Part shown: positions 1-64,000 of the stretch, in pieces
Layout: each line of letters starts with the position of its first letter
Numbering within the stretch: position 1 is the first letter of the stretch
NCBI RefSeq assembly: GCF_039655775.1
Contig: NZ_JBBYXJ010000001.1
Span: 1,697,501-1,761,500 of the forward strand
Source: Iodidimonas sp. SYSU 1G8
GTDB lineage: Bacteria; Pseudomonadota; Alphaproteobacteria; SMXS01
Direction: 5' to 3'
Length of the DNA: 64,000 nt
Notes under the pieces: model-generated
Databases searched by the model: none
Seen by the model: the letters and a program-made list of their open reading frames with translations, nothing else
What the model was told of the DNA's origin: nothing
Position numbers and translations under genes: made by a program

Positions 1-1
1 G

Positions 2-859
2 CAGGGCAAGCAGCACTTCCAGTTCTTCACCGCCCAGATGAACGCCGAGATCGAGGAACGTCTGACCCTGATCGGCGGCTTGAGCCAGGCGCTGGACCGG
101 GAAGAGTTCGTCCTGCATTTCCAGCCCAAGATGGATCTGCGCACCGGACTGCTTGCCGGCGCGGAGGCCCTGCTCAGATGGCGGCACCCCGAACTGGGCC
201 TGGTTCCCTCCGCCAAGTTCATTCCCATCATGGAAGAAAGCGGCCTGATCGGCCCGGTGAGCGAATGGGTGATCGAAGCGGCCTGCCGGCAGCACCGGCT
301 GTGGCGCGATCATGGTCTGGACATCAAGGTCGCGGTCAATCTGTCCGTCCGCCAGCTGCGCCAGCCGGATCTCGCCAAGATCGTCGGTGCCTTGCTGGCC
401 AAGACCGGGATCGATGCCAGCGGCCTCGAGCTGGAGATCACCGAGAACATGCTCATCAAGGATACGGATCATGCCGTCCGCACCCTGCGTGAGCTGAACG
501 AGATGGGCATCACGCTGGCGCTCGACGATTTTGGCACCGGCTATTCGTCCTTGTCCTATCTCAAGCGATTTCCGCTGCAGACGATCAAGATCGACCGTTC
601 CTTCATCGTCAACATCGCCATCGACGTCGACGACCGGGAGATCATCCGGACAATCATCGCCATGGGCCATTCCCTGCGCCGGCGCGTGCTCGCCGAAGGG
701 GTGGAGACGCCGCAACAGGTAGAAATCCTGCGCGAGATGGGCTGTGACGAAATCCAGGGGTACGTTTTCAGCCCGCCGGTCACAGCGGATGAGGTCGCGC
801 GGCTGGCGCAGCCGGGACGGGTCGCCGAACCGATCCGTTTTGGCGACGTGGCCGAGTAA
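2..859 (+). CDS. GGDEF-EAL or EAL-domain c-di-GMP phosphodiesterase, C-terminal part (5' end outside window)
   Basis: The open frame runs in from the left edge; the residues before the first ATG at 38 (HFQFFTAQMN) match the linker that usually follows a GGDEF domain, so 38 is probably not the start. The visible 285 residues are a complete EAL domain. It has the EALLRW signature, the NLSVRQL segment, LEITEN, the DDFGTGYSSLSYL loop, KIDRSF and a late AEGVET / QGYVFS tail. EAL domains hydrolyse cyclic di-GMP to pGpG at a metal centre, and all the recognisable metal and substrate positions look intact, so activity is likely. Whether a GGDEF domain or a sensor precedes it cannot be seen. The fragment ends about 85 bases before the convergent beta-barrel gene. 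Confidence 0.93.
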   Translation, partial: QGKQHFQFFTAQMNAEIEERLTLIGGLSQALDREEFVLHFQPKMDLRTGLLAGAEALLRWRHPELGLVPSAKFIPIMEESGLIGPVSEWVIEAACRQHRLWRDHGLDIKVAVNLSVRQLRQPDLAKIVGALLAKTGIDASGLELEITENMLIKDTDHAVRTLRELNEMGITLALDDFGTGYSSLSYLKRFPLQTIKIDRSFIVNIAIDVDDREIIRTIIAMGHSLRRRVLAEGVETPQQVEILREMGCDEIQGYVFSPPVTADEVARLAQPGRVAEPIRFGDVAE

Positions 860-882
860 CCGTCCCGCTATCCGGGCGCATG

Positions 883-907
883 AAAAAGGGCCGGCTTGCG
901 CCGGCCC
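883..907 (-). terminator. Rho-independent terminator for the beta-barrel gene
   Basis: A perfect 8-bp GC-rich stem (888-895 with 900-907) closes a four-base loop that reads GCAA on the minus strand, a GNRA-type tetraloop. It is followed on that strand by five T. It lies just downstream of the minus-strand gene ending at 944. Confidence 0.85.
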
Positions 908-943
908 CTCGGATGATTCTGGAACCCGTCCTATCGGATGGTT

Positions 944-1645
944 CTAGAAGTAGTAGGACACACCGACCGAGGCCTGATGCGCCGTCGGCTTGATCACGAA
1001 GCTGTTGAGGGGATTCACCGTCACTTCGTAATCGCTGTAATTGGCGTAGGTGTAGTCCAGACGGGCAGTCCAGCCGCCGCCGAGCGCCGCTTCAATGCCG
1101 CCGCCGATGCGCCACGAATCGCGGGTGATCCCGTCATCGAAGACTTCGGTGGGATTACCCCCGACCGGCGTATTGATGAAGCGGGTGTTGAAGCGCGTCT
1201 GACCCCAGCCACCCGAGCCATAGATCATGGTGGTGGGCGATACCAGGAAGCCGACGCGGCCCATGATGCTCCAGCTGGCGCGGGTGCCGGTTTCGATGGA
1301 ACTGTCGCTGGTATTGTCGGACACCGAGGTATCACCGCTGGCGTCGCTGTAACGGCCGGTACCCTCGATACCCAGAATGAAGGCGTCCCCCATCGGGATA
1401 TTGAAACCCGCGACGACGCCGCCGGCGATGCCATCGCTGCCCAGGCCGCTGATGCGCCCGCCATTCTCCTCGTCGAAGTCCGGCAGGTTCGAGCTGTTCT
1501 GATTGCTCAGAAAGTCGTACCCGACCATGCCGCCCACATAGAACCCGTCGAACGGGTTGCGATCCGCCGACTGGGCGAACGCACCGGTTGCCGTGGCGGC
1601 AACCAGACCTGTGGCGATACATGCCGTGCGCAGAATTTTAGTCAT
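944..1645 (-). CDS. Outer-membrane beta-barrel protein (OmpA/Omp25-like porin family)
   Basis: This 233-residue protein begins with a clear Sec signal peptide (Lys-containing start, hydrophobic stretch, cleavage near GAFAQ at about residue 25). The mature part opens with FDGFYVGG, typical of 8-stranded outer-membrane beta-barrel proteins of alphaproteobacteria, and ends in SVGVSYYF, whose terminal Phe is the usual BAM recognition signal. Alternating Gly/aromatic strands fill the rest. It probably has a structural or surface role; no substrate can be assigned. The start is supported by AAGGAGAAG upstream of the ATG. It is followed by a strong terminator and is probably a single-gene unit. Confidence 0.85.
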   Translation of the reverse strand: MTKILRTACIATGLVAATATGAFAQSADRNPFDGFYVGGMVGYDFLSNQNSSNLPDFDEENGGRISGLGSDGIAGGVVAGFNIPMGDAFILGIEGTGRYSDASGDTSVSDNTSDSSIETGTRASWSIMGRVGFLVSPTTMIYGSGGWGQTRFNTRFINTPVGGNPTEVFDDGITRDSWRIGGGIEAALGGGWTARLDYTYANYSDYEVTVNPLNSFVIKPTAHQASVGVSYYF

Positions 1646-1820
1646 GAGATGCTTCTCCTTGCGATCAACTCAACGGCGCGAACATCCGTGAGCGTCGAGA
1701 GTTCCAAGGACGGAAGCGTATTGACTCGCCAAGTGTGGCAAGAAGGCAACAGAAGATTGCCGCATCGCCGTCGGAACGCGGCGAACCCCGAGGCCGGTAT
1801 CACCGCGTGAACCGTCGTGC

Positions 1821-1847
1821 CGTGGTCAGCGCGACACGCCGACCACG
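1821..1847. other. Hairpin between two minus-strand genes
   Basis: A 7-bp stem (1821-1827 with 1841-1847) is extended inside by one mismatch and three further pairs. It sits just after the PNPOx-like gene on the minus strand. There is no T tract, so it may be a weak terminator or a transcript-end stabiliser; nothing else is recognised between 1646 and 1862. Confidence 0.35.
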
Positions 1848-1862
1848 ATGACGATCCGACAC

Positions 1863-2456
1863 TTAGCGGGGCGGCAGACCGCGTTTGGCCCGTTCGGCGT
1901 TCATGCGCTCGCGATCCCCGCTCAGTCGCTCGCCAAGCTCTTCCTCGCTGATCGTGCCGGCCATGTGCTGGTTCGCCTTGCCGCCATTATACATGATCAT
2001 CTTCTCGGGTGTGACGGCCAGGATGGTGCGCAACGGCGAGTCGAGCAGGTTGTAGAAGAACTCCTCGCCTTCCTTGCTGGTCGGATTCAGCTTCTTCGAC
2101 AGCGCCCGGTAGAACCATTCCTTGGTCTCGCGATCATCGAAGAATTCGCCGCGCCCCTTGAAGGTGATGGCCCCGCTCGGCAGACCTTCAGGCGCGCCCT
2201 TGGGATAGCCGGCGCTGCTGACGTTGACCGAGACCCTGTTGTCGCGGCGAATCGCCGCTGCCCGGTGACGATGTTCGGCGAAGGTCAGCCAGATCTTGCC
2301 GTCGTGCCAGACGAAGGCATGGGTGACGCCGACGGGCCAGCCATCCTTGGTCGCCCACATCAGGACACATTCGTTGGAATTGTTGGCAAGCTGATCGACC
2401 TCGGCTTCCGTGAACGGATAGATCGAGACGATTTCGTGATCGTGAGTCTGCGCCAT
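1863..2456 (-). CDS. Pyridoxamine 5'-phosphate oxidase-like flavin-binding family protein
   Basis: 197 residues with the split-barrel layout of PNPOx/F420-type proteins: a strand ending in GWPVGVTHAFVWHDGKIWLTF, then HRHRAAAIRRDNRVSVNV and a C-terminal strand around RTILAVTPEKMIMYNGG. Such proteins bind FMN or F420, or act as flavin-linked reductases; the cofactor and substrate cannot be told here. It is not the biosynthetic PdxH, which is present separately at about 50 kb. The ATG is preceded by GGGGAGG at good spacing. It is the third gene of a minus-strand operon with a SnoaL-like and a VOC protein (gaps 55 and 80 bases), suggesting a shared small-molecule catabolic role. Confidence 0.75.
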   Translation of the reverse strand: MAQTHDHEIVSIYPFTEAEVDQLANNSNECVLMWATKDGWPVGVTHAFVWHDGKIWLTFAEHRHRAAAIRRDNRVSVNVSSAGYPKGAPEGLPSGAITFKGRGEFFDDRETKEWFYRALSKKLNPTSKEGEEFFYNLLDSPLRTILAVTPEKMIMYNGGKANQHMAGTISEEELGERLSGDRERMNAERAKRGLPPR

Positions 2457-2536
2457 GATGTCCTCCCCGCGCTGTTACAGTCCGCACTGTCACGGATCAC
2501 GCGCCAAAAAACAATCATCAACGATGAATTCGTAGC

Positions 2537-3007
2537 TCAACTCAATTGATCGGCATAACCGGCCAGGAAGGCGGGATCGGCAAAGGTGGTCCGCACCCTG
2601 ACCGACTGGAATCGCCACCCGTCCGCCGTGCGCACGAACGTGTCGGTGTAGATGTTGGAGAGCCAGACCGGAGCCGGCTGGGAATCGGAGACAAACGCGA
2701 ACAAACCGCTGAACATGCCGCGCGCCCGGTCGCCATCCAGTTCGATCAGCGGATTGAGCATATAGTGCATGGCGCATCGCCACTGGGTGGTGAGCGTCTC
2801 CATCATGGCCTCGATCTCGGCCGGCCCCCGGGCCTCGCCCATGCCCACGTCGAAACTGGCATCGGCCGCGAAGAGGGCCGCGAAGGCTTTCAGGTCACCC
2901 GGCACGCCGTCGATGATGTTCGCATCGTAGGCATAGCGATGCTTCAGCGCCTTGATATCCTCGATATCGCGAAGCTGCCGGACAATATCGTCAGTGTTTC
3001 CGGACAT
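2537..3007 (-). CDS. SnoaL-like / NTF2-fold protein
   Basis: 156 residues that match the SnoaL_4 type: an N-terminal helix with EDIKALKHRYAYDAN, a middle with FAADASFDVG, and a C-terminal beta region with the TDTFVRTADGWRFQSVRVRT pattern. This fold includes small hydratases, dehydratases, isomerases and polyketide cyclases. No function follows from sequence alone. GGAGAGG precedes the ATG. It is the middle gene of the three-gene operon with a VOC protein upstream and a PNPOx-like protein downstream. Two further SnoaL-like genes occur in the window (about 36 and 39 kb). Confidence 0.7.
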   Translation of the reverse strand: MSGNTDDIVRQLRDIEDIKALKHRYAYDANIIDGVPGDLKAFAALFAADASFDVGMGEARGPAEIEAMMETLTTQWRCAMHYMLNPLIELDGDRARGMFSGLFAFVSDSQPAPVWLSNIYTDTFVRTADGWRFQSVRVRTTFADPAFLAGYADQLS

Positions 3008-3062
3008 GTGATCCTCTCCCGTACTGATCCACGGGAAAGGATGACACTTTCCGACCAGATTG

Positions 3063-3689
3063 TCAGGCTGGCTGGAGCACCCGCTCGCGGCCGGGCGCCT
3101 TGGTCACCTCCCAGGTGTCCATGCCCTCGCCCGGTCCGCCCGGACCGTAGAACGCCTTCAGTTCCTCGTCGATGAAACGGATCGGGCGCGTGCCGTCATA
3201 CCGGTCGGTATGATACTTCACCATGGTGAACATCCGGCGATGCCGCTCCACCGTGCTCATCAACTGGATGATCGGCCACGGATTGTTCGGCTTCTTGATA
3301 TAGCAATCGAGCTCGTTGAAGCGCTGCAGCACCTCGAAGTCCTCGCCGAGACGCTTTAGGCGGTCCAGTTCCTCGTCGATGTTGTCGACCCAGACCGCCA
3401 CATGCTGCAATCCGCCTGCGGGATTGTCCTTGAGGAAATCCTTGTAGACCGAGGGCGTGTCGTTGTGGTGACAGATCAACTCGAACTGGTGCTCGCCCGA
3501 ATAGGTGAAGGCGGCCGTGATGTTGAAGGTGTACTCCTGGCCCCGATACATGCAGCCGCCACCGACCACGTCGAAGCGGTCGCGAATGAAGAACGGCCCG
3601 ATTCCGATATCGATGAAATAAGGCAGCGCGGCGCGCACATCCGGCACCACATATCCCTGCTGGACGATCGGCCCAAGAATCACACTCAT
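3063..3689 (-). CDS. VOC (glyoxalase/bleomycin-resistance) superfamily protein
   Basis: 208 residues. The N-terminal part GPIVQQGYVVPDVRAALPYF is the standard opening of a VOC module, with a paired second half starting around GGLQHVAVWVDNIDEEL and a EVLQRFNELDCY segment. VOC enzymes use a metal held by His and Glu; H95-like and internal Glu residues are present but the metal set was not confirmed. The C-terminal tail with FIDEELKAFYGPGG is longer than in glyoxalase I, as in methylmalonyl-CoA epimerase-like or lactoylglutathione lyase-like catabolic enzymes. First gene of the operon with the SnoaL-like and PNPOx-like genes; GGGGAGAGAG lies before the ATG. Confidence 0.7.
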   Translation of the reverse strand: MSVILGPIVQQGYVVPDVRAALPYFIDIGIGPFFIRDRFDVVGGGCMYRGQEYTFNITAAFTYSGEHQFELICHHNDTPSVYKDFLKDNPAGGLQHVAVWVDNIDEELDRLKRLGEDFEVLQRFNELDCYIKKPNNPWPIIQLMSTVERHRRMFTMVKYHTDRYDGTRPIRFIDEELKAFYGPGGPGEGMDTWEVTKAPGRERVLQPA

Positions 3690-3786
3690 CGCTCTCTCCC
3701 CGCTGAGGCATTGTCCTGCGTCTCAGAATGGGTCAGCCGGCGGCGGCGGCCAAGCGAAAATTCACGCGTGCATTTATTCGCGGATG

Positions 3787-3822
3787 CACAAAAAGAAATG
3801 CCGGGCTCTTGCGAGCCCGGCA
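3787..3822 (-). terminator. Orphan Rho-independent terminator
   Basis: A perfect 10-bp stem (3799-3808 with 3813-3822) has a loop that reads GCAA on the minus strand, followed there by TTTCTTTTTGTG. No protein gene is recognised on the minus strand between it and 4177, so it points to a short untranslated transcript. Confidence 0.75.
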
Positions 3823-4010
3823 AATCAGGGAAGACTTCATGTCTTGGGGAGACGATGAAATGGGAGAGCCCTGGAAACGGGGAGGAAAACAGGGCCACTC
3901 CATCGAAAGCCTCAATATGAGGAGGCCTCCGCGCCACCACGCTGAACCGTTGTTTCGTGGTGACAAGACAAACCTTATTTGTGCGACGCAACATACTCCA
4001 GACACATTCT
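3823..4010 (-). ncRNA. Candidate small structured RNA upstream of the VOC operon
   Basis: The 487 bases between 3690 and 4176 hold no convincing gene, yet they contain a strong minus-strand terminator at 3787-3822. Upstream of it on the same strand are a 7-bp stem closing a longer loop (CACCACG with CGTGGTG, about 3935-3962), a GGAGGCCTCC palindrome near 3920 and a small CCTC/GAGG hairpin near 3912. Open frames here have unlike composition and no good ribosome site. I see no clear promoter, so the 5' end is a guess. It could also be the leader of the VOC operon read through an attenuator. Confidence 0.35.
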
Positions 4011-4176
4011 GACAATCCCGTTATGCGATAATGCGATATCGAAACGATCTTGGCTTGCCGGGAATGACGCTGCCCAAGCCGCTGACGGATCGGAGCCGGG
4101 ACGGGAGCCATCGACATGACTGGTGCCGCCCGGCCCTGCCCCGTATCCTGACGGGCGACTTCTGGGGAGATAGATC

Positions 4177-4638
4177 ATGATTCGCGGCATTCACCACACC
4201 TCCATATCCACGGGCAATCTGGAGCGGCTCCTCGGCTTCTACCGGGACCTGGTCGGAATCGACGTGCTGTTCGTGGCGGATTTCAGCGGAGAGGAGATCG
4301 AGAACGTGACGGCGCTGCCGGGCGCGAAGGGGAAAGTGGCCATGCTGCGCGCCGCCAACGCCCATATCGAACTGTTCGAGTACGCCGCGCCCACGCCCAG
4401 GGCGGGCGACGGTGAAAGGCCGGTGTGCGACCATGGCTTGACCCATCTGTGCTTCGACGTCGTAGACCTGCCCGCCGAATATGCGCGGCTGTCGGCCGCC
4501 GGCGTGCCGTTTCACTGCCCGCCGCAGTTGCTGGGGCGTGGCACGGTGCTGACCACCTATGCCCGCGATCCCGATGGAAACGTGGTCGAGTTCCAGGAAA
4601 TCCTCAATCCGAAGAGCCGGATGGCCATGACGTTCTGA
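4177..4638 (+). CDS. VOC superfamily protein (glyoxalase-like)
   Basis: 153 residues with a textbook VOC architecture: IRGIHHTSISTGNLERLLGFYRD at the N-terminus, HIELFEY ending the first module, GLTHLCFDVVDL opening the second, and DPDGNVVEFQE at the end. The His near residue 6, Glu in IELFEY, His in LTHLCF and Glu in VVEFQE sit at the four usual metal-ligand positions, so this is probably a functional metalloenzyme such as an epimerase, dioxygenase or glutathione-independent lyase. The substrate is unknown. It stands alone, transcribed away from the VOC/SnoaL/PNPOx operon, with a GGGGAGAT sequence before the ATG. Confidence 0.8.
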   Translation: MIRGIHHTSISTGNLERLLGFYRDLVGIDVLFVADFSGEEIENVTALPGAKGKVAMLRAANAHIELFEYAAPTPRAGDGERPVCDHGLTHLCFDVVDLPAEYARLSAAGVPFHCPPQLLGRGTVLTTYARDPDGNVVEFQEILNPKSRMAMTF

Positions 4639-4764
4639 CTCCCGGAAATCACTCTCGCCGGGTCGTGATTCGGTTATTCATGGCGTTGCCGGCGTTTTAC
4701 GACGATAAGAGCCGGGACGCAGCCGGCCGCCGGCCTCCGCTGCACAAACAGCAAGGACCCCGCC

Positions 4765-4947
4765 ATGTTCACGAAATTCGAGATCATCGACCTGATCGCC
4801 GATGCCATCCAGTCGGCGCGCACGCCCGGCGCCAAGGCCGTCGCCGGGGAGAAGCTCTGGAGCGGCGGTCCCGATGCCCGCACCCTGGCGATCGTCCTGC
4901 TCGACAAGATGGAAGACCGCGGCGTGCTTCAGGTCAGCCACGGCTGA
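4765..4947 (+). CDS. Small hypothetical protein (60 aa)
   Basis: A short frame with codon use like its neighbours, AAGGA upstream of the ATG, and a plausible helical protein (FEIIDLIADAIQSAR ... DARTLAIVLLDKMEDRG). No signal peptide, membrane segment or motif is present, and I do not recognise a family. It lies between a VOC gene and a 2OG-oxygenase gene on the same strand. Confidence 0.5.
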   Translation: MFTKFEIIDLIADAIQSARTPGAKAVAGEKLWSGGPDARTLAIVLLDKMEDRGVLQVSHG

Positions 4948-5000
4948 TCCTTGGCAAGAGCAATGCTAGACTGAGGCAGGGCCAGACTCGCCGGGTTGCG

Positions 5001-5570
5001 ATGCACGACAATGACGCCGACCTCAACGCCTTGACGCTCATGCCCCGCGGCGGCATCGTCGCCGGGCATGAGCGGCTGAATGCGGCGCTGCGTGCCCTGC
5101 TCATCGACATGTCGGAACGGACTCCGGGCCGCGAGACCAACAGAGCATCGGGACGATCCTACTTCAGCGACAAGTGGCTGTCGGACGGAAATCTCTTCCT
5201 GTTGCCCGACCCGACCGTTCGGCAGTTGATCAGCGTGATCGAAACTCTGGCCAATCGCCTGGCGTGGGGCGATGCACCCGCCGCACGCGCTCTTGGGATC
5301 AGCAGCATGTGGGCGATCATCTCCCGGAGAGGCATGGAAGGCCGACTGCACAGCCACGCAGGCAAGGTCTCGGGCGCCTACTACGTGGATGCGGGCGAAT
5401 GTTCGAATACGAGCGGTGCTTTTAGAATCCATGATGCCAACGGTCTGCCGGTCCGGCATATCGTGCCGCGGGACGGATTGCTAATGCTATTCCCCAGTGG
5501 CCTGTTGCACAGCGTGGCGCGCTACGACAGCGATACGCCGCGGATGGTGATTTCCTTCAACCTGAACTGA
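5001..5570 (+). CDS. Putative 2OG-Fe(II) oxygenase family protein
   Basis: 189 residues from the ATG at 5001; the open frame extends far upstream only as a shadow of the VOC gene. The second half carries the pattern of the small 2OG-Fe(II) oxygenases of the 2OG-FeII_Oxy_5 type: a Trp-containing strand, LHSHAGKVSGAYYVDAGE, then LLMLFPSGLLHSVARYDSD and RMVISFNLN at the C-terminus. The first His (in HSH or HAG region), the distal His of LLHSV and the Arg of RMVISF would be Fe and 2-oxoglutarate ligands. The Asp/Glu between them is less certain. It probably hydroxylates a small molecule or peptide; the substrate is not known. Confidence 0.65.
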   Translation: MHDNDADLNALTLMPRGGIVAGHERLNAALRALLIDMSERTPGRETNRASGRSYFSDKWLSDGNLFLLPDPTVRQLISVIETLANRLAWGDAPAARALGISSMWAIISRRGMEGRLHSHAGKVSGAYYVDAGECSNTSGAFRIHDANGLPVRHIVPRDGLLMLFPSGLLHSVARYDSDTPRMVISFNLN

Positions 5571-5573
5571 CGG

Positions 5574-6863
5574 TCAGAGCTGGGAGGAAACCAGCGACGC
5601 GGCCTTGTCCATCAGCCGCTCCGACCATGGCCGTCGCCGCCATTCATCGAGCGACATCTGCCTGCAGCGCTTCAGGTCGCCTTCGAACACGCCGGTCATG
5701 CGGCGGGCAAACTCCTCGTCGTAGACGTTGAGGTTGGCCTCGTCGTTCAGTCGGAACGAGCGATTGTCGAAATTGGTCGATCCGACGGACACCAGGTGGC
5801 CATCAACGATCAGCATCTTGCAGTGAAACATTGTCGGCTCGAAAACATGGATTTCCACCCCTGCCTCCAGCAACTCGCCCCAGTCGGCACGGGATGCCCT
5901 GCGGACGGTCTTTTCGTCGATGTGCTTGCCTGGCAGGATCACCCGGACCGTCACGCCGCGCTGGACCGCCTCGATCAATGATTGCCGCGTCAGCGAATCA
6001 GGCACGAAATAGGCGGCCGCGAGATCGATGCTGGTCTCCGCCGCGGCGATGGACATCAGATACATGAGTTGCATGCTGTCGCCGCCGCCGCGGGGCGAAG
6101 ACATGAACATCTGTCCGCTGACCTCTCCGGCCACGTGTTCCGCGGGGAAATACTCTTCGCCCTGCAGCACCCGGCCCGACGTCGTGATCCAGTTGTCCAT
6201 GAAAGCCGCCTGGATATGGGCGACGACCGGCCCCTCGATCCGGAAATGCATATCCCTCCAGTGAGCGGGATCCTGCGCGCTGCCGCGCCATTGATCGGCG
6301 ACACCGACACCGCCGGTAAAGCCAATCCTCCCGTCGATCACCAGCAACTTCCTATGGGTGCGGCTGTTGAACCGGCTGAGCGTGTACCACTTGAGCGGAT
6401 GGTAGAATTCCACTTCGGCACCGGCTTCGCGCAGCATGTCGACGGTCTTGTCGCTGACCTTCTGACTGCCGACCCAGTCGAGCATGATATGAACCTTGAC
6501 CCCGGCCCGGGCGCGCTCGACCAGCGCATCCCGAAACTCGCGTCCAACGTCCCCGCTCCAGTAGATGAACGTCTCGAAGGTGATGGTGCGCCGCGCGCCG
6601 CGGATAGCGCTCAGCATGGCGGGAAATATCTCGTCGCCGTTCTGAAAGTCCTCGACCTTCATGCCGCCGAGGACGGGCGGCCCGAGCAGGGTGCCCATTT
6701 CACGCATGAACTGAGGGTCACGTACCTTGCAAAGATGTCGCAGAGGTTCCTTGATGCATTTTTCCGGTCCGGTGACGTTGAGAACCAGAATGGTGAGCAC
6801 GAATGTGATCAGCGCCCCCGCCCCGGCAGCGTACGCAGGATAGTCCTTCAGCCATTCGAGCAT
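5574..6863 (-). CDS. Cardiolipin synthase / phospholipase D family protein
   Basis: 429 residues with one N-terminal transmembrane helix (about residues 12-31) and two PLD-type HKD catalytic motifs: HRKLLVIDG in the first half and HCKMLIVDG near residue 350. Each is followed by the GxxN/G-type loop (GFTGG, SVGSTNFDNRSF). Such enzymes condense phospholipids (for example phosphatidylglycerol) to cardiolipin on the inner face of the membrane. The length and single TM helix fit ClsB-like or short Cls proteins better than two-TM ClsA. It converges with the oxygenase gene, the ends lying only 3 bases apart. No regulation is visible. Confidence 0.88.
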   Translation of the reverse strand: MLEWLKDYPAYAAGAGALITFVLTILVLNVTGPEKCIKEPLRHLCKVRDPQFMREMGTLLGPPVLGGMKVEDFQNGDEIFPAMLSAIRGARRTITFETFIYWSGDVGREFRDALVERARAGVKVHIMLDWVGSQKVSDKTVDMLREAGAEVEFYHPLKWYTLSRFNSRTHRKLLVIDGRIGFTGGVGVADQWRGSAQDPAHWRDMHFRIEGPVVAHIQAAFMDNWITTSGRVLQGEEYFPAEHVAGEVSGQMFMSSPRGGGDSMQLMYLMSIAAAETSIDLAAAYFVPDSLTRQSLIEAVQRGVTVRVILPGKHIDEKTVRRASRADWGELLEAGVEIHVFEPTMFHCKMLIVDGHLVSVGSTNFDNRSFRLNDEANLNVYDEEFARRMTGVFEGDLKRCRQMSLDEWRRRPWSERLMDKAASLVSSQL

Positions 6864-7096
6864 GGTTTCCCCAAGCAGTTCGACCGCCCGGCGCGGTACC
6901 CGACTAACGAGTCACCGGGTCAAAAGTGCGCCGCGCCGCGAAATTTCGTCGCTGCGGGGAACACAGCCCATGTGGAGAAAAGTCCACGCGAAATCTTTTT
7001 CCGGCTACGCGGAACCAAACGGACGCAAAAGCATTTCTCGCCAGTGACTTGGACAGGCGACCGTGCCTTCCGGCACGCCCAGTAAGGATACATCCC

Positions 7097-7372
7097 ATGA
7101 CGGATTCCACGGCCCGCAGTGCTCTTGCCCCCATTCTCACGCCGGATAACGACAATGTGCCCGTCAAGGCCGTACGGGATGGCGCGGAAGGCATTCTGGC
7201 ATTCCCGCAGCGTGCCGCACGCCGCGCACCCGTCATGCGCCGGTACGTCGATCGCGAGATGACCCTGCAGGAGATGTTGGCCGATCCGATCGTGCGCGCG
7301 GTCATGGCCCGCGACGGCGTGACCGAAGCGGCGATTCACGCGGCGCTCGAGCGCGCGCTGCCTGTTTCCTGA
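7097..7372 (+). CDS. Small conserved alphaproteobacterial protein (DNDN motif)
   Basis: 91 residues from the ATG at 7097, preceded by AAGGATA. The N-terminal LTPDNDNVPVK followed by a basic stretch (PQRAARRAPVMRRYVDREMTLQEMLADPIVRAVMARDGV) resembles short uncharacterised proteins of alphaproteobacteria that I have seen as hypothetical. The C-terminal half looks like a small helical domain. No catalytic residues, signal peptide or membrane segment. It lies alone between cls and rsuA. The 233 bases upstream, up to the cls start, hold no other recognisable feature. Confidence 0.65.
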   Translation: MTDSTARSALAPILTPDNDNVPVKAVRDGAEGILAFPQRAARRAPVMRRYVDREMTLQEMLADPIVRAVMARDGVTEAAIHAALERALPVS

Positions 7373-7448
7373 AACAGGCCGGCAAACTTCTCTTGCCCCC
7401 GCCGCCCACCGCCCGCGATAAGGCTCGCCAGGTAGGCGAAGGGCGGAC

Positions 7449-8198
7449 ATGGCAAAGCACCCCACCACTATGCGTCTCGACAGGCTGCTCTCCAATCTGG
7501 GGTATGGCAGCCGCAAGGAAATCGCCACCGCCATCCGCAATGGCTGGCTGGAGGTCGACGGCAACCGCGTGACCGATCCCGGCTATACGGCTGATCTGTC
7601 GCGCTTCGGCGCTATTCTGTTCGATGGCGAGCCGATTGATCCGCCCCCGCCATTGACGGTCATGCTTCACAAACCAGTCGGCTATACATGTTCCCACAAT
7701 GATGTCGGGGCGCTGATCTATGACCTGTTGCCGGACCGGTGGCGTATCCGCAAGCCGGCCCTGTCGAGCATCGGGCGGCTGGACAAGGAAAGCAGCGGCC
7801 AGCTGCTGATGACGGATGACGGGGATCTGCTTCACCGGATTACCCATCCCAGGCGTCATGCCGACAAGCACTATCGGGTAACGCTGCGGGACGAGCTGCG
7901 TGGTGACGAGTCGGCGCTGTTCGCGGCGGGCGACTTCATGATGACCGGCGACGCCAAGCCGCTGAAGCCGGCGGCCTGGACGCCGGACGGCCCCACGTCC
8001 GGCCTGATGGTGCTGGGCGAAGGCCGCTACCACCAGATCAGGCGGATGTTCGAGACCCTGGGCAATCTGGTCATCGGCCTGCACCGCTTCCGGACCGGCG
8101 GCCTGGAACTGGGCGATCTGCCGCAGGGAGAGTGGCGGCAGTTGAACGACGCCGATCTCGAGTCTCTGTTTTCCGCCAGCGCCGACGGAGGACTTTAG
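7449..8198 (+). CDS. rsuA: rRNA pseudouridine synthase, RsuA type
   Basis: 249 residues. An N-terminal S4 RNA-binding domain (MRLDRLLSNLGYGSRKEIATAIRNGWLEVDG) is followed by the pseudouridine synthase domain with GRLDKESSG, where Asp is the catalytic nucleophile. LHKPVGYTCSHND, LLMTDDGDLLHRITHPRRH and EGRYHQIRRMFETLGN all fit RsuA, which modifies U516 of 16S rRNA. RluB/RluE-type relatives are possible. The motif differs slightly from the common GRLDxxTxGLL: Ser-Ser replaces Thr-x. Its stop overlaps the stop of the convergent serine hydrolase gene by 3 bases. GGCGGAC precedes the ATG. Confidence 0.8.
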   Translation: MAKHPTTMRLDRLLSNLGYGSRKEIATAIRNGWLEVDGNRVTDPGYTADLSRFGAILFDGEPIDPPPPLTVMLHKPVGYTCSHNDVGALIYDLLPDRWRIRKPALSSIGRLDKESSGQLLMTDDGDLLHRITHPRRHADKHYRVTLRDELRGDESALFAAGDFMMTGDAKPLKPAAWTPDGPTSGLMVLGEGRYHQIRRMFETLGNLVIGLHRFRTGGLELGDLPQGEWRQLNDADLESLFSASADGGL

Positions 8199-9430
8199 AC
8201 GTAGGACTCCGTCATGGCCGAATAGACCAGGGTCCGCAGATCGCGGCGAAGGCCGATATGGTGGGGGGACTGCATCACCTGGGTCATGAACACGACCGTC
8301 ATATCCTCCTTCGGATCGATCCAGAAGGCGGTAGAGGCCGCGCCGCCCCAGAAGAATTCGCCGACGGTGCCGGGCAACCGGGTCTTGGCCACATCGATGG
8401 TGACGCCGCAGCCGAGCGAGAAGCCGACGCCGGCATAGCCGGCTTCGTTAAACAGCCCAGGCGCCAGTCCCATTTCGGTCATCTCTCTGTTGCCCGGAAG
8501 GTGATTGAGGCTGAACAGCGCGACCGTCTTGGGGCTGAGGATGCGGACACCGTCCAGTTCGCCCTTGTTCAGCAGCATGCGGCAGAATCGCAGGTAGTCG
8601 GCCGCCGTGGAGACGAGACCACCACCGCCCGATTCGAGCGCCGGCGGCGCGGCGTAGGTGCTGGACCGCGCATCGTCCTGCAAGGCGATGGATCCGCCTG
8701 GCTTGCCTTCATAGCAGGAGGTGAACCGCTCGATCTTGTCCTCGGGGCAATGGAAGCCGGTGTCCGGCATGCCGAGCGGCTCGAACAGCCGCGTGCGCAG
8801 GAATTCGCCGAAGGAGACGCCGGACAGCTTCTGGACAAGATAACCCATGACGTCGATGGATACCGAGTAGTTCCAGTTGTCACCCGGCGAGTGTTCGAGC
8901 GGCAGCCTCGCGAGTTCCTCGATCATGGCCTCCAGCCCGCCCTCCTGCCGGGCCTCGCCGACGCGCCGCTTGCGGTAGGCGGCGTCCACATTGGTGCGCG
9001 CGAGAAAGCCGTAGGTGAGGCCGGCCGTGTGGGTGAACAGGTCGATGACCTTCATGCCCCGCCTTACCGGCGAGGTGATGAAGGCACCGGGCACGCCACC
9101 AACAAATACAGACAGGTTTTTCCACTCCGGAATGTGGATGGAGACCTCGTCGTCCAGTCCGATACGCCCTTCTTCCACCAGCATCATGAGCGCCACGGCC
9201 GTGATCGGTTTGGTCATGGAATAGATGCGGAAGATGGCGTCCTCGCGCATGGGCGTGGCCCGCTCGATATCCATCAGGCCGGTCATGCCGTTATAGACGA
9301 GTTCGCCGCGGCGCCAGACCTGAGTCAGTGTCCCCGGCAACTGGCCCTTGGACACGTACTTGTCCTCCAACAGCTGCCCGACCCGCTCCAGCCGTTCGGC
9401 CGAAAATCCCGCCCGCTTCGCCTTGCCCAT
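8195..9430 (-). CDS. Serine hydrolase, beta-lactamase class C / EstB-like family
   Basis: 411 residues from the ATG at 9430, which has GGAAGGA seven bases upstream; a longer frame to 9511 lacks such a site. The SMTK tetrad (SxxK, nucleophile Ser and general base Lys) lies in FRIYSMTKPITAVALM. NYSVS appears as the YxN-type element and WGGAASTAFWIDP near the C-terminus replaces the KTG box. These features fit esterases and D-amino-acid or beta-lactamase-like hydrolases (EstB, LACTB). There is no signal peptide, so it is probably cytoplasmic; a physiological substrate cannot be named. Confidence 0.85.
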   Translation of the reverse strand: MGKAKRAGFSAERLERVGQLLEDKYVSKGQLPGTLTQVWRRGELVYNGMTGLMDIERATPMREDAIFRIYSMTKPITAVALMMLVEEGRIGLDDEVSIHIPEWKNLSVFVGGVPGAFITSPVRRGMKVIDLFTHTAGLTYGFLARTNVDAAYRKRRVGEARQEGGLEAMIEELARLPLEHSPGDNWNYSVSIDVMGYLVQKLSGVSFGEFLRTRLFEPLGMPDTGFHCPEDKIERFTSCYEGKPGGSIALQDDARSSTYAAPPALESGGGGLVSTAADYLRFCRMLLNKGELDGVRILSPKTVALFSLNHLPGNREMTEMGLAPGLFNEAGYAGVGFSLGCGVTIDVAKTRLPGTVGEFFWGGAASTAFWIDPKEDMTVVFMTQVMQSPHHIGLRRDLRTLVYSAMTESYV

Positions 9431-9627
9431 GATGCATCCTTCCGTTGTCGCGGACACTCTAGCGTCACCGCCGATCAGTCTGGAACGCAAAAGACTCGAT
9501 GGATTGTTCATCAGCGTGACGAACCGTCATGGACAACAAGACGGTGCATGGACGCTGGGCCGACCTTGCCGGTCGGTCCGGCATGGAGTGAGATTAAGGC
9601 AAACCCGCCAACGCCGCCTTGGGCGCT

Positions 9628-9867
9628 TTACGACGAATAACCGGCTTCCGGGGGCATGTCCGGTGGCGAACCAAACAAATCGCCGGCGCCCCTCGCCTGA
9701 TTGTCATGACACTCGGTCAGGTGCTGGCGCAGCGCCTCTTCGGTGATGCCGCACACATCCGCGAGGGACCGCAAGAGATGCTGGCTCGGACTCAGGTTCG
9801 CCTCCACGAACGCCGCAAGAATCTCTTTCATGTCGGTCGGGGAAAGCAAGGAAGTCACGTAGGCCAT
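9628..9867 (-). CDS. Small hypothetical protein (79 aa)
   Basis: A short frame with coding-like composition and GAAGGG upstream of its ATG. It encodes a helical protein: SLLSPTDMKEILAAFVEANLSPSQHLLRSLADVCGITEEALRQHL. The LADVCGITEEALRQHL segment looks like a short helix-turn-helix-like or four-helix motif, but this is only an impression. The C-terminus is low complexity. No family was recognised. The 9431-9627 stretch between it and the hydrolase gene shows nothing else. Confidence 0.5.
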   Translation of the reverse strand: MAYVTSLLSPTDMKEILAAFVEANLSPSQHLLRSLADVCGITEEALRQHLTECHDNQARGAGDLFGSPPDMPPEAGYSS

Positions 9868-9939
9868 CGGGCGCCCTTCAAAGGTTGGTCACCAGTGTAG
9901 GCGACCGACCGGCAAAAGGATATACGCTCGCCGCGCCGC

Positions 9940-9975
9940 GACGCGGAACTGCGTGGCGACGCGGAACTGCGTGGC
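9940..9975. repeat. Perfect 18-bp tandem duplication
   Basis: The 18-base unit at 9940-9957 is repeated exactly at 9958-9975, in the leader of the DUF2188-like gene. Confidence 0.9.
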
Positions 9976-10015
9976 CAGCGGTCCGTTCACCCCTGACACA
10001 CAGATGGAGACGGCG

Positions 10016-10258
10016 ATGACCGAGGTTCTGTACGAGATCGTGGAGCATGATGGCGGCTGGGCCTACAAGGTGGGCGATGTGATCTCCGAAACCTTCGAAA
10101 CGCACGACGAGGCGCTGGCCGCCGCCAAAAGCGCGGCCGCGCGCCAGGAACTGCCCGGCGATACCACCGACATCGAATATGAAGACGAACGGGGCCGCTG
10201 GCACGAAGAGACCGCGCCGGGGGATGACCGGCCGCACACGGACGTGGTCGACCGGTAA
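10016..10258 (+). CDS. DUF2188-like small protein
   Basis: 80 residues from the ATG at 10016, chosen because GGAG lies six bases upstream; an in-frame ATG at 10004 is the alternative. VLYEIVEHDGGWAYKVGDVISETFETHDEALAAAKSAAARQ matches the DUF2188 pattern (a short beta-hairpin then a helix, with Gly-Trp and repeated Ala). The C-terminal extension is acidic (EYEDERGRWHEETAPGDDRPH). The function is unknown. It sits before the MFS gene on the same strand, about 80 bases away, without clear coupling. Confidence 0.7.
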   Translation: MTEVLYEIVEHDGGWAYKVGDVISETFETHDEALAAAKSAAARQELPGDTTDIEYEDERGRWHEETAPGDDRPHTDVVDR

Positions 10259-10341
10259 GCCGGTCTCCCTCAAGCCAATTTTCTTCACCCCTGCCGGACG
10301 GCATGCCATGGTGCGCTTCCGCTGCACTGGGGGAGACGCGC

Positions 10342-11628
10342 ATGGGGGATCGTATTTGCCGGAAAGTGGCGTTGCAGCTGCTTCCGCTGCTGGTGTTCTG
10401 CTATTTCCTGTCGTTTCTCGACCGCGTGAACATCAGCTTCGCCGCGCTCACCATGAACGCCGACCTGGGCTTTTCCGCCACCGTATATGGCTGGGGCGCC
10501 GGAATCTTTTTCATCGGCTACATTCTGTTCGAGGTGCCGAGCAACATCCTGATGAAACGTTTCGGCGCGCGGATCTGGATCGCGCGGATCATGGTGACCT
10601 GGGGCCTGATATCGGCCTGCATGTCGCTCGTCACCACCCCGACCAGCTTCTACATCCTGCGCTTCCTGCTGGGTTTCGCCGAGGCCGGGTTCTTTCCCGG
10701 CATCGTCTTCTACCTATCGCAATGGTTTCCCGCCGCCTGGCGCGCGCGAATCATGGGCGGCTTCCTGCTGGCCCTGCCGCTGTCCACCATGCTGGGCGCG
10801 CCTGTATCCACCTGGCTGCTGGGCATGGACCATTTTGGCCTGGCTGGCTGGCAGTGGCTGTTCATCCTGGAAGGACTGCCCACGGTCCTCGTCGGCGTCG
10901 CTGTCTTCTTCATTCTGCCGAACCGGCCCGATGACGCCCGCTGGCTGACCCCTGACGAGAAAGACTGGCTCAACCGTACGCTGGCCGCCGAGCAGGCCGA
11001 AGGCTCGCAAACCCACGGATCGGTGCGGGCCGTGCTGGCGAGCGGCAAGGTGTGGATGCTCAGCCTGATCTATCTGGGGATAGTGGTCGGTCTCTACGCC
11101 TTCACCTTCTGGGTGCCGCAGATCACGCGCAGCCTGGGCACGCTCAGCCTCTTCGAGGTCGGGCTGATCGCCGTGATCCCCAACATGCTGGCCGCGTCCG
11201 TCCTGCTGCTGTGGGGCCAGAAGTCGGATCGCTCGGGCGAGCGGATAGGACATCTGGCCTATCCGGCGCTGGTCGGCGGCCTTCTGTTCGCCGCCAGCGG
11301 CTGGACGGCCGACCGGCCGCTGCTCAGCTACCTGCTGTTCTGCGCCGGCTTCCTCGCCAGCTTCGCCGCGTTCCCGGTGTTCTGGACCCTGCCCATGGCG
11401 CTGCTGAGTGGCACGGCGGCGGCGGCCGGTATCGCTCTGATCAATTCGGTCGGCAACATCGGCGGGTTCCTGGGTCCCATCATCATCGGCGAAGTCAAGG
11501 ACATGACCGGCAGCTATGGCATGGGCATCGCCGTGGTCGGCGCCTTCGTCTTCATGTCGGGCCTTTTGACGCTGGCTCTCGCCCGGAAAGCGCCCGAAGT
11601 CGTCGAGGCCACGCGTCGAAGCGGCTAG
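10342..11628 (+). CDS. MFS transporter, anion:cation symporter (ACS) type
   Basis: 428 residues with 12 predicted membrane helices. The N-terminal YFLSFLDRVNISFAAL and the loop FGARIWIARIMVTWG ... FLLGFAEAGFFPGIVFYLSQWFP with RARIMGGF are hallmarks of the ACS family, which imports small organic anions (tartrate, phthalate, glucarate, nicotinate-type substrates) with protons or Na+. No neighbouring catabolic genes point to one substrate. The start at 10342 has GGGGGAG six bases upstream; a start at 10303 would lack a good site. It is followed 57 bases later by an APC permease on the same strand, perhaps in one operon. Confidence 0.9.
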   Translation: MGDRICRKVALQLLPLLVFCYFLSFLDRVNISFAALTMNADLGFSATVYGWGAGIFFIGYILFEVPSNILMKRFGARIWIARIMVTWGLISACMSLVTTPTSFYILRFLLGFAEAGFFPGIVFYLSQWFPAAWRARIMGGFLLALPLSTMLGAPVSTWLLGMDHFGLAGWQWLFILEGLPTVLVGVAVFFILPNRPDDARWLTPDEKDWLNRTLAAEQAEGSQTHGSVRAVLASGKVWMLSLIYLGIVVGLYAFTFWVPQITRSLGTLSLFEVGLIAVIPNMLAASVLLLWGQKSDRSGERIGHLAYPALVGGLLFAASGWTADRPLLSYLLFCAGFLASFAAFPVFWTLPMALLSGTAAAAGIALINSVGNIGGFLGPIIIGEVKDMTGSYGMGIAVVGAFVFMSGLLTLALARKAPEVVEATRRSG

Positions 11629-11685
11629 GCCCGCGCGGCCTCAGCGACTACCCTGAACCACCGAATCCAAGAGAACGGAGCGCCC

Positions 11686-13053
11686 ATGACGCCGCCGACC
11701 ACTGGACAACCCACCCTGCTGCGCACCATCGGGCCGCTCCAGCTGACCCTTTACGGGCTCGGCAGCATGCTCGGCGCCGGCATCTACGGCTTGATCGGCA
11801 AGGCGGCGGGGCAGTTGGGCAGCGCCATATGGGTGGCGTTCCTCGTCAGTATGATCGCCGCGCTGTTGACCGGTCTCTCCTATGCATCCATCGCGTCGCG
11901 ATATCCGCGCGCGGGCGGCGCCGCCTATGTCACGCAGCGCGCGTACCGGAAGCCGCTGCTGAGCTATCTGGTCGGCCTCGCGGTGGTCTGTTCGGGCCTG
12001 ACCTCCATCGCGACCCAGTCGAACGTGGTCGCCGAGAACCTCAAGCACCTCTTCGGCTGGGCAAGCCTGCCGACGAGTCTGCTGGCGCTTGGTTTCCTGC
12101 TGGTGATCGCCGGCATTCTGGTGCGCGGCATCCGCGAATCGCTCTGGTTCAACCTGATCTGTACCGGCGTCGAGGCGGCGGGACTGCTGCTTGTCATTGC
12201 TGTCGGCGTCGATCATTGGGGCAGCGTCAGCCTGCTGGAGCTCCCGTTCCCGGGCATGGGCAATGGCGCGCTCGCGTTGCTGATCATGCAGGGCGCGGTG
12301 CTGACCTTCTTCTCGTTCATCGGCTTCGAGGACATGCTGAACGTGTCCGAGGAGGTGAAGAACCCGCAGCGCAACATGCCCCTTGCGCTGATCTCGGCCA
12401 TGGTGCTGGCCACGGTGATCTACATGGCGGTGGCCGTCACGGCCGTCTCGGTCGTCCCGTGGCAGGACCTTGCCCAGGCCGCCGGACCGCTGACCCTCGT
12501 GATCGAACGCGCGGCGCCCTGGTTTCCGGCCGTCGGCTTTACGGTGATCACCATCTTCGCCGTCGCCAACACGGCGCTGATCAACTACCTGATGGCCTCG
12601 CGGCTGCTCTATGGCATGTCCTATCAGGGATTGATGCCGAAGGCGCTGGGCGCGGTTCATCGTACGCGTCGCACGCCGCACATGGCCATTGCCGTGCTGT
12701 TCGTGATCGTCGCCGCGCTGGCGCTGATCGGCAACATCCAGGAACTGGCGTCCGCCACCGTACTGCTGCTGCTGAGCGTGTTCGTCGTCGTCAACATGGC
12801 TCTGGTCGTCCTGAAATTGCGGAAGGGCGAGGCGCGCGGCAAGTTCGAGGTCCCGCTGGCGGTTCCGATCGCGGGGGCGCTCATCTGCCTGGCGCTGATC
12901 GTGGTGCGCGTGCAGCAAGGCGACATTCTCGCGACACTGATTTCCGGCGGACTGCTCGGCCTGATCGTGGTCCTGTATTACGCAACGGGCGCAGGGCGCA
13001 GCGACAGGCTGCAGGCATTCCTCGAAGAAGAGCGATCAGATCCGGCCGCGTGA
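11686..13053 (+). CDS. APC family amino acid permease
   Basis: 455 residues, about 12 membrane helices. The N-terminal YGLGSMLGAGIYGLIGKAAGQLG is the conserved APC helix 1 with its Gly-rich unwound segment. SRYPRAGGAAYVTQRAY and FFSFIGFEDMLNVSEEVKNPQRNMP follow in the usual places. Family members transport amino acids or polyamines into the cell; specificity cannot be read. The C-terminus is a short charged tail. Its last 18 bases overlap the end of the convergent nucleotidyltransferase gene. It may be co-transcribed with the MFS gene upstream. Confidence 0.9.
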   Translation: MTPPTTGQPTLLRTIGPLQLTLYGLGSMLGAGIYGLIGKAAGQLGSAIWVAFLVSMIAALLTGLSYASIASRYPRAGGAAYVTQRAYRKPLLSYLVGLAVVCSGLTSIATQSNVVAENLKHLFGWASLPTSLLALGFLLVIAGILVRGIRESLWFNLICTGVEAAGLLLVIAVGVDHWGSVSLLELPFPGMGNGALALLIMQGAVLTFFSFIGFEDMLNVSEEVKNPQRNMPLALISAMVLATVIYMAVAVTAVSVVPWQDLAQAAGPLTLVIERAAPWFPAVGFTVITIFAVANTALINYLMASRLLYGMSYQGLMPKALGAVHRTRRTPHMAIAVLFVIVAALALIGNIQELASATVLLLLSVFVVVNMALVVLKLRKGEARGKFEVPLAVPIAGALICLALIVVRVQQGDILATLISGGLLGLIVVLYYATGAGRSDRLQAFLEEERSDPAA

Positions 13054-14139
13054 CAGGCGCCGCTTCAGCGAAGCCCAGCCCTTGATCGCCGCATGCCGGG
13101 CCAGCAGGCCCGGCGGCATCTTCAGCCAGTGGGACCGGAGCAACAGCAGCCCGCGCGCCAGTGCCGCGCCCGTCGCCGCACGGTCCGGGTGGCTGGGGAC
13201 CAGCGCCGCCGGTACGACCAGATCCATGACCCGCCGCGCCAGCGGGCCGGGCCTGTGCGACAGGGTGTTCAGAAAGCCGTCCGACACGGACGTGCCGAAC
13301 AACCGCTGGGCAAAATCGATCGCATGGAATACAGGGCGGCCGGCGCCGTGCAGCTCCGCGCGCCGGGCAAGCGCTGGCCAGAACTCCGCATCCTGCTGCG
13401 CGAACTCGCTCACCAGCTCGTGAATGTCGAGCAACTCGCGCAGCCGTTCGGCCAGATCGCCGTCCTGGAACAGGTGGACGGCGGCATGCACGACCATATC
13501 GACCGGCAACGGCACAAGCGCGGCATAGCCGTGGACATCGACAGGCAGCGCATCCCGCAGCATCGCCCCGGCATCCGGACGAATCCGTCCGGTAAGGGGC
13601 AGGATGGTGTGGTGGACGTCCATGATGGTGGCGCGGTACTGGTGCTGGAGGGGCGGCAGCTCGTGCATCCATTCCCGGTAATAGCGCTGGTCGTACTCAT
13701 CCAGATCCAGCCCCAGCCAGCCAGCCTCGCCCAGCGCCCGCTCGACCGCGGCGAGGCGGTCACGCGGCACGAGGATGTCCACGTCGGACGAGACCCGGCC
13801 ACGGGCGACGTGCAGACCACGCAACGCATAGGCCGCGCCCTTGAGGAACAGGACCGGCGCGCCGACATGATGCAGCGCATGCATGACGAAGAACGCCTCG
13901 GCGCGCAGATGATCGTCCTGATAGGCGCACAGCCGCGTGACCGAGGCGAACTGCCGGGCGACCGCCGGCGGCAACCGCTCGCCGATCCCGGCATCCGCCG
14001 CGTACCGGGCCAGCTTGCCCAGCAGCGCCCGGCGGCGCGCTCGCTGCAGGACGCCGGTCCATTCCCGAGGCGTCAGCGCCGCCATCCGCGTGGGAGTCCG
14101 CAGGGTCTCGAGCAAAGGGTCAGGCGGCCTAGAGGCCAT
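13036..14139 (-). CDS. Nucleotidyltransferase family protein (NTP_transf_5 type), fourth gene of the HprK-related operon
   Basis: 367 residues. FLKGAAYALRGLH (about 98-110) and GRVSSDVDILVPRDR (about 114-128) form the nucleotidyltransferase core, with Asp119 and Asp121 as the likely metal ligands. VHHTILPL and VHAAVHLFQ give further His-containing helices typical of the uncharacterised NTP_transf_5 family, which is often found beside PqqD-like proteins and HprK-like kinases. It should transfer a nucleotidyl group to a protein, peptide or small molecule. Its start overlaps the end of the kinase gene by 11 bases, suggesting translational coupling. Its end overlaps the APC gene on the opposite strand. 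Confidence 0.82.
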   Translation of the reverse strand: MASRPPDPLLETLRTPTRMAALTPREWTGVLQRARRRALLGKLARYAADAGIGERLPPAVARQFASVTRLCAYQDDHLRAEAFFVMHALHHVGAPVLFLKGAAYALRGLHVARGRVSSDVDILVPRDRLAAVERALGEAGWLGLDLDEYDQRYYREWMHELPPLQHQYRATIMDVHHTILPLTGRIRPDAGAMLRDALPVDVHGYAALVPLPVDMVVHAAVHLFQDGDLAERLRELLDIHELVSEFAQQDAEFWPALARRAELHGAGRPVFHAIDFAQRLFGTSVSDGFLNTLSHRPGPLARRVMDLVVPAALVPSHPDRAATGAALARGLLLLRSHWLKMPPGLLARHAAIKGWASLKRRLSRGRI

Positions 14140-15037
14140 CGAGCAACCCTTCGATCAGGCCGACGCCCCCTGCGGTATCCGAGTAGCTGGCGGCAAGAAC
14201 CGGACGCTCGCCCGCGATGGCGGACAGGGCCTCGAAGCCCGCCTTGCCGATTTCCCGGTAATTCACCGAACAGGCGCTGAGGGCGATGAAGGCCGCCGCC
14301 TTGCCCATGGGCGACAGTCCGGCCTCGGCCTCCGGGTCGAAGTGGGGGAACACCACGGCGACGGGCGCGACCAGGTCTCCGGCCGCGTCGATATCCGCGC
14401 GGCGCGGCTGGACATAGGCCACCGTGCCTTTCGGCGTCTCCCGAAGCGGGGTCGAGAGCACCAGGTCCGGCGCCCAGGCGGCGACGACGTCGATCGATGC
14501 GTTCTTCAGTGAAATCGGCCTCGGATGGGCCGTGATGCGCAGGGTTTCCGGATCGAGCAGGCAGAATTCGTCCGAGACGTGGCGCCAGCCCCGCGCCACG
14601 AGCGCCGCGCACAGCGTACTCTTGCCCTGGCCGGACTGCCCGGGAATGATGATGGCGCGGCCTTCCCTGGCCACCACCGCGGCGTGCAGAATCAGATGGG
14701 TGAAGGTTCGCGTCGCGACGCACCAGTTGAACGCCTGCTCGAACATCAGGGCCGCCATGTGCTCGGGCAACGGCACATAGGGCGGCGGCGTGTCGATGAA
14801 GGCCATGGACTGCCGCCGGATGAACCGCCGCAGGCCGCCCGTGCCCGCGACGCGGATCGAAAAGTCCGGCACCGCGTCCGAAAGGATGTCGAAATGACCG
14901 TACAGGCCATGCAGCGACCGATGGAGGACGGAAAGCGGGCTGTGGACGCCGACGATGAAGGGCGGCACGTCAAGGCAGGCGCCGGCCGCCACCCGCCGCG
15001 AGAACGCCGCAAGCGCCATGCCGCCGATCCGGCTCAT
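14129..15037 (-). CDS. HprK-related kinase A
   Basis: 302 residues from the ATG at 15037, which overlaps the stop of the PqqD-like gene in an ATGA. The P-loop GQSGQGKST (133-141) lies in LHAAVVAREGRAIIIPGQSGQGKS, followed by SDEFCLLD (155-162), where Asp/Glu fit the phosphoryl-transfer site of HPr kinase. HPISLKN-like and VFPHFDPEAE segments complete the fold. The N-terminal 100 residues are not HprK-like. HPr kinase proper phosphorylates HPr Ser46 and sits with PTS genes; no PTS gene is present here. This branch is associated with a PqqD-like partner, so a peptide or protein substrate is more likely (inference). Confidence 0.85.
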   Translation of the reverse strand: MSRIGGMALAAFSRRVAAGACLDVPPFIVGVHSPLSVLHRSLHGLYGHFDILSDAVPDFSIRVAGTGGLRRFIRRQSMAFIDTPPPYVPLPEHMAALMFEQAFNWCVATRTFTHLILHAAVVAREGRAIIIPGQSGQGKSTLCAALVARGWRHVSDEFCLLDPETLRITAHPRPISLKNASIDVVAAWAPDLVLSTPLRETPKGTVAYVQPRRADIDAAGDLVAPVAVVFPHFDPEAEAGLSPMGKAAAFIALSACSVNYREIGKAGFEALSAIAGERPVLAASYSDTAGGVGLIEGLLDGL

Positions 15038-15324
15038 GACCGTCGCGCGATCAGGGCGAGCGCCTCGAAATTTCGCAGCGCCGTGCCGATGCGTCCGCCA
15101 AAGGCGCCGGCATCCGCATCGCCCAGGTCTTCGTGCACCGTGTCGGTCAGCGCCGCTTCGGTCAGCGGACTCGCGGCGATCAGGCGCAGGAGGTAGCTGG
15201 TGAAGAGATCGAGATAGTGGGTTTCGCCGGTGACCCGGTTGAACACCACGCATCCATCGTCCCAGTCGCGCCAGGTCAGGGCGTCACTGGCGGCGAGGCG
15301 AATGACGGCATCGGCCTCTGCCAT
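15034..15324 (-). CDS. PqqD-like peptide chaperone of the HprK-related system
   Basis: 96 residues from the ATG at 15324. WRDWDDGCVVFNRVTGETHYLDLFTSYLLRLI, followed by a helical SPLTEAALTDTVHEDLG and a final ALRNFEALALI, match the PqqD winged-helix fold: hydrophobic strand pair, V/I-F-N, then a long helix. PqqD-type proteins bind a precursor leader and present it to a modifying enzyme. Here the likely partner is the kinase, whose start overlaps its stop. The gene upstream, 17 bases away, encodes an exported Cys-containing protein that may be the client. Short length is normal for the family. Confidence 0.8.
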   Translation of the reverse strand: MAEADAVIRLAASDALTWRDWDDGCVVFNRVTGETHYLDLFTSYLLRLIAASPLTEAALTDTVHEDLGDADAGAFGGRIGTALRNFEALALIARRS

Positions 15325-15341
15325 TCCCGCTCTCGGCCAGC

Positions 15342-15857
15342 CTACTTGCAGACGGAAGGGCTGGTGTTGTTGTAGATGGAAACGTCGCGCGTGCGCTTGA
15401 TCGGCCCGCTGCAATAGGACGTCCAGCACGAGCCATTCGTGACCATCAGGTGGATCATGTCACCCGTTTCGACCGAATCGCCTGGCCCGTTCGGATAGCT
15501 TCGGCCCGCCCCGGACCCTGAAAAATCGTTCACGATCGATTCGATGTCGTGGCGGTCCTTGCCCTTCTTCTTTTCGGGAATACCCGTCAGCGACGTGACC
15601 GTTTCCCGGTTGCGTCGCTGCGTCGAGGTCGGATCCTTACTGAAATCACCGAACGTGCTATCGAGTTGGGATGTCGAGGGGCGCTTGAGCTTGCTGGCGC
15701 AACTGGACAGCGCCCAGGCAGTGCCGCTCTGCAGGGAAATGATCACCGGCACGGCGACGACACCGGTCTTGATGATCTTGCGCCGCAACTGGTTGGCCGC
15801 CTCGCGCGATTCAGCGCCGCTATCCTGACGGATCTCGTGCGTGTCCTGCTCAGACAT
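15342..15857 (-). CDS. Exported cysteine-containing protein, candidate substrate of the HprK-related system
   Basis: 171 residues from the ATG at 15857 with GAAAGAGG upstream; the frame extends to 15992 but that part has no good site. Residues 1-24 are hydrophilic and acidic, then RRKIIKTG (25-32) and a hydrophobic stretch to AWA (47-49) form a twin-arginine-like or Sec-like signal. The mature part has Lys/Ser-rich low-order sequence and a C-terminal region with Cys144, Cys149 and Cys170 plus Cys53. No family was recognised. It is the first gene after a near-consensus promoter and 17 bases before the PqqD-like gene, which fits a precursor role, though this is inferred. Confidence 0.7.
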   Translation of the reverse strand: MSEQDTHEIRQDSGAESREAANQLRRKIIKTGVVAVPVIISLQSGTAWALSSCASKLKRPSTSQLDSTFGDFSKDPTSTQRRNRETVTSLTGIPEKKKGKDRHDIESIVNDFSGSGAGRSYPNGPGDSVETGDMIHLMVTNGSCWTSYCSGPIKRTRDVSIYNNTSPSVCK

Positions 15858-15957
15858 GGCGTGTACCTCTTTCCCGCCCCCAAGGGCACCGCAGCGGCAT
15901 ATCGCCGGGTCTGCCGCGCGTGTGCCGCGGCGGATCGGAAACCCCACTGAATTTCGT

Positions 15958-15986
15958 ATTTTAGAAGAGGACCGCCCCGCGATCAA
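15958..15986 (-). promoter_or_regulatory. Sigma-70-like promoter of the HprK-related operon
   Basis: On the minus strand: TTGATC (15986-15981), 17 bases, TAAAAT (15963-15958). Both boxes and the spacing are near consensus. It lies between trmN6-like and the exported-peptide gene, and would give a leader of about 95 bases. Confidence 0.7.
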
Positions 15987-16002
15987 TGGCACTGCTTGCC
16001 GG

Positions 16003-16737
16003 TCAGGCCGTCAGGGCGTTACCGCCGCGCAGCACCTGTTCGGCCGCCTCGGTAAACGCGCCATCTTCCGCATGCAGCACGAGGCCAGGCAGCAGCCGAA
16101 GCGGCGCGCTACCGGCACGTCTTCCCTGCAGGATGACCCGCTTCGCTTCGGCGCCGAGGCGCGGCCACAGCGGTGTGACGATCAGCGCGCCGAACAGGGG
16201 CGCCAGCACGGCGAGCGCCCGGGCCAGTTCGCCGGCCGGCAGGATCAGGCTGAGCATCCCCTTGCCGCGCACCCGACCCGCGCAGAACGCCAGCCAGGAG
16301 TCGAACCCGAGATCGTCGATGAAGTGGGCGCGCGCCAGATCCGGATTGGGACTGGTACGCCCACGGTCGATGGAGCGATAGGGCGGATTGCTGATGACAT
16401 GATCGAACTGGCGGGCCAGCAGCGAAGCGGGTGGATGAAAGACATCGCCTTCGATCCATTCAACCTCGCGGCAATTCATCGTCGCGCTGCGACGGGCGAG
16501 CGTCAGGCTGGCGCCATCATACTCCAGCCCCGTCAAGCTCAGGCCGGACACCCGCGCGGCGAGGCAGAGCGCCGCCGCGCCGGTACCGCACCCAACATCA
16601 AGCACACTCTGGCCGGCTTTCGCCGGAACCCCGGCGGCGAGCAGCACGGGGTCGAGCGCGACGCGGTATCCGGTCCTCGGCTGAAGCAGCCGGACCCGGC
16701 CGTCCAGCAGGGCATCTTCCGTGACGCCGTCAGACAT
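16003..16737 (-). CDS. tRNA1(Val) (adenine37-N6)-methyltransferase TrmN6-like
   Basis: 244 residues from the ATG at 16737; upstream frame is a shadow of the DUF2007 gene. SVLDVGCGTGAAALCLAARV is the SAM-binding motif I, and VISNPPY is the (N/D)PPY motif of N6-adenine methyltransferases. The N-terminal DGVTEDALLDGRVRLLQPRTGYR fits the TrmN6/YfiC family, which starts with a similar LDG...Q...GYR motif. It probably methylates A37 of a tRNA; other small adenine methyltransferases cannot be excluded. Its start overlaps the end of the DUF2007 gene by 8 bases, so the two are co-translated. Confidence 0.78.
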   Translation of the reverse strand: MSDGVTEDALLDGRVRLLQPRTGYRVALDPVLLAAGVPAKAGQSVLDVGCGTGAAALCLAARVSGLSLTGLEYDGASLTLARRSATMNCREVEWIEGDVFHPPASLLARQFDHVISNPPYRSIDRGRTSPNPDLARAHFIDDLGFDSWLAFCAGRVRGKGMLSLILPAGELARALAVLAPLFGALIVTPLWPRLGAEAKRVILQGRRAGSAPLRLLPGLVLHAEDGAFTEAAEQVLRGGNALTA

Positions 16738-16939
16738 CAAGGTCCGAATCGGACAGGATCGAGCGGGCGCGATCGGCGTCCTCGTCGATGACCATGATCC
16801 GGCGCGGGATGGCGCCGATGCTTCCCTCGAGAATCGAGGTGTGGCCATCGAATACCACGGAGTCGATTCCTACATCCTTGAGAAGGCTTTGCGCGTATGA
16901 AATGAGAACGGGATCGTTGGTGCGCAGGATTTCCCGCAT
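16730..16939 (-). CDS. DUF2007 domain protein
   Basis: 69 residues covering the complete DUF2007 fold: MREILRTNDPVLISYAQSLLKDVGI, then VVFDGHTSILEGSIGAIPRRIMV and DEDADRARSIL. It is a small ferredoxin-like domain whose role is unknown (a nucleotide- or metal-binding regulatory role has been proposed). Translationally coupled to the methyltransferase. It is divergent from ispB, with under 100 bases between the starts holding the ispB promoter. Confidence 0.85.
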   Translation of the reverse strand: MREILRTNDPVLISYAQSLLKDVGIDSVVFDGHTSILEGSIGAIPRRIMVIDEDADRARSILSDSDLDV

Positions 16940-16976
16940 GGCTTTCGCTCCCGTTCCAGGATTACCGGCAGTTCAC

Positions 16977-17006
16977 TTGACCGCCGATCTTACCGCCTTC
17001 TATCTT
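16977..17006 (+). promoter_or_regulatory. Sigma-70-like promoter of the polyprenyl synthase gene
   Basis: TTGACC (16977-16982), 18 bases, TATCTT (17001-17006). The -10 covers the possible TTG start at 17005, which argues for the GTG start at 17038. Confidence 0.6.
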
Positions 17007-17037
17007 GGCTAAAACAAGGAAAATCGAGGAACGTCCC

Positions 17038-18057
17038 GTGGATAATGTGGTTCGGATTCCCAGGGAGAAGCGCGAGAAAGCCTCGGCCCTCGACGTGCTG
17101 ACCGACCTCGTCAAGGACGATATGCGGCGCGTGAACGACGTCATTATCAAGCGCATGCACAGCCCGGTGGCGCTGATTCCGCAGCTGGCCGGCCATCTGA
17201 TCGCCTCGGGCGGCAAGCGGCTGCGCCCCATGCTGACGCTGGCGACGGCCAATCTGTGCGGCTATGAGGGCGACCGCCACATTCCGCTCGCCGCCTGCAT
17301 CGAGTTCCTGCACAGCGCCACCCTGCTGCACGACGACGTGGTCGACGAAAGCCGCCTGCGGCGCGGCAACGAGACCGCCAACGTGCTGTGGGGCAACCAG
17401 GCCAGCGTGCTCGTTGGCGACTTCCTGTTCAGCCGGGCCTTCCAGGTGATGACCGACGACGGTTCGCTGGACGTGCTGCGCCTGTTGTCCGGCACCTCTG
17501 CGGTGCTGGCGGAAGGCGAGGTCCTGCAGCTGACAACCTCCAACGATGTCGACACCAGCGAGGATTCCTACCTGCAGGTGGTCGCCGCCAAGACCGCGGT
17601 GCTGTTCGCCGCCGCCTGCCAGATCGGCGCCATCGTCGCCGGGCGGCCGGCCGCCGAGGAGGAGGCGCTGGAAAGCTTCGGCCGCAACCTGGGAATCGCC
17701 TTCCAGCTGGCCGACGACGCGCTGGACTATTCGGCCAAGCAGGCGACGCTCGGCAAGTCGGTGGGCGATGATTTCCGCGAGGGCAAGATCACCCTGCCCG
17801 TCATCCTGGCCTATCGCCGCTCCAGCGCCGAGGAGCGCAATTTCTGGCGCCGCACGCTGGAGACGGTGGAGCAGGAAGACGGCGACCTGGACCACGCCAT
17901 CGCCCTGATGACCAAGTATGACGCGCTGCGCGACACCATCGAGCGGGCGCGTCATTACGGCGCCATGGCCAAGGACGCGCTGCGGCTTTTCTCGCCTTCG
18001 CCGACCCGCGAGGCCCTGACCGCCATCGTCGATTTTTCCATCGAACGCGCTTTTTGA
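17038..18057 (+). CDS. ispB: Long-chain (all-trans) polyprenyl diphosphate synthase, IspB type
   Basis: 339 residues. GGKRLRP (near residue 50), the first Asp-rich motif LLHDDVVDESRLRRG and second motif LADDALDY are the signatures of trans-polyprenyl synthases; the sequence also has GEVLQLTTSNDVD and GKSVGDDFREGKITLPVI. This is the long-chain type that makes the octa- to decaprenyl tail of ubiquinone; the chain length cannot be told. I chose the GTG at 17038, with GAGGA seven bases upstream, because the TTG at 17005 lies in the -10 box. The shorter-chain IspA is at about 62 kb. Confidence 0.88.
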   Translation: MDNVVRIPREKREKASALDVLTDLVKDDMRRVNDVIIKRMHSPVALIPQLAGHLIASGGKRLRPMLTLATANLCGYEGDRHIPLAACIEFLHSATLLHDDVVDESRLRRGNETANVLWGNQASVLVGDFLFSRAFQVMTDDGSLDVLRLLSGTSAVLAEGEVLQLTTSNDVDTSEDSYLQVVAAKTAVLFAAACQIGAIVAGRPAAEEEALESFGRNLGIAFQLADDALDYSAKQATLGKSVGDDFREGKITLPVILAYRRSSAEERNFWRRTLETVEQEDGDLDHAIALMTKYDALRDTIERARHYGAMAKDALRLFSPSPTREALTAIVDFSIERAF

Positions 18058-18133
18058 CATTTCCCGTGCAAGGCCGCTTGCAGGGACGCCAGCGGAGCGC
18101 TATACACGCGCCCTGCCCCACCTAAGGGCCCGT

Positions 18134-18210
18134 CGGGGAGTAGCTCAGCCTGGTAGAGCACTGTGTTCGGGACGCAGGGGCCGGAGGTTCGAATCCTCTC
18201 TCCCCGACCA
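18134..18210 (+). tRNA. tRNA-Pro (anticodon CGG)
   Basis: A complete cloverleaf of 77 bases: CGGGGAG acceptor stem pairing with CTCCCCG, D arm AGCTCAGCCTGGTAGAGC, anticodon stem CTGTG/CGCAG around the loop TTCGGGA with anticodon CGG, and T arm GGAGGTTCGAATCCTCT. The CCA end is encoded. It lies between ispB and the protease gene. Confidence 0.97.
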
Positions 18211-18305
18211 ATTAGGCCCTGGTTCAGATGATGGTACTGCCCGCCCGAACGGGCAGCCATCTTTCCTCCTACTGCCATCACCGGCCTTGAACGTTTCGCC
18301 CCCGC

Positions 18306-18328
18306 TTGCCAATTCCTAGGTCTGGCAA
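18306..18328. promoter_or_regulatory. Small inverted repeat upstream of degP-like gene
   Basis: TTGCCA (18306-18311) and TGGCAA (18323-18328), 11 bases apart, lie 15 bases before the ATG of the protease. It could be an operator; no regulator is known. Confidence 0.3.
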
Positions 18329-18342
18329 TCACGAGGGCGACC

Positions 18343-19764
18343 ATGAAGCGTGTTCTGACGGTGCTGGCGGCTGTTCTGGTCGCTGGCGGTTTGGCGTGGG
18401 CTTTCATTCCTGAAGTGCGGCAGACCGTTTCCCCGGCCACCGCACCGCAACCGCTGGCCACGGCGCCGCCTCTCACCGGTATCGCGCCCGCCCTGCCGTC
18501 GCTTCATCCCGTGCTGGCCCGCGTCTCGAGCGCCGTGGTGAACATCTCGGTCGAGGGCAAGGCCCAGGGCCCCATGAATCCGTTCATGGAAGACCCGATG
18601 TTCCGCCGCTTTTTCGGCGATCCGCGCGAGACGCCCGAACGGCGCTCCACCAGTGTCGGCTCCGGCGTGATCGTCGACGCCAAAAACGGCTATATCATCA
18701 CCAACCACCATGTGGTGGCGAACGCGGGCCGCATCGACGTGACCCTGACCGATCGGCGCGAGTTGCGGGCAAAGCTGGTCGGATCGGATCCGGAAATCGA
18801 CATCGCCGTGCTGAAGGTGGATGCCCGCGACTTGACGGCCATGCCCATCGGCAAGTCCGACAGCCTGAAGATCGGCGATTTCGTGATCGCCATGGGAAAT
18901 CCTTTCGGCCTCGGCCAGACCGCGACCCTCGGGATCGTCAGCGCACTGGGCCGGACGGGGCTGGGGATCGAAGGCTATGAGAACTTCATCCAGACCGATG
19001 CGTCGATCAATCCAGGCAATTCGGGCGGCGCGCTGATCGACCAGAGCGGCAATCTGGTGGGCATCAACACGGCGATCCTGTCGCGGACCGGCGGCAATAT
19101 CGGCATCGGCTTCGCGATTCCCGCCGAAATGGCCATGCTCGCCGCCTCGCAGATCATCGATTATGGCGAGGTCCAGCGCGGCCAGATGGGCGTCACCATC
19201 CAGGACCTGACACCCGAGCTGGCCGAGGCCATGGGAATCGATGCCCGGCGCGGCGCTCTGGTCTCCGGCGTCATGCCCGCCTCTCCCGCCGAGAAGGCGG
19301 GGCTGCGCCCCGGCGACGTCGTGACGGCGGTCGACGGCAAGGCCATCGGCAGCAGTTCCGAACTGCGCAACACCATCGGCCTGATGCGCCCTGGTCAGAG
19401 TATTGCCGTCGATATCGTGCGCGAGGGCGAGACCCAAACGCTGGAGATGGCGCTGCAGGGCCAGCAGAAGACGGCACAAGCCGCGCCGCTTGTGGGCGAG
19501 CGCTTCGCCGGACTGGCGCTCGGGCCTTTGCCGGAGAGCCATCCGCTCGCGGGCGAGGTCAAAGGCGTCTATGTGCAGTCGGTCGCACCGGGCAGCAACG
19601 CGGCACGGGCCGGCGTCATGGCCGGCGACGTGATCGTGAGCATCAACCGACAGCCCGTCGCGGGGCCGGATGACCTTGCCCAGGCCGCCGCCAGCGCACA
19701 GGGAAGACCGTTGCTGCTGCATATCCGCCGCGGGGCCGGCAGCCTGTTCGTCGCCATGCCGTGA
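18343..19764 (+). CDS. DegP/HtrA-type serine protease
   Basis: 473 residues: an N-terminal hydrophobic segment (2-21) exporting it to the periplasm or anchoring it, then the trypsin-like domain with TNHHVV (His), DIAVLKVD (Asp) and GNSGGA (Ser), all intact. Two PDZ domains follow, the first around MGVTIQDLTPELAEAMG and the second ending in the VYVQSVAPGSNAARAG region, as in DegP/DegQ. It degrades or refolds misfolded envelope proteins. The second PDZ and linker with AQAAPLVGERFAGLALG are typical of alphaproteobacterial Do proteases. No sigma-E-like site was identified. Confidence 0.9.
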   Translation: MKRVLTVLAAVLVAGGLAWAFIPEVRQTVSPATAPQPLATAPPLTGIAPALPSLHPVLARVSSAVVNISVEGKAQGPMNPFMEDPMFRRFFGDPRETPERRSTSVGSGVIVDAKNGYIITNHHVVANAGRIDVTLTDRRELRAKLVGSDPEIDIAVLKVDARDLTAMPIGKSDSLKIGDFVIAMGNPFGLGQTATLGIVSALGRTGLGIEGYENFIQTDASINPGNSGGALIDQSGNLVGINTAILSRTGGNIGIGFAIPAEMAMLAASQIIDYGEVQRGQMGVTIQDLTPELAEAMGIDARRGALVSGVMPASPAEKAGLRPGDVVTAVDGKAIGSSSELRNTIGLMRPGQSIAVDIVREGETQTLEMALQGQQKTAQAAPLVGERFAGLALGPLPESHPLAGEVKGVYVQSVAPGSNAARAGVMAGDVIVSINRQPVAGPDDLAQAAASAQGRPLLLHIRRGAGSLFVAMP

Positions 19765-19848
19765 CGCGGAGGGAGAGCAAATACCTCGACCTCCGCCTGT
19801 TTCGGTCGATATCATCGACTCCACACGCCGCATTCGGGGAGAACCGCC

Positions 19849-20763
19849 ATGAGTTCCAGCGCCATCGCAGATAAGACCACGTTCCTGAAACCCGCCTGGG
19901 AGGACATCGTCAAGGCGCTGGAGAAGTCGGGAACGTTCACCGTGCGGACCGGCAGCGGCGGCATCTTCATCGAGCAGACCGACGGCATCGACGAGGTATT
20001 CCTGCGCGGTGAAGGCGCATTCGCCTCGGTCGTGCAGGAGAACATGGATTTGCGCTTCCTGTTGAAGCGACTGGCGCGGGCCGAGGTGCATCCCGCCCAC
20101 ACCACCATCGATCTCTACAACGAAGCCGGCGCGCTGGCGACGTCGATCCATGGCGCCGACGACGAGGCCAAGGCCACCATCGAAGGGCTGGTCGGCCGCT
20201 TCGGGACCGATTCGGTGCATCATGAGGCGGGCCGCGGCGGCGCGCACCGGCCGGGCCTCGCGGACAAGGACGTGGACGTGGCGGCGGTCCGGGCCGACTG
20301 GGCCGCGATGACCAACGTGCATCATTTCGAGGCGCTGCTGGCCAAGCACCGCATCGGACGGCTGCAGGCGTTCCGGCTGGTCGGCGAGGAATACGCCGCC
20401 GAGCTGAGCGCCGAGGCTTTCCCGGATCTGCTTTCCAAGCTGGACAAGACCGGCGAACAGGTGATGGTGTTCGTCGCCAATCGCGGCTTCGTGCAGATTT
20501 TCTCCGGCCCGGCCCATGCGCCCAAGCGCGTCGGCCATGGCTGGGAGATCGTCCACGACAAGGCGAAAGTGTTCATCCCGGACGCGGCGCTCCAGCATCT
20601 GTGGCTGGTCAACAAGCCGACCGCCGCCGGCATCATCTCGTCGCTGGAAATCGTCAGCGAGGCCGAGGACCAGGCGTTGGCGAGCCTTTTCGGCCGTCAC
20701 CCGCACGGCGATCCGCAACCGGCGAGCTGGCTTGAGCTGCTGAATACGCTGCCCAGGAAGTAA
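19849..20763 (+). CDS. Hemin-degrading factor / heme-binding protein (HmuS, HemS family)
   Basis: 304 residues, the two-repeat HemS layout. The C-terminal half has VRADWAAMTNVHHFEALLAKHRIGRLQAFRLVG, VMVFVANRGFVQIFSGP, HDKAKVFIPDAALQHLWLVNKPT and SLEI, which align by eye with HmuS/HemS. The first repeat is shorter than usual, and the total is about 40 residues less than typical 345. These proteins bind heme in the cytoplasm and degrade or pass it on. No hmuTUV transporter or TonB receptor is in the window, so the gene is isolated. It lies 85 bases after the protease on the same strand. Confidence 0.75.
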   Translation: MSSSAIADKTTFLKPAWEDIVKALEKSGTFTVRTGSGGIFIEQTDGIDEVFLRGEGAFASVVQENMDLRFLLKRLARAEVHPAHTTIDLYNEAGALATSIHGADDEAKATIEGLVGRFGTDSVHHEAGRGGAHRPGLADKDVDVAAVRADWAAMTNVHHFEALLAKHRIGRLQAFRLVGEEYAAELSAEAFPDLLSKLDKTGEQVMVFVANRGFVQIFSGPAHAPKRVGHGWEIVHDKAKVFIPDAALQHLWLVNKPTAAGIISSLEIVSEAEDQALASLFGRHPHGDPQPASWLELLNTLPRK

Positions 20764-20833
20764 GGCAAAACCTTCAGCCTTGCCGGTCCGGCCTCCCTCC
20801 CCGTAAGCTGTGAAAAATACGGGGAGAGATTCA

Positions 20834-22216
20834 ATGAACATGGCATTCAAGATCACCGACGACATTGGCGCCGCCGGCCGCGCCGTCCGCGAAAGCCTGA
20901 GCCGAAAGAACGAACGCTCGCGCGAGCTGACCGGACGCACCAAGGAACTCATGAACATGGGTTCGGCGGCCAGCGTCGAGATGCCGTTCCCGGTGCTGAT
21001 CGAAAAGGGTGAAGGCCCCTACATCATCGACGCGGACGGCAACCGCTACATCGACTTCCAGATCGGTTTCGGCTCGCTGATCCTCGGCCACCGCCATCCG
21101 GTCGTGCAGCAGGCCATCATGGACCAGGTCGAGAATCGCGGCTGGCAGTTCGGCCTGCACAATCCCAACCAGGTGCCGCTGGCCGAACAGCTGATCAAGG
21201 CCGACAACTGCGTCGAGCGGGCGATCTTCTGCAACACGGGGACCGAAGCGTCCATGTACGCCATCCGCGCCGCGCGCGCCTTTACCGGCAAGAACAAGAT
21301 CGGGGTGTTCGACGGCTTCTATCACGGCGCCCATGATTACGGCATCGGTCTGGCAGATCCTTCCAGCCCGCGCGATGCGCCGGTCTATCGGCCGCTGGGC
21401 GCCGGCGTGCTGCCGGCCGTGGTCGAGAACCAGATCATGCTGCCCTACCGCTCGCAGGCGGCCTTCGACCTGATCCGCAAGCACAAGGACGAGCTTGCCG
21501 TGGTGATGATCGAGGCGGCGCAGAGCTCCAACCCGCACATGAACGACGAGATCCGCGAATTCCTGCATGAGTTGAAGGCGGTCTGCACCCAGTCCGGCGT
21601 GCTGATGATGATGGACGAGGTCATCACCGGGTTCCGCTTCGCCTATGGCGGCGCGCAGGAATTCTACGGCATCAAGCCGGACCTTGCGACCTACGGCAAG
21701 GCGCTGGGCGGCGGCCTTCCCATCGGCGCGGTCGGCGGCCGAGCCGACATCATGCGGCTGTTCAACGCCATGCACGAGGGCGATCCCAAGGGCATCATGT
21801 CGGGCGGCACCTTCTCGGGCAATCCGCTGACCATGGCGGCCGGTTATGCCCAGGTGAAATACTTCGACGACAACCGGGACACGGTCTATCCGCACATCAA
21901 CGGCCAGGGCGAACGCCTCGCCCGGATGATCAACGACTATGCCCACAGCCAGAACATGGCCGTGCAGGTGCTGAATGCCGGCTCCATGTTCCAGATATAC
22001 TTCAAGAAGGAAGAAATCCGCTCGGCGCGGGACCTGAACATGAAGAAGCCGCCCGCCGAAACCGAATTCTACCTGCACCTGCTCGATAACGGCGTTCTTG
22101 TGCCCGGCACGCGGCGGTCGTTCGTGTCGTTCGCGCACACGCCCGAGCTGATCGACGACGCGGTGGAACGGGTCAAGCGGTCACTGGATCTGGTGCGCGC
22201 GGACGGCCTGATCTGA
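20834..22216 (+). CDS. Class III aminotransferase, glutamate-1-semialdehyde-aminomutase-like
   Basis: 460 residues from the ATG at 20834 with GGGGAGA six bases upstream. FCNTGTEASMYAIRAARAFTG (PLP phosphate site), MMDEVITGFR (Asp) and YGKALGGGLPIGAVGG (Schiff-base Lys) are the class III hallmarks, closest in style to GSAM/HemL. The N-terminal 50 residues and the C-terminal part differ from HemL, and alphaproteobacteria make 5-aminolevulinate by HemA (C4 path), so a catabolic aminotransferase acting on an amino acid or amine is more likely. Neighbours (heme protein, lipoprotein) give no decision. Confidence 0.82.
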   Translation: MNMAFKITDDIGAAGRAVRESLSRKNERSRELTGRTKELMNMGSAASVEMPFPVLIEKGEGPYIIDADGNRYIDFQIGFGSLILGHRHPVVQQAIMDQVENRGWQFGLHNPNQVPLAEQLIKADNCVERAIFCNTGTEASMYAIRAARAFTGKNKIGVFDGFYHGAHDYGIGLADPSSPRDAPVYRPLGAGVLPAVVENQIMLPYRSQAAFDLIRKHKDELAVVMIEAAQSSNPHMNDEIREFLHELKAVCTQSGVLMMMDEVITGFRFAYGGAQEFYGIKPDLATYGKALGGGLPIGAVGGRADIMRLFNAMHEGDPKGIMSGGTFSGNPLTMAAGYAQVKYFDDNRDTVYPHINGQGERLARMINDYAHSQNMAVQVLNAGSMFQIYFKKEEIRSARDLNMKKPPAETEFYLHLLDNGVLVPGTRRSFVSFAHTPELIDDAVERVKRSLDLVRADGLI

Positions 22217-22289
22217 GCAGGCTTGCCAAGCTCCGCCGGCACCGGATATTCGCTAAGGCACGCCACCATGCATAGAGGGGAATCACCGC

Positions 22290-22802
22290 ATGACCGTACC
22301 ATTCAGAACAGTGCTGATCGCGCTCGCCGCCGTTTCGGGCCTCGCCGCCTGCGATAGTTCCGAGACCCTGACCGAGAAAGCCATCGAGAAATACGCCGAG
22401 CAGCAAGGGGTCGACATGGATGTCGACCTGAAAGATGGCGGCCAATCGGTCACCATGAAATCCGATCAGGGGGAAATCACGACCCAGGTCGGCGGCGAGG
22501 TCAAGATACCCGACGGCTTCCCAAGCGACATTCCGGTTTATGACGGTCTGACCGTCCACGCGGCCAGCACCATGTCGGACACCTACATGCTGCACGCCCA
22601 AAGCGCCGAACCGCTGGACAAGATCGTCCAGTACTATGTCGAGGCCATGCCCGCCCAGGGCTGGGTAAAGGAAGCCGAAAGCAACCAGGCCGGCGTGATG
22701 TACATCAGCTCGTACAAGAAGGATGGACGCACCGCCGGCGTGACTGTCGTTGCCGGCGATGATTCAAGGACCGTGCAGATCAGCGCGCTCGGCCCCCGCT
22801 AA
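22290..22802 (+). CDS. Lipoprotein of unknown function
   Basis: 170 residues. The signal sequence has a clear lipobox LAAC at residues 17-20 (FRTVLIALAAVSGLAAC), so it should be lipidated and anchored in the envelope. The mature part starts with an acidic stretch and then a compact globular domain with IPDGFPSDIPVYDGLTVHAAS, typical of small periplasmic domains that bind partners, and a C-terminal GVTVVAGDDSRTVQISALG. No family was recognised. It follows the aminotransferase by 73 bases. Confidence 0.75.
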   Translation: MTVPFRTVLIALAAVSGLAACDSSETLTEKAIEKYAEQQGVDMDVDLKDGGQSVTMKSDQGEITTQVGGEVKIPDGFPSDIPVYDGLTVHAASTMSDTYMLHAQSAEPLDKIVQYYVEAMPAQGWVKEAESNQAGVMYISSYKKDGRTAGVTVVAGDDSRTVQISALGPR

Positions 22803-22815
22803 CCGTCCGCGCATC

Positions 22816-22840
22816 GCGGAGGGAGCCAAGTTCCCTCCGC
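22816..22840. terminator. Bidirectional hairpin terminator without T tract
   Basis: A 9-bp perfect stem (22816-22824 with 22832-22840) with a 7-base loop lies between the convergent lipoprotein and acyl-CoA ligase genes. There is no T run, so Rho-dependent ends are also possible. Confidence 0.5.
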
Positions 22841-22859
22841 CGAATGCCGAGAATGTCGT

Positions 22860-24401
22860 TCAGACGATCCGGCTGTCCTTCTTGCCCCAGTAGCGGTCGC
22901 GCAGCAGGCGCTTGTAGAGCTTGCCCGTGGGATGGCGCGGCAACTCGGCCTCGAAATCCACGCTTCGGGGGCATTTGAGATGCGCCAGGTGCTGGCGGCA
23001 ATAGGCGATCAACTCCTGCGCCAGCGCCGGTCCCGCCTCGGACCATTCCATGGGCTGGACGACCGCCTTGACCTCCTCGCCGAACTCCTCGTTCGGGACG
23101 CCGAACACGGCGACATCGGCGACGGCGGGATGCCCGATCAGCAGATTTTCGACTTCCTGCGGATAGATGTTCACGCCGCCTGAGATGATCATGAAGGCCT
23201 TGCGGTCGGTCAGGTACAGGAAGCCGTCCTCGTCCACGTAACCGACATCGCCCAGCGTCGACCAGCCCCTGTCGTTGCGGGTCTGGGCCGTCTTCTCGGC
23301 GTCGTTGTGATAGCTGAAATCGGGGCCGCCGGAGAAGTAGATGGTCCCGGGCTCGCCCTGCGGCACCTCCTCGCCATCCTCGCCGACGATGTGCAACTGG
23401 GCGACGAGCGGCCGGCCGACCGAGCCGGGGTGCTTGAGCCAGTCATGGGAGTTGATGAAGGTCATGCCGTTCGCTTCGGTCCCGGCATAGTACTCCAGCA
23501 GGATCGGCCCCCACCATTCGATCATGCGCCGCTTCACGTCAACCGGGCAGGGCGCGGCCGCATGCACGGCGACCCGCAGCGATGACACGTCATAGCGAGC
23601 GCGCGTCTCCTCGGGCAGCTTGAGCATCCGCACGAACATGGTCGGCACGAGCTGGGTGTGGGTCGCCCGGTATTCCTGCAACAGCCGCAGATAGTTCTCG
23701 GCGTCGAAGTGATCCATGATGATGCACGTTCCGCCGACGCGCATGACCCACATGTTGAAGCGCAGCGGCGCCGCGTGATACAGCGGCGCCGGCGACAAAT
23801 AGATGCAGTCAGCGGAGAAATTGTAGAGCGCCCGGGTCGCCTGCGCCGTCGGCGTGACATAGTCGATGGGATCGCCCGCGAGCGGCACCTTGACCCCTTT
23901 GGGCCGGCCCGTCGTGCCCGACGAATAAAGCATGTCGACGCCGGAAATCTCGTCGGCGATGGGCGTGGCGGGGTAGCCGTCCACGGCAGTCTCGTACGCC
24001 TCATAACCAGCGATCGCGCCATCGGTCATCAGCCGGGTTTCGACCGCCGGTATCTGGCTCGCCAGTTCCTCGGCCACCTTGGCCAGAGCATGCGAGACGA
24101 CCAGCAGGCGGGCACCGCAATCATTGACGATATACGCCGCTTCCGGCGCCGTCAGCCGGGTGCTGATCGCCGTGAAGTATAGACCCGACCGCTGCGCCGC
24201 CCAGCAGACCTCGTAGAAGCGGGCCTGGTTCTCCATCATCAGAGCGATGTGGTCGCCCGGCTTCAGCCCCTTGGCGCGGAACAATTGCGCCAGACGGTTG
24301 GAGCGGGCCTCCAGCTCGCCATAGGTTACCGTCTCGCCTGTCGCCGCCATGATGTAGGCGGGCTTTTCGGGCGTGGTACGGGCGTGCACGGACGGGTGCA
24401 T
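22860..24401 (-). CDS. Acyl-CoA synthetase (AMP-dependent ligase)
   Basis: 513 residues. DMLYSSGTTGRPKGVKV is the P-loop A3 motif, EYYAGTEANG the A5 motif, STLGDVGYVDEDGFLYLTDRK the A7/A8 region, and PTGKLYKRLL carries the catalytic Lys (A10). The overall form (short linker, MFVRMLKLPEETR) resembles the long-chain or medium-chain acyl-CoA synthetases of alphaproteobacteria. It should activate a carboxylic acid through an acyl-adenylate. It is divergent from the wax-synthase operon with a 236-base shared region and could supply acyl-CoA for it (inference). Confidence 0.88.
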   Translation of the reverse strand: MHPSVHARTTPEKPAYIMAATGETVTYGELEARSNRLAQLFRAKGLKPGDHIALMMENQARFYEVCWAAQRSGLYFTAISTRLTAPEAAYIVNDCGARLLVVSHALAKVAEELASQIPAVETRLMTDGAIAGYEAYETAVDGYPATPIADEISGVDMLYSSGTTGRPKGVKVPLAGDPIDYVTPTAQATRALYNFSADCIYLSPAPLYHAAPLRFNMWVMRVGGTCIIMDHFDAENYLRLLQEYRATHTQLVPTMFVRMLKLPEETRARYDVSSLRVAVHAAAPCPVDVKRRMIEWWGPILLEYYAGTEANGMTFINSHDWLKHPGSVGRPLVAQLHIVGEDGEEVPQGEPGTIYFSGGPDFSYHNDAEKTAQTRNDRGWSTLGDVGYVDEDGFLYLTDRKAFMIISGGVNIYPQEVENLLIGHPAVADVAVFGVPNEEFGEEVKAVVQPMEWSEAGPALAQELIAYCRQHLAHLKCPRSVDFEAELPRHPTGKLYKRLLRDRYWGKKDSRIV

Positions 24402-24539
24402 GAAACGTGATCTCCCCAGTTGTTTCGCGTCTATTTAGCACCCGGCTTACCGCCTGGTAAACGGCGGAAGCCCGCTCTCAAGCGCCGATCCAAGCCGGCG
24501 CAATCAGATCTGACCATGCAGTCAGCGCATAGCTGCACC

Positions 24540-24558
24540 GCAACATACTTGTATTTGC
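24540..24558. promoter_or_regulatory. Imperfect palindrome overlapping the -35 of the wax-synthase operon
   Basis: The 19-base GCAACATACTTGTATTTGC has a perfect inner ATAC-TT-GTAT and outer GCAA/TTGC with one extra base in the left arm. Its right end shares bases with the -35 box at 24555. Confidence 0.45.
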
Positions 24559-24583
24559 AACCATCATCTCTGTTCGTTATAAC
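24555..24583 (+). promoter_or_regulatory. Sigma-70-like promoter of the SDR/wax synthase operon
   Basis: TTGCAA (24555-24560), 17 bases, TATAAC (24578-24583), a near-consensus pair. The expected transcription start is at about 24590. Confidence 0.6.
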
Positions 24584-24588
24584 GCATC

Positions 24589-24602
24589 GCAATATGTATT
24601 GC
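24589..24602. promoter_or_regulatory. Perfect palindrome at the expected transcription start
   Basis: GCAATA-TG-TATTGC, two 6-base arms around TG. Placed right after the -10 box, it fits a repressor operator. Confidence 0.5.
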
Positions 24603-24637
24603 TGCAGCGCAGCATGAGTGCGCATCGGGGAGATTGC

Positions 24638-25447
24638 ATGGCTCACGGATACGGAAAGACCGCGCTTGTGACGGGCGCGTCAACGGGGATAGGCCGCGAA
24701 CTCGCCGCTGTCTTTGCAGAGCACGGCTACAATCTCGTCGTCGTCGCCCGCGATGTCGCCAAGCTCGAGAGCCTCGCCGGAGAGCTGTACGATGCGTATG
24801 GCACCAGTGTGACCGTGGTGCCGAAGGACCTCTCCAAGGCCACCGCGCCCCAGCAAATTTTCAAGGCGGTGAACGAGGCGGGCATCCATATCGATGTCCT
24901 CATCAACAATGCCGGCTTCGGCACCTTCAAGAGCTTCGGCGAAACGCCATTGTCGCGCGTGACCGAGATGGTGGCCGTCAATGTCGCCGCTTTGACCGCG
25001 CTCTCGCACCTGTTCGCCGGGCCCATGATCGAGAACAAGGAAGGCCGGATCCTGAACGTTGCCTCGGTCGCGGCCTTCAATCCGACGCCGGGCGCCGCCG
25101 TTTACGGTGCGACCAAGGCGTTCGTGCTGTCCCTTACCGAAGCGCTGAGCGAAGAACTGAAACCCTACAACATCGCCGTCACCGCCCTGTGTCCCGGCCT
25201 GACCGAAACCGAATTCTCGCGCAACGCCACCGGCAAGGCCGGCCCCAATCCGGCGGTGCCGAACTTCATGAAGCTCGATGCCAGACAGGTCGCGCGCGAG
25301 GGCTTCGAGGCGCTGCACGCCAATGAAGTGATCCGCATCAACGGCCTCGCCTATCAGCTCGGCGTGGAGTGGCTGCGCTACACGCCGCGGTCCGTCGCCC
25401 GGACCATCGGCGGCATGTTCGGCAAGCAGCTTGAAGACGGCTTCTGA
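24638..25447 (+). CDS. Short-chain dehydrogenase/reductase (SDR)
   Basis: 269 residues from the ATG at 24638 (GGGGAGA just upstream). TGASTGIG is the Rossmann NAD(P) site, NNAG the structural motif, and YGATKAF carries catalytic Tyr and Lys (YxxxK) after the Ser in NVASVAAF. The C-terminal 70 residues are longer than in minimal SDRs, as in DltE-like classical SDRs. In this operon a reductase or dehydrogenase acting on an acyl, ketone or alcohol intermediate is plausible, but that is inference. First gene of the wax-synthase operon. Confidence 0.88.
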   Translation: MAHGYGKTALVTGASTGIGRELAAVFAEHGYNLVVVARDVAKLESLAGELYDAYGTSVTVVPKDLSKATAPQQIFKAVNEAGIHIDVLINNAGFGTFKSFGETPLSRVTEMVAVNVAALTALSHLFAGPMIENKEGRILNVASVAAFNPTPGAAVYGATKAFVLSLTEALSEELKPYNIAVTALCPGLTETEFSRNATGKAGPNPAVPNFMKLDARQVAREGFEALHANEVIRINGLAYQLGVEWLRYTPRSVARTIGGMFGKQLEDGF

Positions 25448-25470
25448 AGCCGCGAGGGGAGACACATCCG

Positions 25471-27021
25471 ATGAGCACGCATATCGAAAAACTATCCGGC
25501 GCGGACGCCAGCTGGTTGCACCTCGAAAGTGAGGACGTGCCGCTGCACGTGGCCAGCTGTCCGATCTTCCAGTTGCCCGAGGGCACCGACACGGAGACCT
25601 TTTTCAAGCAGGTCAAGGAACTGGTCCGGCAGCGTGCCCCGGCGCTGAAGAACTACCGGATCCGCCGTGTCGATACACCGTTCGGCCTCGATCATCCGGT
25701 CTGGCACGACGACGTGCGCAACATCGATTTCGACTATCACATCCGCCGCGTGCGCCTGCCCAAACCGGGTTCGCTGGAGCAGCTCGAGGCAGCCTGCTCG
25801 CGCATCGCCGCCGCGCCCATGGACATGAACCGTCCGCTCTGGGAGTACCATCTGATCGAGGGCATCCAGGGCAACCGCGTCTGCCTGGTGATCAAGATCC
25901 ATCACGCGGTGATCGATGGCGAATCCGGCGTCATGCAACTCGACCTGATGATGGACCGCACGCCCGAGCCGCGCCATGTCGTGCTGCCGGACAATCTCCC
26001 CGAGGGCACCGAGGCGCCGCATATGTGGGAGTTGCTAAGCGACGCATTCCTGAGCTTCATGCGCCAGCCTCTTACCATGCTCGAGTCCCTGCCGCGCATG
26101 GCCGAGGCGGCGAACAATTATTCCAGCGTGATGATGGACCGGCTGAGCCATGGCGAGACCCTGAACCGGGTCGCCCCGCCCACGCCCTTCAACCGCTCGG
26201 TCTCGCGCAGCCGCCGCTATGTCATGGCATCGGTGCCGCTGGGCGAGGCGAAGGCGATCAAGAATGCCCTGAAGGTGACGCTCAACGACGTGGTCATGAG
26301 CGTATGCGCGGGCGCGTTGCGCCGCTACCTGCTGCGCGCGGGAAGTCAGGTCGGCGAGGAATTGCTGGCCATGGTACCCGTCTCGCTGCGCCGCGGCGAT
26401 GCCAACGCCGATCACATGGGCACGCTGGTCACCGGCATGGTCTGCGGCCTCGCCACCGATATCGCCGACCCGATCGACCGGCTGCGCGCGGTCAACAAGC
26501 GCAGCCGCGACGCCAAGGCCCAGGTCGAGGCGACCAAGGGCGCCATGATCCAGAACTACAATATCGCCGGCGCACCGCTGGCGCTGCGCCTCGCCTCCCA
26601 GTTGTATGGCGGGCTCAAGCTGGCGGACCTGCACCAGCCGATGTTCAACGTCACCATCTCCAACGTGGCCGGCCCGCGCGAGGTGCTGTACCTGAACGGC
26701 GCCCGGATGCTGCATTATCACCCGCTGTCGCTGATCACTCACGGCCTCGGCCTCAACATCACCGTCCAAAGCTACTGCGATACGCTGGATTTCGGACTGA
26801 TCTCCTGCGCCAAGCTCCTGCCCGATCTGGCCGAACTGCGCGACGATCTACTGGCCAGCTTCGAGGAACTGCGCAACGAGGTGTTCCCCGACGCGGCCGC
26901 GGGCGTCGCGCCGGACACCGTGCGCGGCCTGTCCATGCCGCGCGCCGGAAGGACCGCGCCGGTCAAGGCGAAGGCGCTTCGGCTGCCCTCGCGACGCACC
27001 CCGGCCGGCAAGGCGTCGTGA
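25471..27021 (+). CDS. Wax ester synthase / diacylglycerol acyltransferase (WS/DGAT)
   Basis: 516 residues. The acyltransferase active-site HHAVIDG (HHxxxDG) occurs in KIHHAVIDGESGVMQLD. The N-terminal LSGADASWLHLE, PLWEYHLIEG, and the late NVTISNVAGPREVLYLNGARM are all conserved WS/DGAT elements. These enzymes join acyl-CoA to a fatty alcohol (wax ester) or diacylglycerol (triacylglycerol) for storage at the inner membrane. The chain and alcohol preferences cannot be read. It lies 23 bases after the SDR and 5 bases before an alpha/beta hydrolase. Confidence 0.92.
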   Translation: MSTHIEKLSGADASWLHLESEDVPLHVASCPIFQLPEGTDTETFFKQVKELVRQRAPALKNYRIRRVDTPFGLDHPVWHDDVRNIDFDYHIRRVRLPKPGSLEQLEAACSRIAAAPMDMNRPLWEYHLIEGIQGNRVCLVIKIHHAVIDGESGVMQLDLMMDRTPEPRHVVLPDNLPEGTEAPHMWELLSDAFLSFMRQPLTMLESLPRMAEAANNYSSVMMDRLSHGETLNRVAPPTPFNRSVSRSRRYVMASVPLGEAKAIKNALKVTLNDVVMSVCAGALRRYLLRAGSQVGEELLAMVPVSLRRGDANADHMGTLVTGMVCGLATDIADPIDRLRAVNKRSRDAKAQVEATKGAMIQNYNIAGAPLALRLASQLYGGLKLADLHQPMFNVTISNVAGPREVLYLNGARMLHYHPLSLITHGLGLNITVQSYCDTLDFGLISCAKLLPDLAELRDDLLASFEELRNEVFPDAAAGVAPDTVRGLSMPRAGRTAPVKAKALRLPSRRTPAGKAS

Positions 27022-27026
27022 CCGCC

Positions 27027-27872
27027 ATGAATGACACCATGCTGAGAAACGGCTATCGCCAGTTCCGCCTGGGCAGCGATATCCTGCTGGCGGGCTGCGA
27101 ATATGTCGGCCAGTTCCTGTACGGTCCGCTGGCGCTTTCCGTCGCCCGCCGCGCCGCCGCGCCCAAGGCGGTGATCACCATTCCCGGCTTCACCGGCACG
27201 GACGAGACCGTTGCCCCGCTCAACGACGCCCTCAACAATCTCGGTTATACGGCGGAGTCCTGGGGCCTGGGGCTGAACCGGGGCATTCCCGACCGCGCCC
27301 GATTCGAGCAGCAGACCAACCAGATCGCCAAGCGTGCCTCGCGCCTTGCCGAGACGACGGGCGCGCCAGTGGCGCTGGTCGGCCATTCGCTAGGGGGCAT
27401 GTACGCCCGCGAGATCGGCCGCCGCTATCCCGATCTCGTCGACCGTATCGTGACCATGGGCAGTCCGGCGCATGTTATGCCGCTGGATCCCGCCGTCACC
27501 GGTCAGCCACTGCGCCGTGGCAGGCCCTTTGGCCGGCGCGACCGCGATCACATCTTCAGCGACGATCCGCCCGCCGGGATTCCGCTGGTGGCGATCTACA
27601 GCCGGCTTGACGGTATCGCGCCAGTACGCACGACCCAGATTCCAGGCAACTACCTGTTCGATGCGCAGGGCACGCCCCGCGAGAACATCGAGATCCTGTG
27701 CTCGCATCTGGGGATGGCGGTCAATCCGCTGGTCCAGATCGTCATAGCCGACAGGCTCGCCCAGAGCCTTGACGACTGGCGCCCCTTCGACGCCTCCGGC
27801 TATTTCCCGCTGCCGGTACGGCTCGCCCATTCCGTGTTCTTCCCCCCTGTCAACGATCGGATCCCGGCATGA
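27027..27872 (+). CDS. Alpha/beta hydrolase (lipase/esterase-like)
   Basis: 281 residues from the ATG at 27027; a GTG at 27018 overlapping the previous stop is an alternative. VALVGHSLGGMYARE holds the nucleophile elbow GHSLGG, TIPGFTGTD looks like the oxyanion-hole strand, and a Ser-Asp-His triad could be formed with later Asp and the His of ILCSHLGM. The family (PGAP1/lipase-like, EstA) includes lipases and esterases. Its position directly after WS/DGAT suggests breakdown or remodelling of the stored ester. No signal peptide is present. Confidence 0.82.
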   Translation: MNDTMLRNGYRQFRLGSDILLAGCEYVGQFLYGPLALSVARRAAAPKAVITIPGFTGTDETVAPLNDALNNLGYTAESWGLGLNRGIPDRARFEQQTNQIAKRASRLAETTGAPVALVGHSLGGMYAREIGRRYPDLVDRIVTMGSPAHVMPLDPAVTGQPLRRGRPFGRRDRDHIFSDDPPAGIPLVAIYSRLDGIAPVRTTQIPGNYLFDAQGTPRENIEILCSHLGMAVNPLVQIVIADRLAQSLDDWRPFDASGYFPLPVRLAHSVFFPPVNDRIPA

Positions 27873-28366
27873 GAGACGGCCCCGATCTTCACTCAACCAT
27901 GCCCGACCAGATGGTCTCGACCGGGAGCGATGAGATTTCCGCCTTCAATCTGAACGAGTACGTGCCCTTCCTGATCAACCGCGGCGCGACCCGCGTCGCG
28001 GCGGATTTCGGCTCTGGCCTGAAGCCGCACGGGATCAACATCACCGTCTGGCGCATCATCGCCTCGCTCAACCAGCACGAGAGCCAGCGAATCGGTGAAC
28101 TTTCCGATTTTACCGGCATCGAGATGTGGACGGTTTCCCGGGTGGTAACGCGCCTGGAGCAGGATGGCTATGTCACGCGGCATCGCGGCGACCAGGACGC
28201 CCGCGGCGTCATCGTGTCGTTGACGGAGACGGGCCGGGCACTCGTCGATACGCTGATCCCGGAAGCTCAACGCTATGAGTCCCTGATATTGGAAGGGTTT
28301 AGCGAAGATGAAACCAAATGCCTGCGCGCCCTGCTGGATCGTCTGTTCCACAATATGCGGCGTTGA
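27869..28366 (+). CDS. MarR-family transcriptional regulator
   Basis: 165 residues. The winged-helix DNA-binding core has ITVWRIIASLNQHESQRIGELSDFTGIEMWTVSRVVTRLEQDGYVTRHRGDQDARGVIVSLTETG, the standard MarR order of recognition helix then beta-wing. The N-terminal extension is longer than usual and may begin at an internal ATG. Its start overlaps the hydrolase stop (ATGA). As the last gene of the wax-synthase operon it is a candidate repressor of the palindromes at 24540-24602. Confidence 0.88.
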   Translation: MRDGPDLHSTMPDQMVSTGSDEISAFNLNEYVPFLINRGATRVAADFGSGLKPHGINITVWRIIASLNQHESQRIGELSDFTGIEMWTVSRVVTRLEQDGYVTRHRGDQDARGVIVSLTETGRALVDTLIPEAQRYESLILEGFSEDETKCLRALLDRLFHNMRR

Positions 28367-28436
28367 ACCGACGGCGTCGACGGCCGGAAACCGGAATCGT
28401 CACAGACACTTAATCGGTAACTGTCGCTTTCACCGT

Positions 28437-28466
28437 TTGCCGGGGCCGTTTAATTCGGTGTATCGT
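28437..28466 (+). promoter_or_regulatory. Possible promoter of the hybrid kinase gene
   Basis: TTGCCG (28437-28442), 18 bases, TATCGT (28461-28466), 41 bases before the ATG. Weaker than the others listed. Confidence 0.35.
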
Positions 28467-28507
28467 CAGGTCGCTCGACTGTCGCGAGGCCGTCGAGAGC
28501 TTGATTG

Positions 28508-30871
28508 ATGCACGGGCAGGAACGTTACCGTCAAGAAACGGTTACTGTTTTCAAGTTAGGGCCGAACTTGGAAGGGACCTTGGCCAACACGATCGACAAA
28601 AAGTGGTCGCACCTCAGCGCCACGCTGTTCAGCGACCTCTCCGAAGGCATTTTCGCCTTTGGCGAGGACCTGTCGATTATTGCCTGGAACCCGGCGCTGG
28701 TCGAACTTCTCCAGCTTCCCCCCGCCGTGATGACGGGCGCCACCGCCCATGACCTGATGTCGTACTGCGCCCTGCGCGGTGACTTCGGTCCGGGCGCTCC
28801 CGCGACGCTGGCCGACGCGGCCCTCGGACACTTGCGCGCGGCACACACCTCTTTCATGGCGTGGCCGGTGGCCGGCCGTACGGCGCTGCGAATTCGCGCC
28901 AAGCAGGTCGGCGAAGGCGTCACCATCGCTTTCGTGGCCGAAGAGGACGTGTCGGGTGCCCCGCGGCCCGTGCCGGCACGTGCCAGGGTCCATGCCGGCG
29001 ACAGCCGACTGGAGACATTCATCCTTGGCCAGATCCGCGAAGGATTCGTGGTCACCGACGTCGACGGCATCATCGTCAACTGCAACCCGGCGGCCTGCGA
29101 AATCCTCGGCGTTCCGGAGACGGAGCTGCTGGGCCTGTCGACCTTCTCCTTCCTGCCCGCCGGTCCTGAAAAGGCAGTCGTCCAGGACACCATTCACAGC
29201 ACCCTGAACGAAAACCGGACCTGGTCCGACGAGACCGAGATCGTTCGGCCGGACGGCAGCCGCCGGGTCATCGAATCCTCGGTGACGCCCATGCGCGGTC
29301 CGGATGGCGCCATTATCGGCCGGATCGGGGTGATGCGCGACGTCACCGCACGCTGGGAGGCGGAAAAGGGCGTGCGCGAGGCCGAGACCAAGTTCCGCAA
29401 TTTGGTGGATGGCTCGCTGCAGGGCGTGATGATCCACCGGGACTCCCGGATCGTCTATGTGAATCAGTCCGCCGCCCAGATCTATGGCAGCACCACCGAC
29501 CGCATGATCGGCCGCTCGGTGCTGGATTATTGTTCGGCCGAAGACCTGAAGCGCGGCCAGGACAGCATGCGCAAGACCATCTCTCCCGCCTGGAAGCTGC
29601 GCGGCCGCCGGGAAGACGGCAGCACCGTCTGGGTCGAGGTCAATGCCCGCGAAGTGGACTGGGAAGGCGAAGCCGCCCGCCAGGTCACCATTGTGGACAT
29701 CACCGAGAAACAGCGCGCCGAAGAGGCGCTGCATCACGCGCAGAAGCTCGACTCCCTCGGCCAGTTGACCGGCGGCATCGCCCATGACTTCAACAATCTG
29801 CTGGGCGTCATCTCGGGCAATCTGGAGTTGCTGCGCGAGCAGATCGACAACCGCGGCGAACATGCCAGCTATATCGAGGCCAGTCTTCGATCCGTCCGGC
29901 GCGGCGCCGAGCTTTCCAAACGCCTGCTGGCATTCGCGCGCAAGCAGCCGCTGAAGCCTGAACTGACCGATCTGAACGAACTCGTCGGATCGATGACGAC
30001 CATTCTGCAACGCACGCTCGGCGAGACCATCAACGTGGAACCTCGTCTGGTGAATGCTCCCTGGCCGGTGCTCATCGATCCCGGGCAGATGGAGAACGTG
30101 CTGCTCAACCTCGCGCTGAATGCGCGCGACGCCATGCCGCAGGGCGGCCGCCTGTTGCTGGAAACGGCCAATCTGTCGCTCGAGCACGACCTGGTCCGCG
30201 ACCCGACGGTCATCCCCGCCGGCGACTATCTCAAGCTGACGGTGCGCGATACCGGCACCGGCATGGCGCCCGAGGTCCTGGAAAAGGCGTTCGAGCCGTT
30301 CTTCACCACCAAGGATGTGGGCGTCGGCAGCGGTCTGGGACTGAGCATGATCTACGGCTTCGTGCAGCAGTCGGCCGGCCACATCTATATCGACAGCGCG
30401 ACTGGCGCGGGAACCACCGTGCACCTCTACCTGCCGAAGGCCGCCCAATCGGTTCCCTCACCCAGCCGTCAGAAAGTGAAATCATCCATGCCGGCGGGCA
30501 ATAATGAGGTGGTGCTGGTCGTCGAGGATGACAGCGACCTGCGCGACCTGGCGGTTCTGCTGCTGAACCGGATGGGCTACAAGACCCACGAGGCGGCCGA
30601 TGGACAGATGGCCATCGCCCTGCTCGATAAACTCCCTCACATCGATCTGCTGTTCACCGATCTCGTGCTGCCCGAGGGTATCGGCGGAGTCGAGATCGCC
30701 CAGGCGGCGCGCAAGCGGTTTCCGGGTCTGAAGGTCCTGTTCACCTCCGGCTATGGCGAGAGCGCGTCGTTCCAGAACGTGCTGCCGCCGGACACGACCG
30801 TGGAGATGATCAGCAAGCCCTATCGCCGCGAAGTGCTGGCCAAGCGCCTGCAGGAAGTCCTGTCGAGCTGA
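28508..30871 (+). CDS. Soluble hybrid histidine kinase with PAS domains and receiver
   Basis: 787 residues from the ATG at 28508 (a TTG lies one codon before). No membrane helix is seen. Domains: an N-terminal PAS-like region (about 40-150), a second PAS (about 170-285, [22 protein letters not shown]), a third PAS (about 300-410), the HisKA region with [21 protein letters not shown] (phospho-His), a HATPase_c domain with the N box [18 protein letters not shown] and [11 protein letters not shown], and a C-terminal receiver with [14 protein letters not shown] (phospho-Asp) and a conserved Lys in ISKPYRR. It senses a cytoplasmic signal; no partner response regulator is nearby. Confidence 0.88.
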
Positions 30872-30875
30872 GCGA

Positions 30876-31058
30876 CTAGATGCCGCAGATGGCCTTGCCG
30901 TGGCGGTATGCTGGCCGGTAGTTCAATGCCCGACGCAACCGTCGCTCGCGCAGAACCTCGCGAAGTTCACGAAATGTTCTCGCGCCGCCGACCAGCAAAA
31001 GCACGGTCATGGCAGCGAGCAACATCCAGCACATCAAGTGAATCAGTTCCGGGGACAT
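30876..31058 (-). CDS. Small single-pass membrane protein (60 aa)
   Basis: The N-terminal LIHLMCWMLLAAMTVLLLVGGA is one transmembrane helix, then an Arg-rich tail (FRELREVLRERRLRRALNYRPAYRHGK). GGAG lies eight bases upstream of its ATG. No family recognised. Convergent with the kinase gene, with 4 bases between the ends. Confidence 0.6.
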   Translation of the reverse strand: MSPELIHLMCWMLLAAMTVLLLVGGARTFRELREVLRERRLRRALNYRPAYRHGKAICGI

Positions 31059-31179
31059 ATCGGCGACTCCAAATGTTCCTCATTTGTTCCAAAGTAGCGC
31101 GGAATACCGGGCCTGACAAGAAAATCCCGCATGCGCGCGGCAGACGGAACCTGAACCGTGCGGCGCCCGTTCCCCCGCC

Positions 31180-31563
31180 ATGATCCGTCTCCCGCGATGG
31201 CTGATACTTGCCCTCGTCCTCGCGCCGTTTTCAGCCGGCGCGGACGATGCCGGGGCGATCCACGGCTTCTGGTCGTCGCCGGAAGGCGGCCGGATCGAAA
31301 TCCGTCCCTGCGGCGAGGCACTCTGCGGTCATATCCGCGATGACGGCACGGCGCTCCCGGGCGAGCCCACCTATGACGGGCACCTGCTGTTGGAGAATTT
31401 CCGCTATATTGGTGGCCTGTCCTGGGAGGACGGCACGATCCACGATCCGCGCGCCGGCCGCAGCTATCGGTCCAAACTCAACCTTCTCGACGAAAAGCAG
31501 TTGAAAGTCAGAGGCTGCGTGTGGATTTTCTGCGGCTCACAAGTCTGGACACGGATAGAGTAG
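31180..31563 (+). CDS. DUF2147 exported protein
   Basis: 127 residues. A signal peptide ends near SAGADD (about residue 22). The mature part has IHGFWSSPEGGRIEIRPCGEALCGHI, then GLSWEDGTIHDPRAGRSYRSKLNLLDEKQLKVRGCVWIFCGSQVWTR, the DUF2147 pattern including two Cys pairs (CG..LCG and GCVW..CG). The domain is a periplasmic lipocalin-like beta barrel of unknown role. It lies 5 bases before the MBL hydrolase, likely in one operon. Confidence 0.85.
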   Translation: MIRLPRWLILALVLAPFSAGADDAGAIHGFWSSPEGGRIEIRPCGEALCGHIRDDGTALPGEPTYDGHLLLENFRYIGGLSWEDGTIHDPRAGRSYRSKLNLLDEKQLKVRGCVWIFCGSQVWTRIE

Positions 31564-31567
31564 CGCC

Positions 31568-32473
31568 ATGGTCGAAATTCCGTACGTACGCGACATCCAG
31601 TTCGAATATGGCGTGACCCAGCAGGTCGCGCCCGGCATCCGGCGCGTCATCGCCGCCAACAAGGGGCCGTTTACCTATACGGGCAGCGGCACCTACATCA
31701 TCGGCGACGGCGAGGTCGCGGTGATCGACCCCGGCCCCAACCTGCCCGAGCATGTGGACGCGATCCTGGCGGGCCTGAAGCCGGGCGAGCGGATCACCCA
31801 TATCCTGATTACCCACACCCACATGGATCACTCTCCCGCCGCCGCGCCGCTGAAGGCGCTGACCGGCGCGAAGACCTATGCCTACGGCCCGCATGGCGGC
31901 GCCCGCGGCCGGGGCGAGTCCGAGGAAGGCGGCGACTGGGACTTCATGCCGGATGTGCGCGTCGCCCATGGCGACGTTGTCGAGGGCAATGGCTGGTCCG
32001 CCGAGGCCGTGTTCACGCCGGGCCATACCTCGAACCACATGAGCTGGCAGTACCGCGAGCACAAGGCGCTGTTCACCGGCGATCATGTGATGGGTTGGTC
32101 CACCTCGGTCATCGCGCCGCCCGATGGCGACATGAAGTCCTACATGGACAGCCTGCGCCTGCTGCTGGACCGGGACGACGAAATCTACTGGCCGACCCAC
32201 GGACCCGCGATCACCGATCCCAAACCGTTCGTGCAGGCCTTCATCACCCACCGCGAGGAACGCGAGGCGCAGATCATGGCCTGCCTGCGCTCGGACGCGC
32301 GCTATATCCCGGCCATGGTCAAGATCATGTACGCCAACGTGCCGGAGAACCTGCACCCGGCCGCGTCGCGATCGGTGCTGGCGCATCTGGAGCATATGAT
32401 CGATACGGGCCGCGTCGTCTCCTCGACGGAAACGGCCACCATGAAATCCCTCTACACGGCGGTTGATAACTGA
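31568..32473 (+). CDS. MBL-fold metallohydrolase
   Basis: 301 residues. ITHTHMDHS is the HxHxDH zinc motif; further ligands are His in TPGHTSNHMS, Asp in FTGDHVMGW and a His near WPTHGPAI. The arrangement (C-terminal winged-helix-like tail with YPAMVKIMYANVPENLHPAASRSVLAHLEHM) resembles LACTB2-type hydrolases. The substrate is unknown. Its stop overlaps the start of the aminotransferase gene (TGATG), so the two are coupled. Confidence 0.85.
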   Translation: MVEIPYVRDIQFEYGVTQQVAPGIRRVIAANKGPFTYTGSGTYIIGDGEVAVIDPGPNLPEHVDAILAGLKPGERITHILITHTHMDHSPAAAPLKALTGAKTYAYGPHGGARGRGESEEGGDWDFMPDVRVAHGDVVEGNGWSAEAVFTPGHTSNHMSWQYREHKALFTGDHVMGWSTSVIAPPDGDMKSYMDSLRLLLDRDDEIYWPTHGPAITDPKPFVQAFITHREEREAQIMACLRSDARYIPAMVKIMYANVPENLHPAASRSVLAHLEHMIDTGRVVSSTETATMKSLYTAVDN

Positions 32474-33834
32474 TGTCGGCGATCCCCAATTCCCTCGAAG
32501 CGCGCGACATCGACAATCTGGTCCACCCCTACACCAATCTGGCGAAGCATGCCGAGAACGGCCCGCTGGTCATCGACCGCGGCGAAGGCATCCATGTGTG
32601 GGATACGGACGGGAAGCAATACATCGAAGGCGTGGCTGGCCTCTGGTGCACCTCGCTGGGCTATGGCGAGAAGGAGCTGATTCACGCCGCCACGGCGCAG
32701 ATGGAAAAACTGGCCTTCAGCCATCTGTTCCAGAGCCGCAGCCACGGCCCCGCCATCGAACTGGCCGAGAAGCTGAAATCGGTGGCGCCCGTCGACACGG
32801 CCCGCGTGTTCTTCGTCGGCTCGGGCTCCAGCGCCAACGACACCGCGATCAAGCTGATCTGGTACTACAACAACGCCATCGGCCGGCCGGAGAAGAAGAA
32901 GATCATCGGCCGCATGAAGGCCTATCACGGCGTCACGGTCGCCTCGGCCAGCGTCACCGGCCTGACCCACAACCACCTGGACTGGGACCTGCCGCTGAAA
33001 GGCTTCCTGCACACGGATTGCCCGCACTACTACCGCGAGGGCAAGCCCGGCGAGAGCGAGGAACAGTTCGTCGACCGGATCATCGCCAACCTGGAGCGCC
33101 TGATCAACAAGGTCGGCCCCGAGACCGTCGCGGCCTTCTTCGCCGAACCGATCCAGGGCGCCGGCGGCCTGATCGTGCCGCCGCAGAGCTATTTCCCCAA
33201 GCTGCAGGCCGTGCTGAAGAAGTACGACATCCTGCTGGTCGCGGACGAGGTCATCACCGGCTTCCTGCGCACGGGCAATTACTGGGGCTGCCAGACGGTC
33301 GACATGCAGCCGGACATGGTGACTTGCGCCAAGGCGCTGTCCTCGGCCTATCTGCCCATCGGCGCCGTGACCATTCCGTCCTTCATGCACGAGGCCATGA
33401 TCGAGCAGTCGAGGAAGATCGGCACCTTCGGCCACGGCAACACCTATTCCGGCCACCCGGTCTGCGCCGCCGTCGCGCTGCGCACCCTGCAGATCTACGA
33501 GGAGCGCAACATGCTCGAGCATGTGCGCGGCCTGATCCCGCGCTTCCAGCGGCGCCTGGCCGACCTGTCGGGTCATCCCCTCGTCGGCGAGGCGCGCCTG
33601 GGCGGCGGACTGATGGGCGGAGTCGAGTTGGTCGAGGACAAGGCGACGAAAAAGCCCTTCGATCCCAAGCTGACCGTGGGCATGAAGGCGCTGCTCGCCT
33701 GCCAGGAGGAAGGGCTGATGATCCGCGCCGTGGGCGACGTGGCCATCCTGTGCCCGCCGCTGATCATCACCGAGGACCAGGTCGACACCATGTTCGACCG
33801 CCTGAACGCGGCGCTGGACAAACTGCAGGTTTAG
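32473..33834 (+). CDS. Class III aminotransferase (omega-aminotransferase type)
   Basis: 453 residues. VFFVGSGSSANDTAIKLIWYYNN is the PLP-phosphate motif, VADEVITGFLRTGNYWG contains the Asp for PLP, and CAKALSSAYLPIGAV the Schiff-base Lys. The opening VHPYTNLAKHAENGPLVIDRGEGIHVWDTDGKQYIEGVAGLWCTSLGYGEKEL is typical of omega-amino acid and putrescine:pyruvate aminotransferases. It removes an amino group from an omega-amino acid or polyamine. It starts in the stop codon of the MBL gene. The end is 132 bases from nadA. Confidence 0.88.
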   Translation: MSAIPNSLEARDIDNLVHPYTNLAKHAENGPLVIDRGEGIHVWDTDGKQYIEGVAGLWCTSLGYGEKELIHAATAQMEKLAFSHLFQSRSHGPAIELAEKLKSVAPVDTARVFFVGSGSSANDTAIKLIWYYNNAIGRPEKKKIIGRMKAYHGVTVASASVTGLTHNHLDWDLPLKGFLHTDCPHYYREGKPGESEEQFVDRIIANLERLINKVGPETVAAFFAEPIQGAGGLIVPPQSYFPKLQAVLKKYDILLVADEVITGFLRTGNYWGCQTVDMQPDMVTCAKALSSAYLPIGAVTIPSFMHEAMIEQSRKIGTFGHGNTYSGHPVCAAVALRTLQIYEERNMLEHVRGLIPRFQRRLADLSGHPLVGEARLGGGLMGGVELVEDKATKKPFDPKLTVGMKALLACQEEGLMIRAVGDVAILCPPLIITEDQVDTMFDRLNAALDKLQV

Positions 33835-33966
33835 CGGCTCGCTCTTCCCCTTCCGCGCATCCCAGCCCTTCGCTGAATTTCCTTGTTATCCGGTCGCGCA
33901 TGGCCAACATAACGCGCCACGCTAGACGTCATCCAGCCGGGAGCGGGCGCAAGCCCGGATGATGCC

Positions 33967-34989
33967 ATGAACACAACGGTCCTCGACCGGCCCAAGGGCA
34001 ACCTGAAGCCGCTGAACGTCACCGAGATCGATCCATTCATCGATCTGAAAGCCGAGATCGACAGGCTGCGCAAGGAGCGCAACGCCGTCATCCTGGCCCA
34101 TTATTATCAAGAGGGTGAGATCCAGGACATCGCCGACTTCGTCGGGGATTCGCTGGACCTGTCACGCAAGGCGGCCGCCACGGACGCCGACGTCATCGTG
34201 TTCTGCGGCGTACGCTTCATGGCCGAGACGGCCAAGATCCTGAGCCCGCAGAAGACCGTGATCCTGCCCGACATGAAGGCCGGCTGCTCGCTGGAGGACA
34301 GCTGTCCGCCGGACCAGTTCCGCAAGTTCCGCGAGGAACACCCGGACCATGTATCGCTGACCTATATCAACTGCTCGGCCGAGGTGAAGGCGCTGTCCGA
34401 CATCATCGTGACCTCGAGCAACGCCGAATACATCGTCAACCAGATCCCCGAGGACAAGCCGATCCTGTTCGCGCCGGACCGGTTTCTGGGCGGCTATCTG
34501 GCCAAGAAGACCGGCCGCGACATGCTGCTGTGGCAGGGCTCGTGCATCGTCCACGAACAGTTCTCGGAACGGGAGCTGATCAAGCTGATGGGCCAGCACC
34601 CGGGCGCGCCGGTCATCGCCCATCCGGAATGTCCGGGCCACATCCTGCAGCATGCCGACCATGTGGGCTCGACCTCGTCGATCCTGAACTACGCGCTGAC
34701 CTCGGCCGCCGAGACCTTCATCGTGGTCACCGAGCCGCACATCATGCACCAGATGCAAAAGAGCGCGCCGCACAAGACCTTCATCGGCGCGCCGAATGAT
34801 GACGGCAACTGCAACTGCAACAACTGCCCCTTCATGGCGCTGAACACCATGGAAAAGCTCTATTTGTGCCTCGCGAACATGACGCCGCAGATCGAGGTGC
34901 CCGAGGATATCCGCGTCCGGGCGCTGCGCTCGGTGCAGCGGATGCTCGACATGTCGCCGCCGCCCGCGACGCCCGCCAAACATGCCTGA
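33967..34989 (+). CDS. nadA: Quinolinate synthase A
   Basis: 340 residues with the NadA cysteines of the 4Fe-4S cluster: the Cys of [11 protein letters not shown], CxxC in HPECPGH and the late cluster NCNCNNCPF. The order is [29 protein letters not shown] at the N-terminus. The enzyme condenses iminoaspartate with dihydroxyacetone phosphate to quinolinate for NAD synthesis. Its partner NadC follows, overlapping by 8 bases. No nadB (aspartate oxidase) lies beside it, so iminoaspartate must come from elsewhere, perhaps from aspartate dehydrogenase. Confidence 0.95.
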
Positions 34990-35824
34990 TCTGCCGCTGT
35001 CGCCCGAGGCGCTGGACGACTTCATCACCCGCACCCTCGCCGAGGATGTGGGCACTGGCGACGTCACGGCCGAGGCGACCATTCCGGCCGATGCCCGCTT
35101 CCGGGCGCGCATCGCCGCGCGCGAGATTCTGGTGGTCGCGGGACTGCCCGTCGCCATCGCCATCGTCCGGCGGCTGGCGCCCGGCGCCGAGATCGAGGTG
35201 CTGGTCGGCGACGGCGAGACCGCCCGTCCCGGCGACACCGTGCTGCGCATGGACGGACCGGCCCGCGCCCTGCTGACCGCCGAGCGCTCGGCCCTCAACA
35301 TCCTGCAACATCTGTCGGGCGTCGCCACCCTGACGCGCACCTATGTGGATGCCATCGCCGGTACCGGGGCGCGGCTGCTCGATACCCGAAAGACCATTCC
35401 CGGCCTGCGCCTGCTGGAGAAATACGCGGTGAAGATGGGCGGCGGCACCAATCACCGCATGGGCCTCTATGACGCCGTGCTGATCAAGGACAACCACATC
35501 GCCGTCGCCGGCGGCGTCACCGCCGCCATCAGCGCCTGCCGCGCCCACACCGCGCTGAAGGTACAGGTGGAGTGCGACACGCTGGAACAGGCCCGCGAGG
35601 CCATCGCGGCGGGCGCCGACAGCCTGCTGCTGGACAACATGACCCTCGATCAGCTGCGCGAGGCCGTGGCATTCGCCACCGTGCCGCTGGAAGCGTCGGG
35701 CGGCGTGAACCTGCGGACCATCCGCGGTATCGCCGAAACCGGCGTCGATTACATTTCGGTCGGCCGCCTCACCCAGTCCGCGCCGGCCATCGATCTGGGC
35801 ATGGATTTCGAGTCGCTGGGCTGA
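34982..35824 (+). CDS. nadC: Nicotinate-nucleotide pyrophosphorylase (carboxylating)
   Basis: 280 residues. Conserved parts: [70 protein letters not shown] and [26 protein letters not shown]-like. It converts quinolinate and PRPP into nicotinate mononucleotide, CO2 and PPi. The start at 34982 lies inside nadA, giving an 8-base overlap and tight coupling. Confidence 0.95.
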
Positions 35825-35841
35825 ATTTGGCGGGCATGCCG

Positions 35842-36225
35842 ATGACGGATCTGGAGCGCAACAAGGCCACCGTCATCGCGTTCTATGAACTGATGTTCAA
35901 CGAGTGCCGTCCACGCGACGCGATCGAGCGCTATGCGGGCGACGACTACATCCAGCACAACCCGCACGTGGCCACCGGCAAGCAGGGCTTCATCGACTAT
36001 TTCGAGCGCATGGCGCGCGAGTGGCCAGGCAAGCGGGTCGAGATCAAACGGGCGCTCGCCGAAGGCGACTGCGTCGTGCTGCACTGCCTTCAACACTGGC
36101 CCGGCGATCATGACTACGCGGCCATCGACATCTTCCGCCTGGATGACCGGGGCAGGATCGTGGAGCACTGGGACGTGCTCCAGATCATTCCGGACCGGTC
36201 GGCCAACCCGAACGGCATGTTCTGA
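35842..36225 (+). CDS. SnoaL-like polyketide cyclase family protein
   Basis: 127 residues from the ATG at 35842 (an ATG at 35836 is possible but crowds the GGCGG site). [47 protein letters not shown] and [34 protein letters not shown] are the classic SnoaL (NTF2-like) pattern, with the HNP and final EHWDV. These proteins act as small isomerases, cyclases or scaffolds; no substrate can be given. It follows nadC by 17 bases and may be in the same operon. Confidence 0.82.
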
Positions 36226-36237
36226 CGGCGATGAGAC

Positions 36238-36918
36238 TTATTCCTCGTCGAAGCCGATGAAGGTCGCGGCCTCGTCCACGGGCTTGCGGAGCGAGACCAC
36301 CGCGTTGGCCGGGAAAGAGTCGTCCGGATAGCCCATGGCGATACAGGTCATGATCACCTGGTCTTCGGGAATGTTCGCATGCTCGCGCACCACCGGCGAC
36401 TGCATGATGCCTTGGCTGTTGATCACGCAGCCCAGGCCGCGCGACCAGGCGGCGTTGACGATGGCGTTGGCGACACCGCCGCAGTCGAAGGGGCCGTAGT
36501 CGCCGCCGAAGATGGAGCGGTCATAGGTGACGACGATGGACACGGGCGCGTCGAACTGGCGAAACCCGCGCAGCACCCAGTCCTGGCGCCCGTCCTTGTC
36601 GTCCCGCGCGATGCCCATGGCGCCGAACAGCTGCTTGGCGACTTCGATCTGCCTGTCGCGATGAATGCCCGCATAGGCGCCGTGCGACCGGAACTCGCGC
36701 GATTCGGGTACGCCCGCCAGAATCCGCTCGGTGTTCCCGGCCCGGATGCGGTTCAGCGGCTCGCCCGACACCACGTAGAAATTCCACGGCTGGGTATTGA
36801 ACGAGGACGGCGCCCGCATGGCCATTTCGATCACCTCGCGGACCAGCGCCTTGGGCACCGGCTTCGCCTGGTAGCCGCGAATGCTCCGGCGTCCCCGCAC
36901 GACATCATCGTATTCCAT
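36238..36918 (-). CDS. Nitroreductase-family flavoenzyme
   Basis: 226 residues from the ATG at 36918 (GGGGAG eight bases upstream; a GTG at 36927 is an alternative). GRRSIRGYQAKPVPKALVREVIEMAMRAPSSFNTQPWNFYVV is the FMN-binding and phosphate-binding opening. The C-terminal VINSQGIMQSPVVREHANIPEDQVIMTCIAMGYPDDSFPANAVVSLRKPVDE is typical. Such enzymes use NAD(P)H to reduce nitro groups or quinones. Convergent with the SnoaL gene; 247 bases separate its start from the FAD oxidoreductase, with no recognisable element. Confidence 0.85.
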   Translation of the reverse strand: MEYDDVVRGRRSIRGYQAKPVPKALVREVIEMAMRAPSSFNTQPWNFYVVSGEPLNRIRAGNTERILAGVPESREFRSHGAYAGIHRDRQIEVAKQLFGAMGIARDDKDGRQDWVLRGFRQFDAPVSIVVTYDRSIFGGDYGPFDCGGVANAIVNAAWSRGLGCVINSQGIMQSPVVREHANIPEDQVIMTCIAMGYPDDSFPANAVVSLRKPVDEAATFIGFDEE

Positions 36919-37165
36919 GACTGACACTCCCCGTTGTCCTGCGGCGCACCCGTGACAGGGCCGCCTCCGGGATCAGCATTTACGGGTGCTGGTAAACCGA
37001 GTCAACGCCTCGAACGCCTTACGTCCGTTACATATACGGGCTGGCCCACGGCGGCCCGCCGCATTACTCTGATTTCCGTCAGGCGTGAATGTGGCCTGGA
37101 AATGGGGAAGCCCGGAAACGGGCGGGTACGCTCTCACGAGCGCGAACGGTTGGGGAAGACAAGAT

Positions 37166-38548
37166 ATGGCAAGAGATTATGACGTCATCGTCGTCGGCTC
37201 GGGCGCTGCTGGTTTGGCCGCGGCCGTCGCGGCGTCGGATGCGGGCGCGTCCGTTCTGGTGGTGGAAAGCGAAAAGAAGGTCGGCGGCTCGTCGCGCCTG
37301 TCGGGCGGGCATTTCTATGCCGCCGGCACCTCGGTGCAAAGGGCGGCGGGCGTCAATGGCGATACCGCCGACGCCATGTTCGAGCATTACATGACCTTGG
37401 CCCAGTGGCTGGTGGATCCGGCGGTGGTGCGGCGCTACTGCGACCTGTCCGCCCCGACCCTGGAATGGATGCTCGGCTTGGGCGTGAAATATCCCAAGGA
37501 AGGGCTGTATGCCTCCGGCGTCGGCTCGGTGCCGCGCGGCCATCCGCCGGAAGGCGACGGCGAGGAGGTGATCAACGTGCTGGATGGCCATCGCAGCAAC
37601 AAGGGCATCGACGTGGTGCTGAACTCGCGCGTCACCGCGCTGGTGACCAATGACGAGGGCCGGGTCACGGGCGTGCGCATCGGCGACGACGAGGCGACCT
37701 GCGGCGCGGTCATCATGGCGACAGGCGGCTTCGGCAACAATCCGGAGATGATCCAGAAGTACCTGCCCCAGGCGGCGGCCGGCGGCGACTGGAACTGGTA
37801 CATCGGGGCTGATGGCGCACGCGGCGACGGCCTCACCCTCGGCCAGGCCGTCGGCGGCGTGATCGATGGCCATGACCGCGCCCTGATCCTCGCCACGCCG
37901 GGCTTCAGCCGCGACCTGGAAGTGGCGCTGCCGGGCTGGCTGGTGATGGTGAACAAGGACGGACGCCGCTTCTGCGACGAGACCGTCAACTACACCGTGA
38001 TGGCCGGGCTGCTGAACAAGCAGGGCGGCAGCGCCTATGCCATCTTCGACGAGGACTCGCGCGCCGCCGCCAAGCGCAGCCCGCAGTTCCAGGCCTACTG
38101 GGTCAACGACGTGCTGCAGCAGAAGGCCGAGGACGGCCGGATCTTCCGCGCCGACACGCTGGCCAAGCTGGCCGCCAAGGCCGGCATCGATCCGGAAGGG
38201 CTGGAAGGCATGGCCGAGCGCTACAACGCCGATGTGGACGCCGGCCAGGACACCGCTTTCTTCAAGAAGGCGAAAATGGCGCCGATCCGGAAAGGCCCGT
38301 TCTATGCCGTGGAAATCCGCCCCGCCATCCTGTGCTGGACCGGCACGGGCCTGCGCATCAACGCGGACACCTGCGTGATGAACAAGGCCGACAAACCCAT
38401 TCGCGGCCTCTATGCCGCCGGCGAGACGGTCGGCAACCTGCACGGCGACCGCTACATCGGCGGCGGCGGCTCCTACGGCCCATGCCTGGTGTTCGGCAAG
38501 CTGGCCGGCGAGAACGCGGCGAAATATGCCAAGGAACTGAACGAGTAG
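37166..38548 (+). CDS. FAD-dependent oxidoreductase (fumarate reductase/3-ketosteroid-dehydrogenase family)
   Basis: 460 residues from the ATG at 37166 (GGGGAAG seven bases upstream). The Rossmann FAD motif is VVGSGAAGLAAAVAA with ESEKKVGGSS after it, and the C-terminal GLYAAGETVGNLHGDRYIGGGGSYGPCLVFGKLAGENAAKYAKELNE is the second FAD site. The family also includes 3-ketosteroid Delta-1-dehydrogenase and flavocytochrome c. A degenerate copy of its 3' end is found 580 bases downstream. No heme motif is present. Confidence 0.87.
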   Translation: MARDYDVIVVGSGAAGLAAAVAASDAGASVLVVESEKKVGGSSRLSGGHFYAAGTSVQRAAGVNGDTADAMFEHYMTLAQWLVDPAVVRRYCDLSAPTLEWMLGLGVKYPKEGLYASGVGSVPRGHPPEGDGEEVINVLDGHRSNKGIDVVLNSRVTALVTNDEGRVTGVRIGDDEATCGAVIMATGGFGNNPEMIQKYLPQAAAGGDWNWYIGADGARGDGLTLGQAVGGVIDGHDRALILATPGFSRDLEVALPGWLVMVNKDGRRFCDETVNYTVMAGLLNKQGGSAYAIFDEDSRAAAKRSPQFQAYWVNDVLQQKAEDGRIFRADTLAKLAAKAGIDPEGLEGMAERYNADVDAGQDTAFFKKAKMAPIRKGPFYAVEIRPAILCWTGTGLRINADTCVMNKADKPIRGLYAAGETVGNLHGDRYIGGGGSYGPCLVFGKLAGENAAKYAKELNE

Positions 38549-38580
38549 GGAATACCTCTGATCGCGTGAGCGTCCCGCTC

Positions 38581-39054
38581 TTATGTGCGGGACGGAGCGC
38601 GGTCGAGCGGGTCCATGCCGGCCATGCCTTCGGGGCGGCCGGTGGTGCCGGCGGTCTTCAGGCGGCGTTCCTTGATCCGCCAGCCGTCCGCCGTCCTGAC
38701 CCAGCGGTCGTGATACTGCGCATAGAGCACGAAGTCGTCGCCGCCGTCGACCGGGCGGTGCCAGGCATGGAGGTAGCACTGGGAGCGCGCCGCGTCGGCG
38801 CCGTCGAACTCGATCTCGATATTGGTGATGTAGTGGTGGGTCGCGGCGTAGACCTGCACCAGCGGCGTGATCAAGGCCTCGATATTATCGCGCCCCTCGA
38901 TCCAGTGGCCGCCGCCAAACGAGAGGCGCCCGTCCTCGGTGAGGATCTGCACCTGCTTGTCGACCCGGTTGAGGTCGACCCATTTGGTGTACCAGTGGAG
39001 GCCGTCGGTGATCTCCTGGCGGTCCACGATCTGTCTGAGAATTTCATCATTCAT
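38581..39054 (-). CDS. SnoaL-like / NTF2-fold protein
   Basis: 157 residues from the ATG at 39054 (GGGAG nine bases upstream); the frame opens further upstream without a good site. NDEILRQIVDRQEITDGLHWYTKWVDLNRVDKQVQILTEDGRLSFGG and YLHAWHRP with YAQYHDRWVRTADGWRIKERRLKT are SnoaL_4-like. The function is unknown. It lies on the opposite strand between the FAD oxidoreductase and the remnant copy of that gene's end. Confidence 0.75.
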   Translation of the reverse strand: MNDEILRQIVDRQEITDGLHWYTKWVDLNRVDKQVQILTEDGRLSFGGGHWIEGRDNIEALITPLVQVYAATHHYITNIEIEFDGADAARSQCYLHAWHRPVDGGDDFVLYAQYHDRWVRTADGWRIKERRLKTAGTTGRPEGMAGMDPLDRAPSRT

Positions 39055-39130
39055 GCTGAAATGCTCCCACGCGCGCCCGGCGAAGTCGAGCATATTCGCG
39101 GGCGCCGGCCCTCCCGGATGACGGAACCTT

Positions 39131-39193
39131 GTTCGCTCTGGACAAGTTGGCCGGCGAGACGCGGCGAAGTATGCAAAGGAGCTGAACAAATAG
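39131..39193 (+). pseudogene. Remnant: duplicated 3' end of the FAD oxidoreductase gene
   Basis: About 60 bases match the end of the gene at 38548: the GGCCGGCGAGA block, then CGCGGCGAA(G/A)TATGC, AAGGA(G/A)CTGAAC and a final TAG. There is a one-base deletion relative to the intact copy (GAGA-CGCGG against GAGAACGCGG) and a four-residue change upstream, so it cannot encode the full tail in frame. The rest of a second oxidoreductase gene is absent. This is a scar of a duplication or recombination event, not an expressed gene. Confidence 0.8.
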
Positions 39194-39208
39194 AAAGAAG
39201 TGAGAGCC

Positions 39209-39862
39209 TTAGCCCACCGGTCGGCTCGCGGTGAACACCGCCAGCTGGTCAGCAAAGGCACGCCGGTAGGCGGGACGCGCTTCGCCCCGGGCGATATAGG
39301 CGCGCAGGGTCGGATAATCCTCAAGGATGTCCGATCCTTCCAGCCGGCGCAGCACGGTCACCATCAGCAGATCGGCGGCGCTGAACGCCCCGTCGAGCCA
39401 CTCGGCATCGGCCAGGCGCGCGGACAGCGGGTCCAGCCGTGCGCGCACCCGCGCATTGAGGCCAGGCAGGCGCTCGGCATACCAGGGCTTGTCGCCCTCC
39501 AAATACCAGGACTGTTCGCGCTCGACGATGGGCGGCTCCACCGTGTTGAGCGCCGCGAACATCCACGCGGTAGCGCGTGCCCGCGCATCGGCATCCTCGG
39601 GCAGCAGGCCCGGATGCCGCTGGGCGACATGGAGCACGATCGCGCCGGTTTCGAAAAGCACCAGATCGCCGTCCTCATAGGTCGGGATCTGTCCGAAAGG
39701 GTGCAGCGCCAGATGCGCCGCCTCCTTCATCGCCGCGAACGACACCAGGCGGACATGATAGGCCTGCCCCACCTCCTCCAGCGCCCAGCGAACCCGCATG
39801 TCGCGCGCGAGCCCCCGTCCCTCGTCGGGTGAACTTTCGAAGGCGGTGAGGATGATGCTCAT
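39209..39862 (-). CDS. Glutathione S-transferase family protein
   Basis: 217 residues. The thioredoxin-like N-terminus shows RVRWALEEVGQAYHVRLVSFAAM, then HPFGQIPTYEDGDLVLFETGAIVLHVAQRHPG with the cis-Pro and the Glu-Thr/Ser glutathione-binding turn. The C-terminal helical domain includes EWLDGAFSAADLLMVTVLRRL. GSTs of this type conjugate or isomerise small electrophiles. It starts about 150 bases from the DUF2171 gene and stands near other oxidoreductases. Confidence 0.88.
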   Translation of the reverse strand: MSIILTAFESSPDEGRGLARDMRVRWALEEVGQAYHVRLVSFAAMKEAAHLALHPFGQIPTYEDGDLVLFETGAIVLHVAQRHPGLLPEDADARARATAWMFAALNTVEPPIVEREQSWYLEGDKPWYAERLPGLNARVRARLDPLSARLADAEWLDGAFSAADLLMVTVLRRLEGSDILEDYPTLRAYIARGEARPAYRRAFADQLAVFTASRPVG

Positions 39863-40016
39863 GCGACGTCTCCGTTGGGTGCTCGATGCGCTGCGAAATC
39901 AGGCTTGAGAGTAAATCGAACGAAGGCCGTTGCCATCATCTCCCAAGCGCCCCTCACGGCACCGATCCGCCGCTGGAGCGTTGTTTTTCAGAACCCAATC
40001 ATCGCAGGAGCCAGTC

Positions 40017-40283
40017 ATGTCCGATCTCAGCCGCGTCACGGCCCATATGGAAATCATCGGCGCCGATGGCGTCCACATCGGCACGGTGGACAAGGTAGAA
40101 GGCAATCGCATCAGGATGACGAAGGCCGACAGTGGCTCGCACAGCGACCATCATCACTACATCTCCGGCGCGCTCGTGGCCGAGGTTGAGGGCAATCAGG
40201 TCAGGCTGTCCGCCTCAGGCGACGCAGCGGCCCTGCTGGAAGAGGAAGAAGGCGGCGAGGCGTTGGCGGACAAGCGTCCCTGA
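40017..40283 (+). CDS. DUF2171 protein
   Basis: 88 residues from the ATG at 40017 with CAGGAG upstream. SDLSRVTAHMEIIGADGVHIGTVDKVEGNRIRMTKADSG, a His-rich HSDHHHYIS and VAEVEGNQVRLSASGDAA match DUF2171 end to end. The family is a small beta-barrel related to PRC-barrel-like domains; the role is unknown. The histidines could bind a metal, but this is only a possibility. Confidence 0.85.
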   Translation: MSDLSRVTAHMEIIGADGVHIGTVDKVEGNRIRMTKADSGSHSDHHHYISGALVAEVEGNQVRLSASGDAAALLEEEEGGEALADKRP

Positions 40284-40284
40284 C

Positions 40285-40310
40285 AAAAAAGGGCTCCGAA
40301 GGCCCCTTCG
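40285..40310 (-). terminator. Imperfect hairpin with T tract (minus), related to the one at 41524
   Basis: GGGCT/GGCCC with a five-base loop (one G-T pair), next to six A on the plus strand (six T for the minus strand). It resembles 41524-41548 in sequence. It could end the DUF1275 transcript. Confidence 0.4.
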
Positions 40311-40356
40311 CAACCGGTGAGTAGACCACTTGGAAGTCGTCCAATATCATGGGGAT

Positions 40357-40710
40357 ATGGCGACACCCAATCTCATTTATCGAAGACTCTACATAGGCTG
40401 GTTGATAATTATCGCCGCAATGTTTTTAGCCATCGGATGGTCTGCAGCGACCGGTTCGCATTCCTTCATGAAGGTCACTTTTGCAGTGGCCGTCCTATAC
40501 TCAGGCGCTTTTGCTTTCTACGAGCTGGCTTCCGGAGCTGCACGCTGTGCTTCGTGCGACAGCAAACTGCTTAACAGCTATGGTTTCGGCCACAGCTTCC
40601 TTCGACCTTAGGAATTCTGGATTCCTAAAACTTGCCGACATTGTGGCCATCCGCTGAAGTCGCAACCACGACAAGATGACGGCGACGCTGAGCCGCCTTC
40701 AACGCAATAG
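40357..40710 (+). pseudogene. Membrane protein with C-terminal zinc ribbon, interrupted by an in-frame TAG
   Basis: A first part (40357-40611, 84 residues) has two membrane helices (about 12-30 and 39-60) and half a zinc ribbon, CASC, then stops at TAG 40609-40611. The same frame continues for 32 codons to a second TAG at 40708-40710 and supplies the missing half, TCRHCG. The two Cys pairs make a complete CxxC...CxxC ribbon only if the stop is absent. Base composition is lower in GC than its neighbours, suggesting a different origin. It may be a recent nonsense pseudogene or a sequence error; a truncated 84-residue product is possible. The start at 40357 or 40330 is uncertain. Confidence 0.65.
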
Positions 40711-40724
40711 AGCCAGGAGGAGCA

Positions 40725-41303
40725 CTAGACATCGCACGCCTTGCGCGGACGTGCCGGCCCCATCAGGTAGGCAATCCCCGCCAGTATCACCAGCGCAACC
40801 GAAGCGGCCCATAGCCCTTGCAGACCGAGATGAGGGTAGGTCGCCGCCCCCACGACCGCGCCCATGACAAGCCCGAACCAGAGCAGCAGGTGGGAGAGCC
40901 ATGCCCACCGCGCCTCGCCAAAGAAGCTCGCCAGGAGGCGCTGGGCGAATTTCACCAGCGCGCCGGTCATGTAGGTGAGGCCGATGCGCACGTCGCCCTC
41001 GTCCTCGAACACCGCGTTCTCCGCGCCCATCGACCCGGCCGCCAGAACCACGGCGACCCAGTCATGGCCCATCGCGGCCAGGCCGCCGGCTGCCGCGAGC
41101 AGGGCCGCGACGAACAGCAACACCGCGCCGCGACGGCGCTGCTGCGCCAACCTGCCGACCAGCGACCCGCCCATGGCGCCCAGCACGAAGGCGGCGATCA
41201 GGCTCGCCACAAGCGCGATGAACGGCGCGGCCTCGGCAAAGCCCACGGCCAGACGCGTCGTGTTGCCGCTCATGAAGGAAAGAAAGAACCCGCCCGTCGC
41301 CAT
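40725..41303 (-). CDS. DUF1275 (YoaK-like) membrane protein without a standard start codon
   Basis: The open frame from the first ATG at 41303 gives 192 residues with six or seven membrane helices, but the family N-terminus lies upstream of it. Reading the same frame beyond 41303 gives TRYDKRTQALAILLSGVAGYVDATGF, the usual DUF1275 opening, with no ATG, GTG or TTG back to a TGA at about 41460. So translation may begin at a rare codon, or the start has been lost or shifted. Conserved GGFFLSFMSGNTTRLAVG is intact. The function of the family is unknown. Confidence 0.7.
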   Translation of the reverse strand: MATGGFFLSFMSGNTTRLAVGFAEAAPFIALVASLIAAFVLGAMGGSLVGRLAQQRRRGAVLLFVAALLAAAGGLAAMGHDWVAVVLAAGSMGAENAVFEDEGDVRIGLTYMTGALVKFAQRLLASFFGEARWAWLSHLLLWFGLVMGAVVGAATYPHLGLQGLWAASVALVILAGIAYLMGPARPRKACDV

Positions 41304-41523
41304 GAATCCGGTCGCGTCGACATAACCGGCGACGCCGGACAGCAGGATCGCGAGGGCCTGGGTGCGCTTGTCGTATCGGGTCGCGTCAAAAAGGATAGCC
41401 GAAGGCCCGGGCGGTAGCGACAGCGATATTACTGCGTCGAAAGGACGAAAACCGTTGCCTCAACCGGACATGAAACGCGCGGTCAGTTGCATCGATTGTT
41501 CACCGGCATTCGCACAGGTCCGC

Positions 41524-41548
41524 AAAAAAGGGGCCCGAAGGCCCCTTT
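41524..41548 (-). terminator. Rho-independent terminator of the enoyl-CoA hydratase gene
   Basis: A 9-bp stem (41527-41535 with 41540-41548) with a loop reading TTCG on the minus strand (UUCG tetraloop), followed there by six T in total. It lies 12 bases after the gene's stop. Confidence 0.85.
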
Positions 41549-41559
41549 CGCAACGGCTC

Positions 41560-42432
41560 TCAGCCGAAGCGGGGTTCGTCCCACCAGGGGAACCAGCCGG
41601 GCATGTCTTCGGACACTTTCAGCTTGTAGTCCGCCGGGCGCTTTTCCAGGAACGAGGTGACGCCTTCGGCGGCGTCGGCCATCTTGCCCAGGGTGGCGAT
41701 GCCGCGGCTGTCGATGTTGTGGGCTTCCATGGGGTGCGACGCGCCCAGCATGCGCCACATCATCTGGCGCATCAGCGCCACGGAGACGGCGGAAGTGTTC
41801 TCGGCGATCTCACGGCCGATCTCGCGGGCGCGCGGGATCAGGTCCTCGGGCGCCAGGATTTCCGACACCAGGCCGCCATCGAGCGCTTCCTGCGCCGGGA
41901 AGACGCGGCCCGAATAGCACCATTTGGTCGCCTGCTGGATGCCGACGAGGCGCGGCAGGAACCAGCTGGAGCACGCTTCCATCACCAGGCCGCGGCGGCC
42001 GAACACGAAACCATAGCGCGCCTCGGTCGAGGCGAGGCGGATGTCCATGGGCAGCTGCATGGTGACACCGACGCCCACCGCCGGGCCGTTGCAGGCGGCG
42101 ATGACCGGCTTCAGGCACTCGAAGATCTGCAGGGTCACGCGGCCACCGCCGTCGCGCCACAGGCCGCCGGGGCCGACCTTGTCGATGCTGGGGCGCTTGT
42201 CGGTGTCGAAGGTGGAGCCGCCCGCGCCCAGGTCGGCGCCGGCGCAGAAGCCGCGGCCTTCGCCGGTGACGATGACCGCGCGGACCTCGTCCTCGTCATT
42301 CACCTTCTTGAACACCTCGACCATTTCCGACTGCATGTCGAAGTTGAAGGCGTTCAGCCGTTCCGGGCGGTTCAGCGTGATGGTGAGGATGCGATCCTTC
42401 ACCTCGGTCTTGAGCGACTTGTAGGTGGTCAT
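41560..42432 (-). CDS. Enoyl-CoA hydratase/isomerase family protein
   Basis: 290 residues. LTITLNRPERLNAFNFDMQSEMVEVFKKV opens the crotonase fold; RAVIVTGEGRGFCAGADLG forms the CoA and oxyanion-hole region, and KPVIAACNGPAVGVGVTMQLPMDIRLAS the second oxyanion strand. RYGFVFGRRGLVMEACSSWFLPRLVG is the region with the active Glu, and the alternative catalytic residue is open (Glu in LVMEACSS). The protein acts on enoyl-CoA or a related CoA ester in fatty-acid or aromatic-acid breakdown. It has its own terminator. Confidence 0.9.
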   Translation of the reverse strand: MTTYKSLKTEVKDRILTITLNRPERLNAFNFDMQSEMVEVFKKVNDEDEVRAVIVTGEGRGFCAGADLGAGGSTFDTDKRPSIDKVGPGGLWRDGGGRVTLQIFECLKPVIAACNGPAVGVGVTMQLPMDIRLASTEARYGFVFGRRGLVMEACSSWFLPRLVGIQQATKWCYSGRVFPAQEALDGGLVSEILAPEDLIPRAREIGREIAENTSAVSVALMRQMMWRMLGASHPMEAHNIDSRGIATLGKMADAAEGVTSFLEKRPADYKLKVSEDMPGWFPWWDEPRFG

Positions 42433-42467
42433 GCCATCTGTCCCCTGATTCGTTTACGCGTGAATTT

Positions 42468-43964
42468 TCAGTGTTTCGCTATGTATTGGGCCACGGCGAG
42501 AATGTCACCCGTTTTGGCCGCGATGTCGGGGTTTTCGCGCTCGGCAAGAGTGACGGCATCCTTGAACCGCTTTGCCTCAAGCAACGCGCGGCGGGCCGCC
42601 AGCGCGCGCCACGACGGGTCGACCGCCGCCGTGACAGCGGCCGCGTCACCGCGGCTGATGCGGTCGGCCAGCAGCACCTGATTGGTCATGGCCAGCGTCT
42701 CGGTCGCGCGCGAACGCCGCAGGCCGTAGCGATCGGCGGCGAAACGCTGCTCCAGCAGGGCGACCAGCGCGGCGGCTTCGGCCCGCTGACCGAGGGCGAT
42801 GTGGGCCTCGGTCAGGGTGCGCAGCGCCGGACCGAAATCCATCAGGCGCTGGGGCGCGCCGTGCTGGTCGGCCAGGATCGGATCGATCACGGCGCGGGCA
42901 TCGGCGACGAAACGGGCGGCGCCGGCCGGATCATCCTTGGCGAGCAGCAGCGCCATGCGGGCGGAGGCCGCGATCCTGTCCTTGCCATTGTTCATGGTGG
43001 CGATCAGGGCGCGCGCCTCGTCGCTCTGGCCCGCCTCGGCGAGCAGCGCCCAGAGATCGTCGAGCAGCGCCTGATCATAGCTCAGCGCCGTGGGAAAGCG
43101 GGCCCGCATGGCCGCGAAATCGCCGGTGCGCGCGGCCATCAGGCTGGCGGCGAGGCGCGCGTCGGTGGATCGCGGCGCCGCCGCCAGCAGGGCGGTCATC
43201 GCCTTGACAGCTTCGTCCCGCTTGCCCTGGTCGAACAGCTTCAGGGCGAGCCGCGCCTCCATGCGCAGCCGGTCCGAATCCGGCAGCAGACGCCCCGTCT
43301 GGCGCGCCGCCTCGAGCCGGCCGGCCTTGACGAAGTCCAGCGCGGTCCGCGAATGCAGGATGATCGGCACGCCCGCGTTGGAGTCGGCCGCGCCGAACTC
43401 CTTGATGAGCGCGGCAGCCCGGTCCATCCGCTTGGACTCCTGATAGACCCGAACCAGTCCCAGGAGAGCGTTCACCCGCCGTTCGGCGGGCCAGCTCTCG
43501 AGATAGGCCTTGATACGCGCCGGGTTGTCCAGCGCCGCGAGAATGGACACCGCGCCCCAGTCCACCTGCCGCGCATTGGGCGGCAAGGGCTCGGCCAGCA
43601 TGGCATCCAGCACTGCCACCGCGCCCCGCGTGTCGCCGGTCCCGGCCAGGTGCGTGCCCAAGCGACCAAGGGCCACGCGCCGCTGGTTGGGATCAGTGAT
43701 CCGGTCCGCGCTTGCCCGCAACTTTTCCGTATTGCCGGTCGCCCCGGCGGTCTGGCTGACCCAGTCCCACAGCACGTCGCGTGTAGACGCCTCCTTTGAC
43801 GCCATGGCCGGATCGCCCAGCAGGGCGACCGCCCGGCCGAGCAGGCAGTCCGCCATGGCCTTGTCCGGCCTGGTCTGCGCGCAGGATGTCCCGGCCTCCT
43901 GCGCCTGCGCCGCACCGGGCACGGCCAGAACCAACAGGGCCGACAGGGCAAGCCAGCGGGTCAT
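42468..43964 (-). CDS. Exported helical-repeat (TPR/SEL1-like) protein, copy 1
   Basis: 498 residues with a signal peptide ending near AQAQE (about residue 22). The rest is a run of about 35-residue helix pairs rich in Ala/Leu/Arg (for example KAYLESWPAERRVNALLGLVRVYQESK, and ALLAAAPRSTDARLAASLMAARTGDF), like TPR or HEAT-type repeats. No enzymatic motif was found. Its start overlaps the stop of the copy 2 gene by 4 bases. Both proteins contain a short CLLxRxxxLLGxP box (DCLLGRAVALLGDP here) near residue 40, so they are tandem paralogues. Confidence 0.72.
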   Translation of the reverse strand: MTRWLALSALLVLAVPGAAQAQEAGTSCAQTRPDKAMADCLLGRAVALLGDPAMASKEASTRDVLWDWVSQTAGATGNTEKLRASADRITDPNQRRVALGRLGTHLAGTGDTRGAVAVLDAMLAEPLPPNARQVDWGAVSILAALDNPARIKAYLESWPAERRVNALLGLVRVYQESKRMDRAAALIKEFGAADSNAGVPIILHSRTALDFVKAGRLEAARQTGRLLPDSDRLRMEARLALKLFDQGKRDEAVKAMTALLAAAPRSTDARLAASLMAARTGDFAAMRARFPTALSYDQALLDDLWALLAEAGQSDEARALIATMNNGKDRIAASARMALLLAKDDPAGAARFVADARAVIDPILADQHGAPQRLMDFGPALRTLTEAHIALGQRAEAAALVALLEQRFAADRYGLRRSRATETLAMTNQVLLADRISRGDAAAVTAAVDPSWRALAARRALLEAKRFKDAVTLAERENPDIAAKTGDILAVAQYIAKH

Positions 43965-45478
43965 CGTGTCTCCTTCCCCGAGGCCGGCAACGTACCGGCG
44001 ATATCCAGAAGATAGGTCGCGAGGGCCAGACGGTCCGGCGCATTCCGTACCGCCAGCTCGATCGCATCCCCCGTCAGCCCCTGCCGCGCCAGCGCCCGGC
44101 GCGCGGCCTCGGCCCGCAGCGGCGCATCCGAGGCGAGCGCCAGGACCTCATCCCTCTCGCCGTTCTCGATCATAGCCTCCATGACGGGCTGCCAGACCCG
44201 CGGCACAATCTCGGCGGACACGATGCGCGGCATGTGCCCGGCGCCATCCTTCAGCGCGTCCTCGACCCTGCGGGCGATATCCCGGGCCTTGTCCAGGTCG
44301 CCGGCCTCCATATGGGCCCGTTCCAGATCCTCGATGGCGGCCGGCTGATGACGAAGGATGCCGGCCTGCATGGCGCCCCGCTTGATCCGCTCGTCCATGG
44401 CCTGATCGGCGGCGTCGAACAGACGGGCGCGCAGGCGGTGGTCGGGATGCGAGACGATCAGGCGGGCAAGACGCGCCAGCGCCGCCGGACGGTCCTCGAT
44501 GCGGAGCACTCCGGTCGCAAGATCGAGCGCCAGATCCGGGCGGCCCCGGTCCACCAGTTCCATCCAGAACAACTCGCCCAGCGCTTCGTCGCCTATGGTT
44601 GCCGGGAAACGGTCGCGGACGTTGTTCCAGTCGCCCCGGCGCACGGCGAAGATGGCGCCCGCCAGACGGACATGATCGTCCGGCCGCGGCACGGCCAGCA
44701 AGCGGCCGAGAATGCGGCGCGCCTCGTCGGTTCGGCCGTCCATGTCGATCCGCAGCGCGATGTGCGCCTCCAGCCGGTCGCGGTCCGCCTGGGGCAGCAA
44801 CCCGGCAAGGCGCCGCGCGGTGTCGTGACGGCCGGCATCGATCAGCATCGCAACGAGCGGCCATGCGCCCTGAACCCGCCGTGCCGGCGCGGCGTCGCCC
44901 TGATCCGCGACAAGGCGTTCCGCCTCATCGAGGGCACCGCCACGCACCAGCGCCTCCGTCAGCGCCACCAGCGCCTCGGGCCGCGCCGCGACCGGCAGGA
45001 TCTGGAAATAGCGGCGGGTCTGGGACGGGTCGCGCAGCGCCACCAGTACGGTAATGATGTCCCCGTCGGGCATGGCCGGCAGCCGGGCATGGGCATCCGA
45101 ATCGCCCAGCAGCCGGTTGAGGATCGAGACCGCCGCGTGGGCATCCCCCGCCCTCGCCTGAGTGGCCGCCAGCACCGCGAGCCCACTGCGCCGTTTCCTG
45201 GGGTCGCCGATTCGCGGGACGATGCGGCTCACCCGCGCGACATCGCCCGCCTCGCTCGCGAGCACGGCGAGCCGGTACCAGGCCGCGCTGGCATCCGCCG
45301 GATCTCGCACACGAATCTCGGGATGGCCAAGCAGGCCTTCGATGCGGTCGAGCAGACAGGGCCGCAGCGCCGCTTCGGCCGCATCCGCGCACGCGTTATC
45401 CGCCGCCAGGGTCTGCGAATCACGCGGCCCGAGCATGACCGCGATGGCGACGAGCGCGATCGCGGCCAGCGGGCGCAC
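43961..45478 (-). CDS. Exported helical-repeat (TPR/SEL1-like) protein, copy 2
   Basis: 505 residues with an N-terminal hydrophobic segment (about 3-18) acting as signal peptide. After it, PCLLDRIEGLLGHPEIRVR matches the CLL...LLG box of copy 1, and a comparable pair of helices continues (RRSGLAVLAATQARAGDAHAAVSILNRLLGDSD against RRVALGRLGTHLAGTGDTRGAVAVLDAMLAEPL). Identity is moderate, so the duplication is not recent. No function is known; a periplasmic scaffold role is a guess. It lies upstream of copy 1 and downstream of the His-rich small protein gene. Confidence 0.72.
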   Translation of the reverse strand: MRPLAAIALVAIAVMLGPRDSQTLAADNACADAAEAALRPCLLDRIEGLLGHPEIRVRDPADASAAWYRLAVLASEAGDVARVSRIVPRIGDPRKRRSGLAVLAATQARAGDAHAAVSILNRLLGDSDAHARLPAMPDGDIITVLVALRDPSQTRRYFQILPVAARPEALVALTEALVRGGALDEAERLVADQGDAAPARRVQGAWPLVAMLIDAGRHDTARRLAGLLPQADRDRLEAHIALRIDMDGRTDEARRILGRLLAVPRPDDHVRLAGAIFAVRRGDWNNVRDRFPATIGDEALGELFWMELVDRGRPDLALDLATGVLRIEDRPAALARLARLIVSHPDHRLRARLFDAADQAMDERIKRGAMQAGILRHQPAAIEDLERAHMEAGDLDKARDIARRVEDALKDGAGHMPRIVSAEIVPRVWQPVMEAMIENGERDEVLALASDAPLRAEAARRALARQGLTGDAIELAVRNAPDRLALATYLLDIAGTLPASGKETR

Positions 45479-45483
45479 GCGCC

Positions 45484-45816
45484 TTAGTGGTCGGACTTGG
45501 CGGCGTTGAGCAGGCCCGTATCGTAGTTCAGGCCGTCCTTGGTCAGGGTGATGGCGACGGGGAAGTGGGACTTGGCGAGCCCCTTACGCTCCAGGGCGAT
45601 CCAGACGGCCTCGTTGCTGAAGCCGGTGATGTCCTTGGTGGATACCACGTACTCGCCCACATGCACGTGGTCGCCGTGGGCATGCGGCATGTGGGTGACG
45701 ACGACATCGCCGGATTCCTCGTCGATGATCGAGGTTTCCCGGTGACGGGCCAACTCCTGCATCAGCGCAAGCGTCTTGTTCTGCAGGGCGTTGAGTTTGA
45801 TCTTGTCCTTGGGCAT
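45484..45816 (-). CDS. Small protein with a His-rich loop (HAHGDHVHV)
   Basis: 110 residues without signal peptide or membrane helix. An N-terminal helix (KIKLNALQNKTLALMQELARH) is followed by a strand pair around SGDVVVTHMPHAHGDHVHVGEYVVS. Five His in a short loop could bind a metal ion. The end, WIALERKGLAKSHFPVAITLTKDGLNY, looks like a winged-helix or small domain edge. I do not know the family. It is 5 bases from the start of the copy 2 gene, so probably in one operon. Confidence 0.7.
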   Translation of the reverse strand: MPKDKIKLNALQNKTLALMQELARHRETSIIDEESGDVVVTHMPHAHGDHVHVGEYVVSTKDITGFSNEAVWIALERKGLAKSHFPVAITLTKDGLNYDTGLLNAAKSDH

Positions 45817-45880
45817 CGGTCGTTCCCCGAGTGTTTTTGCCAGATGACCCTTGGTGGGCCGTTACGAGAATGAGGCGCGG

Positions 45881-46639
45881 CTAGACGTGCTGCCCGCCAT
45901 TGACGTGCAGTTCCGCGCCGGTGACGTAGCTGGACTGCTCGGAGCACAGGAAATAGATCGCCTTGGCGACCTCCTCCGGCGTGCCAAGACGGCGCATGGG
46001 AATCTGCTCAACGATCTTGTCGGTGCCAGGCGACAGGATCGACGTGTCGATCTCGCCCGGCGCGATGGCGTTGACCCGGATGCCATGCGGCCCGAAATCC
46101 GACGCCATCTCGCGGGTCAGCGCGGCCAGCGCCGCCTTCGACGTGGCATAGGCGGTGCCGGCGAACGGATGCACCCGGCTGTCGGCGATGGACGTGACGT
46201 TGACCACGGCGCCGCGCGCCGCCTTGAGCTCGTCCATCAGCCCCCGCGCCAGCAGCAGCGGCGCCACCAGATTCACCTCGTAGACCCGGTGCCAGACGTC
46301 GACCGGCGTGTCGATGGAACTGAGACGCACGCCGCCCGGTCCCTTGGGCGAGATGCCCGCATTGTTGACCAGCGCGTTGAGCGGGCTGCCGTTCAGCCGC
46401 TGGCGCATCAGCTCGATTCCCTTGGAGCGGCTGTCGGGATCGGCCAGATCGATCTGGATGTGGTTGTCTTCGCCGCCGTCCCATGGACAGTCTTCGGAGA
46501 ACGCCATGCGCGAACAGGTGATCACGCGCCACCCGGCGCTGGAGAAGCGCTTCACGGTGGCGTGCCCGATGCCCCGGCTGGCGCCGGTCAGGATCAGGGT
46601 CTTGCGGTCTTCGTTCAGGGGCAACTGGGTTCCGTTCAA
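45881..46639 (-). CDS. SDR family NAD(P)-dependent oxidoreductase
   Basis: 252 residues. LILTGASRGIGHATVKRF is the NAD(P) site, NNAGI the structural motif, NVTSIAD the catalytic Ser and YATSKAALAALTREMA the Tyr-x-x-x-Lys pair. A 3-oxoacyl-ACP reductase-like fold, but the substrate is unknown. It overlaps the DUF4153 gene by 4 bases. The 64 bases to the next gene contain no recognised element. Confidence 0.9.
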   Translation of the reverse strand: MNGTQLPLNEDRKTLILTGASRGIGHATVKRFSSAGWRVITCSRMAFSEDCPWDGGEDNHIQIDLADPDSRSKGIELMRQRLNGSPLNALVNNAGISPKGPGGVRLSSIDTPVDVWHRVYEVNLVAPLLLARGLMDELKAARGAVVNVTSIADSRVHPFAGTAYATSKAALAALTREMASDFGPHGIRVNAIAPGEIDTSILSPGTDKIVEQIPMRRLGTPEEVAKAIYFLCSEQSSYVTGAELHVNGGQHV

Positions 46640-48432
46640 TAGTGCAAACGATTCTTGCCGATGCGGATATCATAATACGCGGGTTCCACCAATTCGATAT
46701 CCCCCGCGAGGAACGCATTCCAGAGGGTGTCCGACGCCGGGATGTAGCTGCTGTCGGCCGTGGCCCATCCGTCACTCGATCGATAGATCATCATTCCCGA
46801 TATCCGTGGGCCTTCGGGCGCGCTCTCGGAGGCATCCTGGGTGCTGCCTATGACAGTCGCCGTCATCATCGAGAGGAACACGAATTCCGGTGTGCCGTCG
46901 CGGTTCAGGTCGGTGACCAGTATGCCGCAGCGCTGACTATCCTGAAGGCATTCCCGCAAGGCCCAGTCGCGGGAATCGTTCATGGCGGCGATAACCTCGT
47001 CGGGCACCTCCGTTCCCGCCGGACGCACCACCAGCTTTGCTCGGAGACCGATAAGATCGTTCGCCGGGATCATGGACGGGTCCAGCCGGACTTCCCAGTA
47101 ATGCTTCGCCTCGTCCACGGCGGCGATCCTGGCGGCGATCACGTCGCCCTGCGGATGCCCGCCCTGCATGAGCCGGACATTGTCGAGGGCATAACGGCCC
47201 GGCCTGCCGGTCTTGAACTTCAGCAAACCGTAATCGAACGCCTCCACCGTCACCTCGCCCGCGGCCAGACGCTCGACCTGGGCATAGGCGCTGCGCCCGT
47301 AGGGATCGGCCAGCGGGGTGAACAGCAGCGCCGCCATCACGGCGACCAGCGGCGCGATCCACGGATTGACCCGCGTGATGCAGCCCGTCCAGTCGCGCCA
47401 GCGCAGCAGGACCGAGGCCGCGTAGGCCAGTGACAGAACAGACGCGGCGATGACGATGAACTGGCCGATGAACCGCTCCGGCGTCAGGCCGTACTGGTCG
47501 ATCCGCAGCCGCACGGCATAGAAGGCGATGCCAGCGAAGACCGGCATGGCGACCAGGCTGGCCCCCATCAGCCAGTTCATCCAGCGCCCGAACGGCAGCA
47601 GCCGGTCGCCATCCTGGATCACCGCGTTGGCGAACAGCGCCAGCGCGAACAGCAGGCTCACCAGCACCAGCGTCGCGGACCGGGTCGCCCACAGTGGCTC
47701 CAGCCCGGTCACGGGCAGCACGGCGAGGAACAGCAGGGCGGCGGCGGCGAGCACCGGCGCCAGAATCTGGAACAGCATCAGCGCCACCCGCCGCAGCACC
47801 GGCACCAGCTTGCCGTTCTCGCGCGCCACGGCGATGCCGAGGCCGAACACCGCGCCGGAGAAAAGCCAGGCGAAGATGCTCTCCTGGAAGAGATCCTTGA
47901 AGAAATCGATGCCGACCAGATGGAACAGCGCGCCCCAGAGCAGCAACACCAGCCAGAATGCGCCGAGGAAGGCGGCGGCGATGGCCGCGATCAGGATGTT
48001 GCTCCAGGCGAAGCGGAACAGGCTGGCATAGGCAAACCGCAGGCGCCCGCCCTCGACCCAGGTCTGGAGATAGGCCCAGACGATATAGGCGATGACCGGC
48101 AGCGCCGTGAAGAAGACGGCGCGATGGTCGGTGAACCGGGTCTCTCCGCCCCAATCGATGCGCCAGTCATACCAGCACGCCAGCAGCGCCATGGGAAGCG
48201 CGAGAACGGCGCTGGCCGTGACCGCGCGGCGCAAGGGGCCGAGGCCGTAGGTGAGCTGAAAGGTGGATGGCCCGAGCAGACACAGGGTCGTGAGCCCCAT
48301 CAACAGGGCCGTGCGGGCTGCCCAGACATCCTCGAAGAGCAGGAACAGCCCCAATCCCTGGACGAGGCCGACGGCCGTCAGGACGATGCGCAGTACCGGG
48401 CCGGAGTGCCTGTCGTCCTCGACATCGTTCAT
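46636..48432 (-). CDS. DUF4153 membrane protein
   Basis: 598 residues. The first 350 residues hold about ten membrane helices (starting with VLRIVLTAVGLVQGLGLFLLF), with long loops, followed by a soluble C-terminal part with VLVTDLNRDGTPEFVFLSMMTATVIG. The order of helices and the DUF4153 pattern are recognisable; the function is unknown. The C-terminal repeat DLNRDGTPEFV looks like an FG-GAP/EF-hand-type calcium loop, but this is an impression. Confidence 0.75.
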   Translation of the reverse strand: MNDVEDDRHSGPVLRIVLTAVGLVQGLGLFLLFEDVWAARTALLMGLTTLCLLGPSTFQLTYGLGPLRRAVTASAVLALPMALLACWYDWRIDWGGETRFTDHRAVFFTALPVIAYIVWAYLQTWVEGGRLRFAYASLFRFAWSNILIAAIAAAFLGAFWLVLLLWGALFHLVGIDFFKDLFQESIFAWLFSGAVFGLGIAVARENGKLVPVLRRVALMLFQILAPVLAAAALLFLAVLPVTGLEPLWATRSATLVLVSLLFALALFANAVIQDGDRLLPFGRWMNWLMGASLVAMPVFAGIAFYAVRLRIDQYGLTPERFIGQFIVIAASVLSLAYAASVLLRWRDWTGCITRVNPWIAPLVAVMAALLFTPLADPYGRSAYAQVERLAAGEVTVEAFDYGLLKFKTGRPGRYALDNVRLMQGGHPQGDVIAARIAAVDEAKHYWEVRLDPSMIPANDLIGLRAKLVVRPAGTEVPDEVIAAMNDSRDWALRECLQDSQRCGILVTDLNRDGTPEFVFLSMMTATVIGSTQDASESAPEGPRISGMMIYRSSDGWATADSSYIPASDTLWNAFLAGDIELVEPAYYDIRIGKNRLHY

Positions 48433-48474
48433 CTACCTACCCACCTGGATCGTCACAGCCGGGAAACGGTAACA

Positions 48475-48822
48475 TCAAGTCTTGGCGAGAGCCTGCTTTT
48501 GTTCATCCCCGAAGCCGACGAACAGGGCGCCGCCGGTATCGAACACCGGCCGCTTCACCAGCGACGGCTGCGCGGAGACGAGCGCCGCCGCCGCGGCGTC
48601 ATCGGCCAGGTCCTGCTGTTCAGGCGACAGCTTGCGCCAGGTCGTGCCACGTTTGTTGATGACCACGTCGCGGCCCAGCGCGCCGATCCAGCGTGCCGCC
48701 GTCTGGGCATCAAGGCCTTCCTGCTTGAAGTCGTGGAACCGGTAGGCGATGCCGCTGGCGTCCAGCCAGTCGCGGGCCTTCTTCACCGTGTCGCAATTCT
48801 TGATGCCATAGACGTCGATCAT
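48475..48822 (-). CDS. ArsC/Spx-family protein (YffB-like)
   Basis: 115 residues from the ATG at 48822; longer frames overlap the next gene. IDVYGIKNCDTVKKARDWLDASGIAYRFHDFKQEGLDAQTAARWI is the thioredoxin-like ArsC/Spx opening; NKRGTTWRKL and KRPVFDTGGALFVGF the later parts. A single active Cys (in NCDTVKK) matches the YffB/MgsR type, more likely a glutathione-dependent or regulatory protein than an arsenate reductase. It starts 4 bases before the stop of the CDF gene and is likely in the same operon. Confidence 0.85.
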   Translation of the reverse strand: MIDVYGIKNCDTVKKARDWLDASGIAYRFHDFKQEGLDAQTAARWIGALGRDVVINKRGTTWRKLSPEQQDLADDAAAAALVSAQPSLVKRPVFDTGGALFVGFGDEQKQALAKT

Positions 48823-48826
48823 GAAC

Positions 48827-49753
48827 CTACCTCTCGAAATGATCGCGGCGTTCGATGACGCCCTGCGGATCCACATGCACGATGAGCTCGGCGCCGGGAT
48901 AGCGCTCGAGCAGCACCTTTTCCACCGAATCGGCAATCTCGTGCGCCGCGATCAGGCTCAGTGTTCGATCGACCTCGATGTGGAACTGGATGAAGACGTT
49001 GGCGCCGGATGAGCGTGTGCGCAGATCGTGGATGGCGAGGACGCCGGGATGCGCGCGCACGAGGGTCTTCACCGCCGCCCTGTCGTCATCCGTCAACTCC
49101 TTGTCCATCAGCACGTTGAACGACCCCCGCACAATGGCGAAAGCACTCCACGCCAGATAGCCGGCGATACCAAGGGCGAAGATGGGGTCGGCGTAGGCAA
49201 AGCCAGTGTAACCCGCGATCACGAGCGCGACGATCACGCTGAGATTGATAAGAATGTCGCTCGTGTAATGCAGTGAATCGGCGGAAATGGCGGTCGAGCC
49301 CGTCTTGCGCACGATATGCCTCTGGTACAGCACCAGGCCCACGGTGGCGGCGATGGAGAACCCCATCACGCCAATACCAGCCTCGGCGTTCCGGACCTGC
49401 GGCGGCGCGACGAGACGGGTCGCCGCCTCGAACAGCACGAACGCCGACGAGCCCATCATCACCGCGGCCTGTACCAGACTGCCGATAGCCTCGGCCTTGC
49501 CGTGGCCGAAACGGTGGAGACGATCCGCGGGCGTTACCGCCTGGAAGATCGCGAACAGGCTGACGGCCGAGGCCATCAGATCCAGCATCGAATCGACGAG
49601 CGACGAGAGAATGGCGACCGAACCGGTGTAAAGACCAGCCGCGAACTTGACCGCGATGAGCACGATGGCGACGGAAATGGACGCATAGGCCGCGCGCTTC
49701 ATCAGCGGCGCCGCTTCCCTGATGTCGATTGTCGCGCGTTCCAGTTCGCTCAT
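48827..49753 (-). CDS. Cation diffusion facilitator (CDF) transporter, FieF-like
   Basis: 308 residues from the ATG at 49753. Six membrane helices; the metal sites are SLVDSMLDLMAS (Asp) and ADSLHYTSDI (His-x-x-x-Asp), with HRFGHGKAEA between. A cytoplasmic C-terminal domain with VFIQFHIEVDRTLSLIAAHEIADSVEKVLLERYPGAELIVHVDP closes the protein. It exports divalent cations such as Fe2+ or Zn2+. The gene follows pdxH by 7 bases on the same strand. Confidence 0.92.
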   Translation of the reverse strand: MSELERATIDIREAAPLMKRAAYASISVAIVLIAVKFAAGLYTGSVAILSSLVDSMLDLMASAVSLFAIFQAVTPADRLHRFGHGKAEAIGSLVQAAVMMGSSAFVLFEAATRLVAPPQVRNAEAGIGVMGFSIAATVGLVLYQRHIVRKTGSTAISADSLHYTSDILINLSVIVALVIAGYTGFAYADPIFALGIAGYLAWSAFAIVRGSFNVLMDKELTDDDRAAVKTLVRAHPGVLAIHDLRTRSSGANVFIQFHIEVDRTLSLIAAHEIADSVEKVLLERYPGAELIVHVDPQGVIERRDHFER

Positions 49754-49760
49754 GAGGCGT

Positions 49761-50348
49761 TCACGGGTACAGCCATTGCACGGTCCAGCCCTCGCCATCC
49801 CTGTTGAACAGCTGCCGCTCGTGCAGCCGGTGGTCCCTATGCTGCCAGAACTCGATGGCCTGCGGGACGATCCGGAACCCTGTCCAGTACTCGGGGCGCG
49901 GCACCTTGCCGACCGCATAGCGCGCCGCATAAGCGGCCACCGCCTTCTCCAGCGCGAAGCGGCCCTCCAGCGGGCGAGATTGTTTCGACGCCCAGGCACC
50001 GATGCGGCTGCCCCGGTCGCGGCTGTCGTAATAGGCGTCGGCCTGCGCGTCGGACACCCGCTCGACCGCGCCGCGCACGCGGACTTGGCGGCCCAGGCTT
50101 TTCCAGTGGAAACACAGCGCGGCGCGCGGATTGGCCAGCAACTCGCCGCCCTTGGCGCTTTCCGTATTGGTATAGAACACGAAGCCTTCCTGCGGCCCGC
50201 GCGCCTTCAGCAGGACCATGCGGACATTGGGGCTACCATCAGCGTCGGCGGTGGCCAGCGCCATCGCCTCCGGCACGTCGGGCTCGGACTGCCGCGCCTC
50301 GGCGAACCACTGCTCGAAGCGGGCGAAGGGATCGGTATCGGCGTTCAT
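49761..50348 (-). CDS. pdxH: Pyridoxamine 5'-phosphate oxidase
   Basis: 195 residues from the ATG at 50348 (50360 is equally possible). [69 protein letters not shown] and the C-terminal [15 protein letters not shown] are PdxH landmarks; the RRxRL-like end RLHERQLF binds PLP. The enzyme makes PLP from PNP/PMP using FMN. Its upstream region is shared with the divergent lipoprotein gene. Confidence 0.93.
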
Positions 50349-50509
50349 GGTGACCCGCATTCAGGGAGGACTGCATGAGTTGTAGAGCGCGCGAGCCACG
50401 CCGCCAAGAGCCGCCACATGCATTCGTGCTCATACAGGGTGGCCGCGCGTCCGCCGATCCTTATACTGCCTGCCATCACGGCGTTTCTGGCAACAAAGAG
50501 GGTTTTCCC

Positions 50510-50995
50510 ATGCGGCTTCACCGGCTTTTGTGTCTCACGGCCCTGTCGGCCACCATGGCCGCCTGCGCGAGCGACTACGAGCCGCCCATGACGGAAGCGC
50601 CGCCGCCCCCACCGCCCGTGATGGCCGAACCAGAGCCGGCGCCGCCGCCTCCTCCGCCACCGCCGCCGACCATCGTCCCGCGTGAAAGCGGTCTGGTGGC
50701 CGGGCGCGATGTAGGCGGCGCGGCCGCCAAATTCCTGAAACCCGAGGACCGGGCCATCCTGGAGCGCACGACCCAGCAGGCGCTGGCCACGGGCGCGGCC
50801 GGCAAATCAATCGCCTGGTCGAACGCCGCCACCGGCGCGCGCGGCACCATCACGCCGCAACCCGCCTTCCCGATGAATGGCAAGAGCTGCCGCGAATTCC
50901 AGCAGACCCTGTTCGCGGGCGGCAGCAAGTCCACCGGCTACGGGACCGCGTGCCGCGGCCCGGATGGCGTCTGGCTGCTCGATCAGAACGGCTGA
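50510..50995 (+). CDS. Lipoprotein with Pro-rich linker and surface-antigen-like C-terminal domain
   Basis: 161 residues from the ATG at 50510 with GAGGG seven bases upstream; the frame opens at 50375 but the lipoprotein signal fixes the start. The lipobox is MAAC (near residue 18-21), followed by a Pro-rich linker (PPPPPPPVMAEPEPAPPPPPPPPP). The C-terminal half, IAWSNAATGARGTITPQPAF ... CREFQQTLFAGGSKSTGYGTACRGPDGVWLL, is the pattern of the RT821/17 kDa surface antigen-like domain. It is an envelope lipoprotein of unknown role. Confidence 0.8.
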   Translation: MRLHRLLCLTALSATMAACASDYEPPMTEAPPPPPPVMAEPEPAPPPPPPPPPTIVPRESGLVAGRDVGGAAAKFLKPEDRAILERTTQQALATGAAGKSIAWSNAATGARGTITPQPAFPMNGKSCREFQQTLFAGGSKSTGYGTACRGPDGVWLLDQNG

Positions 50996-51012
50996 TCCGG
51001 CCGCCGGGCATG

Positions 51013-51037
51013 AAAAAGGGGGCCGAGGCCCCCTTTT
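51013..51037. terminator. Bidirectional terminator
   Basis: A GGGGGC/GCCCCC stem with a CGAG loop, flanked by AAAAA on the left and TTTT on the right, lies between the convergent lipoprotein and CsgG-like genes. Confidence 0.85.
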
Positions 51038-51057
51038 CCTATCAGGCTGAGCCTGAA

Positions 51058-51984
51058 TTACTTGGCCAGTTCCAGCAGTTCCGACAGCACCCAGCCGCGG
51101 TCGCCATTCGGCTCCTCGACTTCCCAGTACAGGCCGGACTTGTTGCCGGTCGGATGCAGCAGGATGCCTTCGCGCAGGCCGCGCACCGGCGCCGCGTCGT
51201 CGCGCGGCTCGGACAGCAGCGCCGTCCGCTCCAGCAGACGCTGCGCGGGCAGCGGCGCGGTCATCCTGGCATCGCCCGACAGGCCACCCATCTGAACGAC
51301 CATGTTGCGATAGGCCTTGATGTAGGCCAGCGTGATCACCTTACCGATATCCGTGTCGGCGTAACCGCCGCCCGCCGCCGCGAGCGCGAGGCCCATGCCG
51401 GCGAAGCCGCCGCCGCCCAGGCCGAACGACACGTCGGTCTTCTTGTAGGTGCCTTCGGCGATGAGCTCCTGCACGCCGGTACGGGCATTGGTCAGGGTCA
51501 GCAGCGCCTGGGCCTCGAGCTTCTTGGTCTTGATGCCGCCCAGCGCCGCGCCGAAGCCGCCGCCGATCATGCCACCGATACCAGCGCCGACGGCGCTGCC
51601 GCCGGTATCGCTGTCCTGAGTGACCAGGTCGGGCAGAATGAAATAGTCGGCGGCGACCATCTGGCCCTTGCCGATATCCGAACCGCGCTGCAGTTCATCG
51701 TCGCCCACCAGATCGCGCTCGGCCTTCATCATTTCCATGCCCTGGCCGCGGTCCACGAGCTTGAAGCAGCCTGACTTCATGACGATGAGCTTGATCACCG
51801 AAGCAGGATTGCCGAGGTTGTACTGACGCCACCACTCGTTCTGCGAATCCTTGATCGCGACCGTGCCCAGCACCTGCGGGCACATGGGAATCTCGAGGTT
51901 TTCCTCGGGCGTCTTCCTTTTGGCGAAAGCCGGACCGGCGCAAAGGATTAGGCTTGCTGCCACAGCAGATGCGATCAACCGCAT
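51058..51984 (-). CDS. CsgG/HfaB-like exported protein
   Basis: 308 residues from the ATG at 51984 (GAGGGGG upstream). A signal peptide ends near AFAKR (about residue 21). The middle has LVTQDSDTGGSAVGAGIGGMIGGGFGAALGGIKTKKLEAQALLTLTNARTGVQELIAEGTYKKTDVSF, the CsgG pattern, with a Gly-rich loop. The C-terminus VRGLREGILLHPTGNKSGLYWEVEEPNGDRGWVLSELLEL looks like an SH3-like domain. CsgG-like proteins form pores or anchor other envelope proteins; no curli genes are nearby. Confidence 0.75.
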   Translation of the reverse strand: MRLIASAVAASLILCAGPAFAKRKTPEENLEIPMCPQVLGTVAIKDSQNEWWRQYNLGNPASVIKLIVMKSGCFKLVDRGQGMEMMKAERDLVGDDELQRGSDIGKGQMVAADYFILPDLVTQDSDTGGSAVGAGIGGMIGGGFGAALGGIKTKKLEAQALLTLTNARTGVQELIAEGTYKKTDVSFGLGGGGFAGMGLALAAAGGGYADTDIGKVITLAYIKAYRNMVVQMGGLSGDARMTAPLPAQRLLERTALLSEPRDDAAPVRGLREGILLHPTGNKSGLYWEVEEPNGDRGWVLSELLELAK

Positions 51985-52118
51985 GATTGTACCCCCTCGA
52001 GGTTGGAATCGGACGCCGCGATCCACCGAACAAAGGGGACGGCGCTGAAGGAAGAGGTATAGTTTCAGCCATTTCGTGTCAATGTCGGGGGGAGACGTCG
52101 GCGCTCTCGCCGGCCCGT

Positions 52119-52146
52119 TTGACGGAATCCACCTTTAGTGTACGAT
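52119..52146 (+). promoter_or_regulatory. Sigma-70-like promoter of fabI
   Basis: TTGACG (52119-52124), 16 bases, TACGAT (52141-52146), 36 bases before the fabI ATG. Confidence 0.6.
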
Positions 52147-52182
52147 GCCGCAATCTTTAGCCGGGGATAAAAGCAAGAGCCT

Positions 52183-53004
52183 ATGACTGTAGCGAACGGC
52201 CTGATGAACGGTAAGCGCGGCCTTATCATGGGGGTCGCCAACAACCGATCCATCGCCTGGGGTATCGCCCAGAAATTGCATGAGCACGGCGCCGAAGTGG
52301 CGTTCACCTTCCAGGGCGAGGCGCTGGAAAAACGCGTCCGGCCGCTGGCGGAATCCGTGGGCAGTACGCTCGTGCTGGAATGCGATGTCACCAAGCCGGA
52401 ACAGATCGACGCGACTTTCGCGGCGCTCGAGCAGGCTTGGGGCACCATCGATTTCGTGGTCCACGCCATCGCCTATTCGGACAAGGACCAGTTGAAGGGC
52501 CGCTATGTCGATACGACGGCGGACAACTTCGCCATGTCGCTGAACATCTCGTGCTATTCGTTCACGGCCGTGTGCCAGCGGGCCGAAAAGCTGATGCCGA
52601 ACGGTGGCAGCCTGCTCACCCTGACCTATTTCGGCGCCGAGAAGGTGCTGCCCCATTACAATGTGATGGGCGTGGCCAAGGCGGCGCTGGAAGCCAGCGT
52701 GCGCTATCTGGCCAAGGATCTGGGCGAAAAGAACATCCGTGTGAACGCGATCTCGGCCGGACCGATCAAGACATTGGCCGCGTCGGGCATCGGCGACTTC
52801 CGGTTCATCCTGAAGTGGAACGAGTATCATTCTCCGCTGCGCCGCAACGTCAGCATTGAGGAAGTCGGCGGCTCGGGCCTCTATCTTCTCAGCGATCTGT
52901 CGAGCGGCGTGACCGGTGAAATCCACCATGTCGACAGCGGCTACAACATCATCGGCATGAAGGACGAGTCCGCGCCCGATATCATCGTCGGCGGACCGGC
53001 CTGA
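52183..53004 (+). CDS. fabI: Enoyl-[acyl-carrier-protein] reductase (NADH), FabI
   Basis: 273 residues. [20 protein letters not shown] is the FabI nucleotide site, and [22 protein letters not shown] holds the catalytic Tyr-x6-Lys. The remaining [17 protein letters not shown] and [10 protein letters not shown] also match. It carries out the last reduction in each cycle of fatty-acid synthesis. aroC follows 20 bases later. Confidence 0.96.
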
Positions 53005-53023
53005 GACCGGCCCGGTAGCACCC

Positions 53024-54097
53024 ATGTCGCACAACACATTCGGTCATCTGTTCCGGGTCACGACCTGGGGCGAAAGTCATGGTCCGGCCATCGGCTGCGT
53101 CGTCGATGGCGCGCCGCCGCTGCTGCCTCTGGACGAGGCGTTCATTCAGGGCTTCCTGGACAAGCGCAAGCCCGGCCAGTCGCGCTTCACCACGCAACGG
53201 CGCGAGCCGGACGCGGTGAAGATCCTCTCGGGCGTGTTCGAGGGCAGGACCACCGGCACGCCGATCCAGCTGATGATCGAGAACGTGGACCAGCGCTCGA
53301 AGGACTATGGCGACATCGTCAGCAAGTTCCGGCCCGGTCACGCCGACTACACCTACATGGCCAAGTACGGCATCCGTGACTATCGCGGCGGCGGACGCTC
53401 CTCGGCGCGCGAGACCGCGTCCCGGGTCGCGGCCGGCGCCGTGGCGCGGCGCATTCTGGGCGAGGACGTGGTCATCCGCGGCGCGCTGGTGCGCATCGGG
53501 GAACATGCCGTCGATCCGTCGGACTGGGACTGGAGCGAAACCGGCAACAACCCGTTCTGGTCACCCAGCGCCCGTACGGCCACGGTCTGGGAAGACTATC
53601 TGGACGGCATTCGCAAGGCCGGCAGTTCGGTCGGCGCCGTGATCGAGGTCCATGCCTCGGGCATCCCGGCAGGCTGGGGCGCGCCGCTCTATGGCAAGCT
53701 GGATGCTGATCTCGCCGCCGCGATGATGAGCATCAACGCGGTGAAAGGCGTCGAGATCGGCAGTGGTTTCGAGGCCGCGACGCTTACCGGAGAAGCCAAC
53801 GCGGACGAAATGCGTGCCGGCAATGACGGCGTGCCGCGTTTCCTCTCCAACAAGGCAGGCGGCGTGCTGGGCGGCATTTCCACCGGGCAGGACGTGGTCG
53901 TGCGCTTCGCGGTCAAACCGACATCGTCCATCCTGTCGCCGCGTCAGACGGTGACCGTCACCGGCGAGGAGACGGACATCGTCACCAAGGGCCGCCACGA
54001 TCCGTGCGTGGGCATCCGCGCCGTTCCCGTGGGCGAGGCCATGATGGCCTGTGTCCTGGCCGATCACCTGCTGCGCCACCGCGCGCAGGTCGGATAG
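53024..54097 (+). CDS. aroC: Chorismate synthase
   Basis: 357 residues. [65 protein letters not shown] and KPTSSI are the conserved chorismate synthase blocks. The enzyme converts EPSP to chorismate with FMN. Co-directional with fabI, 20 bases apart; likely one operon from the fabI promoter. Confidence 0.97.
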
Positions 54098-54155
54098 CAT
54101 TGCAGCATTCGCGGCCTACATCAGGTAGCATCGTCGCCTCATCAGGGGGATATTC

Positions 54156-54554
54156 ATGAAACTGCTTCCGGCCGCCGCGCTTTGCATGGGCATTTTAGGA
54201 ACCGTCGCGGCTGCATCGGCCCAGGACCAGCCCAGCGATGGCCCGGGTCAGCCGAACCTGATGCAAAAGCCCATCGACGAGACTTTCCAGCAACCGATTC
54301 CGCCGACCGCCGACGCGCCCACGGTCCAGGACTGGGGCGGACTGCGCCCGGATTACGGCCGCGAGGAAACCTACTACTTCTGCAGTCCGTGCCATTCGGA
54401 CGCGCGTATCCGCCAGGCACGCAAGACGCGCGGGGAATGGTCAGCCACCATCGACCGGATCCTGAAACAGTATCCCTACGAGCCGCTCGAGGCGCAGGAG
54501 CGCGAGGTGATCCTGGATTACCTCGCGAAGCAATACGGTCCCCAAGTGCCGTGA
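54156..54554 (+). CDS. Small exported monoheme cytochrome c-like protein
   Basis: 132 residues. The signal peptide ends near SAQDQ (about residue 22). CSPCH at 76-80 is a CxxCH heme site, preceded by GGLRPDYGREETYYF and followed by RKTRGEWSATIDRILKQYPYEPLEAQEREVILDYLAKQYG. This form resembles the cytochrome subunit type of sulfite dehydrogenases (SorB-like), though no molybdopterin partner is near. AGGGGGAT precedes the ATG. It is followed 59 bases later by a paralogue without a heme site. Confidence 0.8.
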   Translation: MKLLPAAALCMGILGTVAAASAQDQPSDGPGQPNLMQKPIDETFQQPIPPTADAPTVQDWGGLRPDYGREETYYFCSPCHSDARIRQARKTRGEWSATIDRILKQYPYEPLEAQEREVILDYLAKQYGPQVP

Positions 54555-54560
54555 ACCATA

Positions 54561-54600
54561 TGGCTGCCGCCAGCGTTTTCCATTAGCATGCGGGCAGCCA
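54561..54600. repeat. Inverted repeat between the two cytochrome paralogues
   Basis: TGGCTGCC (54561-54568) pairs with GGCAGCCA (54593-54600), 24 bases apart. It may form a long hairpin between the genes. Confidence 0.5.
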
Positions 54601-54613
54601 AGGGGATGATCCG

Positions 54614-54961
54614 ATGAAAACGCTGTTACTGGGCGCGGTGTTGGTGGGTCTGTTGTCGGGGGGCGCGGTCGCGCAGACCATCGATGATCAGTACCAGAGC
54701 CCGATCCCCGAGGAACGCACCTTCCTGCGCAATAACGACAAGTACGAAGGTCTCGTGGCCGACGTCGGGCGCGAGGAAACCTTCCACACCTTCAAGGGCT
54801 GCTTCAAGATCGGCTGGATCAAGCGCCAGAAACTCACCCGCACCGAGTGGGACCTGGCGGTGGACCAGATGGCCAAGGATTGCCGCATGGAACCGCTGGA
54901 GGCCGAGGAAAAGGACATCATCGTCGAGTATCTGGCCAAGAATTACGGCCGTCGCCGCTGA
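54614..54961 (+). CDS. Paralogue of the cytochrome c-like protein lacking the heme-binding site
   Basis: 115 residues with a signal peptide (to about residue 20). The region aligned with CSPCH reads FKGCF: one Cys is kept (Cys63), the other became Phe, and the heme His became Phe. The rest follows the same plan: GREETF, R-TEW, a helical EPLEAEEKDIIVEYLAKNYG. It cannot bind heme in the usual way. AGGGGATGATCCG precedes the ATG. Possibly a partner or an inactive copy with a new role. Confidence 0.8.
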   Translation: MKTLLLGAVLVGLLSGGAVAQTIDDQYQSPIPEERTFLRNNDKYEGLVADVGREETFHTFKGCFKIGWIKRQKLTRTEWDLAVDQMAKDCRMEPLEAEEKDIIVEYLAKNYGRRR

Positions 54962-54965
54962 ACCT

Positions 54966-56237
54966 TCACGTCCTTAGGAAGACCGCCGCAAGTTCCACAT
55001 GCGCCGACCAGCGAAACTGGTCGATCGGCGTGACCTGTTCAAGCCGGTAACCCCCGTCCACCAGGATCCGCGCATCGCGGGCGAAGGTCGCGGGATTACA
55101 CGAGAACGCCGCGATCACCTTGACGCCGGACGCGGCGAGCGTTTCGGTCTGGGCTTTCGCGCCCGCGCGCGGCGGATCGATCACCACCGCGTCGAATGGC
55201 TTCAATTCCTTGATCGTGAGCGGCTCGCGAAACAGGTCGCGGCGCGCCAGCGTGACCGGATGCAGGCCCGTCGCACGGTTGAGACCACGCCGACACGCCT
55301 CGATCATCTCGGCCGACGATTCGAAGGCCGAAATGGCGGCCCGGTCGGCAAGGCCCGCGGTAAAGGTGCCACAGCCGGCGAATAGGTCGGCGATGCGCCG
55401 CGCCTTCGACGTGGCCTCGCGTGCCAGCGCAATCATCCAGGCTTCGCTCTCCTGGGTCGCCTGCAGGAAGGCGCCGGGCGGCACCGGCACCCCCACCGAC
55501 GCGAAATCCACGATCGGCTGACGGCGCATGGCGATGAGTTCGGGACCGTCCTTCGACTCCCACGTCAGACGCGCCAGATCCTGGGCCTCGGCGAATTCGG
55601 ACAGACGCTGCAGGCCGCGCAGATTGGGCCGCCGCTCGGCGGTGACCATCATGTCGATTCCGGTTGTTGTCGCGGTGAGGACGATATGGAACACGTCCTT
55701 GGCGCCGAGCAGGCTGGCGAGGAGGTTCCGTAGCGGCGGCAACAGGCGCTCCAGAGCGGGCACGATCACCGGGCAGGCCGCGACATCCACCATGCGGTGG
55801 CTGCCTCGTTCCAGGTAGCCCAGCAGCACCCGTTCACCCGCCTTGCGCGCGGTCAGCCTTGTGCGCCGCCGTGCGCCGGCCGGCGCGATCAGCGGCGCGG
55901 CGACCGGAACGTCCCCCAGCCCATGATGAGCCAGCGCCCGGGCGATCTGATCCCGTTTGAATTCGGCGTACGGGGCCTCCGAAACATGCTGCAGCGCGCA
56001 GCCGCCGCAGACGCCGAAGTGAACGCAGGCCGCGTCCTGGCGCCCCGGGCCCGGCTCGATCAGGTCGATGACGGTCGCGGAGACACCCTCGCCGCGCTTC
56101 TCGCCCGGTAGCACGCGGACCAGATCACCGGGCACCGTATAGGGGACATAGACCCGATCCTCGCCGATGGTGGCGATACCGTCTCCCTGGGCGCCCAGTA
56201 CGCCGATGCGCACGTCGATGGTCGTGGGTCCGGGCAC
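54966..56237 (-). CDS. 23S rRNA (uracil-C5)-methyltransferase, RlmD/RumA family
   Basis: 423 residues. An N-terminal TRAM-like domain (about 1-60) with GDGIATI and VRVLPGEKRGEGVSATV; then CVHFGVCGGCALQH, the 4Fe-4S Cys cluster; a central domain; and the SAM domain with LFAGCGTFTAGLAD and the catalytic Cys in AAFSCNPATFARDA. This fits RlmD (U1939) or RlmC. It converges with the cytochrome paralogue gene. The gene lies at the downstream end of a minus-strand run from tlyA. Confidence 0.9.
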   Translation of the reverse strand: MPGPTTIDVRIGVLGAQGDGIATIGEDRVYVPYTVPGDLVRVLPGEKRGEGVSATVIDLIEPGPGRQDAACVHFGVCGGCALQHVSEAPYAEFKRDQIARALAHHGLGDVPVAAPLIAPAGARRRTRLTARKAGERVLLGYLERGSHRMVDVAACPVIVPALERLLPPLRNLLASLLGAKDVFHIVLTATTTGIDMMVTAERRPNLRGLQRLSEFAEAQDLARLTWESKDGPELIAMRRQPIVDFASVGVPVPPGAFLQATQESEAWMIALAREATSKARRIADLFAGCGTFTAGLADRAAISAFESSAEMIEACRRGLNRATGLHPVTLARRDLFREPLTIKELKPFDAVVIDPPRAGAKAQTETLAASGVKVIAAFSCNPATFARDARILVDGGYRLEQVTPIDQFRWSAHVELAAVFLRT

Positions 56238-56241
56238 GATG

Positions 56242-57585
56242 TCAGGCGTTCGCGAGCACGAAACGGGCGCGCCAGCGGCGGACCAGCAACAGGATGACGA
56301 AGCCGACCTGGGCCAGACCCGCGCAGATCACGCTCACCGGATGGCCGGGCGCGAACGGAATGAACAGGAACATGGTGTCGGGGTCGAATTCGGTGAAGCC
56401 AGGGCCGACCCAGTACAGCAATCCCAGAACAATGAGCGTGATCAGATTGGCGCGGGCCGGACTGGGCGAGAGCCAGAAATAAAGGTTGATGCCGATATCC
56501 CGCAACATGAACAGCAGGCCGCCGATCACCGCCGCCCAGACCGTCACTCCGCCCATGGCGCCGCCGCCACCGACCAGCAGCAGCAGGATGGCGAGAACGG
56601 CCGTGATCGCGAAGGACACGAACCATGTGGGCGTATGGGCCGCGAACGTACTCCAGTCCCGCGCCCTCGCCAGCCGGATCAGGCGGCGGAAAACCACCGG
56701 ATCCTTGTCGTCCCAGAACAGCGAGGCATAGGTCAGCACGGCCGCGACGCCGGTCGCGACCACCAGCCGCGCGGCAAGGTCGGGACGCATCACGTCACCG
56801 ATGATGGTCGGTTCGGCGGGTTCGAAACCGGCGATGTAGAAGCAGGTGAACAACACGAAGATGGGCCAGGTCCAAGGCCGCGTCCTGTAGGACAGCTCCC
56901 GCATCATCAGCCGCTGCGCGCCGAGCAGCGCCCAGCCGAGATAAAGCGCCAGCGAGACCGTCGCCACGGTCGTCGACGGAAAGGTAAGACCATACCAGCC
57001 GACAACAGGGGCCAGCTTGAGCGCGTCAAGCCATTCGAGCAGGCCGCCCGGCAGAAAGCTGCCGCTGGAAATGATCACGAGACCGGTCAGGATGCCCAGC
57101 ATCTGGCTCATCAGCGTGCCGCTGCGGGTTCTGTGGCCGCGCAGGCGCACGGCCTGGAGACCCAGCAGGAAGGCGACCGCCTGTCCCATCAGCGCCCCGG
57201 CTGCCAGATAGAGCGTGACGTGCACCATGGCGACGACGCCATGGTCTGGCACCAGCGCGACGAAGCGCACGCCGAGGCAGATCAGCGCGCCATACCAGCT
57301 GAACAGCGTCGCGCCCACCAGCTTGCCCCAGGTGAGTTGCCACGCCGACAGGGTCGACAGCCGCTGCCAGTCCCAGGTGCTGTCGGCGACTTCGCTCGCC
57401 ACGGCGTCGGCCGCCTGGCGGGTGCCCCAGAACACGGTGAAGACGATGAACAGGAAGCCCGCCGTCTCGGTCACGCCGTCGAACGAGGACGGCACCCAGA
57501 GAATGACACCGAGGATCAGCGGCATGGCGATCACACGCCGCCAGGTCAGTTCGTGCCAAACGTTGCGCAGCAGTTCCGGATTCAT
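56242..57585 (-). CDS. ABC transporter permease protein
   Basis: 447 residues from the ATG at 57585, which overlaps the ATPase stop in an ATGA. About ten to twelve membrane helices. The FWGTRQAADAVASEVADSTWDWQRLSTLSAWQLTWGKLVGATLF segment resembles ABC-2-type permeases. It works with the ATPase upstream. The transported substrate is unknown; it probably exports a lipid or other molecule. Confidence 0.8.
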   Translation of the reverse strand: MNPELLRNVWHELTWRRVIAMPLILGVILWVPSSFDGVTETAGFLFIVFTVFWGTRQAADAVASEVADSTWDWQRLSTLSAWQLTWGKLVGATLFSWYGALICLGVRFVALVPDHGVVAMVHVTLYLAAGALMGQAVAFLLGLQAVRLRGHRTRSGTLMSQMLGILTGLVIISSGSFLPGGLLEWLDALKLAPVVGWYGLTFPSTTVATVSLALYLGWALLGAQRLMMRELSYRTRPWTWPIFVLFTCFYIAGFEPAEPTIIGDVMRPDLAARLVVATGVAAVLTYASLFWDDKDPVVFRRLIRLARARDWSTFAAHTPTWFVSFAITAVLAILLLLVGGGGAMGGVTVWAAVIGGLLFMLRDIGINLYFWLSPSPARANLITLIVLGLLYWVGPGFTEFDPDTMFLFIPFAPGHPVSVICAGLAQVGFVILLLVRRWRARFVLANA

Positions 57586-58508
57586 CGGCCTGCCTCCAGC
57601 CCGTCGACAAAGGACAGATAGGATTCCTGCAGACGCTCGCGGTGTTCGGCGAATTCGATGACCGGCAAGTCCGCGCCCACCAGCGCCGCCAGAACAGCGC
57701 GGCGCGCGTCGGGATCGACCGCGACGGTAATGATGGCCTCGGTCTCCTCGCATGAATCGATGGCGACACCGGGCGTCCGTGACAACGCCTCACGCAGGGC
57801 GGGAGCGGGCCGCGCCAGTTCGACGCGGATACGGATCGTCGGCGACGTCTCCTGCACGCCGATGGCCGAATGCTGCATCAGCTTGCCGTCACGGATGAAC
57901 AGCACCTCGGTGGCGTAGTCTTCCAGCTCGGAAAGAATGTGCGACGACACCAGCAGCGTCATGCCCTGGTCGCGCAAGGTGCGAAACAACAGCGACAGCG
58001 AATGGCGCGCTTCGGGGTCGAGGCCGGAGGCCGGCTCGTCGAGCAGCAGCACGGTCGGATCGTGGATCATCGCCTGAGCAATGCCGAGGCGCTGGCGCAA
58101 TCCGCGCGACAGGGTGCCGGAGGTCGCCGACATGCGGTCGGACAGACCGACGCGGGCCGCGGCGCGGGACACGGCGGCGCCGACCTTGGCGGTGTCGACG
58201 CCATTGGCCATGGCGGCATGGCGCAGGCAGCGCTCGACGGTCAGGTCGCCATAGACGCCGAAGAAATCCGATAGATAGCCGATGCGTTTGTGGACCTCGC
58301 GCGGGTGATCGGCGGTGTCGACGCCATCGACGGCGATGCTGCCCGAATAGGGCCGGTCCAGCGCCGCGAGACAGCGCAGCAGCGTGGTCTTGCCGGCGCC
58401 ATTGGGGCCAATGAGGGCCGCGATGGCGCCTTCGCCGATGGAGAAGCTGACGTCCGAAAGGGCCCGCAAATTCGGGTATTCATAGGTAACGGCGTTGGCG
58501 ACGATCAT
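57582..58508 (-). CDS. ABC transporter ATP-binding protein
   Basis: 308 residues from the ATG at 58508. Walker A GPNGAGKTT, signature LSRGLRQRL, Walker B VLLLDEP and the H-loop SSHIL are complete. A C-terminal extension of about 90 residues follows. Partner of the permease whose start overlaps its stop. ABC-2 type export is likely. Confidence 0.92.
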   Translation of the reverse strand: MIVANAVTYEYPNLRALSDVSFSIGEGAIAALIGPNGAGKTTLLRCLAALDRPYSGSIAVDGVDTADHPREVHKRIGYLSDFFGVYGDLTVERCLRHAAMANGVDTAKVGAAVSRAAARVGLSDRMSATSGTLSRGLRQRLGIAQAMIHDPTVLLLDEPASGLDPEARHSLSLLFRTLRDQGMTLLVSSHILSELEDYATEVLFIRDGKLMQHSAIGVQETSPTIRIRVELARPAPALREALSRTPGVAIDSCEETEAIITVAVDPDARRAVLAALVGADLPVIEFAEHRERLQESYLSFVDGLEAGR

Positions 58509-58541
58509 TGAGTTCCCGGGTCCTTGAAGGCGCACACTCTA

Positions 58542-59282
<741 letters not shown>

Positions 59283-59291
59283 GGGCCGGGA

Positions 59292-61217
59292 TCAGGCGAT
59301 TTCCTGCCGCAGGGTGCTGGCGATCGCCGCCGTATCCATGCCCAGTGCCGCGAGCGCCTTCTCGACGATCTGCTGCGCGTTGAGACCGGCGACGGCGTAC
59401 ATGACCTCGGGCTTGTCCTGGTCGATGAAGATATCGGGCAGGAACAGCGAGCGCACCTTCAGGCCGCGATCAAGACGGCCATCCTCGGCAAGAAACTGCA
59501 TGACGTGCGAGCCGAAGCCACCGATGGCGCCTTCCTCGATGGTCAGCAGCACCTCGTGCTCCTTGGCGAGGCGGCGGATCAGATCGTGATCGAGCGGCTT
59601 GGCGAAGCGGGCGTCCGCGACCGTCGTCGAGAAACCGCGCGCGCCCAGCATGTCGGCGGCGAGCAGGCATTCCTGCAGCCGGGTCCCGAACGACAGCAGC
59701 GCGATGGAGGTGCCTTCGCGCATGACGCGGCCCTTGCCGATCTCGAGCGGAATGCCCCGTTCCGGCATCTCGACACCGACGCCCTCGCCGCGCGGATAGC
59801 GGAACGAAGAGGGCCGGTCATCAATGGCGGCGGCGGTCGCCACCATGTGCACCAGTTCCGCCTCGTCGGCGGCGGCCATGACCACGAAACCGGGCAGCGT
59901 CGCCAGATAGGTGACGTCGAACGACCCGGCATGGGTCGGACCATCCGCGCCCACCAGGCCGGCACGGTCGATGGCGAAACGGACCGGCAGCGACTGGATC
60001 GCCACGTCGTGGACCACCTGGTCGTAAGCCCGCTGCAGGAAGGTCGAATAGATCGCCGCGAAGGGCCTGAACCCTTCGGACGCCAGGCCCGCCGCGAAGG
60101 TCACGCCGTGCTGTTCGGCGATGCCCACATCGAAGCAGCGTTCCGGAAAGCGTTCGGCGAACAGGTCGAGGCCGGTGCCGGACGGCATGGCCGCGCTGAT
60201 GGCGACGATTTTGTCGTCCTGTTCGGCCTGCTTGATCAGGGCATCGGCGAAGACGCGCGTGTAGCTCGGCGCGTTGGCCTTGGCCTTGACCTGGGTGCCG
60301 GTCACCACGTCGAATTTGGAGACGCCATGATACTTGTCGGCGGCCGCTTCGGCGGGCGGATAGCCCTTGCCCTTCTGGGTCACCACATGGACCAGCACCG
60401 GCCCGTCGATCTCGTCGCGGACGTTCTTCAGCACCGGCAGGAGGTGGTCGATGTTATGACCGTCGATGGGGCCGATATAGTAGAAGCCCAGCTCCTCGAA
60501 CAGGGTGCCGCCCGTGGCCATGCCGCGGGCATACTCCTCGACCTGCTTGGCACGGCGCTCGATGGATTTGGGGAACTTGCTGGCGATCTGCTTGGCGACC
60601 TCGCGGAAGCCCAGATACTGGCGCGACGACAGCAATCGCGCCAGATAGGCGCTCATGGCGCCAACGGGCGGCGCGATCGACATGTCGTTGTCGTTCAGGA
60701 TGACGATCAGCCGCGCGTCCATGGAGCCGGCGTTGTTCAGGGCCTCATAGGCCATGCCCGCGCTCATCGATCCGTCGCCGATCACCGCGATGACGTTGTT
60801 GTCGCCGCCCGACAGGTCGCGCGCCACGGCCATGCCGAGACCGGCGGAAATGGATGTCGAGCTGTGCGCGGCGCCAAACGGATCGTACTCGCTCTCGGCT
60901 CGCTTCGTGAAGCCCGAGAGGCCGCCGCCGGAGCGCAGCGTATGCATCCGGTCACGGCGACCGGTCAGGATCTTGTGCGGATAGCACTGATGTCCCACGT
61001 CCCAGATCAGGCGATCACGCGGGGTATCGAACACATAGTGAAGCACCGTCGTCAGCTCGACCACGCCGAGTCCGGCGCCGAGATGGCCGCCGGTCCGGGA
61101 GACCGTGTCGATGGTCGCGATGCGCAATTCGTCGGCGACCTGCCTGACCTGCTTGGGTTGCAGTTTCCGCAGGTCTTCCGGGGTGTTGATGGTGTCCAGA
61201 AGCGGTGTCTGACTCAT
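59292..61217 (-). CDS. dxs: 1-deoxy-D-xylulose-5-phosphate synthase
   Basis: 641 residues from the ATG at 61217, with AGGTGG seven bases upstream; a TTG at 61223 is the alternative. [19 protein letters not shown] ... NDNDMSI is the TPP-binding motif; [18 protein letters not shown] and [25 protein letters not shown] are conserved in Dxs. It makes DXP, the first step of the MEP isoprenoid pathway. In order with tlyA downstream and ispA-xseB upstream. Confidence 0.96.
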
Positions 61218-61231
61218 CGACAAGCCACCTT

Positions 61232-62137
61232 TCAGTTCCGGCGATTGATGACGAAATGCGGCAGCAGTCGGAGCAGTTCGGCTTTCTCGTCGAACATGTC
61301 CAGATGCACGCCCGCCTGATCGGCCAGCATCCGCGCCTGGGTGCGGGCGCGGTCCACGCCCAGCAACGAGACGAAAGTCGCCTTGCCCCCGTCACTGTCC
61401 TTGCCGACCGCCTTGCCCATCTCCTCGGCGCTGCCCTCGACATCGAGAAGATCATCGACGATCTGGAAGGCAAGCCCGAGGTCGTGGGCATAGTTCTGCA
61501 GGGCCTGGCGCTGTTCCTTGGTGGCACGGCCCATTATGGCACCCGCGTCCACGGCGAAGCGGATCAGCGCGCCGGTCTTCATCTGCTGCAAGCGGGTGAC
61601 CGCCCCGATATCCAGTTCCTCGGTTTCGGCCAGCAGATCGATCATCTGACCACCGACCATGCCGTGCGCTCCCGATTCACGGGCCATGGCATGCACCAGT
61701 TCGGCCCGCACCAGCGGATCGTGATGAGTGCGCGGGTCGGAGACGATCTCGAACGCGTAGGTCAGCAGCGCGTCGCCCGCCAGCACGGCGGTCGCCTCGT
61801 CGAACTTCCTGTGCGTGGTCGGCATGCCGCGGCGCAGATCGTCGTCGTCCATGCAGGGCAGGTCGTCATGGACCAGCGAGTAGGTGTGGATGCACTCCAG
61901 CGCGCAGGCGACCCGCGTCGACCGGTCCGTCGGCACGTCGAACAGCGCGCCGCTGGCCAGCACGAGGAACGGGCGCAGCCGCTTGCCACCTGCCAGCGTC
62001 GCATACCGCATCGCCTCCATCAGGCGGCCTTCCGTGCCCTCGACGGGCGGCAGAATATTTTCGAGCGCACTGTCGATGGCCTCGGCGACCTTGCCCATCT
62101 CCGCCTGCAGCACCGCGATATCCGGCGTCTTGTTCAA
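61232..62137 (-). CDS. ispA: Farnesyl diphosphate synthase (short-chain polyprenyl synthase)
   Basis: 301 residues from the TTG at 62137 (GGGTGAG upstream); a GTG at 62149 is an alternative. [28 protein letters not shown] (first DDxxxxD motif, the bacterial FPPS type) and [12 protein letters not shown] (second) are the catalytic signatures. It condenses DMAPP and IPP to FPP. The position between dxs and xseB is the common order in the class. Confidence 0.92.
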
Positions 62138-62154
62138 ATTCGTTCTCACCCTGA

Positions 62155-62409
62155 TTATCCGATATCCGCGGGTTGCGCGGCGATGCCGTCCCCGGAAACG
62201 ACCACTTTCTCGATCCGCGCCTGCGCATCGGCCAGCTTGGCGGCGCAATGCTGGCGCAACTGGGCGCCGCGCGTGTACATTTCGATGGATTCCTCCAGCC
62301 CGACGCGTCCGCCCTCGAGCTTCTGGACCACGGTCTCCAGCTCGAGCAGGGCTTGTTCAAACGTCATGCCGGTAATGTCGTCGGGCAGTGTGGTGTGCGT
62401 ATCCGCCAT
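62155..62409 (-). CDS. xseB: Exodeoxyribonuclease VII small subunit
   Basis: 84 residues. MTFEQALLELETVVQKLEGGRVGLEESIEMYTRGAQLRQHCAAKLADAQARIEKV is the complete XseB helical hairpin. It forms the nuclease with XseA, which is not in this window. Lies 17 bases before ispA. Confidence 0.93.
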   Translation of the reverse strand: MADTHTTLPDDITGMTFEQALLELETVVQKLEGGRVGLEESIEMYTRGAQLRQHCAAKLADAQARIEKVVVSGDGIAAQPADIG

Positions 62410-62442
62410 CAGGTTTCCTTATGTGCCCGCGCGCATCGGCCT

Positions 62443-63381
62443 TCAGGCGTGCCGCATAAGTGCGCGTACATGCCCGGCGGCGCTGGCCGCCAGGTCTTTC
62501 AGGTTATAGCCTCCTTCCAAAGTAGAGACGACACGGCCTTCGCACAAGCTTTCCGCAGCCTTACAAAACAGATCGGTGGCCCATTCGAAGTCGGCCTCGT
62601 CCAGGTTCAAGCCCGCGAGCGGATCGTTTCGGTGACCGTCGAAGCCCGCGGAAATCATGAGGAGATCAGGACTGAATGCCTCCAGCGCGGGAAGGATGTC
62701 GGCCTCGAGGGCATGCCGGAACGCACTGCCGCCGCTGCCGTCCGCCAGCGGCACGTTGACGATGTTGCCGACGCCGGTTTCGCTGGCGCGTCCCGTTCCG
62801 GGATAGAGCGGCCACTGATGGGTCGATGCGTAGAACAGGTCGGCATCGGCCTCGAAAAGCTCCTGCGTCCCATTACCGTGATGGACGTCGAAATCGATCA
62901 CCGCGATGCGGCGCAGGCCGTGCACGGCCCGCGCCTCCAGCGCGCCGATCACCACGTTGTTGAACAGGCAAAATCCCATGGGCCGGCGCGATTCAGCGTG
63001 ATGTCCGGGCGGCCGCACGGCGCAGAACGCGTTACGCGCCTCGCCGAGCGCCACGGCGCCGACGGCGTGACACACCGCGCCCGCCGCGCGGCGGGCGGCC
63101 AGATACGAGCCGGGCGACACGATGGTGTCGGCATCGATATGGCAATATCCCTCCTGGGCCGACTGATCGACCGCCGCGGCCACGAGCTGCAGCACCTGGC
63201 GCGGATGCGCCCGCAGCAGCTGCTCGTCCGTCGCGACCGGCGCCTCGGCCCGCGCCAGATCCCTGAACGCATCCTCATCCAGCGCGCGCATGACAGCCCG
63301 CAGCCGATCCGGCGATTCCGGATGGCCGGGCGCCGGATCGTGGTAAAGGCAGTCGGGATGAGTCACCAGAAGCGTCGTCAT
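62443..63381 (-). CDS. Histone deacetylase family protein (acetylpolyamine amidohydrolase-like)
   Basis: 312 residues. RPPGHHAE (general base His), IDFDVHHGNGTQELF (zinc Asp and His) and SAGFDGHRNDPL (zinc Asp) are all intact, with the late EGGYNL. Bacterial class II-type deacetylases act on acetylated polyamines or other amides. Its position before xseB is common in alphaproteobacteria and may be co-transcribed. Confidence 0.92.
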   Translation of the reverse strand: MTTLLVTHPDCLYHDPAPGHPESPDRLRAVMRALDEDAFRDLARAEAPVATDEQLLRAHPRQVLQLVAAAVDQSAQEGYCHIDADTIVSPGSYLAARRAAGAVCHAVGAVALGEARNAFCAVRPPGHHAESRRPMGFCLFNNVVIGALEARAVHGLRRIAVIDFDVHHGNGTQELFEADADLFYASTHQWPLYPGTGRASETGVGNIVNVPLADGSGGSAFRHALEADILPALEAFSPDLLMISAGFDGHRNDPLAGLNLDEADFEWATDLFCKAAESLCEGRVVSTLEGGYNLKDLAASAAGHVRALMRHA

Positions 63382-63405
63382 GCATGTTCCTTGCAGGCGG
63401 AAAAC

Positions 63406-63999
63406 TTAGCGGGCTGACGCCCGCCGGGCCTTTTCCTCGGCCACCAGCTCCTTCTTCGACAACTTGCCGACCGCGGTTTTGGGCAGTTCCTTGCGGAACT
63501 CGATCTCGCGGGGCAACTCATGCTTGCCCAGTTCGCCCCGCAGGAACTCCGTCAGCTTTTCCGCATCGAGGCTGTGATCACCGTCCTTGAGGACCACGAA
63601 GGCCTTCGGCACCTCGCCATGATAGTCCTCGGGCACGCCGATGACGGTCACCTCCTTGACGGCGGGATGCTTCATGATCGCCTCTTCCACATAGCGCGGG
63701 AACACGTTGAAACCGCCGACCAGGATCATGTCCTTCATCCGGTCGATGATGAAGGTATAGCCGTCCTCGTCCATGTATCCGACATCACCCGTCCGCAGGC
63801 GGCCGGCGACGATGGTCGAGGCCGTCGCCTCCGGATTGTTCCAGTAGCCCTTCATAACCTGGGGGCCGACCACACAGATCTCTCCCACCTCGCCGCGCGG
63901 CAGTATCTTTTGCGGGTCTTCCCTGTCGACGATGACGATCTCGGTCCCCGGCAGCGGCAGGCCGATGGAGCCATCCTTGTTCACGCCTTTCTCCGGCCC
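63406..63999 (-). CDS. Acyl-CoA synthetase, C-terminal part (start outside window)
   Basis: The frame runs out through the right edge; a GTG at 63984 is not the start. The visible 197 residues have GSIGLPLPGTEI, VMKGYWNNPEATA, LRTGDVGYMDEDGYTFIIDRMKDMI, the G-x-N-V-x-P hinge region GGFNVFPRYVEEAI and the catalytic-Lys end TAVGKLSKKEL. It is the second AMP-forming acyl-CoA ligase of the window and probably a long-chain FadD. Confidence 0.9.
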   Translation of the reverse strand, partial: GPEKGVNKDGSIGLPLPGTEIVIVDREDPQKILPRGEVGEICVVGPQVMKGYWNNPEATASTIVAGRLRTGDVGYMDEDGYTFIIDRMKDMILVGGFNVFPRYVEEAIMKHPAVKEVTVIGVPEDYHGEVPKAFVVLKDGDHSLDAEKLTEFLRGELGKHELPREIEFRKELPKTAVGKLSKKELVAEEKARRASAR

Positions 64000-64000
64000 G

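Follow-up and report, generated by a model that had tools for sequence, protein, structure and literature searches.

A conserved four-gene operon of Pseudomonadota in which an HprK-related kinase and a PqqD-like protein probably modify a Tat-exported protein

The window, a DNA stretch of 64,000 nucleotides, carries on its minus strand an operon of four genes, encoding in order the exported precursor P0001 (171 aa; 15342..15857), the PqqD-like protein P0002 of RiPP recognition element type (96 aa; 15034..15324), the HprK-related kinase A P0003 (302 aa; 14129..15037) and the NTP_transf_5 nucleotidyltransferase-fold enzyme P0004 (367 aa; 13036..14139). The first two genes are separated by exactly 17 bases, and overlaps of 4 and 11 bases follow, the former joining the adjacent and co-oriented PqqD-like and kinase genes. 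This layout agrees in full with the initial annotation, whose gene identities were also borne out by family cut-offs and by a Tat-type signal on the exported protein. Its near-consensus promoter proved weaker than claimed: the candidate sigma-70-like site TTGATC-17-TAAAAT (15958..15986, minus strand) has 9/12 matches, and with two promoter-grade sites in 5.5 kb versus 0.8 ± 1.1 in shuffled sequence it is not significant on its own.

Scores of 57 bits for the PqqD-like protein against TIGR04353 (cut-off 35) and 275.9 bits for the kinase against TIGR04352 (HprK_rel_A; cut-off 200) place both in their families; a PDB sequence search with the PqqD-like protein gave nothing useful, and the kinase profile matched the HprK structures 1jb1, 2qmh and 1ko7. 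In the kinase alignment, the invariant His118 (14684..14686, minus strand) was aligned with what we take to be the catalytic histidine of HprK, and the invariant Asp156-Glu157 (14567..14572, minus strand) sits where HprK presumably has its Asp-Asp pair. The Walker A motif GQSGQGKST (residues 133-141; 14615..14641, minus strand) keeps G136, G138, K139 and T141 invariant in 31 sequences. Although this P-loop region with its His, Walker A and Asp motifs resembles HprK, P0003 reached 20.7 bits against the HprK equivalog TIGR00679, far under the cut-off of 240. On another contig, the genome carries a short HprK-like gene next to RapZ-like, EIIA-like and HPr-like genes, a cluster identified by reading and, for the HprK-like protein, also by profile match (9.5e-10). 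Because this separate HprK-like gene is present together with an HPr-like gene, the identification of P0003 as the HPr kinase was rejected. An earlier remark that PTS genes are lacking thus holds near the operon but not genome-wide.

P0004 scored 161.7 bits against PF14907, whose gathering score is 31.2. A PDB sequence search with it returned nothing useful, and its AlphaFold model (pLDDT 95) matched the folds of MenT1 (Z 14.4 over 178 residues) and ANT(2'') (Z 11.8); the glycan phosphotransferase FKRP was also among the matches, at a middling Z of 8, far below MenT1. The active-site D119-x-D121 in SDVDILV (13777..13785, minus strand) is intact, both aspartates being invariant in 48 sequences.

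The exported protein P0001 matched no family in Pfam or NCBIfam, and its AlphaFold model, built from a 10-row alignment, reached a pLDDT of 45, on which we base no fold. Its N-terminus bears the hallmarks of a Tat signal, namely a twin-arginine motif, a hydrophobic region and an A-x-A site (LRRKIIK...TAWA), and TatC is encoded in the genome. The signal core (RRKIIKTG...VPVIISLQSGTAWA, residues 25-49; 15711..15785, minus strand), which we propose as the leader bound by the PqqD-like protein, ends at Ala49, after which cleavage was predicted by eye. This signal appears unusually conserved. Across the family the twin arginines are kept in 98-99% of sequences and the h-region shows [TS] at 89% and [LIV] at 93%; within the genus, the h/c region is 92% identical with 15/17 positions invariant, versus 58% identity in the middle of the mature protein, and few parts of the mature protein reach the conservation of the hydrophobic core. 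The proposed substrates fall into two types, type I with S-S..C plus SCWxS and type II with C..SGxxSGNxS...SPGYW. The type I signature appears in P0001 as the C-terminal motif SCWTSYC (15411..15431, minus strand), an alternative candidate for a modification or disulfide site. The initial label of "peptide" fits these products loosely, since small proteins, tens to a few hundred residues long, make up most of the mature forms.

We collected 150 kinase loci, a few of which represent one genome present in two collections. The full set of four genes was found in the same order and on the same strand at 107 of them, with median spacings of +12, -4 and -4 bases, and this order and linkage is far beyond chance. 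Profile searches detected the exported partner at 134 of the 150 loci, a positive answer to the question whether an RR-type exported protein always lies beside the kinase and PqqD-like genes; a regular-expression detector of RR signals was too strict (71/150) and was replaced by the profiles. Many of the exceptions had a divergent RR protein in the same position, an unlinked copy or a contig end, and the notion of invariable adjacency to the kinase was corrected accordingly, as some genomes carry the exported protein unlinked.

Co-occurrence was then scored in 398 sampled Pseudomonadota genomes, 61 of which (about 15%) encode the kinase. With a signal-only profile at E <= 5e-5, the exported protein was detected in 51/61 kinase-positive versus 0/337 kinase-negative genomes, the latter count being subject to a limited profile sensitivity that could miss divergent substrates. 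The corresponding Fisher p of about 1e-54 is inflated by the shared ancestry of the genomes, and the genomes scored include some that had contributed to the construction of the profile (A4). Within the window's own order, the protein was present in 8/8 kinase-positive genomes and absent from 2/2 kinase-negative ones. Two kinase-negative genomes scored nearest to the threshold: in G548 an RR-signal protein stands alone and no kinase was detected in its vicinity, and G470 has a related locus with PqqD-like, kinase-like and NTP_transf_5-like genes below the kinase threshold. At split loci in four genomes (G406, G446, G496 and G631), the exported protein and the PqqD-like gene stand together, apart from the kinase and the nucleotidyltransferase, and G550 has an additional substrate-PqqD pair. 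In locus L100, the PqqD-like and kinase domains are fused into one protein. The established part of this picture is that the genes and their order are conserved, that they are strictly inherited together and that the catalytic motifs are intact. The genome-wide co-occurrence, the split loci and the fusion strongly support, at the level of sequence, the central idea of the initial annotation, namely that the exported protein is what the operon modifies and that the PqqD-like protein presents it.

Our best explanation, which we regard as probable, is that the operon serves to modify, in the cytoplasm, a protein destined for Tat export: the PqqD-like protein would bind the signal and the kinase would phosphorylate a serine. 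The conserved Tat signal would be recognized by the PqqD-like protein as a RiPP-type leader, and the precursor would be passed to the HprK-related kinase for phosphorylation, most likely on Ser51 or Ser52 just past the predicted cleavage site. The NTP_transf_5 enzyme may then extend this phosphate with a nucleotidyl or sugar group, by analogy with the lasso enzyme of pseudomycoidin. This is the weakest step, because deletion of lppN caused no change in the heterologous host of the related system of linear polyphosphorylated peptides (LPPs; PMC13381572). The modified protein would leave the cell through Tat and lose its leader to the housekeeping signal peptidase, so that a dedicated protease or transporter would be unneeded. 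Once mature, the protein, which often contains cysteine, would have its role on the cell surface, probably alongside exopolysaccharide in many relatives.

XrtA/PEP-CTERM (exosortase) exopolysaccharide genes adjoin 58/150 kinase loci, and an exosortase is encoded in the window's genome. Both observations fit a further proposal, in which phosphorylation is only the first step and the exported protein is nucleotidylated or phosphoglycosylated and linked to polysaccharide as a glycan-anchored or EPS-associated product. The hexoses that pseudomycoidin enzyme N places on a phosphate (PMC8498205) and the fold match to FKRP point the same way, yet that match lies far under MenT1, no EPS neighbours were found at the window operon or the Sphingomonas loci within the stretch examined, and nearness to EPS genes does not demonstrate attachment. 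We consider such a linkage less likely than not. It is an extension of the best explanation, not its opposite.

Within the proposed phosphorylation of the exported protein, Ser51-Ser52 (mature positions +2/+3; 15702..15707, minus strand) is the favoured site. Ser52 and Cys53 are invariant in the 10-sequence type I alignment, 96% of type I proteins carry a serine at +1 to +5, where 35% would be expected, and the LPP kinase targets core Ser3, near the leader junction (PMC13381572). A modified residue common to all substrates was sought across types I and II, and none was found. A doubtful alternative target is the SCWxS serine in the C-terminal part of the protein: the SCWTSYC region is 92% identical across the genus with C144 and S147 nearly invariant in the same alignment, and lasso kinases do act on a C-terminal serine (PMC8498205), but the motif is missing from the type II substrates served by the same kinase family and lies more than 20 residues upstream of the C-terminus in P0001, and the junction-proximal action of the LPP kinase also speaks against it. 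That the kinase and nucleotidyltransferase instead process a sugar or another small molecule destined for exopolysaccharide, with the exported protein a co-regulated neighbour, would suit the EPS neighbourhood and the small-molecule substrates of folds such as ANT(2''), but it is improbable given that substrate and kinase co-occur genome-wide even when unlinked, that the PqqD-like gene, whose type binds peptides, remains beside the substrate gene and forms a fusion with a kinase in L100, and that many loci have no EPS genes.

Modification of the exported protein is our preferred reading. In its broadest form, which we advance tentatively and with somewhat less than even confidence, the twin-arginine signal would also serve as a leader for a PqqD-type element to recognize, and the whole exported protein would receive a phospho- or phosphoglycosyl modification at the foremost serines ahead of its export by Tat. 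Such a system would be widespread in Pseudomonadota and would connect Tat secretion and RiPP-type tailoring with exosortase/exopolysaccharide biology. Should the leader indeed be the Tat signal, a secretion signal would here act as a RiPP recognition sequence, which would be unusual.

Comparison with known systems places the operon, in which proteins passing both TIGR04352 and TIGR04353 (PqqD_rel_X) are encoded side by side, within the HPr-rel-A system. The literature searched assigns no substrate or chemistry to that system, to which the Tat-signal precursor family is an addition; naming the exported protein as the probable substrate would give this enzyme set a target. The SynChlorMet cassette (ScmC/ScmD; TIGR04249/TIGR04248) likewise has, by model names, an HprK-related and PqqD-related pair, but at 32.6 bits the window kinase falls short of the cut-off (125).

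Phosphorylated lasso peptides such as paeninodin and pseudomycoidin also employ a PqqD-like B1, an HprK-like K and a nucleotidyltransferase N, and some of their clusters include a sulfotransferase (PMC8498205), as do 11 relatives of the locus here. They differ in that the proposed substrate of the window operon is much larger, P0001 lacks the YxxP leader motif of lasso precursors, and no lasso cyclase or B2 protease lies beside the operon, the flanking genes examined belonging to other families. In two relatives scanned, the asparagine-synthase-like neighbours scored under the cut-off for lasso cyclases and belong to TIGR03108, the XrtA amidotransferases.

The closest parallel is the LPPs of Bacillota (Popov 2026), a RiPP family with multiple phosphates on the core serine and with an RRE, an HprK-like kinase and an NTP transferase but no cyclase, described as restricted to that phylum (PMC13381572); the suggestion of a new product class was therefore too strong. 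The operon shares with LPP loci the grouping of an HprK-like kinase, an NTP transferase and a discrete RRE at a single locus that lacks a macrolactam cyclase, precursors with a conserved N-terminus and variable C-terminus, and a location, at many relatives, near polysaccharide genes. In contrast to LPPs, its host belongs to Pseudomonadota, its precursor has a Tat signal as putative leader and lacks the RRE-binding motif YxxPxVL, and neither a SipW-like signal peptidase nor an MsbA-like transporter was among the flanking genes examined. The enzyme trio without a cyclase is thus already known, and what differs here is the Tat signal as putative leader, the lack of a dedicated peptidase and transporter, and the exosortase neighbours at 58 of the 150 loci. 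If the leader is indeed the Tat signal, phosphate-based RiPP chemistry would reach from peptides of Bacillota to exported proteins of Proteobacteria.

The minus strand between 13036 and 15857 carries four closely packed genes, just as the initial annotation had described, while the near-consensus promoter assigned to them there is a match of only 9/12 and carries little weight. The PqqD-like product and the kinase scored above the cut-offs of the curated NCBIfam models TIGR04353 and TIGR04352, respectively, and the fourth product gave a strong Pfam match to PF14907 (NTP_transf_5); the exported product matched no family in Pfam or NCBIfam. The operon is flanked by genes for an amino acid permease, an MFS transporter, a methyltransferase and a polyprenyl synthetase. 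As noted before, no RiPP cyclase adjoins it, and neither a leader peptidase nor a dedicated exporter was found among the flanking genes.

The kinase exceeded its cut-off in 8/10 genomes of the window's order, in 11/385 genomes sampled from its class and in 61/398 sampled from its phylum, with bearers including Massilia, Duganella, Thiobacillus, Rubrivivax, Methylomonas, Sphingomonas and Alteromonas; one further occurrence came from a planctomycete MAG. Whether an RR-type exported protein always adjoins the kinase was checked in 150 kinase loci; the independent cases number at most that many, because some genomes occur in two collections. An iterated profile seeded with the window's protein found a homologue in 134/150 loci, and in most of the exceptions the slot holds a divergent RR-signal protein, the contig is truncated or a copy lies elsewhere. 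The exported protein is thus a constant partner of the kinase. NTP_transf_5 was present in 139 and the PqqD-like gene in 129 of these loci, and all four genes stood in a single shared order in 107. A related cassette (L221, 3300-7405) encodes an RR-signal Cys-rich protein with PqqD-like, HprK-like and NTP_transf_5-like products, in a genome whose kinase falls short of the threshold applied for TIGR04352. That model probably does not capture the full breadth of the system.

The 398 genomes sampled from the phylum were also searched with a 42-position profile that spans the signal and the first residues of the mature protein. At E <= 5e-5, a threshold picked after the list had been viewed, it matched 51/61 kinase-positive and 0/337 kinase-negative genomes. 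With the limit set by the search itself (1e-3) the counts were 55/61 versus 10/337 (p ~5e-50), and such p-values overstate independence because the profile was partly built from these genomes and the genomes are related. Neither the scarcity of matches in kinase-negative genomes nor the matching of unlinked copies is built into the profile. Within the window's order, the exported protein occurred in 8/8 kinase-positive and 0/2 kinase-negative genomes.

Four genomes (G406, G446, G496 and G631) keep the exported protein and PqqD-like gene together, apart from the kinase and nucleotidyltransferase, and in another (G550) a second substrate-PqqD pair exists in addition to a complete locus. Elsewhere a natural fusion joins a PqqD-like domain to the HprK-related kinase domain beside NTP_transf_5 (L100, 6045-7259), a locus with no recognised exported partner, and genome G009 has two extra tandem exported-protein copies, both with acidic Asp-rich tails (L208, 6762-8266). 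Recognition of the exported protein by the PqqD-like protein, with the enzymes acting in trans, would be expected to leave such a pattern. In G009 the NTP_transf_5 gene is split into several open frames (L094, 7520-8602), by mutation or assembly error, and the substrate, PqqD-like and kinase genes of this genome appear intact.

The RR pair is conserved in 98-99% of exported proteins and is followed in the h-region by Ser/Thr in 89% and, at the next position, Leu/Ile/Val in 93%. Identity within the genus reached 92% in both the h/c region and the SCWTSYC region, compared with 58% in the mature middle. Such conservation of the signal relative to the mature middle of the same protein is unexpected for an ordinary signal and would fit a leader read by its sequence. 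Two classes were distinguished. Type I proteins carry serines and a cysteine shortly downstream of the predicted cleavage site, together with a C-terminal [ST]C[WFY]xS motif; type II proteins show C..SGxxSGNxS and, further on, SPGYW. In type I, a Ser lies <=5 residues from the predicted cleavage site in 96% of proteins versus 35% expected from composition, in a count of related sequences with cleavage sites set by regular expression; Ser52 and Cys53 are invariant in a ten-sequence alignment. Type II proteins (L154 3998-4660, L137 4136-4774, L180 3826-4668 and others) have in common the region C..SGxxSGNxS...SPGYWKN and a conserved domain at the C-terminus, and those scanned fall into no family of Pfam or NCBIfam. 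A recurrent neighbour of type II loci is a gene for a trypsin-like (HtrA-type) protease (about 30 loci, for example L071 3713-4501).

The kinase retains the invariant His118, Walker A and Asp156-Glu157, and HprK crystal structures are the first matches of its profile. A role as the HPr kinase itself is ruled out by a separate HprK-like gene that lies on the genome's other contig (L209, 3869-5912), close to RapZ-like, EIIA-like and HPr-like genes, so the earlier remark that PTS genes are lacking does not hold for the genome as a whole. The structure model of NTP_transf_5 (pLDDT 95) has a nucleotidyltransferase fold with invariant Asp119 and Asp121 and is closest to MenT1 (Z 14.4, rmsd 2.8, 178 aligned), followed by ANT(2'') (Z 11.8) and FKRP (Z 8), a predicted resemblance of fold that does not show function.

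The gene linkage was observed directly, and every chemical step of the mechanism is inferred. In the most likely mechanism the PqqD-like protein would bind the Tat signal, the kinase would phosphorylate Ser51/Ser52, NTP_transf_5 would extend the phosphate, Tat would export the product and signal peptidase would remove the leader. Kinase-dependent phosphorylation of the exported protein is the likely function of the operon; the placing of the phosphate at Ser51/Ser52 is an even call, and its extension by the nucleotidyltransferase is suggested tentatively.

At least 58/150 loci adjoin XrtA/PEP-CTERM exopolysaccharide genes; the window's operon lies outside any such cluster, and its genome encodes an exosortase. 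In 11 loci (L115, 6455-8149, and ten more) the kinase adjoins a TPR-sulfotransferase (PF13469), an arrangement that recalls the sulfotransferases of paeninodin-type lasso clusters. Lasso kinases target a C-terminal Ser, and the nucleotidyltransferase of pseudomycoidin attaches hexoses to the phosphate (PMC8498205). The linear polyphosphorylated peptides (LPPs) of Bacillota combine an RRE, an HprK-like kinase, an NTP transferase, a SipW-like leader peptidase and an MsbA-like transporter with no cyclase, their loci are located in capsule clusters, and their kinase places several phosphates on core Ser3 (Popov et al. 2026, PMC13381572). The present system probably works like the LPP and lasso-kinase systems, but it lacks two tested LPP features, the YxxP leader motif and, among the flanking genes, those for the peptidase and transporter, and is therefore not classed with the LPPs. 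It belongs to HPr-rel-A, whose families TIGR04352 and TIGR04353 were not mentioned by name in the literature searched.
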